Part shown: one piece after another, positions 1 through 40,893 of the stretch
Numbering within the stretch: position 1 is the first letter of the stretch
How the letters are laid out: each line of letters opens with the position of its first letter
Source of the DNA: Pseudomonadota bacterium
GTDB taxonomy: Bacteria; Pseudomonadota; Gammaproteobacteria; Burkholderiales; Rhodocyclaceae
DNA: 40,893 bases
Assembly: GCA_029780075.1 (NCBI GenBank)
Contig: JAKOZI010000324.1
Span: forward strand, 1-40,893
Direction: 5' to 3'
Translations under genes and position numbers: made by a program
The notes under the pieces: generated by a model
What the model saw: the letters and a program-made list of their open reading frames with translations, nothing else
The model's database searches: none
What the model was told of the DNA's origin: nothing

Positions 1-369
1 CTGACCGGCAAGACCGTCGGCGTGCAACTGGCCACCACCTACGCCGATGCCGCCAAGAAACTCAAGGGCCTGAAGAACATCAAGACCTACAAGGGCGACC
101 CCGAAGCCTTCTCGGCGCTGCGCGCCAAGAAGGTCGATGCCTGGATTTCCGACAAGTTCACCGTCAAGGCGACGCTCGACAAGAATCCTGATGCCGGCAT
201 CAGCGCTGGAGAAATGGTCTTTGTCGAACGCGTTTCGATGATCCTGCGCAAGAACAACAAGGCGCTGGAAGACAAACTCAACCAGGGGCTTGCCGAAGTG
301 ATGAAGGATGGCACCTACAAGGCGCTGTCCGAGAAGTATTTCAAAGAAGACATTTCCTGCCGTTCCTGA
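1..369 (+). CDS. Polar amino-acid ABC transporter, periplasmic substrate-binding protein (C-terminal part)
   Basis: The reading frame is open from the first base of the window, so the gene is cut at its 5' end and about 122 codons remain. The visible part (TGKTVGVQL, then A-L-R-A-K-K-V-D-A-W at residues 40-49, ending in a helix with Y-K-A-L-S-E-K-Y-F) is the second lobe of a family 3 solute-binding protein (SBP_bac_3), which captures polar amino acids in the periplasm. The permease gene starts 15 bases downstream and an ATPase gene follows, so the three form one importer operon. The exact ligand cannot be told from this fragment. Confidence 0.85.
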   Translation: MTGKTVGVQLATTYADAAKKLKGLKNIKTYKGDPEAFSALRAKKVDAWISDKFTVKATLDKNPDAGISAGEMVFVERVSMILRKNNKALEDKLNQGLAEVMKDGTYKALSEKYFKEDISCRS

Positions 370-384
370 GGCCAGTAGCGATCC

Positions 385-1143
385 ATGAACTGGACCAGGC
401 AATATCCGGGTTGGGCGATGTTCGCCGCGATGATCGGGCTGCTGTTGTTCCTCTGGGGCATGGCGGTGCCGCTCGCGGCGGCACCAGCGCCGATCGGACC
501 GGCGGCAGAGCAGTTCTCCGACGGCGCCCGGATCACCGTCGGCCTGACGCTGATTGCCGGCACCGCCGGCGTGCTGATCGGCGTCCTGGCCGGGCTCGGC
601 AAACTGTCGAGTTTCTGGCCACTGCGCTGGCTGTGCGACAGCTACGTCTGGCTGATCCGCGGCACCCCTTTGCTGTTGCAGATTCTCTTCGTCTGGCTGG
701 CGTTCCCGTCGATCATGCCCGAAGGCATCGAGCTCTCCGACTTCGCCTGCGCGGCGATTGCCTTGTCGCTGAATATCGGAGCCTACAACACCGAATGCGT
801 ACGCGCCGGCATCCTCGCCGTACCACATGGTCAGGTCGAGGCCGCGCGCGCCCTCGGGCTGACCCCGCTGCAGACCTTCATGGACGTCGTGTTGCCGCAG
901 AGCATGCGCGTGGCCCTGCCGGCGCTGGCCAACAACCTGGCTTCACTGGTCAAGGATTCCTCGCTGGCCTATGCGATCAGTGTCGTCGAACTGACAATGG
1001 TCGGCTACCGGGTACAGGCCGAAAGCTATCAACCGATCCCGGTGTTCATCACCATTGCCGCGATCTATCTGATCCTGACCACGGCCTTCACCACGCTCAC
1101 GGCAGCGCTGGAAGCGCAACTCGACGTCGGCCAGAAACGTTAG
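385..1143 (+). CDS. Amino-acid ABC transporter permease (HisM/GlnP family)
   Basis: A 252-aa inner-membrane protein of the His/Glu/Gln/Arg permease family. It has a hydrophobic N-terminal helix (about residues 12-32) and several later membrane segments. The cytoplasmic EAA loop, which docks onto the ATPase, is clear: [14 protein letters not shown] followed by V-V-L-P-Q. The [11 protein letters not shown] stretch is also typical of the family. The gene lies between the binding-protein and ATPase genes with gaps of 15 and 13 bases. A single permease suggests a homodimeric channel. Substrate unknown beyond polar amino acids. Confidence 0.9.
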
Positions 1144-1156
1144 CCAGGACCATCAC

Positions 1157-1915
1157 ATGAGCAGCGAAGGCACCCTTCGAACGATCATCGAGACGCGCAA
1201 GGTCGACAAGCGCTTCGGCACCTTCCATGCGCTGAAGGACGTTTCGGCGACCTTCTATGAAGGACAGGTGACAGCGATCGTCGGACCGTCCGGTTCCGGC
1301 AAGTCGACTTTCCTGCGTACCCTGAATCGTCTCGAAACGCATGATTCGGGCGAAATCGTCATCGACGGCATCGTCCTCAACGATAATCTGAAAAACCTGG
1401 ACGCGATCCGCCGTGAGGTCGGAATGGTCTTCCAGAGTTTCAATCTGTTCTCGCATCTGAGCATCCTGCGCAATGTCGCGCTGGCGCCGATGCGGGTCCG
1501 CAAGATGAGCCGCGAGGCTGCCGAAAGCAAGGCCCTCAACCTGCTCGAACGGGTCGGTCTGAAGAATCAGGCGGCCAAGTACCCGGTCCAACTGTCCGGC
1601 GGCCAACAGCAGCGGGTGGCGATCGCACGTGCGCTGGCGATGGATCCGAAGGTGCTGCTGTTCGACGAGCCCACCTCGGCGCTGGACCCGGAAATGGTCA
1701 ACGAAGTCCTGGCGGTGATGCGCGAACTCGCGTACAGCGGCATCACCATGCTGGTGGTGACGCACGAGATGGGTTTCGCGAGGGAAGTTGCCGACCGCAT
1801 CATTTTCTTCGACGAAGGCGTGATCCTGGAAGATACCACGCCCGAGAGCTTCTTCTCGAACCCCGACCACGACCGTGCGAAGGCGTTTCTGTCGCAGGTG
1901 CGGCACGGTTTTTGA
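1157..1915 (+). CDS. Amino-acid ABC transporter ATP-binding protein (GlnQ/HisP family)
   Basis: A 252-aa nucleotide-binding subunit that powers the importer from the cytoplasmic face. All ABC motifs are present: Walker [10 protein letters not shown] near residue 44, the Q-loop in MVFQSFNLF, the signature [15 protein letters not shown], Walker [15 protein letters not shown], and the switch histidine in [10 protein letters not shown]. Length and motif spelling match the polar amino-acid family. The ATG at 1157 lies 13 bases after the permease stop. It is the last gene of the operon; the next gene is on the opposite strand. Confidence 0.93.
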
Positions 1916-1954
1916 TGGCCACGGCCGCAGGCGCGTGACCGGGAAAGGCCCAGC

Positions 1955-2869
1955 CTAACGGCGGCCGTCCCGCCGCTCCAGTGCGGGCGCCGTCGGCGCC
2001 AGCGGCAGCACCTGGACAACGACGATGCAGGTCAGAATCAGCACGCAGCCGACCATGCCGCTGGCGTTGAGACGGTCGCCCATGAGCAGGAAGCCGAACA
2101 GCGCGGCGAAAACGGTTTCGGCGGAGAGGATGATCGCCGCGTCGGCGGCTTGCGCATAGCGCTGCCCGACCACCTGTGCGGTAAAGCCGATGGCCACCGA
2201 AACCACGCCGGCATAGACAATCGGCAGCAGCGCCTGGCGCATCCCGGAGGCCGTAATCGTTTCAGTCAGCCCGGCGCCGAGCAGGCCGAGCAGGCCGCAA
2301 ACCAGAAACTGTCCGCAGGCCACCAGGAAAGGCGCGGCGATACGCTCGGCGAGACGTCCGACAAAAAGGACATGCAGGGCCCAGAAGACGCTGCTGGCAA
2401 TCACCCACAGGTCGCCGACCGCCGGCTCGACGGCCTGGACACCGGAGAGCAGCCACGTTCCGGCCAGACAACCGATCGACGTCGGCCAGACCGACCAGTG
2501 CGGATTTGTCCCAAGAATCAGCCAGGCCAGCAGTGGCACCAGCGGCACATACAGGGCGGTGAGAAAACCGGCGTTGGTCACCGTCGTGCTGATCATGCCG
2601 ATCTGCTGCAGGGCCGCGCCGAGCAGCAGCAGCACCCCGAGCACCGCGACGCCGAGCGCGTCGGCGGGTAGCAATCGAGCGCCGCGCGACGACAGGATTT
2701 GCCACTCACGCCAGGCGAGCGGAGCAACGATGGCGGTTCCGAGCAGAAAACGAATGCCGGTGAAGGTCAGAGGCCCGACCCCCGCCATGCCCTCAGCCTG
2801 CGCGACAAAAGCCGAGCCCCAGATGACGGCGACGGCCAGCAACACCAGATTGGCTTGTGAGCGCTTCAA
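1955..2869 (-). CDS. EamA/DMT-superfamily transporter
   Basis: A 304-aa, highly hydrophobic protein with about ten predicted membrane helices in two repeated EamA halves. The first half opens with the typical VIWGSAFVAQ in helix 1, and the second contains VYAGVVSVAIGFTAQ and a conserved S-A-E-T-V-F-A-A-L-F-G segment near residue 250. Family members export metabolites such as amino acids; the substrate here is unknown. The start at 2869 is a TTG, chosen because the next in-frame ATG (residue 28) would remove the first helix. It lies 30 bases downstream of the DUF7931-like gene and may be the last gene of the kdpD-kdpE-kup transcription unit. Confidence 0.85.
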   Translation of the reverse strand: MKRSQANLVLLAVAVIWGSAFVAQAEGMAGVGPLTFTGIRFLLGTAIVAPLAWREWQILSSRGARLLPADALGVAVLGVLLLLGAALQQIGMISTTVTNAGFLTALYVPLVPLLAWLILGTNPHWSVWPTSIGCLAGTWLLSGVQAVEPAVGDLWVIASSVFWALHVLFVGRLAERIAAPFLVACGQFLVCGLLGLLGAGLTETITASGMRQALLPIVYAGVVSVAIGFTAQVVGQRYAQAADAAIILSAETVFAALFGFLLMGDRLNASGMVGCVLILTCIVVVQVLPLAPTAPALERRDGRR

Positions 2870-2899
2870 GATGACGTGTCCCGGATTGAACGCGACAGT

Positions 2900-3382
2900 C
2901 TACAACCCCAGGGTCGTCGAACTCAACGGGTCGCCACCGGCGCCGAGGATTTCTTCGAAGCGCAGCATGCAGGGTGCGCACTCCGGCGCATCGTCGATGG
3001 TCAGTCTGGCGCGTGCGTGATCCTGATGAAAACGGACGAGCAGGTGCCGGTGGTCGGCGATCAGCAGTGAATCCTTGAGGCCATCGAGATGCGGCGGCGC
3101 GTGGATGATCGTCATCGCCGGCGAGTAGACCGCCAACAGGTCCATCAACTGCGGACTGTATTGCCTGACGAATGCGGTTTTCTGCACGACGATCGTCAGT
3201 CGCTTGTTGAACTCGCGCGCGCCGAGCAGCAGGCGACGCAGGGCGGCGATTCTCTCCGGGCGTTCGAGTTTGAGTGGCGACAGGTCCGCATCGAAGACGA
3301 GGAGCGTGCCGGCCGTCAAGTCCAGGATTTCCTGGACCGCGGCATCGTATTCGCTCCAGGAGTTGAGCAGTCTGCTGGTCAT
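2900..3382 (-). CDS. DUF7931-like protein of unknown function
   Basis: A 160-aa soluble protein when started at the ATG at 3382; an in-frame TTG at 3451 would add 23 residues and cannot be excluded. It has no signal peptide or membrane segment. The order of elements (an N-terminal L-L-N-S-W-S-E-Y, then L-L-V-F-D-A-D-L-S, a basic L-R-R-L-L-L, a K-D-S-L-L-I-A-D strand and the closing T-T-L-G-L) matches my memory of a betaproteobacterial family labelled DUF7931, whose fold resembles half of a phospholipase D domain. The catalytic HxK motif of that superfamily is not seen, so enzymatic activity is doubtful. It lies 107 bases downstream of kup on the same strand. Confidence 0.6.
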   Translation of the reverse strand: MTSRLLNSWSEYDAAVQEILDLTAGTLLVFDADLSPLKLERPERIAALRRLLLGAREFNKRLTIVVQKTAFVRQYSPQLMDLLAVYSPAMTIIHAPPHLDGLKDSLLIADHRHLLVRFHQDHARARLTIDDAPECAPCMLRFEEILGAGGDPLSSTTLGL

Positions 3383-3489
3383 CAGTGGCAGTCCGTTGAG
3401 CTGCCGATGAAGATAGCAGGCTTGCCGCCGAGTGCGCAAGTCATCTGCCAACAGCCATCTGCTGCGAGACGCGTGCGCGGACTGCAGCG

Positions 3490-5370
3490 CTAGAGCACCA
3501 CCTGCGTACCCAACTCGACCACGCGGTTGGCCGGCAGGCCGAAGAAGCTGGCCGCGCTACCCGCATTGCGGAACATTCCCGCAAAAATCTTTCCACGCCA
3601 TGACGACCACATCTCCGAATGCAGCCGCGGCACCAGGGTTTCCCGACCGAGGAAGAACGAGGTATCCATCGGATCAAAGGTGAGGCCGTAATCCGCACAC
3701 CATCCCAGGCCCTCCGGCAGGTTCGGCTGTTCCATGAAACCGTAGAGCACCCTGGCCTGCCAGAAGTTGTCGGCCAGACGTGCCACCACCACCCGGCGAC
3801 TGCCTTCCGTTCGGCGGGGAATGTCGAGGATCTCGACGGACACCAGGACGATGCGCTCGTGCAAGGCCTTGTAGTGCTTCAGGCTGTGCAGCAGGGCGTG
3901 CGGAATGTTGTCGGGATTGGGCGTCAGGAAGACCGCCGTACCGGGGACGCGGGTCACCCCTTCGATCCCCTTGATGAAGCTCCGGGTATCGATCACCTCC
4001 TCGGCCAGGCGGGCACTGAGCAGATCGCGGCCGCGCTTCCAGGTCGAGAGCAGGAGATAGACCCCGACACCAAACGCCAGCGGGAACCAGCCACCGTCAG
4101 CAATCTTGACCGAGTTCGCCGAGAAGAACGCCAGATCGATGATCGCAAAGGGCAAGGCACCGAGCAGCGCCCGCCACAACGACCAGCCCCAGACGTAGCG
4201 CGCGACGAAAAAGGCCAGCAGGTTGGTGATGAACATGGTTCCCGTGACCGCGATCCCGTAGGCGGCGGCGAGATTCGACGAACTGCCGAAGCCGACAACC
4301 AGCGCCACGACCGCCGCCAGCAGCGTCCAGTTGATTCCCGGCAGGTAGATTTGGCCGATCTGCTGGTCGGAAGTATGGCTGATTTCCATACGCGGCGAGA
4401 AGCCGAGCTGGATCGCCTGCTGGGTCATCGAAAATGCGCCCGAGATCACCGCCTGCGAGGCAATCACCGTCGCCGTGGTCGCCAGCGCCACCATCGGATA
4501 GAGCAGCCAGGCCGGTGCCAGCAGGTAGAAGGGGTTGACGATGCTTTGCGGATCGCGCAGCAGCAACGCCCCCTGCCCGAAATAGTTCAGCAGCAATGCC
4601 GGCAGCACCACGGCAAACCAGGCCAACTGAATCGGCCGCCGCCCGAAATGTCCCATGTCGGCATACAGCGCCTCGGCACCGGTCAGCGCCAGCACGGCCG
4701 CACCCAGGGAGAAAAACCCGAGCAGCGGGTGATCGACAAAGAAGCGGACGGCGTGCCAGGGTCCGAGGGCGCCCAACACCTCGGGAGACTCGGCGATGCT
4801 GAGGCTGCCCAGAACTCCCAGGGTCAGGAACCACAGCACCATGATCGGTCCGAAGAAATTGCCCATGGTGGCGGTGCCGTGCCGCTGTACCCCGAACAGC
4901 GCGACCAGGATGACCAACGAGATCGGCAGTACATAGGGCGCAAAGGCCGGCGTCGCCACCTCCAGACCTTCGACCGCCGAGAGCACCGAAATCGCCGGGG
5001 TGATCACCCCGTCACCATAGAACAGGGCGGCACCGAACAGGCCGAGAAGGACGATCATCCGGCGCCGGGTCGACCCCGGCGCCGTCGGCCGCAAGGCCAG
5101 CGCCATCAAGGCCATGATGCCGCCTTCACCGCGGTTGTCGGCGCGGGTGATGAAGGTCACGTATTTCAGGCTGACCACGATCATCAACGACCAGAAGATC
5201 AGCGACAGGATGCCGAGGACGTTGTCGGGCGTGATCGGCACCGGATGGTGGGCACCGCCGAAGACCTCCTTGATCGCGTACAGTGGACTGGTCCCGATGT
5301 CGCCATAAACGACGCCGAGGGCTGCCAGCGACAGTGCCGACAGGCGGCTGTCAGGGGTTGTTGCAGACAT
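3490..5370 (-). CDS. kup: Low-affinity potassium uptake protein Kup
   Basis: A 626-aa member of the KUP/HAK/KT family of K+/H+ symporters in the inner membrane. The N-terminal signature G-V-V-Y-G-D-I-G-T-S-P-L-Y-A sits at about residues 19-32, twelve membrane helices follow to about residue 430, and a soluble C-terminal domain of about 200 residues ends the protein; this is the full family length. The ATG at 5370 has AGAGG about 9 bases upstream. kdpE ends 16 bases before it, so kup is probably read from the same transcript as the sensor-kinase pair. That placement suggests that this normally constitutive transporter is under two-component control here. Confidence 0.95.
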   Translation of the reverse strand: MSATTPDSRLSALSLAALGVVYGDIGTSPLYAIKEVFGGAHHPVPITPDNVLGILSLIFWSLMIVVSLKYVTFITRADNRGEGGIMALMALALRPTAPGSTRRRMIVLLGLFGAALFYGDGVITPAISVLSAVEGLEVATPAFAPYVLPISLVILVALFGVQRHGTATMGNFFGPIMVLWFLTLGVLGSLSIAESPEVLGALGPWHAVRFFVDHPLLGFFSLGAAVLALTGAEALYADMGHFGRRPIQLAWFAVVLPALLLNYFGQGALLLRDPQSIVNPFYLLAPAWLLYPMVALATTATVIASQAVISGAFSMTQQAIQLGFSPRMEISHTSDQQIGQIYLPGINWTLLAAVVALVVGFGSSSNLAAAYGIAVTGTMFITNLLAFFVARYVWGWSLWRALLGALPFAIIDLAFFSANSVKIADGGWFPLAFGVGVYLLLSTWKRGRDLLSARLAEEVIDTRSFIKGIEGVTRVPGTAVFLTPNPDNIPHALLHSLKHYKALHERIVLVSVEILDIPRRTEGSRRVVVARLADNFWQARVLYGFMEQPNLPEGLGWCADYGLTFDPMDTSFFLGRETLVPRLHSEMWSSWRGKIFAGMFRNAGSAASFFGLPANRVVELGTQVVL

Positions 5371-5386
5371 GATTTTGCCTCTGGAT

Positions 5387-6076
5387 TCAGGGTTGAAAGC
5401 GATAGCCGACGCCGGTTTCGGTGAGCAGGTGCTGCGGCTGGGCGGGGTCGAGTTCCAGCTTCTGGCGCAACCGGCCGACGTAAATGCGCAGGTAATGCCC
5501 CTGTTCGCGGTATCCCGGCCCCCACACCTCCTGCATCAGGTGACGATGGGTCAGCACCTTGCCGTGGTGGGCCAGCATTACCGCCAACAAGCGATATTCG
5601 ATTTGCGTCAGGTGTATCTCGACGCCGCTCCGACTGACGACGTGACGGACAAGATCCACCTCGACGTCGCCAAACTGGTGTCTGGGCGTGCTCTCGCCGC
5701 TGTGCCAGTGTCGTCTGAGCAGCGCCCGCACCCGCGCCAGCAATTCACCGACGCCGAAGGGTTTGCACAGGTAATCGTCGGCCCCGGCGTCGAGGGCGGC
5801 GATCTTGTCGCGTTCGGCCGAGCGCGCCGAAAGAATGAGAATCGGCAGCGGCGACCAGGTGCGCAGATCACGGATGAAGTCGATGCCGTTCATGTCCGGA
5901 AGCCCCAGATCGAGGATCACCAGGTCGGCCCTGCCGGCTGCGGCGGCGTCCAGCCCGATGCGCGCCGTGGCCGCCTGCAGCGAGGCGCAGCCTTCCTTGC
6001 CCAAGGCATCGCACACGAAGCGGCGGATTTGCGGCTCGTCCTCGACGACAATCACGCACGCCTGCGTCTCGCTCAT
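5387..6076 (-). CDS. kdpE: KdpE-type response regulator (OmpR family)
   Basis: A 229-aa DNA-binding response regulator. The receiver (about residues 6-120) has the acidic pair in V-V-E-D-E-P, the phosphoacceptor aspartate in LVILDLGLPDMNG, and the conserved lysine in Y-L-C-K-P-F. A winged-helix domain follows (about 130-228) with RIYVGRLRQKLE and G-V-G-Y-R-F at the end. The spelling is that of KdpE. Its ATG overlaps the stop of the kinase gene (ATGA), so the two are translationally coupled. No kdpFABC genes are visible; the adjacent K+ transporter is kup, the likely target. Confidence 0.9.
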   Translation of the reverse strand: MSETQACVIVVEDEPQIRRFVCDALGKEGCASLQAATARIGLDAAAAGRADLVILDLGLPDMNGIDFIRDLRTWSPLPILILSARSAERDKIAALDAGADDYLCKPFGVGELLARVRALLRRHWHSGESTPRHQFGDVEVDLVRHVVSRSGVEIHLTQIEYRLLAVMLAHHGKVLTHRHLMQEVWGPGYREQGHYLRIYVGRLRQKLELDPAQPQHLLTETGVGYRFQP

Positions 6077-7593
6077 GCAGACACCTCCTCTTCCACGCCA
6101 GGGGGCGTGCCGAGAGGTAGCGTAAAGCGTACGCAGGCGCCTCCGGGACGGTTCTCGGCGACAATCGTACCGCCATGCGCGGTGATGATCGTCTTGCAGA
6201 TGGCCAGGCCCAGGCCCGTTCCGGCGACCGCCGGCTCCTGCTCGCCCCTGGCAAACAGGTTGAAGACCTGGTCGATTCGGTCGGTGGGAAAACCAGTGCC
6301 CTCGTTGTCCACAACGACTTCGAGCGCCGTCTCGCCGGTACGCGCGAGGAGCCGGATGCGCGCGCCCGGTGGCGAGTACTTGACGGCGTTTTCGAGCAGA
6401 TTGCAGAGCACCCGCTCGAGCAGCACGGCATCGAAACGTACCAGCGGCAATTCACGCGGCACCTCGATTTCGAGCTGGCGACTGGCCAGCAAGGTCGCGA
6501 GCAGGCGTGTACTCGAGCCGACAATCTCTTCGAAAGCCTGCCATTCCAGGTTCAGCGTGACGTTGCCGGCCTGCAGGCGTGCCATTTCCAGCAGGTTCGA
6601 GAGCAGATGATGCATGCTGCGCGCCTGGTCGCGAATGATGCCGGCGGTTTCGGTCGCATCCTCGGGGAGCGCTGGCTGCCGGTGCACCAGCGTATCGGCG
6701 AGACCGACCAGAGTCGTCAGCGGCGTACGCAGGTCGTGCGACAGCGAAGAGAGGATCGACGTGCGCAGCCGTTCCGCGGCCACCTGCAATTCACCGCGAT
6801 ACGCCGCGTCGGCGTAGTGCAGTCGCTCCAGAGTGATCGCCAGCAGCGAGGCCACCGCTTCCAGCAGCGGCCGCTGCAGGCGCAGTTCATCGACGTCATC
6901 GCGTTGTGGCGCCAAGGCCAGCACACCGAGCCCATGCGCCGGTACCGCAAGGGGTAGAAAGACGATGGCCGCGCCCGTGCCGGCCAGCGAGTCGGTCTCG
7001 ACAATACTCCGGCGTTGATAGGCCGAGCGCACAAAGCTCTGCTCCAGTTCGCTCAGGTGGCGACCACCGTATTGCCGAAACGGAAAGCCTTCGCTACCGG
7101 CATCGGCGATCAGCAAGCTGGCATCCATGTCGAGGCGACCCAGAAAACGCTGCGCAATGTCGGTCACCTGAGTAATCGCCAGGGCGCCGCCGAGTTCGCG
7201 CGCCAGTTCGTAAAGGGCGTGTGTCTCCTGTTCCCGCGCCTGCGCCTCTGCGGTCCGCTCCGACAACAACGCGGCCAGATGCGAAGTGATCAGCCCGACG
7301 GCCAGCATGACCGCAAAGGTCACCAGATACTGCGCGTCGGCCACCGCCAGCGAAAGCTGTGGGGGAACGAAAAAGAAGTCGAACAGGGCAACCCCGAAGA
7401 AAGCCGCCATCACCGCCGGTCCGCGCCCCAGCCAGACGGCGGTGACGAACACCGTCAGCAGGAAGAGCATCACGATATTCGCCAGATCCAGCAGTTCACG
7501 CAGGGGGAAGGCGCCGAGCGTGGTCACAGCACACAGGGCCGCGGCCAGTAGATACCGGCCACCGCGCTGGTCGGAAGACAGTAGGGGTTTCAT
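6073..7593 (-). CDS. Short KdpD-like sensor histidine kinase lacking the N-terminal KdpD and Usp domains
   Basis: A 506-aa membrane kinase when started at the ATG at 7593. It opens with the four-helix KdpD membrane region (DUF4118; L-D-L-A-N-I-V-M-L and FDFFFVPP are diagnostic, about residues 15-115), then a GAF-like linker, a HisKA domain with the phosphorylatable histidine in L-S-H-D-L-R-T-P-L, and an ATPase domain with N-box NLLENAVKYSPPG and G-box GTGLGLAICK. Classical KdpD of about 900 residues carries a ~370-residue cytoplasmic sensor domain plus a Usp domain in front; both are missing, and the sequence upstream to 8007 does not encode them. An ATG at 7662 would add 23 residues with little similarity. 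Neither start has a clear ribosome-binding site. Confidence 0.85.
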   Translation of the reverse strand: MKPLLSSDQRGGRYLLAAALCAVTTLGAFPLRELLDLANIVMLFLLTVFVTAVWLGRGPAVMAAFFGVALFDFFFVPPQLSLAVADAQYLVTFAVMLAVGLITSHLAALLSERTAEAQAREQETHALYELARELGGALAITQVTDIAQRFLGRLDMDASLLIADAGSEGFPFRQYGGRHLSELEQSFVRSAYQRRSIVETDSLAGTGAAIVFLPLAVPAHGLGVLALAPQRDDVDELRLQRPLLEAVASLLAITLERLHYADAAYRGELQVAAERLRTSILSSLSHDLRTPLTTLVGLADTLVHRQPALPEDATETAGIIRDQARSMHHLLSNLLEMARLQAGNVTLNLEWQAFEEIVGSSTRLLATLLASRQLEIEVPRELPLVRFDAVLLERVLCNLLENAVKYSPPGARIRLLARTGETALEVVVDNEGTGFPTDRIDQVFNLFARGEQEPAVAGTGLGLAICKTIITAHGGTIVAENRPGGACVRFTLPLGTPPGVEEEVSA

Positions 7594-8007
7594 CGCCGCA
7601 AGGCCGTGTCCAGGAAAGATGACTGTAGTGTCGTGAATGTGCAGTAAAAATGGTGTAAACATTGCACGTGCGCAGGGCGCCGCCTGCACCGCGAAAACGC
7701 CCTGCGGGCTGACTCGTGCCCCCTTCAGGCCGGCTCGGAGCCCCATCGCCACCGGCGAACATGGCGTTTTTTTCCGCCCGGGACTATCCTTCGATCTGCC
7801 GAACCCGAGCGCGTCATCCTGGACCACCGGTTGCCCCGACATCGGGGTGGATGATAGCCGGACAAGGCGCGCACAACCCCACAGGGAGGACGGCCAGACC
7901 ATGCACGAGCCTGTCACCTTGACATCGCCGGCAGCCGATCACATCTGCTCCGGGTACAGCCCGCAGCGGCGCGCGACCGCCCGCCTTACGGGCCGGAACT
8001 GACGCCA
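7594..8007. other. Divergent intergenic region between the kdpD-like gene and the signalling cluster
   Basis: A 414-base gap between two divergent transcription units. Most of it is GC-rich with no gene I can support; small open frames on both strands look like chance. The one clear AT-rich patch, 7640-7665, lies just upstream of the kdpD-like start. On the minus strand it offers only weak promoter-like words (a TTTACA at about 7651-7656 and a TACAGT near 7625) with poor spacing. I see no good promoter for the plus-strand kinase at 8008. Confidence 0.5.
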
Positions 8008-11000
8008 TTGCCGACGCCCGCAGCCCATTTTCGGCAGCCCAGCCTGGCGCGTTACCTGGTCGTCGTGGTGCTGTGCATCAACCTGCTGGTCATCGCTGCG
8101 GCGATGTTCTATCTCCATGGCGAACGCGCCAATGACGAGGACAAGGCACGGCTACTGGCCGAAAACCTTGCCTTGCTGGTCGTCCGCGACATCGAACACG
8201 AATACGAAAAGATCGACCAGAGTCTGCGCAACATCGCCGAAGAACACGCCTATTACGCCAATCGGGGAACTGCCGAACTGAGCGCCTGGCTGACACGCCT
8301 GCAGCAGCGCAATACCGCGTTGAACCTGTTGCGCATTACCGATGCCGAGGGACAGGCCACTTATCCGCAGGAGAGGCAAGAAGCGCCGCCGATGAGCGTC
8401 GCCGACCGAGCCTACTTCATCCGCCTGCGCGACGACGCACAGGCGGGACTCCAGATTTCGCCGCCCCTGCTCGGTCGCAGCAGCGGCAAGACGGTAATCG
8501 TTCTTGCCCGACGCCTGGAAGACCTCGGCGGCCGCTTTGAGGGGGTCGCCATCGCCTCGATTCCGGTGGATTACTTCCAGGACAAGTTCGCACGTCTCAA
8601 TCTCGGGCCGCTCGACGCGATCGGGCTGCGCGCTCCGGATCTGAGCTGGATTCAGCGCCGCCCGCCACTGCCCGAGGCGATGGCGCCAGGATCGTCGACG
8701 ATGACCGAGCGATTTCGCGAGGTGCTCGATGAGCATCCCGATCACGGGGTGTTCAACACCGGCCCGGACAGCCTCGACGGTGTCGATCGCAAGTACGCCT
8801 ACCGGCGGAGCGCCCACTACGGCTTCTACGTCACCGCCGGCCTGGCCCGCGAGAGCTATCTGGCCGACTGGCAACGCGAGGTGCAGGCCACGACCGTGCT
8901 GCTCGGTCTGTTCGCACTGCTCAGCGGTGGCCTGGCGCTACTACTGCATCGCACGTGGACGCGGCAGACCGCGCTGACGGCGGAGTTGCGGGAACGCAAC
9001 GAATGGATCAGTGAAGCTGAACGCGTTGGCGGCTTTGGTCACTTTACGATCGACCCGATCACCGATCGCTGGATGGCGTCGAGGTCGCTGCGTGAAATTG
9101 CCGGTGTCGGCAGCGACCCCCCGAAGACCTGGGCGGACTGGCTCACGGTGGTCCACCCCGCGGATCGCGACCGCGTTGATGCAGCCTTACGCGACGCCCT
9201 AGCCTCGCGACAGCAGCGGATCATCCACGAGTACCGGATCGTGCGCCCGGTCGACGGCGCCGTGCGCTGGCTGAACGGCGCCTGGCGCCTGGCGCCGGAA
9301 GCCGCCGGCAGCTTGCCGCAGGTCCTCGGGACGATCCACGACATCACCGCCCACCGTGCAGCCGAGGACGCGCTGCGGCACAGCGAACTGCTGTTCCGCA
9401 GCCTGTTCGAGAACTCGATCATCGGCATGGCGACGACTTCGCCGGAGCGCCAGTGGATCGAAGTCAATCAGGCCACCTGCGACATTCTCGGCTATTCGCG
9501 CGCGGAACTGCTGAACAAGAACTGGATGGAACTGACGCACCCGGATGACCGCGAGCGCAACCTCTCAGGCTTCGATCGCGTCCTGGCCGGCGAAATCGAC
9601 GCCTACGAAGTGGAGAAGCGCTACATCCGGAAGGACGGCGCGGTAATCGACGCCTACATCGCTGCGCGCGTGGTTCGCCGCCGCGACGGCGCGATCGACT
9701 ACTTCATCACCCTGATTCAGGACATCACCGCGCGCAAGAACGCCGAGCGCGAGTTGCACCGTTCGCGCGATCTGCTGCAGCGCTTTCTCGACCACCTGCC
9801 GGGCACCGCCTACATCAAGGACGCGACGCTACGGGTGGTGCACGCCAACCGACGTTTTCTCGACTTGCTGAACCTCGACCCGCGTCAATTGATCGGCCGC
9901 AGCAACCGGGAGATCTTTCCGGGCGAACTGGACGAACAGATCAGCGCCAACGACCGGCGCGTGCTCGCTTCGGGACAGACCGAAGTGCTCGATGAACCCT
10001 ACGGTGGCGCCATCTACGAATCGACCCGGTTCGTCATCCCGCAGGACGACGGACCTGCCCTGCTTGGCGGCATCGCCCTCGACATTACCCGCCGCCGCCA
10101 ACTCGAAACGCGTACCCGGGCGTTGCTGGAAATCAACGAGGTCGGCGGCAGTCTGCCGGAAAGGGAATTCCTGGCGCACGGTCTTGAACTTGCGGAACGC
10201 CTCACCGGCAGCAGGATCGGCTTTCTGCATTTCGTCAACGACGACCAGGAAACGATCGAACTCGTCACCTGGACTGCCGGCGCGCTGCAGGGCTGCAAAG
10301 CCGCCTTCGACAGTCACTACCCGATCAGCCAGGCCGGGATCTGGGCCGATTGCTTCCGCCGCAAGCAGCCGGTCACTTTCAACCATTACACCGACTACGC
10401 CGACAAACATGGCCTGCCGGAGGGACACACCACACTTCACCGGCTGATCTCGGTACCGGTGATCGAGGACAGCGCGGTGCGGATGATGATCGGCGTCGGC
10501 AACAAGCCCGACGACTACAACGACGTCGATCTGACCACCGTGCAGTTGCTCGGCAACGACCTCTGGCGTATCGTTCGCCGCGCGCGTGCCGAAGCGGCAC
10601 TCGCGCGCCGCCTCGCCGAAGTGACCCAGCTCAAGGAACGTCTCGAACAAGCGCACCTGCAACTGCTGCAATCGGAAAAGATGTCGGCCATCGGCCAGCT
10701 CGCGGCCGGTGTCGCGCACGAGCTCAACAACCCGATCGGTTTCGTCCATTCCAATCTCGGCACGCTCGAGAAATACGTCGATGACCTGCTGGCGATCGAA
10801 GCCGCCTACGTCCGTGTCGAACAGTTGCCACCGTCGCACAGCGGCGCCGCCCTGGAAGATGCGCGCCGCCTCAAGGTGGCCTGCGACTACGAGTACATCA
10901 TCGACGACCTGCCGAAGCTGATCCGCGAAAGCAAGGAAGGGCTTGAACGGGTACGCCGGATCATTCTCGACCTCAAGGACTTTTCGCGCAGCGGCGAGAA

Positions 11001-11475
11001 TGACTGGCAGTGGGCTGACCTGCACGCCTGCCTCGACAGCACGATCAACATCGCCTGGAACGAGCTCAAGAACAAGGCCGCTGTCGAGCGCCAGTACGGC
11101 GATCTGCCGAAAGTCCGCTGCCTGCCCTCGCAACTCAACCAGGTGTTCATGAACCTGCTGGTGAACGCTGCCCAGGCGATCGAACAACGCGGGCGCATCG
11201 TCGTCCGAACCGCCAGCCACGACGGGCAGTCGGTCTGGGTCGAGATCGAGGACAGCGGGCAGGGCTTGTCACCGGAGGTGCAGAGGCGACTGTTCGAGCC
11301 GTTCTTCACCACCAAGCCGGTTGGCCAGGGCACCGGCCTGGGATTGTCGATCTCTTTCAACATCATCGAAAAACACCAGGGCCGGATTGATGTACGCTCA
11401 AACCCTGGACACGGCACCACTTTCCGCATCACGCTGCCGGTGAAAGGTAGCCAGCACAAGGAAGCCAAAGCATGA
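8008..11475 (+). CDS. Membrane PAS/GAF sensor histidine kinase with periplasmic Cache-like domain
   Basis: A 1155-aa sensor. A membrane helix (about residues 11-35) precedes a ~250-residue periplasmic domain of Cache type (Y-F-I-R-L-R-D-D and a G-K-T-V-I-V-L-A-R-R core) and a second helix (about 294-313). Then come three PAS domains (about 330-450, 455-575, 580-700), a GAF domain (about 715-865), a HisKA domain with His904 in AGVAHELNNP, and an ATPase domain (about 1035-1150) with N-L-L-V-N-A-A-Q-A-I and GTGLGLSIS. There is no receiver, so it must act on a separate one; the receiver-bearing proteins downstream are candidates. The start at 8008 is TTG, the first possible start after an in-frame stop at 7999. 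Its stop overlaps the next start (ATGA). Confidence 0.88.
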   Translation: MPTPAAHFRQPSLARYLVVVVLCINLLVIAAAMFYLHGERANDEDKARLLAENLALLVVRDIEHEYEKIDQSLRNIAEEHAYYANRGTAELSAWLTRLQQRNTALNLLRITDAEGQATYPQERQEAPPMSVADRAYFIRLRDDAQAGLQISPPLLGRSSGKTVIVLARRLEDLGGRFEGVAIASIPVDYFQDKFARLNLGPLDAIGLRAPDLSWIQRRPPLPEAMAPGSSTMTERFREVLDEHPDHGVFNTGPDSLDGVDRKYAYRRSAHYGFYVTAGLARESYLADWQREVQATTVLLGLFALLSGGLALLLHRTWTRQTALTAELRERNEWISEAERVGGFGHFTIDPITDRWMASRSLREIAGVGSDPPKTWADWLTVVHPADRDRVDAALRDALASRQQRIIHEYRIVRPVDGAVRWLNGAWRLAPEAAGSLPQVLGTIHDITAHRAAEDALRHSELLFRSLFENSIIGMATTSPERQWIEVNQATCDILGYSRAELLNKNWMELTHPDDRERNLSGFDRVLAGEIDAYEVEKRYIRKDGAVIDAYIAARVVRRRDGAIDYFITLIQDITARKNAERELHRSRDLLQRFLDHLPGTAYIKDATLRVVHANRRFLDLLNLDPRQLIGRSNREIFPGELDEQISANDRRVLASGQTEVLDEPYGGAIYESTRFVIPQDDGPALLGGIALDITRRRQLETRTRALLEINEVGGSLPEREFLAHGLELAERLTGSRIGFLHFVNDDQETIELVTWTAGALQGCKAAFDSHYPISQAGIWADCFRRKQPVTFNHYTDYADKHGLPEGHTTLHRLISVPVIEDSAVRMMIGVGNKPDDYNDVDLTTVQLLGNDLWRIVRRARAEAALARRLAEVTQLKERLEQAHLQLLQSEKMSAIGQLAAGVAHELNNPIGFVHSNLGTLEKYVDDLLAIEAAYVRVEQLPPSHSGAALEDARRLKVACDYEYIIDDLPKLIRESKEGLERVRRIILDLKDFSRSGENDWQWADLHACLDSTINIAWNELKNKAAVERQYGDLPKVRCLPSQLNQVFMNLLVNAAQAIEQRGRIVVRTASHDGQSVWVEIEDSGQGLSPEVQRRLFEPFFTTKPVGQGTGLGLSISFNIIEKHQGRIDVRSNPGHGTTFRITLPVKGSQHKEAKA

Positions 11476-12998
11476 CCTTTCTCCGGTGGAGCGAACACTT
11501 CGTGACCCACATCGATAGCGTCGATCGCCAGCATCAGGGACTGGTCGACCTGGTCAATGCCGCTGCGCCGGCGTTGTCGTGCGGTGATCCGAGTGACGCC
11601 GACGCGCAGGTGCTGATCGATCGCCTTGCCGAATACGCGATGACGCATTTTCGTGAGGAAGAGCAACTGATGCGCGACGCCGGCATCGACGGCAACTACC
11701 TCGATCACCATATGCGCAGCCATCGCAGCTTTGTCGAAGAGGTGGCCTTGATGCGCCGCCAGTTCGATACCGACCGTCGCCTCGACGGCCCGCAGCTTCT
11801 GCGTTTTCTCGCCAGTTGGCTGACCTTCCATATTCTCGTCGAAGACCAGCACCTGGCGCGCCAGTTGCGACTGATTGCCGACCAGCACAGCCCGGCGGAA
11901 GCAGTCGAGCTGGGTCGCGAGCGCCGCAGCGAGTCGGCACAGGCCGTGCTCACCGGGGCCTTGATCGACCTCTTCACGGTCGTCTCGCAACGCAACCGCA
12001 CCCTGGTGCAGATCAACGACAAGCTGCACGCGGCGCAGTCCAGTCTCGGCAAACTCAATGCCAGTCTCGAACAACAGGTCGTCGAACGTACGCACGAGTT
12101 GCAGCGCACCAACGCCGACCTACTGCACGAACAGACGGCACTGCAGCAGGCACTGGAAACCATCGAGCGGACGCAGAGTCAGTTGCTGCAATCGGAGAAG
12201 ATGTCTGCCGTCGGCCAACTGGCCGCCGGCGTCGCGCACGAGATCAACAACCCGATCGGCTTCGTCAGCTCCAACCTCGGTTCGCTCAAGCACTACGTCG
12301 GCCAGTTGCTCGACATCGCCGATGCCGACGCGCCGGCCATCGCCGCTCTGGCTGCCGACCACCCGGCGCGACGCGCAGCCGAGCAGGCGCGTCAGAACAG
12401 CGAAATCGAATTCCTGCGCCAGGACGTTCCCGACCTGCTCAGGGAGTCGGCCGAGGGTCTGGCGCGGGTACGCAAGATCGTCGCCGACCTGCAGGACTTC
12501 TCGCACGTCGACGACGCGGAGTGGCAACATGCGAACCTCAACCAGGGGCTGGAAAGCACGCTCAATGTCGTCAGCGGTGACCTCAAGTACAAGGCCAGGG
12601 TCGTGCGCGACTTCGGCGATCTGCCGACCGTGCGCTGCATCCCGGCGCAACTCGGCCAGGTGTTCATGAACCTGCTGGTGAATGCCGGCCAGGCGATCGA
12701 GAGCACCGGCACGATTACGCTGCGCACCGGCCATGCCGATGGCTACGCCTGGATCGAGATCGAGGATACCGGCAGTGGTATCCCGCCGGAAGTGCAGAGG
12801 CGGATCTTCGAACCTTTCTTTACCACCAAACCGGTGGGCAAGGGCACCGGGCTCGGCCTGTCGATCTCCTGGGAGATCGTCCAGCGACACGGCGGCACGA
12901 TCAGCGTCGACAGCGAAGCGGGCCGCGGCACCTGCTTCCGCGTTCGCCTGCCGATCGCTGGCCCAAGCTTCGCGAGCGGCAGGAACAGCGCGCCATGA
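11472..12998 (+). CDS. Hemerythrin-domain sensor histidine kinase
   Basis: A 508-aa soluble protein joining a bacteriohemerythrin domain to a kinase. All expected di-iron ligands are present: His21, His59, Glu63, His80, His84, His120 and Asp125, spaced as in O2-binding hemerythrins. A coiled coil (about 180-240) leads to HisKA with His256 in AGVAHEINNPIGF and an ATPase domain ending near residue 500 with NLLVNAGQAI, D-T-G-S-G-I-P and GTGLGLSIS. The likely role is sensing O2 or NO. The kinase half is a close paralogue of the preceding gene's, with the same H-box wording and the same long linker. It is coupled by ATGA overlaps to both neighbours. Confidence 0.92.
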   Translation: MTFLRWSEHFVTHIDSVDRQHQGLVDLVNAAAPALSCGDPSDADAQVLIDRLAEYAMTHFREEEQLMRDAGIDGNYLDHHMRSHRSFVEEVALMRRQFDTDRRLDGPQLLRFLASWLTFHILVEDQHLARQLRLIADQHSPAEAVELGRERRSESAQAVLTGALIDLFTVVSQRNRTLVQINDKLHAAQSSLGKLNASLEQQVVERTHELQRTNADLLHEQTALQQALETIERTQSQLLQSEKMSAVGQLAAGVAHEINNPIGFVSSNLGSLKHYVGQLLDIADADAPAIAALAADHPARRAAEQARQNSEIEFLRQDVPDLLRESAEGLARVRKIVADLQDFSHVDDAEWQHANLNQGLESTLNVVSGDLKYKARVVRDFGDLPTVRCIPAQLGQVFMNLLVNAGQAIESTGTITLRTGHADGYAWIEIEDTGSGIPPEVQRRIFEPFFTTKPVGKGTGLGLSISWEIVQRHGGTISVDSEAGRGTCFRVRLPIAGPSFASGRNSAP

Positions 12999-15481
12999 GC
13001 CAGAGAACGCAGGCCTCGATCTACGATGCACTGGGCTGCATCGTCATCCGGCTCGATGCGCAACTCAAGGTCTGGTATGTCAACTCCTTCGGCCTCCGCC
13101 TGCTCGGCTACAGCCGCCTCGGGCAGGTCTTCCAGCGCTCGATGCCCAGCCTGGTCGACAGGGACTCGGCGCAGGCCACCGAGTTTCTTGCGCAACTCGA
13201 AGACATCGGTGCCCACGGCGTCGTTCGCCAGATCGAATCGCCGCTGCGCACAGCTGCCGGTCGCCGGCTGTGGGTCTCGTGGACCATCGAGCACCGCGCC
13301 GACACCGACATGCTGCTGGCGCCGATCTTCCTGGTCGGAGCCGACATCACCCGCCTGCACGAGAGTATCGAGTCTTCGCAACTGTTCCGCGACATTGCCC
13401 AGAGCAATCCACTCGGCATCGTCATCACCGACGCCGACCTGAGCATCCGTTTCGCCAACCCGGCGGCGCTGGCGATGAGCGGCTACGCGGCCGAGGAGGT
13501 CATCGGCAACCAGCCGCGGATGTTCCGTTCCGGGTTGACGCCCGACGAAACCTATCGCGCGATGTGGGCCACACTCAACAGCGGCAGCGGCTGGAGCGGC
13601 GAGTTCATCAACCGCCACAAGGACGGCAGCACCTACGTCGAGAAGATCCAGATCTCGCCGATCCCGGATCGTGAAGGCGTGATTCGTTTTTATTTTTCGA
13701 TCGCCGAGGACCAGTCGCGGCAGCACGAGTTCGAGCAGCGCCTGGCGACACTGACCAGCACCGACTTGCTCACCGGCCTGCCCAACCGTGCCGGCTTCCT
13801 CGGCCTCGCCGCGCTGCCGATGCGCGGCGCCGCTCAGAATGGACACGGACTGGCGGTCGTCGACCTCGACATCGATGACTTCGAAACCGTCAACCGCCGG
13901 CTCGGGGCGGACCTCGCCGACCGCCTGCTGATCGAACTCGGCAGGCGCCTCACCGACAGCGTGCGCGAAACGGACATCGTGGCCCGCCTCGGTAGCGACG
14001 AGTTCGGTCTGTTGCTGGCGGTCCCCGAAGCACCTTCGGCAAGCGATTTGACCGAGGTTTCCAACCGCCTGCTGAGCGCGATCCGCCCTCCGTTCGCTCT
14101 CGGTCAACAGACGATCGAGGTTACGGCGTCGATTGGCATCACCTGCGCCCCAGCCGACGGCAGCGATATCGGCAAGTTACTGACGCAGGCCGCCGCCGCC
14201 GCACAGACGGCCAAGCGCGGCGGCGGCGACTCGTTCATTCGTTTCGACCCGGCACTCGCCAGAGTCGACTCCGGCCGGCACGCATTGCTTGGCGAGTTGC
14301 GCCACGCGGTCGCGCGCAATGAATTCGTCCTGCATTACCAGCCGCAGCTCAGCCTGCAGACCGGCGCCATGGTCGGCCTCGAAGCATTGGTGCGCTGGCA
14401 GCATCCGGAACACGGCCTGCTGCCGCCGGGCCGGTTCATCGCCGCTGCCGAGGAGAGCGGCCACATCGTCGGCATCGGCGAATGGGTCCTCCGCGAAGCC
14501 TGCCGGCAAATGCGCCGCTGGCTGGACGCCGGTTTCGCGCCGATCAAGGTGGCGGTCAACCTGTCGGCCCGGCAATTCCGTTTGAGCAACCTGACCATCT
14601 CCATCAGCGAGGCGCTGGCCGGCAACCGGCTGCAGGCGCCAATGCTCGAACTCGAGATCACCGAGGGAGCGATGATGCACGATGTGGCCGCCGCCATCCG
14701 CACCAGTGAGCGGCTCAAGGAGATCGGCGTACGCCTCTCGCTCGACGACTTCGGTACCGGCTACTCGTCGCTTGCCTACCTGTCGCGTTTTCCGATCGAC
14801 GTCGTCAAGATAGACCAGTCCTTCGTTCACGACATCATCACCAACCCGAGCAACGCCGCCATTGCCCAGGCAACGATCGCCATGTCGCACAAGCTCGGCA
14901 AGATCACGCTGGCCGAAGGCATCGAAAGCGAAGAACAGATGTATTACCTGCGCCGCAACGACTGCGACGAAATGCAGGGTTACTACTTTTCGAGACCGCT
15001 GCCCGCCGACGGGATTGCCACGCTGCGCGCAGGTGACGGCCGACTGCACTTCCGGGCGACCGACCATGGCGAACCACTGCCGACGGTGTTGCTGGTAGAC
15101 GACGAGCCGAGCATCCTGTCGGCGCTGAACCGCCTGCTGCGGCGCGAGGGCTACCGCGTCCTGACCGCCGAGACTGGCGACGCCGCGCTGGGCATCCTGG
15201 CGCGCGAAACGGTCAAGGTGATCATCGCCGACCAGCGCATGCCGACAATGACCGGGACTGACCTGCTCGCCCGAGTCAGAACACTGTACCCGGAAACGGT
15301 GCGCATGGTTTTATCGGGACACTCGGAGATCCAGGCGGTCACCGACGCCATCAACCGCGGCGCGGTATACAAGTATCTCAACAAGCCCTGGGATGACGAG
15401 AAGCTGAAGTCTGAAGTACGCGCCGCGCTGCGCCACTGGAATGAACGTTTCGGCAGCGCCACCCCGGCCATTCCGCGCTAG
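12995..15481 (+). CDS. PAS-PAS-GGDEF-EAL-receiver protein, probable c-di-GMP phosphodiesterase
   Basis: An 828-aa soluble protein. Two PAS domains (about 10-120 and 125-245) precede a GGDEF domain (about 250-415) in which the signature reads GSDEF but the metal-binding D-L-D-I-D-D-F is kept. The EAL domain (about 425-680) has every catalytic element: [35 protein letters not shown] and E-G-I-E-S-E. A C-terminal receiver (about 695-815) has L-V-D-D-E and I-I-A-D-Q-R-M-P; a receiver at this end is unusual for EAL proteins. It probably degrades c-di-GMP under control of a neighbouring kinase. The ATG overlaps the hemerythrin-kinase stop. Confidence 0.9.
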   Translation: MSQRTQASIYDALGCIVIRLDAQLKVWYVNSFGLRLLGYSRLGQVFQRSMPSLVDRDSAQATEFLAQLEDIGAHGVVRQIESPLRTAAGRRLWVSWTIEHRADTDMLLAPIFLVGADITRLHESIESSQLFRDIAQSNPLGIVITDADLSIRFANPAALAMSGYAAEEVIGNQPRMFRSGLTPDETYRAMWATLNSGSGWSGEFINRHKDGSTYVEKIQISPIPDREGVIRFYFSIAEDQSRQHEFEQRLATLTSTDLLTGLPNRAGFLGLAALPMRGAAQNGHGLAVVDLDIDDFETVNRRLGADLADRLLIELGRRLTDSVRETDIVARLGSDEFGLLLAVPEAPSASDLTEVSNRLLSAIRPPFALGQQTIEVTASIGITCAPADGSDIGKLLTQAAAAAQTAKRGGGDSFIRFDPALARVDSGRHALLGELRHAVARNEFVLHYQPQLSLQTGAMVGLEALVRWQHPEHGLLPPGRFIAAAEESGHIVGIGEWVLREACRQMRRWLDAGFAPIKVAVNLSARQFRLSNLTISISEALAGNRLQAPMLELEITEGAMMHDVAAAIRTSERLKEIGVRLSLDDFGTGYSSLAYLSRFPIDVVKIDQSFVHDIITNPSNAAIAQATIAMSHKLGKITLAEGIESEEQMYYLRRNDCDEMQGYYFSRPLPADGIATLRAGDGRLHFRATDHGEPLPTVLLVDDEPSILSALNRLLRREGYRVLTAETGDAALGILARETVKVIIADQRMPTMTGTDLLARVRTLYPETVRMVLSGHSEIQAVTDAINRGAVYKYLNKPWDDEKLKSEVRAALRHWNERFGSATPAIPR

Positions 15482-15556
15482 AATTGCTGTCCACGGCGAT
15501 GAATCGGCAACGCTGATGCCCTTTCGCAGCCCGCCAATGAACATCGGAGCAGACCC

Positions 15557-18205
15557 ATGCCCGCCCCAGTAGTACGCGCCACCCTGCTGATCGTCGATGA
15601 TCAGCCGCAGAACCTTGCAGTACTCGGGGAACTGCTGCAAGCGCGTTACGATGTCCTGGTCGCGCCGAACGGCCGGCGCGCACTTGAGGTCGCCGCCCGC
15701 CAGCCGGTGCCGGACCTGATTCTGCTTGACATCATGATGCCGGAGATGGACGGCTACGCGGTCCTCGCCGCCCTGCAGCAGAACCCCGCAACGCAGGCCA
15801 CCCCGGTGATCTTCCTGACCGCACTCGGCGATCCGGGAGACGAGGAACACGGACTGTCGCTCGGCGCTGTCGATTACATCGTCAAACCGATCCAGCCGGC
15901 CGTGGTCCTGGCGCGCGTCCGCAATCAGCTCGATCTCAAGCGTGCGCGCGACATCCTCAGCGACCACAACGCCTGGCTCGAAGCTGAAGTCAGCCGCCGC
16001 GTCGCCGAGAACCGCCGCCTCGAGGACGCCAGCCGGGAAGCCCAGGCACGGCTCAGCCACCAACTGGAGTTGATCCTCAGCACCGCCGGTGAGGGCATCT
16101 ACGGTACCGACGCCGACGGCGTGGTCAATTTTGTCAACCCCGCCGCGACGGAGATGCTCGGCTTCAGCCGCGACGAACTGATCGGTTTTTCGGCGCACGC
16201 CACCTTCCATCACTCGCGTATCGACGGCAGCCACTATCCGCAGCACGACTGTCCTCTGGTCAACTCGCTGGCCGCCGGCATCGCCCTGCGCAGTCAGGAG
16301 GAAACCTTCTGGCGCAAGGACGGTACGCAGTTGCCGGTCGAGTACTCGAGCGTGCCGATCATCGAAGCCGAGCGGCGACTCGGCGCCGTCGTCAGCCTGC
16401 GCGACATCAGCGAGCGCAAACGCTATCTGGCGCAACTCGAACGCCAGTCCAACTTCGACGACCTGACCGGCCTGCCCAACCGCAACCTGCTCAACGACCG
16501 CCTGGCGCACGCCATCGACCAGCCCCGGCACTCCCCGGAGGCGGTGCTGGCGGTACTGGCGATCGAGCCGGACCGCTTCCAGACGGTCAACGAAACCCTT
16601 GGCCGCGCCACTGGCGACCGCGTCATCACCGAGCTGGCGACACGCCTGGCGGCGCACACGCAGCCGGCCGATACCCTCGCCCGGCTCGAAGGCGACGAAT
16701 TCGTGCTGGTTATCGAGGTCGCCCGCAGCGAACTCGCCAGCAGCCTCGCACAGTCCGTTGTCGGCGCCATGGCGCGGCCGATGTTGCTCGCCGGGCGCGA
16801 GCTGACGCTTGGCGTCAGCATCGGCATTGCCCTTTTCCCGAAGGACGGCAGCAACGGCGACGAATTGCTGCGCCATGCCGTCTCGGCCATGCACAAGGCA
16901 CGCGCCGAGGGCGGCGGCCGCAGCCACCTGTACGCCGTCGACATGGACTCGCGCGCCCTCGAACGGCTGGAAATGGAAGGCGAGTTGCGCCGTGCCATCG
17001 CCCAGGGGGACCTGCTGCTGCACTACCAGCCACAGGTCAATCTGCGCACCGGCCGCATCGTCGGCGCCGAGGCGCTGGTACGCTGGCCACACCCGGCACG
17101 CGGACTCGTACCGCCCTCGGCGTTCATCCCCCTGGCCGAGGATACCGGGCTGATCGCGCCGCTCGGCGAATGGGTGCTGCGGCAGGCCTGCGCTCAGAAC
17201 AAGGCCTGGCAGGCCGCCGGCCTGCCGCGCATCAGCGTGGCAGTCAATCTCTCGGCGCGCCAGTTCGAGAGCCAGGATGTGCTCGCGCTGGTCGACAGCG
17301 TGCTCAAGGAAACCGGTCTCGACCCTGCCTGCCTGGAGCTCGAGTTGACCGAGAGCGCGGTCATGAAGGACGCCGAAGCCTTCATCCGCACTACGCAGCG
17401 CCTCAAGGCGCTGTCGGTATCGCTGTCGATCGACGATTTTGGCACCGGTTTCTCGTCCTTGAGCTACCTGCGGCGCTTCGCCATCGACCGTCTGAAGATC
17501 GACCAGTCTTTTGTCCACGACATCAACCGCGACCCCGAGAACGCCGCCATCGCACTTTCGGTGATCGCCCTGGCGCACAACCTGCGCATGGCGGTGATCG
17601 CCGAGGGTGTCGAGACTGAAGCCCAGTTGGGCTTCCTGCGCGCCCACGGTTGCGATGAAATGCAGGGCTACCTGTTCAGCCGGCCATTGCCGGCCAGCGA
17701 CTTCGCGCAACTGCTCGGTGGTGGCCGCCACGTCAGCCTGACGGCCGATCCGACGGCACCCTCCCGTACCCTGCTGCTGGTCGACGACGAGACCAGCATC
17801 CTCTCGTCGCTGAAGCGCCTGTTCCGGCGCGAAGGATATGCCGTGCTGACTGCCGGCAACGGCGCTGAAGCGCTCGACCTGCTGGCCACGCACCCGGTCA
17901 AGGTCATCATTTCGGATGCGCGCATGTCCGGCATGGACGGCAGCGAACTGCTCGGCAAGGTGCGCGCGCTCTACCCCGATACGGTGCGCCTGATGCTCTC
18001 CGGCTATACCGATCTGCAGGCGGTCACACGTGCGGTCAATAGCGGCGAGCTGTACCAGTTCATCACCAAGCCGTGGGACGACGCCAAGCTGGTCGAGGCG
18101 GTGCGCGCCGCGTTCCTCCACTATGAAGCGCGCCACAAGACCCGGCATGGCCTGACCACCCCGGCCAGCAGCGCGGCGCCCGCCCGCGAGGAATCGCCGC
18201 CGTGA
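15557..18205 (+). CDS. Receiver-PAS-GGDEF-EAL-receiver protein, probable c-di-GMP phosphodiesterase
   Basis: An 882-aa protein flanked by two receivers: residues 5-125 ([15 protein letters not shown]) and about 735-860 ([16 protein letters not shown]). Between them lie a coiled coil, one PAS domain (about 165-285), a degenerate GGDEF domain and a complete EAL domain (EALVRW at about 504, [22 protein letters not shown]). In the GGDEF domain the signature is EGDEF at 378-382 and the first metal-binding Asp is replaced by Glu337, so cyclase activity is doubtful. From GGDEF to the C-terminus it is a paralogue of the preceding gene. It starts after a 75-base gap, the only sizeable break in the cluster. 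Confidence 0.9.
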
Positions 18206-21200
18206 CTTCGCAGGCGGCAGCCGGGCTCACGTCCGCCAGGCTGGTGCGCGCCGAGATGCTGCGCGTGGTGGTTGCCTACGCGGTCTTCGCCACGCTCTGG
18301 ATTCTGTTCTCCGACACCCTGATCGGCAGACTGAGCGACAATCCTGGAACGCTGGTGATGCTCGGCACGCTCAAGGGGCTGGCCTTTGTCGCGCTGACCT
18401 CGCTGCTGCTGTACGCGCTGTTGCGGCGCGTCGGCGGTACCGACGAGGCAACGGCGGCCCCGGTCGGCAACCGCCGACTGGTGGCCTGGGTCGTCGGACT
18501 GGCGTTGCTGATTCTCCTCGCCGGAGCTGCGGCCATGCACCAGGTGGCGCAGCGGCACGAGGCCCTGGCCGCCGCGCAACTGCACGCCAACGCCCGCCTC
18601 AAGGTTGGCCAGATCGAGGCATGGCTGAACGAGCGGCGCAAGGATATCGAGATCGTTCGCCACTTGCCGGAGCTTACCCGGGCGCTGCGTCAGTGGCAGC
18701 GCGATGGTGACGCGGCCAGTACCGCGTTCGCCCGCGAGCAGCTGGTGGAGGTACAGCGCATCGGCGGCCACCGCAGCATGGCCGTGCTCGACGCCACCGG
18801 CACAGCGCGGTTTACCGCCGGCGACGACTACCACCTTCCTGAAGATCGCCTCGATACGGCGATCAAGCGCGCGCTGAGCGGCGATACATCGCAGTTCGCG
18901 GACCTCTTCGTGGATCGTGCCGGTGGTACCGAGCTGTCGTTCGCTTTCGTCGCCCCGCTGCCGGCTACCGCCGGCACCCCGGCTCTGCTCATTCTGCTGC
19001 TCGCCAATGCAGGCGATTTCCTCTTGCCGCTGCTGCAGGTTCTGCCGGTACCCAGCGCCAGTGCCGAAACCCTGCTGATACGCCGCGACAGCGATTCGGT
19101 ACTGCTGCTCGACGCGCCGCGCGACCGCGACGGCAGCACGCGGCCACGGCGCATCCCGCTGAGCGAGACCGGATCCTTGCTCGTGCAGGCTGGCAGCGTG
19201 GGTACGGACGCCGAACGGCCGCACGCAGCGCTTGATTACCGTGGCGTGCCGGTGCTCAGTGTCGGCATCCCGGTCGCCGACACCGCTTGGTGGCTGATCG
19301 CCAAGATCGACCGTGAAGAAGTGGACCAGGCGCTGCGGGACGATCTCTTCTGGATCTCGCTCAGCGTCGCATCGGCCCTGTTCGCGGTCGTATTCTTCGG
19401 GGTCATGCTGCGTCAGCAGCAGCGTTTGCGTTTGTCCGAATCGCTTAGGCAAGCGCAGGCCGAAGCGCTGCGCATGCAGCAGTTCGTCGATCGACAGCGT
19501 GAGGAGCGCAGTGCGCTGGTCAGCCACTACGAAACGATGGTCGGCAAGGCGCGCGACATCATTCTCCTGCTCGACGATACCGGTCGTATCGTCGAGGCCA
19601 ACGAAGCGGCTGTCGCTGCCTATGGCTGGAGCATCGACGAACTGCGTGCCCTGCACATCCGCGACCTGCGCGGCGAAGATACGCCGGCCCTGTTCGCTGA
19701 ACATTGGCAGGCTTCCGCCAACCCGGAAGGCGCACTCTTCGAGGCCCTGCACCGCCGCCGCGACGGCAGATCCTTTCCGGTCGAGATCAGTTCGCGCGCG
19801 ATCGAGATCGAAGGCAAGCCCTATCGCCAGAGCTTCATCCGCGACATCAGCGAACGCCGGAAGGCAGCGTCGGCCTTGCAGCGAAGCCATCGCGCCCTGC
19901 GCACCTTGAGCGAATGCAACCAGGCCATGATTCGCGCCGACGCCGAACCGGCACTGCTCGCCGAGATCTGCCAACTGGTCGTACACTTCGGCGGCTACCG
20001 CATGGCCTGGGTCGGCTATGCCGACGACGAGCCGCCGTACCGCGTGCGGCCGGTCGCGCAGGCCGGTTTCGAAGACGGCGACCTGGCAACCGCCGACATG
20101 ACAAGGGATGATGTCGAGCGGGGGCGTGGCCCGAGTGGCACGGCGATCCGCGAGCGGCGACCGGTGCTGGCGCAGAATCTGGTCGACGACCCGCACTTCG
20201 GCCCCTGGCGCGACACCGCGCTACGGCGCGGCTACGCTGCCTCGATCGCGCTGCCGCTGCTCGCCGCAGACAGTGATTGTCTCGGTGCGCTGAACCTGTA
20301 CGCCGGTACGGCCGATGCCTTTGACGCCGACGAGACACGTCTCCTGGTCGAACTGGCCGGCGACCTGGCCTACGGTATCCGCACGCTGCGCGACCGCTCC
20401 GCACGCGAGCGCGCCGAAGCGGCTCTGCGCGCCACCACACAGCAACTGCAGCATTTGCTCGAAGCGAGCCCGACCGTGCTCTACGCGTTGCGCGTTGCCG
20501 ACGGCGTCACGCGAACGGTGCAGGTCAGCGCGAACATCGAAAGGATCTCCGGGTATAACGTTGCCGAGACGCTGCAGGACGGCTGGTGGGCTGCCGGCCT
20601 GCACCCCGACGATCGCCAAGCGGCCCTGGCCGCCGGGCTGCTGCCGGGCGCTGCCTCGACCGTTCATGAGTATCGCTTCGCCCACAAGGACGGCCACTAT
20701 CTGTGGATCCGCGACGAGCAGCGGCTGATCCGCGACGCCAACGGGCAAGCCGCCGAAATTGTCGGCGCGTGGACCGACATTACCACCGCCAGGCTGGCCA
20801 CGCTGGCGCTGCAGGACAGCGAAAGACGCTACCGCGAAATGTTTGCCGAAAATCCACTGCCGATGTGGGTTTTTGACCACGCGACGCTGGCCTTCATCGA
20901 GGTCAACGACGCCGCCATCCGCCACTACGGATATACACGCGAGGAATTCCTGACGATGACCATCAAGGACATCCGGCCGGCGGAAGAAATTCCGGGTCTT
21001 CTGTCGCATCTCGCCGAAAGCGGTGCGAACGGCGAGGCGGGGGTCTGGCGGCATCGCTGCAAGAACGGCCGCGAAATCCTGGTCGAGATCATTGCGCACG
21101 CTCTCGACTTCGGTACCGGCACCGCGCATGTGGTCCTGGCCAACGACATCACCGAACGCGAGCACGACAAGGCGTGCCTGCTCGCCCAGCTGGAAGAACT

Positions 21201-21330
21201 GCGTCGTTGGCACGCGGTGACCCGGAACCGCGAAGGCCGGGTGCTGCAGCTCAAGCGCGAGGTCAATGCCCTGCTCGCCGAAGCCGGCCGGCGACCACGT
21301 TATGGCGCCGTCAAGCGCGATCCGGCGTAG
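18202..21330 (+). CDS. Membrane PAS/GAF sensor protein without an output domain
   Basis: A 1042-aa protein. The first 110 residues hold three membrane helices (about 18-40, 46-66, 93-112). A periplasmic segment follows to about 380, then another helix (about 382-404), a PAS domain (about 450-560), a GAF domain (about 565-740) and two more PAS domains (about 753-870 and 876-990). The protein ends in a charged helix ([16 protein letters not shown]) with no kinase, cyclase or EAL domain. It must therefore pass its signal through a partner, most simply the hybrid kinase encoded 158 bases further on. The start is GTG, overlapping the previous stop (GTGA). Confidence 0.85.
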
Positions 21331-21333
21331 ACG

Positions 21334-21492
21334 ATGCGCGTGACGGCGAATCCAGGTACCGCCGGCCCTGGTGACAGACTCGCCGGCAAGACCCGCTACC
21401 GACGCTTTCTGGACGCCCTCCTGGTCGGCGATGTCGCCTACTGCCGCGCCGAGGTCCAGGCCTGGCTCGACGCCGCAAAGGAGCACGCATGA
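21334..21492 (+). CDS. Small ORF (52 aa) resembling the start of a B12-binding cap domain
   Basis: A 52-codon ORF fits exactly between two large genes: its ATG is 3 bases after the upstream stop and its stop overlaps the next start (ATGA). The second half ([12 protein letters not shown], then [11 protein letters not shown]) resembles the first two helices of the helical cap (B12-binding_2) of cobalamin-binding sensor proteins. In related sensor loci, as I recall, a full-length protein of that kind follows PAS proteins with the same C-terminal tail. The remainder of the cap and the whole cobalamin domain are missing. It is either a translated micro-protein or the coding remnant of a deletion; the tight overlaps favour continued translation. 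Confidence 0.55.
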
Positions 21493-24400
21493 GCGCTGGC
21501 GCAGTGACCGAGCAGACGCCGGTGAGCACGCCAGCGCGGATTCTCGTCGCCTACGACGACCAGGCACAGCGCGAAGTCACCTGCCGCACGCTGGAGCAGG
21601 CAGGCTACACGACCTGCTCGGCTGCCGATGGCGCGGAAACCTGGCGAGCGCTCCTGGCAGCGCCAGCGGCACTCGTGCTGCTCGCGCGCCGGCTGCCCGA
21701 CGTCGACGGCCGCGATCTTTGCCGCCGCATCAAGGGCGAAGCGGCGCTCGCCGACACTTTCGTGGTCATCGTCGACAAGACGGCCGACCACGGGGAAGCA
21801 GCGCCCGACCGCGCGGGGGAGGCCGATGGCTGTATCGGATTGCCGATCAGCGATCGCCATCTGCGGTCTTCAATCGCCACCTTCCTGCGCCTCCGCGACC
21901 TGGCCGTTGCGTTGCGCGCCGGCAACGGCGAAATCGAACGGACGCGCTGCGAACTGACCGCGCGCACAGCCGAGCTGCAGGCCGCGCGCGCGGAAACCGA
22001 CCGCCTGCTGGCGGCGGCCGAGAGCGGACGCGAAATGCTGTTGAGCGTCCTTGAAGACGAGCAGTCGGCGCGCAGCGAACTGCAGGCAACACTCGAACGT
22101 CTCGAACGTGCCGAGACCTACGCGCGCCTGGGCAACTGGTCGCTCGCCGTCGGTAGCGGCGAGGGTTACTGGTCGCAGCAGATGTTCGCGCTGTTTGGTC
22201 TCGACCACGCCGATGGGGTTCCCGACTGGCCGGGGTGCCTGGATCTGATCCATCCCGACGATCGACCGCAGATCGAACAGGCGCTCACCTCCATGACTGC
22301 CGGCGAGAACCCACAGGCGTCGATCTTTCGCAGCAACCCGGCAAACGGCGTGCAACGCTGGTTGCAGCCGACCTGGTGTTGCCTGCGCGATGCCGCCGGT
22401 CGCCCGCTGCGCTTCGAGGGGACGCTGCAGGATATCAGTGAGCGCAAACAGGCCGAGGATGATCTGCGCAAGCTCTCGCTGGCGGTCGAGCAAAGCCCCG
22501 AAAGCATCGTCATCACCAACCTCGAGGCACAGATCGAATACGTCAACGAAGCCTTTGTCCGCGCCAGCGGCTACACGCGTGAGGAGGTGCTCGGACGCGA
22601 CGCGCGCCTGCTGCAGGCAGACCCGACGCCGCAGACAGGCTATGCCGCGATGTCCGCGGCTCTGGCCGCTGGCGGCGCGTGGAAGGGCGAATTGCACAAT
22701 CGTCGCAAGGACGGCGACGAGTACATCGAATACGCGATCATCACCCCGATCCGCCAGTCCGATGGACGCATCAGCCACCACGTCGCGGTCAAGGAAGACA
22801 TCACCGAGAAGAAGCGGATCGGCGCCGAACTTGACCGCCACCGCCATCACCTCGAAGAGCTGGTCCGCGAAAGGACCGAGCAGTTGGCCGAGGCGCACGC
22901 ACACGCCGAGGCAGCCAACCGGGCGAAGAGTGCCTTCCTGGCCAACATGAGCCACGAGATCCGTACGCCGATGAACGCCATCGTCGGTCTGACGCACCTG
23001 CTGCAGTGTGCCGACCCGACGCCGCAGCAAACCGACCGTCTGAACAAGATCGATGCGGCGGCCCGACACCTGCTGGCGATCATCAACGATGTGCTCGACC
23101 TGTCGAAGATCGAGATCGGCAAGCTGACTCTGGAGGAAACCGATTTCCGCCTCGATGCGATTCTGGACGGTGTCCGCTCGCTGATTGCCGAGCAGGCGCG
23201 CAGCAAAGGACTGGCGGTCGAGGTCGACGCCGAGCATGTGCCACTGTGGCTGCGCGGCGACCCGACCCGCCTGCGCCAGGCGCTGCTCAATTACGCCGGC
23301 AATGCACTCAAGTTCACCGAACACGGTCGCATTGCCTTGCGCGCGCGTCTGCTCGAAGCAGCCGGCGAGGCCCTGCTGCTCCGCTTCGAGGTCGAGGATA
23401 GCGGCATTGGCATCGCCCCTGAAAACCTGCCGCGCCTGTTCGGTGCTTTCGAGCAGGCGGATACCTCGACCACGCGCAAGTACGGCGGCAGCGGCCTCGG
23501 CCTGGCCATCACGCGCCGACTGGCGGAATTGATGGGCGGCAGCGCCGGTGCCGACAGTACGCCCGGCGAGGGCAGCACCTTCTGGTTCACCGCCTGCCTG
23601 CGGCGCGGTCGCGGCGCACTGCCGCTGCTCGCCGCCGCCCACAACGTCGAGGATACGCTGCGGCCACATTTCCCTGGTACTCGCCTGCTGCTCGCCGAAG
23701 ACAATGCACTCAACCGTGAGGTGGTGATCGACCTGTTGCAAAGCCTCGGGCTGCTCGTCGATAGCGCCGTCGATGGGCGTGAGGCCGTGCGCATGGCCAC
23801 GGCAAAGGCCTACGACCTGATCCTGATGGACGTGCAGATGCCGGAGATGGATGGTCTCGAAGCGACGCGGGCAATCCGCGCGCTACCAGGAGGCGCCTCT
23901 GTTCCGATCGTGGCGATGACCGCCAACGTCTTCGACGAAGATCGGCGAGCCTGCACTGCAGCCGGAATGACCGATTTCGTCGGCAAACCGGTGGAACCCG
24001 AACAACTGTACGCCACCCTGCGGCGCTGCCTGCCGGTGCTGCCTTCCCGACCCACGGCCGCAGTCGCGTCGGCGCCGCATGCGACGCCGACGCCGAGCGT
24101 AGACCAATACACGACGCTGAGCCGCCTGGCGGCCATCACCGATCTCGATGCTGCCAGCGGCGTGCGCCTGCTGAACGGCAACGTGGCCAGTTATTGCCGG
24201 CTGCTACGCCTCTACGCCGAAAGTTATGGAGAAACGATCGGCGATCTGCGTCGCCAGCTCCGCGCTGGCGAGCGCGCCGAAGTGCAGCGCTACGCGCACG
24301 CACTCAAGGGCGTATCGGCCAATCTGCGCGTCACCGGCGTCCAGCAGGCCGCCGTCACCCTCGAATCGGCACTCGGTTCCGGCAACGCCACCGCCGAAGA

Positions 24401-24734
24401 GCTTGACGCGCTTGCCGGGCAACTCGCCGCGCGCTACGCGACGATCTGCAGTGTGCTCATGGCCGCCCTGGAACCGCCACCCGAAGTGGCAGGCACACCG
24501 CCTGCAGGAGTCGATTGGGCAGGCGCGCGCCGCCTTCTGGGAGAGGTCGAAGCGCTGCTCGCCGGCTCGCATCTGCGCGCCCATCAACTGGTCGAGGAGA
24601 ATGCCGCGCTACTCCACAGTGCGCTCGGCGATTTTGGTACCGAACTCGAACGACAGGTTCGCCAGTTCCGCTATCCCGAGGCCCTGGAGATCCTGCAGCG
24701 CGCCCGCAGCCAGCACCCGGAACTCGCGCCCTGA
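21489..24734 (+). CDS. Hybrid sensor histidine kinase: pseudoreceiver-PAS-PAS-HisKA-HATPase-receiver-Hpt
   Basis: A 1081-aa soluble phosphorelay protein. The N-terminal receiver-like domain (about 17-135) has Ala66 where the phosphorylated Asp should be ([10 protein letters not shown]) and lacks the conserved Lys, so it cannot be phosphorylated normally. After a coiled coil come two PAS domains (about 210-320, 325-445), HisKA with His489 in [10 protein letters not shown], an ATPase domain with GGSGLGLAI, a canonical receiver with Asp781 in [13 protein letters not shown], and an Hpt domain with His937 in A-H-A-L-K-G. All relay residues after the first domain are intact. The Hpt can pass phosphate to another receiver, possibly those of the EAL proteins. 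The ATG overlaps the small ORF. Confidence 0.9.
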
Positions 24735-24790
24735 CGGCATCCGGCCAGGCGTTCGCCCCGATCGCCGGCAAACTGCTCGCGCATTCGAGA

Positions 24791-24796
24791 TAAAAT
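24791..24796 (+). promoter_or_regulatory. Possible -10 element of the rlmD promoter
   Basis: TAAAAT, preceded by GA, lies 28 bases before the rlmD ATG in the 90-base gap after the hybrid kinase gene. No convincing -35 box is found at the right distance (the sequence there is GCAAAC), so this is a weak prediction. It rests on the -10 match and on being the only AT-rich spot in the gap. Confidence 0.3.
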
Positions 24797-24824
24797 CGCC
24801 GCTTTCCTTGTGTGAAGGCCTCGC

Positions 24825-26132
24825 ATGCCAACCGGAATCATAGAATCGCTGGACCATGAGGCACGCGGAGTGACGCGGCTCGATGGCAAGACGGTTTTCG
24901 TCGAGGGCGCACTGCCCGGCGAATGCGTCGAATATGCCAGCTATCGTCGCAAGCCGAGCTATGAACTGGCGCGCACGCTGCGCATCCTGAAACCTTCGCC
25001 GGAACGGGTCACGCCGCGCTGCCCGCACTTTGCGGTCTGCGGCGGTTGCAGCATGCAACATCTCGACGCGGCGGCGCAGGTCGCGGCCAAGCAGCGTTTG
25101 CTGGAGGACAATCTCTGGCATCTCGGCCGCATCAAGGCCGAGCAGCTCTACGCCCCGATTCACGGGCAAGCCTGGGCTTACCGCTATCGCGCCCGTCTCT
25201 CGGTACGTTTCGTACTGAAAAAGGGGGGCGTGCTGGTCGGTTTTCACGAGAAGAAGAGCAGCTACGTGGCCGACATGCAGCAGTGCGAAATCCTGCCGCC
25301 GCAACTCTCGGCGATGCTCCTGCCGCTACGCGAACTGGTTGGCCGGATGTCGATCCGCGATCGTCTGCCACAGATCGAAGTAGCGGTCGGCGAACGGATG
25401 ACGGCGCTGGTGTTGCGCATCCTGGAGGGGCTCAGTCCGGCTGACGAGAACCTGCTGCGCGAGTTTGCCGACCGCCACGCGGTGGTCTTCTACCTGCAGC
25501 CGCAGGGACCGACCACGGCCTACCGGTTTTATCCGCTCACCGGCCCGCAACTGTCTTACCTCTTGCCGGAGTTCGCCGTCGAGCATGCTTTCTCGCCGAC
25601 CGAGTTCACCCAGGTCAATCATGCGATCAACCGCGTGCTGGTGCGGCGGGCCATAACGCTGCTCGCGCCGCAACCGGGCGAGCGCATCGCGGACATGTTC
25701 TGTGGTCTGGGGAACTTCACCCTGCCGATCGCGCGCGCGGGCGCCCGTGTGGTCGGTGTCGAAGGCAGTCCCGAACTGGTTCGCCGCGCCACCGGGAACG
25801 CGCTGGCAAATGGTCTGGGCGATCGGGCCGAATATCGTGTCGCCAATCTCTTCGAAACGACGCCGGAAACGCTGGCGGCCCTGGGTCGCTTCGACAGGAT
25901 GCTCATCGACCCACCGCGCGAAGGCGCTCTGGAACTGATCAAGTCCCTGGATGCCGAGCGCCCGCAGCGCATCGTCTACATCTCGTGCAGCCCAGCCACC
26001 CTGGCACGCGACGCGGCGATTCTGGTCACGCAGAAGGACTACCGCCTGCGTGGCGCCGGCGTGGTGAACATGTTTCCCCATACCTCGCACGTCGAGTCAA
26101 TCGCCCTGTTCGAACGTAACCCCTCGCCCTGA
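24825..26132 (+). CDS. rlmD: 23S rRNA (uracil-1939 C5)-methyltransferase RlmD
   Basis: A 435-aa RNA m5U methyltransferase of the RumA/RlmD family, which methylates U1939 of 23S rRNA using SAM. An N-terminal TRAM domain (about 1-60) binds RNA. The 4Fe-4S cysteine motif follows: [10 protein letters not shown] at about 66-75, with a fourth Cys near 148. The SAM motif [12 protein letters not shown] is near residue 295, and the catalytic nucleophile is the Cys in Y-I-S-C-S-P-A-T-L. The E-F-T-Q-V-N motif is also present. Full family length. It stands alone, downstream of the signalling cluster and upstream of the PilZ gene. Confidence 0.94.
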
Positions 26133-26257
26133 GCATTCACCCGCCGTGGCAATTGCGCCACGCAGGACGGCCGGCAACGATTTTTCTCCCGAGATATCCG
26201 CTTTGCTGAAAGTTCTTTATGATCTGTGCTTTCAGACCGGGCCACGGAAATCCGACG

Positions 26258-26989
26258 ATGACCGCCGACAGCAGGGAAGAACGCGCTCCGAGGCAGGAGG
26301 CCGAGGGGCGGAGCACGACCGAAACAGCGGCCGAGCGGAGCGTACCTCTCGACGAGGTCAAGCTGGCCATCGGCGATTCCTTCCAGGTTCAGCCACAGAC
26401 CGATCTGGCGCAAAGCCGGTACTACGTCAAGCTGATCGGCTATCTCAAAGGCAAGAGCGTTGTGACAACGATTCCGGAAGCAGACGGAAAACTCTGTTAC
26501 CTGCGCGACGGGCAGACCCTGGTCGTACGCTTTTTCGCCGGCAAGAATGCCTATGCCTTCACTGCCAGTGTGCTGCGCTCTTCGAGCATCCCTTTTCCGC
26601 ACATGTATCTCAACTATCCGCCACAGGTGCGCGGTCTGGTGGTACGCGCCGGCGAGAGAGTCCCGGTCAGGATCATCTGCGCCATCGACATGCCGCAAGA
26701 GACGAGCACGATTGCCACAGCCGGCCTGATGACCAACCTCAGTGTCGGCGGCGCCTTGCTGGCAACGAAGACGGCGCTGGGGAAGAAAGGCGCGCTCCTG
26801 TCCGTCAAGTTTCGCCTGCATGTCAGAGGAATCGAGGTGCTGATGGCGATTGATGCAACGATTCGCTCACAATCGCTGGATGCGTCCGGGGAATTCCTCC
26901 AGGGCATCGAGTTCGCCGGTCTGCCCGATGCCACGGCCATTGCGCTGACCGCGTTCGTCTATCAGACCCTGGCGGAAGCGTCGCGCTGA
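26258..26989 (+). CDS. PilZ-domain flagellar-brake-like protein (YcgR type)
   Basis: A 243-aa soluble protein with a disordered, charged N-terminus (about 1-30), an YcgR-type N-terminal domain (about 35-125) and a PilZ domain (about 130-240). The c-di-GMP-binding motifs are visible: R-V-P-V-R (RxxxR) at about 138-142 and N-L-S-V-G-G-A (NxSxxG) near 170. YcgR-type proteins slow the flagellar motor or alter adhesion when bound to c-di-GMP. The ATG at 26258 is preferred; an upstream start at 26219 would add 13 residues of no recognisable type. It ends where the homology of the convergent PfaD-like gene also ends, so the two 3' ends collide. Confidence 0.85.
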   Translation: MTADSREERAPRQEAEGRSTTETAAERSVPLDEVKLAIGDSFQVQPQTDLAQSRYYVKLIGYLKGKSVVTTIPEADGKLCYLRDGQTLVVRFFAGKNAYAFTASVLRSSSIPFPHMYLNYPPQVRGLVVRAGERVPVRIICAIDMPQETSTIATAGLMTNLSVGGALLATKTALGKKGALLSVKFRLHVRGIEVLMAIDATIRSQSLDASGEFLQGIEFAGLPDATAIALTAFVYQTLAEASR

Positions 26990-28202
26990 CGGCATCGGCA
27001 GTGCCATAGACCTCGGCTAAGGAACGCTGGAAATACTTTTCCTGGATCATCCTGGCGGTTCCCGGATCGATCTGCTCGATCGAATCGACCGACCGGTACA
27101 ACTCGTAGAGCTTGTTGGCGCGCACCGGGAAGAATAGGCCGCGTTTGAGCACCTGTACCCTGGCGCCGATCTCGAACATGTCGCCGGCCGGCGCGTAATC
27201 GGTGTCCTGCACCTGCAGTTCCTGCAGCCGGTCCTTGACCAGCTCGCTGCTACCCGCTTCGACCGTACACTGGTTGATCGAGCCGGTGAGGATGAAGTCG
27301 ACACCCAGCACGAAGGCCGCAGCCACCGCTTCCGGGATGCCGATGCCACCCGCGCAACCGACGCGTATCGGCTTGCGATAGGCATGCGCGGCCATCGCCG
27401 CATCGCGCTGGCGCTGGATCGCCGGCAGCAGCGTAGCGGCCACGCCGCGGTCGGTATGGCCACCGGAATCAGCCTCGACGCAAATGTCGTCGGCCATCGG
27501 CACCTGGGTCGACCATTCCGCCTGCTGCGCGCTGACCAGCCCCTGTTCGCGCAACCTGCGCACGATCCGCTCGGGTGCCGGATGGAGGAAGGCTGCAGCG
27601 ATTTCCGGGCGCGACAGCTTGGCCATGATGCGATTGCGAGCCAGCACGCTGCCGTCGCCGGCACGTTTGAGGCCGCACAGGCGGTAGCGAACGAGGCCAC
27701 TGGTCATCTGCAGGTAGGCCGACGCTCCGGTATTGCGCACGCCATGCTTGAGGAACAGCGCCACGTTGGCCTCCTCGTGCGAGCCGTTCAGCAGGTTCGC
27801 GCCGTACGGCTGGCCCGGCTGCAGCGCCTGCTGGATCTGGACGATCGCCTGCTCGACCGCGCTGGGGGCAAGGCCGCCGCTGCCGAAGAAGGACAGCATG
27901 CCGGCGCGGCCCATGCGGATCACCATCACCGCCGAGGCGATGCCATGCACCATCGCGCCAGCGACGTAGGCGTAGGCGTATTGCACCTGGTAGTCGGCCT
28001 TGAAATGCCGCGAACCGAGGCTGGTGGCGCTGATGCCGGCCTGGCGCGCAGGCGGCTCGAGCGTGCCCGGAGATGCTGCGATCAGCGGCTCTGCGCGCAC
28101 CTTTGCCGGTGACACGGCCGCCGGGGCCACCTCTTTCAGGTCGCTGCTCAGGGAAGTGTCGTGCGGCAACGCCGCCTTGATGATCATGGCCGGACCCGGC
28201 AT
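26823..28202 (-). CDS. PfaD-family FMN enoyl reductase / nitronate-monooxygenase-like protein, apparently C-terminally truncated
   Basis: An FMN-dependent TIM-barrel protein of the PfaD/2-nitropropane dioxygenase family. Diagnostic stretches are A-Y-V-A-G-A-M-V-H-G-I-A-S, M-L-S-F-F-G-S-G-G-L, the flavin-site E-A-D-S-G-G-H-T-D and GGIGIPEAVAAAFVLG, then I-L-T-G-S-I-N-Q-C-T-V-E-A and A-R-V-Q-V-L-K-R-G-L-F-F-P. PfaD proteins provide the trans-enoyl reductase of polyunsaturated fatty-acid synthases. Recognisable homology stops after K-Y-F-Q-R-S-L-A-E-V-Y (about 26990-27040); the last ~55 codons run antisense through the pilZ gene and look random. Usual family members continue for roughly 100-150 residues. 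No polyketide or fatty-acid synthase gene is nearby. The start is uncertain (ATG at 28202 or 28187). Confidence 0.75.
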   Translation of the reverse strand: MPGPAMIIKAALPHDTSLSSDLKEVAPAAVSPAKVRAEPLIAASPGTLEPPARQAGISATSLGSRHFKADYQVQYAYAYVAGAMVHGIASAVMVIRMGRAGMLSFFGSGGLAPSAVEQAIVQIQQALQPGQPYGANLLNGSHEEANVALFLKHGVRNTGASAYLQMTSGLVRYRLCGLKRAGDGSVLARNRIMAKLSRPEIAAAFLHPAPERIVRRLREQGLVSAQQAEWSTQVPMADDICVEADSGGHTDRGVAATLLPAIQRQRDAAMAAHAYRKPIRVGCAGGIGIPEAVAAAFVLGVDFILTGSINQCTVEAGSSELVKDRLQELQVQDTDYAPAGDMFEIGARVQVLKRGLFFPVRANKLYELYRSVDSIEQIDPGTARMIQEKYFQRSLAEVYGTADAVSATLPPGSDRRTRSAQWPWHRADRRTRCPGGIPRTHPAIVSESLHQSPSAPRFL

Positions 28203-28302
28203 TACAATGGACAATCACCGCACGCACGGCATGGCCACGCACCACACCGGTCGAAACGCGACCGGCCGGCCGTGCGGCGACCTTCCCGGTGCGCCTGCCT
28301 AT

Positions 28303-29157
28303 TCACCTGGCTGTCAGGCCACCACCGGTGCCCGGCGGTGGCCTGACAGCCAGGTGCTTGAGAACCTCCGCTGCGGCCAGCAGCCCGAAGGTTGCGGTCA
28401 CGCAGACCGCCGAACCGAAGCCGGCACAGCTCAGGCCAGTCAGCGTCCGCGGCTGCTCGCAACTCTCGTTGTGCTCCGGATGGCGCAGGGGTTCGCTGGA
28501 AAACACCGCCGGGATCCCGAACTTCTTCCTGGCTTCACGGGTAAACCCGTGCTCTTTGCGCAGGAGTGCGCGCACCTTCGCCAGCAGCGGATCCTGGATG
28601 GTGAACGCGAGGTCGGCGACCGCGATGCGTGTCGGGTCGATCTGGCCGCCGGCACCACCAGCAGTAATCAGCGGCACCGCGCAGCGCCGCGACCAGGCGA
28701 TCATTGCGACCTTGCTGCGCACCTGGTCGATGGCGTCGATCAGGTAGTCGAAACCCCCTACGAGAACGCTGCCGACGTTCTCCGGCGTCACGAAATCGTC
28801 GATTTCCCTGACCTCGCAATCGGGGTTGATCGCGCGGATGCGCTGCGCCATGGCGCTGACCTTGGCTTTGCCGAATTCCCTGTCGACCGCATGCACCTGT
28901 CGGTTGACGTTGGATTCGACAATAATGTCCAGGTCGATCAGAGTGATCCGGCCGATCGCCGATCGCGCCAGACCCTCGGCGGCCCACGAACCGACGCCGC
29001 CGATACCGACCACCGCCACATGCGCCCCTTGAAACCGCCGCAGGGCGTCAGCCCCGTAGAGGCGTGCGACGCCGGCGAAGCGACGCGGCGGATCGATGAA
29101 GTCCGGCAATCCTTCGCCGTCGCTGGCGACCGGCGCGGTGACCTGCTGTCTGTGCAT
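28303..29157 (-). CDS. tcdA: tRNA threonylcarbamoyladenosine dehydratase (TcdA, formerly CsdL)
   Basis: A 284-aa E1-like ATP-dependent enzyme that cyclises t6A37 of tRNA to ct6A. The nucleotide-binding motif G-I-G-G-V-G-S-W-A-A-E-G-L-A-R-S is at about residues 38-53, followed by I-T-L-I-D-L-D and the N-R-Q motif. The C-terminal half has S-S-E-P (about 215) and the cysteine-containing L-S-C-A-G-F-G-S-A. The ATG at 29157 has GAGGAC 8 bases upstream; a TTG at 29175 is less likely. The last 17 codons lie in a perfect 20-bp inverted repeat whose end overlaps the stop codon, so the C-terminal tail is probably not native to the family. Confidence 0.92.
   Translation of the reverse strand: MHRQQVTAPVASDGEGLPDFIDPPRRFAGVARLYGADALRRFQGAHVAVVGIGGVGSWAAEGLARSAIGRITLIDLDIIVESNVNRQVHAVDREFGKAKVSAMAQRIRAINPDCEVREIDDFVTPENVGSVLVGGFDYLIDAIDQVRSKVAMIAWSRRCAVPLITAGGAGGQIDPTRIAVADLAFTIQDPLLAKVRALLRKEHGFTREARKKFGIPAVFSSEPLRHPEHNESCEQPRTLTGLSCAGFGSAVCVTATFGLLAAAEVLKHLAVRPPPGTGGGLTAR
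28304..28356. repeat. Perfect 20-bp inverted repeat at the 3' end of tcdA
   Basis: CACCTGGCTGTCAGGCCACC at 28304-28323 is repeated in perfect inverted form at 28337-28356, with a 13-base loop. The stem would be very stable in RNA or as a cruciform. There is no T-run on either side, so it is not a standard intrinsic terminator. It could still stop transcription or protect the 3' end of the tcdA transcript. The alternative is a palindromic repeat unit or remnant of a mobile element. Confidence 0.9.
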
Positions 29158-29256
29158 GACGCTTGTCCTCGGCAAGTTTTGTAGAGTGTAATAGGAACTG
29201 GCAGTGAACCGGCATGCTGGGCTAAACTTCGCTTTTTTTGTTCAAGAGGATCTCCG

Positions 29257-29601
29257 ATGCCCATCGTCACCACTCCCAGCGGACTTCAGATCGAAGAAAT
29301 CATTCTCGGCAGTGGGCCCACTGCCAGCGCTGGCCAACACGTGATCGTGCATTACACGGGCTGGCTGGCCGATGGCAAGAAATTCGACTCGAGCGTGGAT
29401 CGCAACGAACCCTTCCGTTTTCCGCTCGACGGCAGACATGTCATTCCCGGCTGGGAAGAAGGGGTTCCTGGCATGAGCGTCGGCGGCGTGCGCAAACTCA
29501 CCATTCCGCCTGAACTCGCTTACGGCGCGCGTGGCGCCGGCAAGATGATCCCGCCGCACGCCAAGCTGGTGTTCGAGATCGAACTGCTCGATATTGCCTG
29601 A
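29257..29601 (+). CDS. FKBP-type peptidyl-prolyl cis-trans isomerase
   Basis: A 114-aa single-domain FKBP, the usual size of the small cytoplasmic forms; there is no signal peptide. The active-site residues are present: [40 protein letters not shown] and the closing F-E-I-E-L-L. It catalyses proline isomerisation during protein folding. The ATG is preceded by AGAGGAT at a good distance. It is divergent from tcdA across a 99-base gap and lies 13 bases before the pseudouridine synthase gene, probably in one transcript. Confidence 0.95.
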
Positions 29602-29614
29602 TGATGTTTGATTG

Positions 29615-30565
29615 ATGGCCGACGGGCCCCGCAAGCCCCCGCGCCTGCCTGCCGCGCATCCGTCGCAGACCGCGAGCGATCGCCCGACGGTACGCGGCGG
29701 GGCGCTCAGGCATCAGCCCACGGCAGTGCTCGCCAAGGGAGACTCGCCGGTCCCGCCCGGGGGCGAACATCGGAACAGGGTGCGCGTGCCGGCCGCGTCC
29801 GCGACAACCGGCGCAGGGCAGGCGAGCAGCCCGGCACCGGGCGGCGTAAGGATCTCCAAGCTGATGGCCGAGCGCGGTCTTTGTTCGCGTCGTGACGCCG
29901 ATGCCTACATCACGCGCGGCTGGGTTTTCGTCGATGGCAAGCGGGTCAGCGAACTCGGAACCCGCGCCGATGCGGGCGCCGTCATCACCCTCGATCGGCA
30001 AGCCCAGGCAAACCAGCAAAGCCGCCTGACAATCCTGCTGCACAAGCCGATGGGTTATGTCTCCGGGCAACCGGAGCCGGGCTTTACACCGGCGGTGACG
30101 CTGATCCAGCCGGAACGACAATACCGCACGCCGGACACGCCGCTGTTTCATCCGGCCTGCCTGAAGGGACTGGCGCCCGCCGGCAGGCTGGACATCGATT
30201 CGACCGGCCTGCTGGTCCTGACCCAGGATGGGCGCGTGGCGCGGCAGCTGATCGGCGAGGACTCGGCAATCGACAAGGAATATCTGGTGCGTGTCGAAGG
30301 CCATCTGGACGCCAAGGGCCTTGCCCTCCTGAACCACGGCCTCAGCCTCGATGCGCGGCAACTGAAACCGGCCAGGGTCGAATGGCTCAACGACGACCAG
30401 CTCCGTTTCGTTCTCCGTGAAGGACGCAAGCGGCAGATCCGGCGCATGTGCGAACTGGTCGGGTTGCGCGTCAGCGGTCTCAAGCGCGTCCGGATCGGCG
30501 CGGTCCGGCTCGGCGACCTGCCACTCGGGCAATGGCGCTTCCTGCGACCGGATGAAAGCTTCTGA
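29615..30565 (+). CDS. RluF-type 23S rRNA pseudouridine synthase with a long N-terminal extension
   Basis: A 316-aa pseudouridine synthase of the RsuA/RluB/E/F group. An S4 RNA-binding domain (about 88-140; [17 protein letters not shown]) leads to the catalytic domain with [10 protein letters not shown] and the catalytic Asp in [11 protein letters not shown], then [11 protein letters not shown] near the end. The wording is closest to RluF, which modifies U2604. The first ~85 residues are rich in Pro, Ala, Arg and Gly with no recognisable fold, while other family members start almost at the S4 domain. A start at a later codon cannot be excluded, but no better ATG is seen. Confidence 0.88.
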
Positions 30566-30612
30566 CGGCGGTCGCCGAGGCAGCGGTTTTATGCCGCCCC
30601 AGGTCTTATCGC

Positions 30613-30705
30613 TCAACCCTTGCCGGCGCAGGCCTTGCCGTCTTCCTCTTCCTGGTGGCACAGCGCGAGGGCTCGTGCCCTGCTGGCCTCGGTGAACAGG
30701 CCGCG
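30613..30705 (-). pseudogene. 3' fragment of an unidentified gene in the phage-like scar
   Basis: A 30-codon frame (beginning R-G-L-F-T-E-A-S-R-A-R-A, ending C-H-Q-E-E-E-D-G-K-A-C-A-G-K-G, stop at 30613) lies one base out of frame directly after the end of the recognisable part of the next fragment upstream. Its composition looks like a real C-terminus rather than a shadow, and it opens exactly at the junction. It is probably the tail of another gene brought next to the first by deletion. Identity unknown. Confidence 0.4.
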
Positions 30706-30937
30706 TCAGCACGACACGCGGCTTCTTCCTGCTCGCCGCGTTTAGGATCTGCTGACCGGCGACCTGTGCCGCCGCGTTCAGGCGGTCATTGCGATTCATC
30801 GCCTGCCAGGCGGTAACGTCCTGACGCGCCACCTGCTTCATGGCTTCGCGAAGCCACTGCTCGATCTGCTGCGCTTCTTGCTGGCTGATGGTCCGGCCGC
30901 TGACCTGACCGACCGCGCGGATGCATTCCTGTCTCAT
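30704..30937 (-). pseudogene. N-terminal fragment of a probable large phage protein
   Basis: Seventy-eight codons from the ATG at 30937 (M-R-Q-E-C-I-R-A-V-G, then I-S-Q-Q-E-A-Q-Q-I-E, ending A-S-R-K-K-P-R-V-V-L-T) resemble the start of very large virion or polyvalent proteins encoded in prophages of betaproteobacteria, as I remember them. The frame then continues antisense to the rluF-like gene with no family likeness, so only the head of the gene is left. Its ATG overlaps the stop of the preceding fragment (ATGA), a normal operon junction, which suggests the order of the original phage genes is preserved here. Confidence 0.5.
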
Positions 30938-31227
30938 TCGCCGAACCCCAACGCGCAGGCCATGGCCGCCTGAAAGTCCTGCGCCTCGGTGGTGGCGCGG
31001 GCGATTTCTTCGTCGGCGATGCGCAGGGCTTCGGACTCCCTGACGTCGACGCCGTCCTCGGTGCTGATGATCAGTTCAGGGGTTTCGGCCAGGCGCTGCG
31101 TGGCCGGAGCGATTTCGGGCGAAACCTCTGAAGGCGGCGCCGTGCGGAGGGGTGGTGCTGGAGGGCCTTGACTTTCTAGTCCAGCGCTCTTCCCAGCATT
31201 TTGGTCATGTCCTGTATTTCCTTGAGT
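30934..31227 (-). pseudogene. Probable phage gene fragment, 3' part, no start codon
   Basis: An open frame of about 97 codons ending at 30934, with a Pro-rich first part and an acidic, well-formed end (T-Q-R-L-A-E-T-P-E-L-I-I-S-T-E-D-G, A-C-A-L-G-F-G-E, stop). It has no usable start codon in its first part. Its upstream end overlaps in another frame with the fragment at 31176-31310, so the two are probably one gene split by a frameshift. The strand, spacing and ATGA junction with the next fragment indicate former phage gene order. No product recognised. Confidence 0.45.
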
Positions 31228-31310
31228 CTATTTTGTTGCGCTTCGCTCAGCGGCGGCCTGGAAAGCAACCCGGCTAACGCCGCGCCATGGCGGTTTGCAC
31301 CGTCGGCGGA
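31176..31310 (-). pseudogene. Probable phage gene fragment upstream of a frameshift
   Basis: A 44-codon frame (including S-R-P-P-L-S-E-A-Q-Q-N-R-L-K-E-I and M-T-K-M-L-G-R-A-L-D, stop at 31176) with the helical, charged look of a real protein segment. It is bounded upstream by an in-frame stop at 31311. It most likely continues in the frame of the 30934-31227 fragment after a lost or gained base. No function is recognised. Confidence 0.4.
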
Positions 31311-31383
31311 TCAGGTGCACCACACTCGATCACGCCCATCAACGCATTGACGGCAGCGCCAATCGCCGCGCTCTGCAGGCGGG

Positions 31384-31415
31384 TGGCACCAAGCGCTGGG
31401 GGTGGCTTGGTGCCA
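31384..31415. repeat. 11-bp perfect inverted repeat in the scar region
   Basis: TGGCACCAAGC at 31384-31394 faces GCTTGGTGCCA at 31405-31415 across a 10-base loop. It lies in the 155-base stretch (31311-31468) that holds no gene I can support, between the phage-like fragments and the broken kinase. There is no T-run. It may mark an end of a lost element or be a chance hairpin. Confidence 0.6.
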
Positions 31416-31468
31416 GAGCGTGAGCAGTTACCTGGCCCGGCCAATCGCTTCCGGCTACAGTGTCATGA

Positions 31469-32539
31469 GCGCCTGGCGCTGCATCTGAACTGGAACGTCA
31501 TCGCCAACACCTTGAGGAGAGGGTTGCTGCCCGCACCGCCGAACTCGCAGCTGCCAAGGAGGCGGCTGAGCAGGCGAATCTGGCGAAGAGCGCGTTTCTC
31601 TCCAACATGAGCCATGAGATCCGTACGCCGATGAACGGCATCCTCGGAATGGCGGAAATCATGCGCCGCGGCAGTGTCACGCCCCGCCAGGCGGCCCAGC
31701 TCGACAAGATCGCGGCATCAGGCAAACACCTGCTCAGCGTGATCAACGATATCCTCGATCTGTCCAAGATCGAGGCCGGCAGGCTGCTGCTCGAACAGAC
31801 CCATTTCAACCTCGCCGACGTGCTGAACTCGGTCGTCGCCGTCGTCGGCGACTCCGCGACGGCACGCGGACTGCGGATTGCCGTCCACGCTCCCGGCATG
31901 CCGCAGGCGCTGCGCGGCGACCCGACCCGGCTCTCGCAAGCGGTGATCAACTACATGAGCAACGCCGTCAAGTTCACCGAACAGGGCAGCATCACGCTGA
32001 CTGTCGGCGTTGTTGAGGAAACCGACGCCGACTACCTGCTGCGCATCGCGGTCAGCGACACCGGCATCGGCATGCACGCGGCCGAGATGACACATCTGTT
32101 CCAGACCTTCGAGCAGGTCGACCACTCAAAACAGTTTCCGAGCCCGTCGGGGAACAGGCCGAAGTCGTCCTGCATCGCGAGCATCGCGGCAAACACGTTC
32201 GGACGAGCGGAGGTGGCACAGTTCCTTCTGGAAGCGGTCGGCCTGGAGGTCGATCTCGCCGGGACCGGAGCCGAGGCGCTGCGCATGGCACAGACGAACG
32301 ACTATGCGGCCATCCTGATGGACATGCAGATGCCTGAAATGGACGGCCTGGCGGCGACGCACGCGATCCGGCAGGTCAGCGCACCGGCATCCGTTCCCAT
32401 CCTGGCGATGACCGCCAGCGCCTTCGAGGAGGATCGCCGACGCTGCCTGCAGGCCGGTATGGATGACTTCATTTCCAAGCCGGTCGAGCCGGACCGACTC
32501 TACGAAACCTTGCTGAAATGGCTGGCTCGGCCACGGTGA
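31469..32539 (+). pseudogene. Remnant of a hybrid histidine kinase, 5'-truncated and internally deleted
   Basis: The frame is open from 31469 after a stop at 31466, but its first ATG (31607) is the Met inside the H-box [11 protein letters not shown]. The upstream coiled coil ([13 protein letters not shown]) is still readable without a start codon, so PAS and earlier parts are lost. The ATPase domain runs normally to T-F-E-Q-V-D (about 32125). About 85 unrelated bases then replace the GTGLGLAI lid, the domain end and the first strand of the receiver. Homology resumes at [11 protein letters not shown] and continues through [11 protein letters not shown] to the end. ATP binding and phosphotransfer should be impossible. 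Confidence 0.85.
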
Positions 32540-32597
32540 GCAGGTGACGCGGCACGCCGGCACCCCATCCGTCGGGTAGCCGGGACCGACTGGCGTT

Positions 32598-33836
32598 TCA
32601 ACCCGGCAATCGTGGCACGCCGGACCAGATTTCGTGAAGGTCGGGGAAATTCCACTTCGCCGGATCTTCGCGGCTGATGATCTTGTGTGGACAGCCCGGT
32701 CGCGAGAGATCGATGACTTCCGGCCGGATACGGGAATTGGAACGTGTCGAGAAGAAGGTCTTGATGCGTGGGCTGAGCAGCGATTTGTCGCCCTGCTCGG
32801 TGACCACCCCCAGACGACCGGAATTCAGCAGGACCAGCGAACCAATCGGGTAGATGCCGATACTCTTGACGAAGGCCTGAAACACCGTCGGGTCGAAATG
32901 ACCATTGCTCCACTCGGCCATCTTGCGCAGCGATTCGGCCGGGTCCCAGCCGGCCTTGTACGGCCGGTTCGAGGTGATCGCGTCGTAAACGTCGCAGACC
33001 GCACCCATCTTGGCGAAAAGGCTGATCTCGGCACCCTTCAGGCGCTTCGGGTAACCCGAACCGTCGGTCTTCTCATGGTGATGCAGGACCACGTCCAGGG
33101 CCACAGCGTCGACCTGACGGGCTTCCAGCAACATCCGATAGCCTTCCTCGGGATGCGACTTGATGATCGTGAACTCGGCATCGGTCAGCTTGCCCGGCTT
33201 GTTGAGTACTTCCATCGGCATCGCTGCCTTGCCCAGGTCGTGCAACAGTCCGGCTATCCCTGCGGAATGTATCTGCTGCTCGTCGAGCGCAAGCTGCCTG
33301 GCCAGGGCAATCATCAGCGCGCAGACGGCCACCGAATGCATGAAGGTGTAGTCGTCGGCGGTCTTCAGACGGGCCAGGCTGATCACTGCTCCCGGATTGC
33401 GGCTCACCGAGTCGGAGATTTCTTCGACCAGTCGCTGCGCACCGTGGGTGTCGACCGCCTTGCCCATGCGCGCCTCCTCGAACATCGAGGTTACGGCCTG
33501 CCGCGATTTGGCCACGATCTTCGCCGCACGGGTGAATTCGGCAGTCAGCGAGGTACGCGCAACCTCCCGCTCGGCGTCGGCCGCGCTGGCCAGTTCAGCG
33601 TCCACCTGCGCTTCCGATTCGGCTTCCGAGACCAGGGGCTGACCTGCCGGCAGATCACGACCCTTGCTGCAATCGATCCACACTTCCCGGATGCTGCTCG
33701 CGCGCACCACCTCGATGTCCTTCGGGTCGGTGATGACGAATGACGAGCGCCAGAACGGATGTTCCATCCACGAACCGCAGAACTCCTTGAGGTACATGCC
33801 CACCGTGAGCTGGTGAACGCTGATTCGCTTGAGCAT
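32598..33836 (-). CDS. HD-GYP domain protein, probable c-di-GMP phosphodiesterase
   Basis: A 412-aa soluble protein starting at the ATG at 33836. An N-terminal DUF3391 domain (about 1-130; starts M-L-K-R-I-S-V-H-Q-L-T-V-G-M-Y) precedes the HD-GYP domain (about 145-330), with G-L-L-H-D-L-G-K as the HD core and H-H-E-K-T-D-G-S-G-Y-P giving the GYP motif. These residues bind the metal centre that hydrolyses c-di-GMP to pGpG or GMP. An upstream in-frame start at 33905 would run into the metK terminator and is rejected. It is downstream of metK on the same strand, separated by that terminator. Confidence 0.92.
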   Translation of the reverse strand: MLKRISVHQLTVGMYLKEFCGSWMEHPFWRSSFVITDPKDIEVVRASSIREVWIDCSKGRDLPAGQPLVSEAESEAQVDAELASAADAEREVARTSLTAEFTRAAKIVAKSRQAVTSMFEEARMGKAVDTHGAQRLVEEISDSVSRNPGAVISLARLKTADDYTFMHSVAVCALMIALARQLALDEQQIHSAGIAGLLHDLGKAAMPMEVLNKPGKLTDAEFTIIKSHPEEGYRMLLEARQVDAVALDVVLHHHEKTDGSGYPKRLKGAEISLFAKMGAVCDVYDAITSNRPYKAGWDPAESLRKMAEWSNGHFDPTVFQAFVKSIGIYPIGSLVLLNSGRLGVVTEQGDKSLLSPRIKTFFSTRSNSRIRPEVIDLSRPGCPHKIISREDPAKWNFPDLHEIWSGVPRLPG

Positions 33837-33905
33837 GGCAATATCGCGGTTTACGGGGCTGCGCCGTGAAGGCTGCAGTGTAAACTTCCGACGCAACAGA
33901 CACAA

Positions 33906-33929
33906 GAAAGGGGCCGAAAGGCCCCTTTC
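33906..33929 (-). terminator. Terminator-like hairpin after metK
   Basis: A perfect 10-bp stem (GAAAGGGGCC / GGCCCCTTTC) with a GAAA loop on the plus strand (TTTC on the minus strand). It lies 22 bases after the metK stop, which is the usual place for an intrinsic terminator. The T-tract on the minus strand is poor (CTTGTGT), so efficiency is uncertain. It separates metK from the HD-GYP gene. Confidence 0.65.
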
Positions 33930-33950
33930 CCTTGCTGAGCTGCGACGAGC

Positions 33951-35117
33951 CTAGAGACCGGCCGCCGATCGCAGGGCAGCCGCCTTGTCGGTGACTTCCC
34001 AGGTGAACTCGGGTTCGTCACGACCGAAGTGCCCGTAGGCGGCGGTCTTGCGATAAATCGGGCGCAACAGATCGAGCGACTGGATGATGCCTTTCGGACG
34101 CAGGTCGAAGTGCTTGCCGATCAGGTCGACGATGATTTCGTCGCTGACCTTGCCGGTGCCGAAAGTATTGACCATCAGCGACACCGGCCGGGCAACGCCG
34201 ATGGCGTACGCCACCTGCACTTCGCAGCGTTCGGCGAGACCGGCGGCGACGACGTTCTTGGCCACGTAGCGGGCGGCGTAGGCGGCCGAGCGATCGACTT
34301 TCGACGGGTCCTTGCCCGAGAACGCCCCGCCACCGTGCCTTGCGGCGCCGCCGTAAGTATCGACGATGATCTTGCGGCCGGTCAGCCCGCAGTCGCCGTG
34401 CGGACCGCCGACGACGAAACGCCCGGTCGGGTTGACCAGATAGCGGGTGTTGCCGGTCAGCAGTTCCTTCGGAACGACCGGTTTGATGACCTCCTCGATC
34501 ACCGCTTCCGAGATCTGCGCGTGCGAGACTTCGGGATCGTGCTGTGTCGAAACGACGATGGTGTCCACCGACTGCGGCCGACCGTCGACATAGCGGACGG
34601 TAAGCTGGCTCTTCGCATCCGGGCGCAGCCACGGCAGGCGGCCATCGCGGCGAACCTCGGCCTGACGCTCCATGATGCGATGCGCGTAGTGGATCGGCAG
34701 CGGCATCAGCGACGCGGTCTCGTTGCACGCGTAACCGAACATCAGCCCCTGGTCGCCGGCGCCCTGATCGAGATCCAGGCCCTGCCCCTCATTGACACCT
34801 TGCGCGATATCCGGCGACTGGCGGTTGATTGCTGTCAGAATGGCGCAGCTCTTGTAGTCGAAGCCGATATCGGAATTGTCGTAGCCGATACGGCGGACCG
34901 CGTCCTGTGCGATTTCGCGATAATTGATATGTGCCCTGGTGGTGATTTCGCCGGAGATGACGACCAGACCCGTGGACACCAGCGTTTCGCAGGCGACCCG
35001 CGCGGGCGGATCCTCGGCGAGAATGGCGTCAAGGATGGCATCGGAAATCTGGTCGGCGACCTTGTCCGGATGACCTTCGGAAACCGATTCCGAAGTGAAG
35101 AGATACTCTTTGCTCAC
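33951..35117 (-). CDS. metK: S-adenosylmethionine synthase
   Basis: A 388-aa cytoplasmic enzyme making SAM from methionine and ATP. Family signatures are all present: [16 protein letters not shown] near the N-terminus, [12 protein letters not shown] near residue 120 and the phosphate loop [19 protein letters not shown] around 265. Full length for the family. The start is GTG at 35117 with GGAG 10 bases upstream. The gene has its own strong promoter (35265-35294) and a 140-base leader with a terminator-like hairpin ending about 17 bases before the start, so it is probably regulated by attenuation, perhaps by its own product. Confidence 0.97.
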
Positions 35118-35130
35118 GCTGCGTCTGCTC

Positions 35131-35259
35131 CAATAAAAAAACCCCGAAACGGCGGCGTTGCCGGCTCCGGGGTTCGAGCAGACGACGCTTTAGCAGTATT
35201 TGGTGGCCGATTTCACGGCTCCTTCCGCCCTGCAAGTTGTCCTGATTAACTCGGCGGAT
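35131..35259 (-). promoter_or_regulatory. Structured metK leader RNA, candidate SAM-responsive attenuator (SAM-II/SAM-V-like pseudoknot)
   Basis: From the predicted start at about 35259 the RNA can form stem P1 (UCCGCC 35258-35253 with GGCGGA 35229-35224). Its loop begins GAGUUAAUC and ends in UUGCAG. GCAG in that loop (35233-35230) can pair with CUGC (35196-35193), which is followed directly by UAAAGC; GAC (35241-35239) can pair with GUC (35186-35184). This H-type pseudoknot with a UAAA segment after the second strand resembles the SAM-II/SAM-V layout, but the connecting segment is longer and holds a 4-bp hairpin (GCCG/CGGC). A 9-bp stem, CGUCUGCUC/GAGCAGACG (35184-35176 with 35130-35122), then encloses the terminator and covers GAG of the metK GGAG. 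All pairings were found by eye. Confidence 0.5.
35134..35174 (-). terminator. Intrinsic-terminator-like hairpin inside the metK leader
   Basis: On the minus strand AACCCCG pairs with CGGGGTT, with a GC-rich inner part that can form a further 4-bp stem, followed by a run of seven T. It lies downstream of the metK promoter and upstream of its start, so it can only act as an attenuator of metK itself. There is no other minus-strand gene upstream whose transcript it could end. Confidence 0.75.
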
Positions 35260-35266
35260 GGATAAT
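35237..35266 (+). promoter_or_regulatory. lpxL: Predicted lpxL promoter
   Basis: TTGTCC at 35237-35242 and GATAAT at 35261-35266 are separated by 18 bases. Transcription would start near 35273, giving a leader of about 75 bases to the GTG at 35348. The -10 box overlaps that of the divergent metK promoter by two bases, so both polymerases cannot sit there together. Confidence 0.55.
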
Positions 35267-35294
35267 TATAGTTTTTCTCCTGCCGGCTGGTCAA
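35265..35294 (-). promoter_or_regulatory. metK: Strong sigma-70 promoter of metK
   Basis: Read on the minus strand, TTGACC (35294-35289) and a consensus TATAAT (35270-35265) are separated by 18 bases. The first purine at the right distance is A at 35259, which puts the 5' end of the RNA one base before stem P1 of the leader. This is the best promoter match I found in the window. Confidence 0.8.
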
Positions 35295-35347
35295 ACCTTC
35301 TTGCAGTCTTCCTTCGCTCCTCTGACGCTTCCTGGAAATCCTCTCGC

Positions 35348-36217
35348 GTGCTCACTCTCTCCCGTCTTCTCAGTCGTCTGCCGCTATCGTGGCTGCATGC
35401 CTTTGGCGCCCTGCTCGGCTGGCTCACCTGGCTACTCTCGCCGACCTACCGCCGGCATCTGCGCGAGAACATGCAGCTCGCGCTGGGGGAAGCCGAGAGC
35501 CGGCGGCTGCGCGCCGCGGCCATCGGCGAAGCCGGCAAGGGCGCGCTCGAACTGACGCGCATCTGGCTGCAGCCGCTCGCCGAAACGGCCGCGCGGGTCG
35601 TCGAGGTCTCGGGCTGGGAACTGGTCGAGGCGGCGGCGCGGCGCGGCAGGGGGATCCTCTACCTGACGCCGCACCTGGGTTGTTTCGAGATCACCGCCCA
35701 GTACCTGTCTACGCACGCCCCGATCACCGTCCTCTACCGGCCGCCCCGGCAGGCCTGGTTGCAGTCGATGATCGAAGCCGGTCGGGCGCGCGCGCAGCTG
35801 CATCTGGCGGCCGCCGATCTGTCGGGCGTACGCAGCCTGCTCAAGGCACTCAAGCGCGGCGAGGCGGTTGGCATGCTGCCCGACCAGGCGCCGAAGACGG
35901 GCGAAGGTCGCTGGCTCGACTTCTTCGGCAAACCCGCCTATACCATGACCCTCGCCGCGCGCCTGGTCGACAGCGGCGCCAGCGTGATCATGGTCTGGGC
36001 GGAACGCCTGCCCGCGGGGCGCGGCTATCATTTCCATCTGCAGGAACCGACCCGACCGATCCGCGGCACAATCGAAGAACGCGCGCAACAGATCAATCAC
36101 GAGATCGAGCACCTGATCCGCCAGTGTCCCAGCCAGTATCTGTGGGGCTACAACCGCTACAAGGGGCGCCGCGGCAGCGAAGCGCCGCCGCTGCCGAACG
36201 CCGGCGGACCGGCGTGA
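35348..36217 (+). CDS. lpxL: Lipid A lauroyl acyltransferase-like protein (LpxL/HtrB family)
   Basis: A 289-aa inner-membrane acyltransferase that adds a secondary acyl chain to lipid A. An N-terminal hydrophobic helix (about 12-32; S-W-L-H-A-F-G-A-L-L-G-W-L-T) anchors it. The catalytic HX4E motif is H-L-G-C-F-E in L-T-P-H-L-G-C-F-E-I-T, followed by V-L-Y-R-P-P and L-P-D-Q-A-P-K-T-G-E-G. The frame is open from an ATG at 35258, but that codon lies upstream of the predicted transcription start and inside the metK leader DNA; the GTG at 35348 gives the usual family length. Divergent metK-lpxL order is common in betaproteobacteria. Confidence 0.88.
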   Translation: MLTLSRLLSRLPLSWLHAFGALLGWLTWLLSPTYRRHLRENMQLALGEAESRRLRAAAIGEAGKGALELTRIWLQPLAETAARVVEVSGWELVEAAARRGRGILYLTPHLGCFEITAQYLSTHAPITVLYRPPRQAWLQSMIEAGRARAQLHLAAADLSGVRSLLKALKRGEAVGMLPDQAPKTGEGRWLDFFGKPAYTMTLAARLVDSGASVIMVWAERLPAGRGYHFHLQEPTRPIRGTIEERAQQINHEIEHLIRQCPSQYLWGYNRYKGRRGSEAPPLPNAGGPA

Positions 36218-36269
36218 ACAGGCACGCGGCGCGGCGATCGTCGGATTGCCACCGCGCGGAAGGGCATTG

Positions 36270-37388
36270 ATGCACATTGCCTTCTGCCTGTACAAGTACT
36301 TCCCGTTCGGCGGCCTGCAGCGCGATTTTCTGCGCGTCGCGCTCGCCTGCCAGGCACGCGGCCACGCCATACGCGTCTACACGCTGGAATGGCGTGGCGA
36401 TGTCCCCGCCGGTTTCGAACTGGTGCTGGTGCCGGTACGCGCGCTGAGCAACTGCCGCCGTTATGCGAAATTCAGCACCTGGGTCGCGGCGCATCTGCAC
36501 GGCAATCCCGCCGACCGGCTGGTCGGGTTCAACAAGATGCCGGGCCTGGACGTCTATTTTGCCGCCGACCCCTGTTATGAAGACAAGGCACGCACCCTGC
36601 GCAACCCGCTGTACCGCCTCTCGGGGCGCTACCGTCATTTCGCCGCTTACGAGCGCGCAGTCTTCGGCGCGGAGAGCAGGACCGAGATCCTGATGATCTC
36701 GCCGCTGCAGATGCCGCTGTTCCAGAAGTACTACGGCACGCCCGACGCGCGCCTGCACCTGTTGCCGCCGGGAATCGCCGCCGACCGGCGGGCACCGAGC
36801 AACGCCGCAGCCATCCGGGCCGAGTTCCGCAGCGAGTTCGGCATCCAGGAGAACGACCTGCTGCTGTTGCAGATCGGCTCCGGATTCAAGACCAAGGGGC
36901 TGGACCGCAGCCTGAAGGCCCTTGCCGCCCTGCCGCAGACCCTGGCCAGGCGTTGCCGACTGATCGCCATCGGCGACGATGATCCCAGGCTTTTCCGCGC
37001 ACAGGCGCAGGCCCTGGCCGTCGCCGAGCGCGTCAGCATCCTGCGCGGGCGCAGCGACATCCTGCGCTTTCTGCTCGGCGCCGACCTGCTGGTGCATCCG
37101 GCGTACAACGAGAATACCGGCACGGTCCTGCTCGAAGCGGTGGTCGCCGGCTTGCCGGTGCTGACCACCGCCGTCTGCGGCTATGCCCACCACATCGCGG
37201 AGGCCGACGCCGGGGTGGTGGTCGCCGAACCGTTCACGCAGCACGCGCTCGACTACGCGCTGACGCGGATGCTGGACGACGAACCCGCGCGCCGGCGCTG
37301 GCGCGGCAACGCGCTCGCTTATGCCGGTCGGGCCGACATCTACAGCAATGCCGAACATGCGGCCGACGTGATCACCAGCGCGCGCTGA
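36270..37388 (+). CDS. waaG: LPS core glycosyltransferase, WaaG-like (family GT4)
   Basis: A 372-aa cytoplasmic-face glycosyltransferase. The N-terminal domain has I-A-F-C-L-Y-K-Y-F-P-F-G-G-L-Q-R-D-F, typical of WaaG, which adds the first glucose to heptose II of the LPS core. The C-terminal domain has L-L-L-L-Q-I-G-S-G-F-K-T-K-G-L-D-R and the donor-binding H-P-A-Y-N-E-N-T-G-T-V-L-L-E-A-V (the E-X7-E element) near 285-300. The ATG at 36270 was chosen because family likeness begins there. Its stop overlaps the next start (TGATG), so it is coupled to waaP. The sugar actually transferred is not known. Confidence 0.9.
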   Translation: MHIAFCLYKYFPFGGLQRDFLRVALACQARGHAIRVYTLEWRGDVPAGFELVLVPVRALSNCRRYAKFSTWVAAHLHGNPADRLVGFNKMPGLDVYFAADPCYEDKARTLRNPLYRLSGRYRHFAAYERAVFGAESRTEILMISPLQMPLFQKYYGTPDARLHLLPPGIAADRRAPSNAAAIRAEFRSEFGIQENDLLLLQIGSGFKTKGLDRSLKALAALPQTLARRCRLIAIGDDDPRLFRAQAQALAVAERVSILRGRSDILRFLLGADLLVHPAYNENTGTVLLEAVVAGLPVLTTAVCGYAHHIAEADAGVVVAEPFTQHALDYALTRMLDDEPARRRWRGNALAYAGRADIYSNAEHAADVITSAR

Positions 37389-38212
37389 TGGACGCCGGCC
37401 AAGTCTTTCTCGACGAACCGTTCCGCTCGTTGTGGGCCGGCAGGGACCCGTTCGTTGCCGTCGAGGCGCTCGCCGGCGAGGTCTACCGCGAACTGGAAGG
37501 GCGACGCACGCTGCGCACCGAGGTCGCCGGGCGCGGCTACTTCGTGAAGATCCATCGCGGCATCGGCTGGGCCGAAATCGCCAAGAACCTCGCCTCGCTG
37601 CGCCTGCCCGTGCTTGGAGCGGCGAACGAGTGGCTGGCGATCCAGCGCCTGCGCGATCTCGGGGTGGACAGCATGCGCGCTGTCGCCTTCGGCCTGCGCG
37701 GCCGCAATCCGGCGCGGCAACGGTCGTTCATCATTACCGAGGAACTGGCGCCGACGATCAGTCTCGAGGACTACTGCCTGGGCTGGGCGGAACATCCCCC
37801 GTCGCTGCGCCTCAAGCGCGCGCTGCTGGTTGCCGTGGCGCAGGCGGCGCGGCGCATGCACCTGGGTGGCGTGAACCATCGGGACTTCTACATCTGCCAT
37901 TTTCTCCTGCATCTCCAGCCACCACCGACTGCCGACCGGCTGCGGCTGTCGCTGATCGACCTGCACCGGGCGCAGGTCCGGGACATCACGCCGCGCCGCT
38001 GGCGCGACAAGGACCTCGCCGCCCTGTATTTTTCGGTGCTCGACATGCCCCTCAGCCGCCACGACCGGCTGCGTTTTCTCTCCGCGTATTTCGCCCAGCC
38101 GCTGCGGCGGGTGCTGCACGACGAGGCGCCCCTGCTCGCCAGGCTGGCGAGCGAGGCACAGCGCCTGCAGGCGCGTTTCGCGCGCAAGTCGGCCGCCGGT
38201 GAAATGACATGA
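37388..38212 (+). CDS. waaP: LPS core heptose I kinase WaaP (RfaP)
   Basis: A 274-aa protein kinase-like enzyme that phosphorylates heptose I of the LPS inner core. The start matches WaaP (F-L-D-E-P-F-R-S-L-W-A-G-R-D-P-F). The ATP-lysine is in Y-F-V-K-I-H-R-G-I-G-W. The catalytic loop is G-V-N-H-R-D-F-Y-I-C-H-F, with the family-specific H-R-D-F-Y, and the metal-binding Asp is in L-S-L-I-D-L-H-R-A-Q-V-R. Full length. It is coupled by overlaps to both neighbours and is the first of three consecutive kinase-fold genes. Confidence 0.94.
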   Translation: MDAGQVFLDEPFRSLWAGRDPFVAVEALAGEVYRELEGRRTLRTEVAGRGYFVKIHRGIGWAEIAKNLASLRLPVLGAANEWLAIQRLRDLGVDSMRAVAFGLRGRNPARQRSFIITEELAPTISLEDYCLGWAEHPPSLRLKRALLVAVAQAARRMHLGGVNHRDFYICHFLLHLQPPPTADRLRLSLIDLHRAQVRDITPRRWRDKDLAALYFSVLDMPLSRHDRLRFLSAYFAQPLRRVLHDEAPLLARLASEAQRLQARFARKSAAGEMT

Positions 38213-38970
38213 TCGACTGGTGGATGAATCCGCAATACGCCTCGGCGGCAGCCCTGTTCGGCGATATCGATCGCGTCTTTGCGCTCGCCGGCGAGCGGAT
38301 CACCAGTGATTCGCTGAGCCGCGTGCTGCGTGTCAGCGCTGCCGGCAAGCGTTATTACGTCAAATGCTACAGCGGCACCGGGAAAAACCCGCTGCGCCGC
38401 TGGTTCGGCCTGCGCCGCTGGCTCGGTCCGCCGCGGGTGCGCGCCGAATGGCAGAACCTGCTGGCCTTCCGCGCCTGGGGAATTCCGACGGCGACGCTGG
38501 TCGCCTACGGCCTGGAACGCCGCTGCGGCGGCTTCAGCCGTGGCGCGCTGGTCACCGAGGAAATTCCCGACACGCTCGATCTGGCCGGAATGGCGCGGGC
38601 CGGCGACCCGCGCCTGCGCGACCGACGCTGGGTCGAACAGGTTTCCCGGCAGGTCGCCGACATCACGCGCACCCTGCACGCGGCACGTTTCGCGCACAAC
38701 GATCTCAAGTGGCGCAACCTGCTGGTCTCCGGCGGCGCCCAACCGACGGTTTACCTGATCGATTGTCCCTGCGGCGGCTTCTACCGCGGCGCGCTGCTCG
38801 ACTACCGGATGATCAAGGATCTCGCCTGCCTCGACAAGGTCGGCAGGAAGTGCCTGTCGCGCAGCCAGCGGCTGCGTTTCTACCTGGATTACACGCAACA
38901 CGCGCGCGCCACCGCCGACGACCGCCGGCGCATCGGCAGGATCGTGAACTTCTTCAATGGCCGCGACTAA
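38209..38970 (+). CDS. InaA/WaaP-family lipopolysaccharide kinase-like protein
   Basis: A 253-aa protein of the kinase fold. The ATP-lysine is in Y-Y-V-K-C-Y-S-G-T-G, the catalytic loop reads F-A-H-N-D-L-K-W-R-N-L-L, and the metal-binding motif is L-I-D-C-P-C-G (Asp retained). The gene starts on the ATGA overlap with waaP, so it is probably another core-sugar kinase acting at the same membrane face. Its acceptor cannot be told from sequence. The next gene starts 14 bases before its stop. Confidence 0.85.
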   Translation: MIDWWMNPQYASAAALFGDIDRVFALAGERITSDSLSRVLRVSAAGKRYYVKCYSGTGKNPLRRWFGLRRWLGPPRVRAEWQNLLAFRAWGIPTATLVAYGLERRCGGFSRGALVTEEIPDTLDLAGMARAGDPRLRDRRWVEQVSRQVADITRTLHAARFAHNDLKWRNLLVSGGAQPTVYLIDCPCGGFYRGALLDYRMIKDLACLDKVGRKCLSRSQRLRFYLDYTQHARATADDRRRIGRIVNFFNGRD

Positions 38971-40441
38971 GCCGCACGCACCGGCACCGGGAGCACGCCC
39001 TGGCGACGAGCCCCCCGCCCTGGTCGATGCCGCCACCCTGCGCACTGCCGGCCGCAACCCCGGGCTCCCCTTCCGGATCGCCCTGGCCGACGGCCGACAG
39101 CTCGGCATGCGCCGTCTGCTGCGCGTGCTGCCGGGCAAGCGGCTGGTCGGTGAAGCCGAAATCGATGGCTGCCGCGTCCTCGCCAAGCTCTTCGTCGGAC
39201 GACGCAGCGCGAAACACTGGCGGCAGGAACGCACCGGCCTCGCGGCACTGGCCGCGGCCGCCGTACCGACCCCGGCGCTGCTCGCCGCGACGCCGCTGGC
39301 CGGAGGCGGCCACGCACTGCTGACCGCCTTCCTCGATCCCGCCGAGACCCTTGCCGAGGCGTGGGCGCACCTGCCGCGGCAGTCGCCGGATGACGCCGCC
39401 GCCCTGGCCGTGCTGGCACCGGCTGTGCGCCTGCTGGGCCGCCTGCACGCCGCCGGCCTGGTCCAGGAAGACCTGCATCTCGGCAACTTCCTGCATCACG
39501 CCGGAGAAGTACTGGTCATCGACGGCGACGCGCTGCGCCGCGTCGGCCGCGGGCAGCCGCTGCCGATGGCACGCGCCTGCGACAATCTGGCGGTGCTGCT
39601 GGCGCAACTGCCTTCCGCATGGGACGAGCGGCTGAGCATCCTGCAAGCCCCCTATGGCGCCGCCGCGGCGAGCGCCTTTCCCGATCCGCAGGCCCTGCGC
39701 GCCAGGATCGCGCACGTACGGGCCTGGCGCCTCCGCGACTTTCTCGGAAAAACCGTGCGTGACTGCACGCTGTTTGCGGTCGAACACACGCTGACCCGGT
39801 TCACGGCCGTGCTGCGCCGCCAGGCCGACGCGCTGGCCGCCCTGCTGGCGGCCCCGGATGCCGCGCTCGACAGCGCCGTGGTGCTCAAGGACGGCGGCAC
39901 CTGCACGGTGGCCAGGATCGTGGTCGACGAGCGGGTGCTGCTGCTCAAGCGTTACAACCTGAAGAGCCTGGGGCACGCCCTGAACCGCTGCTGGCGACCG
40001 AGCCGGGCCTGGCACTCGTGGCGCGAAGCGCATCGCCTGCAGTTCCTCGGCATCCCGACACCGACACCGCTGGCACTGGTCGAGGAACGCATCGGGCCGC
40101 TGCGCCGGCGCGCCTGGCTGATCAGCGAATTCTGCAGCGGGCCGAACCTGCTAAGCCACCTCGCCGCCGACCGCGAACCGCCGGCCGCCGAGGCCGCGGC
40201 GATCGTCAGCCTGTTCGCGGCCATGCACCGGCAGCGGATCAGCCATGGCGACCTGAAGGCAACGAATCTGCTGTGGCATGCCGGCCAGGTGCTGCTCATC
40301 GACCTCGATGCCGTCGTCCAGCACCGCTCGCTGGCGGCACATGCCCGCGCCTGGCGGCGCGATCGCACCCGCCTGCTGCGCAACTGGCCGGCCGATTGCG
40401 TTCTGCAGCGCTGGCTCGACGCGCGCCTGCCGCCGGCCTGA
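38957..40441 (+). CDS. Tandem-kinase protein: two InaA/WaaP-like kinase domains in one chain
   Basis: A 494-aa protein with two copies of the kinase fold. The first (about 30-240) has a catalytic loop L-V-Q-E-D-L-H-L-G-N-F-L with Gln-Glu where His-Gly is usual, but Asp and Asn kept, then V-L-V-I-D-G-D-A. The second (about 300-490) has the lysine in L-L-L-K-R-Y-N, the canonical I-S-H-G-D-L-K-A-T-N-L-L, then V-L-L-I-D-L-D-A-V. Both halves could be active, with the first more divergent. The overlap with the previous gene and the waaG-waaP context suggest LPS-core phosphorylation, but a regulatory first domain is possible. No membrane segment. Confidence 0.82.
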   Translation: MAATKPHAPAPGARPGDEPPALVDAATLRTAGRNPGLPFRIALADGRQLGMRRLLRVLPGKRLVGEAEIDGCRVLAKLFVGRRSAKHWRQERTGLAALAAAAVPTPALLAATPLAGGGHALLTAFLDPAETLAEAWAHLPRQSPDDAAALAVLAPAVRLLGRLHAAGLVQEDLHLGNFLHHAGEVLVIDGDALRRVGRGQPLPMARACDNLAVLLAQLPSAWDERLSILQAPYGAAAASAFPDPQALRARIAHVRAWRLRDFLGKTVRDCTLFAVEHTLTRFTAVLRRQADALAALLAAPDAALDSAVVLKDGGTCTVARIVVDERVLLLKRYNLKSLGHALNRCWRPSRAWHSWREAHRLQFLGIPTPTPLALVEERIGPLRRRAWLISEFCSGPNLLSHLAADREPPAAEAAAIVSLFAAMHRQRISHGDLKATNLLWHAGQVLLIDLDAVVQHRSLAAHARAWRRDRTRLLRNWPADCVLQRWLDARLPPA

Positions 40442-40571
40442 GCGATCAGAGGTAGCCGTGGGTCGCGCGCGATCGCTCCAGCTGGTCCATGTTCACGGAC
40501 GTGACGCCTGGCACCGCTACGGCACGGGCGGATTCCGCGCGAATCCCGAACGCCGTCAGACAACCATTTGA

Positions 40572-40893
40572 TTACACCAAGGCATTTTCATCGCTGAACT
40601 GCAGGGCATGCAGGCGGGCGTAGTGGCAGTTGCCGGCGAGCAGTTCGGCGTGCGTGCCGCGCTCGACGATGCGCCCCTGGTCCATGACCAGAATCAGGTC
40701 GGCCCTTTCGATGGTCGACAGGCGGTGGGCGATGACCAGCGTCGTCCGCCCGGTCATCACGCGGTCGAGCGCACTCTGGATGTGACGTTCCGACTCGGTG
40801 TCCAGCGCCGAAGTCGCCTCGTCGAGGATCAGGATCGGCGCATCCTTGAGCAGTGCCCGAGCAATCGCCAGGCGCTGCCGCTGCCCGCCGGAC
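40572..40893 (-). CDS. MsbA-like ABC exporter, C-terminal part of the ATPase domain
   Basis: The gene enters from beyond the right edge; its last 106 codons are visible. They include the signature [12 protein letters not shown], Walker [15 protein letters not shown], the switch histidine in V-I-A-H-R-L-S-T-I and the C-terminal [13 protein letters not shown]. This is the exporter type with fused membrane domain. The adjoining LPS-core genes favour MsbA, the lipid A-core flippase, but other exporters share these motifs. It is convergent with the tandem-kinase gene; the 130-base gap between them holds no clear terminator. Confidence 0.8.

Follow-up and report, generated by a model that had tools for sequence, protein, structure and literature searches.

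The window, by which is meant the whole stretch of 40,893 nt that was analysed, carries on its minus strand a gene for SAM synthetase, metK, preceded by a leader with a promoter, a predicted pseudoknot and a terminator. The initial annotation had supposed a betaproteobacterial host, and this is supported. The features, in the direction of transcription, are as follows (SD, Shine-Dalgarno sequence).

35265..35294, minus strand: promoter, TTGACC (35294-35289), an 18-nt spacer and TATAAT (35270-35265); 11 of 12 consensus bases
35253..35258, minus strand: P1 5' strand, UCCGCC; partner 35224-35229, with double-sided changes at five of the six pairs
35246..35252, minus strand: third strand, GAGUUAA; G35250 lies at the SAM-II U10 site, and U35249 and U35248 are the equivalents of SAM-II U11 and U12
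35239..35241, minus strand: P2a 5' strand, GAC; partner 35184-35186, nearly invariant
35230..35235, minus strand: P2b 5' strand, UUGCAG; partners 35196-35193 and 35191-35190, the outer two pairs covarying
35224..35229, minus strand: P1 3' strand, GGCGGA; pairing seen in both covariation alignments
35206..35219, minus strand: P3-like hairpin GCCG...CGGC of the connecting segment; relatives' inserts fold better than shuffles
35189..35196, minus strand: P2b 3' strand and pocket, CUGCUAAA; CUGC (35196-35193) and AA (35191-35190), with U35192 (equivalent of U44) left out of the P2b pairing and A35189 as the equivalent of A47
35184..35186, minus strand: P2a 3' strand, GUC; in common with hairpin H
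35155..35188, minus strand: predicted hairpin H, GCGU.GUC.GCUC (35188-35176) with GAGC.GGC.ACGC (35167-35155); -15.9 kcal/mol
35176..35184, minus strand: S1 5' strand, CGUCUGCUC (anti-SD); pairs with 35122-35130 in the predicted fold
35135..35174, minus strand: terminator, AACCCCG...CGGGGUU, with a run of seven U at 35141-35135; from sequence and folding
35122..35131, minus strand: SD, GGAG (35131-35128), and S1 3' strand, GAGCAGACG (35130-35122)
33951..35117, minus strand: metK, SAM synthetase, GTG start; Pfam PF00438, PF02772 and PF02773

Much of this had been described in the initial annotation and can be read directly in the sequence: the near-consensus promoter, the 5' stem (P1, CCGCC/GGCGG), the complementary segments GCAG/CUGC and GAC/GUC, and UAAA. 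Promoter-like sites number two in 35080-35400, one per strand, compared with 0.1 expected. The seven-U terminator nested in a 9-bp stem over the metK SD was likewise borne out by sequence and by folding, as the MFE fold of the leader (35188-35118) is the terminator arm CCCCG/CGGGG inside the 9-bp stem S1 over the SD, at -40.5 kcal/mol. A simple terminator pattern scan of 35080-35400 found none (0.3 expected), leaving the arm and its seven U unflagged.

The element is common among relatives. A search for metK gave 62 places in 60 of 61 genomes, and in 39 of the 50 places examined the element lies upstream; it is absent upstream of the other 11, two of which are second metK copies (genomes G028 and G035). 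The relatives searched included 28 genomes of the same genus, counting the source genome, a fragmented assembly of 346 contigs, and all 28 metK loci of this genus carry it. A pattern search with the 5' half, in which GACAACUUGC and UUAA were fixed and G or T was allowed at position 10, gave at least 119 loci. Among those listed, the 3' aptamer half is present in 73 and missing in 46, metK lies behind in 69, and both occur together in 68; Herbaspirillum, Achromobacter, Cupriavidus, Caballeronia, Paraburkholderia, Burkholderia, Massilia, Undibacterium, Pandoraea, Bordetella and Oxalobacter are represented among these 68. Distinct metK-type aptamers could be parsed in 109 cases, with GCUAAAG in 108 and G at position 10 in 108, the pattern having admitted G or T there. 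Elements found with a model built solely from metK leaders of what is called type B below (R1) are independent of the pattern but not of R1, itself built from it; in a set of 61 of them, all 61 have GCUAAAG and U at the two positions after position 10, which is G in 54 and T in seven.

The connecting segment, with its own hairpin, had been put forward as the mark of a variant or a new class, and in this role it did not hold up: it defines no class because its length varies among relatives from under 10 to over 60 nt. Inserts of at least 16 nt fold better than mononucleotide shuffles (p<=0.05) in 26 of 27 cases from the same genus and 37 of 49 from other relatives. Three metK aptamers (L233, L235, L237) have an extra stretch between the third strand and GACAA(C/A)UUGC, with a small hairpin by eye, and this stretch marks a second tolerated insertion site. 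At one locus of Accumulibacter sp. Gx485_bin129 (L121:6552) the 5' half lies before metK, GCUAAAG is not found within 110 nt and metK is farther off; this aptamer copy is, to judge by its letters, degenerate or interrupted.

The pairings of the pseudoknot are supported by covariation. Alignment A1 holds 64 of the 109 distinct parsed aptamers, and its 15 scored pairs are 97.5% standard, with four rows (L043, L065, L092 and L107) whose P1 is misaligned by one base counted against pairing. Double-sided changes occur at seven pairs, in 95 cells (4.3 and 29.6 in shuffles), the observed covariation score was reached by none of 500 shuffles, and pairing drops to 37-54% when the partner strand is slid out of place. 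A second alignment of 67 model hits (63 distinct), fitted to P1 and not to P2, is 96.7% standard, with double-sided changes at nine pairs in 103 cells (4.1 and 29.5 in shuffles); it overlaps A1, as both contain the leader from the window as well as ten further loci (L041-L056), and six of its rows are of type A. Chance pairing was ruled out, as covariation exceeds shuffles in both alignments. The covariation anticipated in homologous metK leaders was found in P1 and in the outer two P2b pairs, which carry the signal, whereas P2a is nearly invariant and hardly covaries in either alignment. One of the outer two P2b pairs, 30/87, is unpaired in 10 of the 63 rows of the second alignment. All four rows with GUUC instead of GUC have a G before GAC, which would lengthen the helix; a G before GAC is also found in many rows with plain GUC.

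At threshold, the Rfam models reported no family anywhere in the window, and within 35000-35400, at E up to 10, there were eight matches, none of them to SAM-II or SAM-V (the latter presumably RF01826). An alignment to SAM/SAH (RF01727) at 35126-35158 reached 15.6 bits, compared with a threshold of 40, and covers the terminator and SD, outside the aptamer. The long-loop SAM-II model (RF01726) gave no match at the metK site in eight same-genus genomes at E up to 10, and none of the eight had one over the cut-off. Membership of SAM-V, SAM/SAH or SAM-II long loops was rejected on these scores. The ordinary SAM-II model (RF00521, SAM_alpha; gathering threshold 36 bits) aligns below threshold to the aptamer in two of 20 relatives' loci, at 21.4 and 20.4 bits.

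An element much closer to the Rfam model lies in the same genome before a metX-like gene, at 35.4 bits by RF00521, and over-threshold SAM-II elements were found in three of eight same-genus genomes. R1 also recovers this element before the metX-like gene, with a score of 33.3 bits and an E value of 1.4e-5. The layout of the metX element is GGCGCC-GAUUUGA-ACGAUCAG-CUUGCG-GGCGCC...AAAUACGGCUAAAGCG, and that of the metK element is UCCGCC-GAGUUAA-UCAGGACAA-CUUGCAG-GGCGGA...AAAUACUGCUAAAGCG. Between the variant and the new class that the initial annotation had offered, it is the variant that stands, the new class being unsupported because the metK element grades into ordinary SAM-II elements.

In SAM-II, the positions U10, U11, U12, U20, U21, G22, C23, G42, C43, U44, A45, A46 and A47 are given as completely conserved in the available text of PMC3764141. 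The metK RNA keeps 12 of these 13 listed pocket positions, the exception being U10, which is G35250. The pseudoknot first described as of SAM-II/SAM-V type is, on covariation and on these 12 positions, of the SAM-II type, and the SAM-V alternative fell with the lack of any match at E up to 10. In SAM-V (PMC6061858, available part), the adenine of SAM pairs with a U, and the residue corresponding to U10 forms a hydrogen bond with this U; by analogy, a G at position 10 could donate a hydrogen bond too. Judged by comparison of sequences, P1 and P2 make up an H-type fold that is conserved and has the pocket of SAM-II apart from the G at position 10, and we read the aptamer as a divergent SAM-II subclass, type B, with the signature GNGUUAA..GACAACUUGC..GCUAAAGCGUC and G for U10.

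Elements of both types are widely distributed. R1 matches (E<=0.01) occur in at least 174 of 250 genomes of the order, a count that covers both types and includes some genomes with a type A element alone, and, at E<=0.001, in 74 of 274 genomes of the class, again with both types counted. After removal of duplicates, 176 of 179 fetched matches were kept. Position 10 in type A (CAGCUUGC and like) is T in 72, G in three and C in one; in type B (CAACUUGC and like) it is G in 65, T in 27, A in two and unparsed in two; four of the 176 belong to neither type. MetK is the sole gene label checked against Pfam; the labels metZ, metX, metH, metF and moxR are our assumption, being taken from sequence motifs used as tblastn references, and the label 'other' includes metK leaders at eight loci where the retrieved sequence did not extend far enough to reveal the gene. 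The 41 elements labelled metZ comprise 39 of type A (T 38, G 1), one of type B with T and one of neither type. The 55 labelled metK comprise type B elements with G (44), with T (7) or unparsed (1), two of type A with T, and one of neither type. G goes with type B yet is, across these sequences, exchangeable with U at the same gene.

This distribution bears on the ligand. Were the G at position 10 and the fixed GAC, AAC and GUC segments to retune the pocket, the same fold might bind something else, such as SAH or another SAM relative; the division between G in 108 of 109 metK-type aptamers and T in 72 of 76 of type A would suit this, as would the U10 without exception in the SAM-II described in the part of PMC3764141 available, and a precedent exists in the spermidine-sensing variants of SAM-I (PMC10853860, as far as available). 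We nevertheless regard another ligand as unlikely, given that type B at metK itself has T in seven cases alongside G in 44, that type A can also carry G, as it does before metZ and metF, that the U pair discriminating SAM from SAH in SAM-V (PMC6061858, in the accessible text) is retained, and that the target gene is SAM synthetase. Because related elements carry U or G at position 10, SAM is the likeliest ligand, one for both types.

The two types also occur together. Tandem pairs were found at 26 loci, 23-240 nt apart on one strand, with type A followed by type B in 24. At loci L195, L197, L211-L213, L215-L220 and L239, and also at L210 and L214, a type A to type B tandem precedes a small protein of roughly 100 aa with MYDC or MFDC at its start, for which no Pfam or NCBIfam family was over the cut-off; in L215 a MatE-type gene follows it. 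Type B also lies before a gene that we take to be of the MoxR-type ATPase kind (L204, L205, L208, L249 and L254, in the last of these behind type A), a target that would not be expected of a SAM switch. In one genome of the class (G530; L257, L301 and L302) there are seven R1 matches, several of them in tandem. Sub-threshold matches to the sRNA family RF02424 (Bp2_287) were seen in 17 of 60 genomes, with none over the cut-off, and at three places (G058:C9:24549-24691, plus strand; G082:C2:112820-112942, minus strand; G063:C5:133082-133265, plus strand; loci L265, L243 and L203) they lie on the strand opposite SAM-II-like elements; RF02424 may be an antisense reading of the metX/metZ SAM-II riboswitch.

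Tandem arrangements are known from earlier work: the available part of PMC9481103 reports 149 tandems of SAM-II with SAM-V and 44 tandem doublets of SAM-II, in some of which a terminator comes first and an RBS platform follows. By analogy, type B may play the part of SAM-V in the tandems seen here. A bolder proposal would treat type B as a separate riboswitch class built on the SAM-II fold, mainly a sensor of the MetK product in Betaproteobacteria and, behind ordinary SAM-II, a second, translation-level partner, with a pocket retuned at position 10 and a different affinity or a non-SAM ligand; this we treat as a minor possibility.

The hairpin H, like the U10-to-G change, goes beyond the initial annotation. 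H is the MFE structure of fragments that begin at 35188, and hence lack the aptamer, with ends at 35155, 35150 or 35146; in fragments reaching 35142 and beyond, the terminator fold wins. H competes with P2a, the terminator and S1 because it uses P2a bases as well as the GCUC whose alternative partner is the SD. Its conservation was examined in 93 leaders taken from 118, after same-genus rows were thinned to six and duplicates and leaders of less than 45 or more than 130 nt were dropped; as these leaders are related, the counts for H and S1 are not independent. The strict H pattern requires a GCGU helix extended by three or more pairs; it is present in 58 of the 93 (18.1 expected from dinucleotide shuffles) and absent in 35, and a looser test gave 71, compared with 37.7 expected. 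As for the 9-bp stem, whose comparison among relatives was proposed at the outset, 48 of the 93 carry a stem of the S1 type (19.1 expected from dinucleotide shuffles). A run of five T precedes the SD in 25 of 93. When leaders were cut before the SD, the MFE fold pairs the two P2a bases downstream in 59 of 93. Free MFE values gave a mean z of -1.93 (39 of 93 at p<0.05), and enforced-pairing folds a mean z of -1.36 (29 of 93 at p<=0.05); an explicit pairing test was used for H because in several leaders, including L001, a tiny hairpin was enough to satisfy the constraint in place of H. Another candidate antiterminator, formed from the P2b 5' strand and a second downstream CUGC, was dropped as short and, by eye, not common to all relatives.

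These features suggest how the leader would switch. At low SAM, the nascent RNA would fold H once 35155 has been made, before the 3' arm of the terminator exists; polymerase would then read on, the SD would stay open, and metK would be transcribed and translated, H being a candidate antiterminator that also occupies the anti-SD strand. With SAM bound, P2 including P2a would be locked, H blocked and the terminator folded, and on read-through RNA S1 would close the SD, such that SAM, the product of MetK, would repress metK. Leaders without a T run would act at translation only. In this mechanism the ON state must be kinetic because H (-15.9) is far less stable than terminator and S1 together (-40.5).

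That S1 and the terminator are the most stable fold without any ligand would also fit a regulatory structure without metabolite sensing of its own, such as a site for a protein (MetK, for instance) or a plain attenuator; this is improbable, as the bases that never vary belong to the SAM-II pocket and would not be required in a plain attenuator. An ON switch, in which ligand binding opens metK expression, could be drawn from the competition of P2a and the ninth S1 pair for C35184. When 35188-35184 were blocked to mimic the bound state, however, the terminator and S1 still formed (-37.0), and an ON switch is very improbable. Counted against OFF control by SAM are the lack of an Rfam match at threshold, the G at U10, the barely covarying P2a, the P2b pair 30/87 left open in some rows, the low stability of H beside the OFF fold, the absence of the element at 11 of 50 metK loci and of the strict H pattern in 35 of 93 leaders, and the limitation of the T run to 25 of 93 leaders. 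With these weighed, we consider it likely, from sequence and predicted folds, that the metK leader acts as an OFF riboswitch responding to SAM, with an aptamer of a divergent SAM-II subclass.

No description of the metK element was found in the literature searched, although an earlier mention in the riboswitch-distribution survey PMC5473149 is possible. In a 2014 survey of methionine regulation in Proteobacteria (PMC4239095), the available portion reports SAM-II in Rhizobiales and Rhodobacterales alone among the genomes that the survey covered. For beta-proteobacteria, the same portion describes a metXZ element that has a terminator and may contain a pseudoknot, and it reports no RNA element for metK. 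As far as comparative analysis can tell, the element is a real, widespread SAM-II variant that goes unreported by Rfam models at threshold, and it is very probably a SAM-sensing OFF switch for metK. It provides a candidate feedback switch for metK across much of the Betaproteobacteria, indicates that the Rfam SAM-II model misses a large subclass, and offers both a natural experiment on position 10 of the SAM-II triplex and a concrete candidate switching hairpin for a SAM-II-type expression platform.

Among known systems, the SAM/SAH riboswitch (RF01727) resembles the metK element in its place before metK and its small pseudoknot, but its match is weak (15.6 bits, threshold 40) and off the aptamer. 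SAM-II long loops (RF01726) share the SAM-II core and have longer loops, but are Bacteroidetes and marine according to the accessible text of PMC2864571, and have no Rfam match at the metK site. The metXZ element of beta-proteobacteria (PMC4239095), compared here by the text description in the part available, also has a pseudoknot followed by a terminator, methionine genes and a betaproteobacterial setting, but was reported before metX and metZ rather than metK; possibly it corresponds to type A of the present analysis. SAM-V is alike in its pseudoknot and pocket (PMC6061858, available part), in a hairpin (P3) between P1 and P2, and in taking second place in SAM-II tandems, as type B does in 24 of 26 tandem loci, but its Rfam model gives no match at E up to 10. 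From SAM-II itself the metK element differs in the G for U10, the fixed GAC/AAC/GUC segments, the variable insert before AAAU, metK as target and a score under the Rfam threshold, but the two have in common P1, P2a, P2b, the third strand and the UUGC...GCUAAA core, along with a promoter close before P1, a terminator behind, and a methionine or SAM gene, here metK, downstream.
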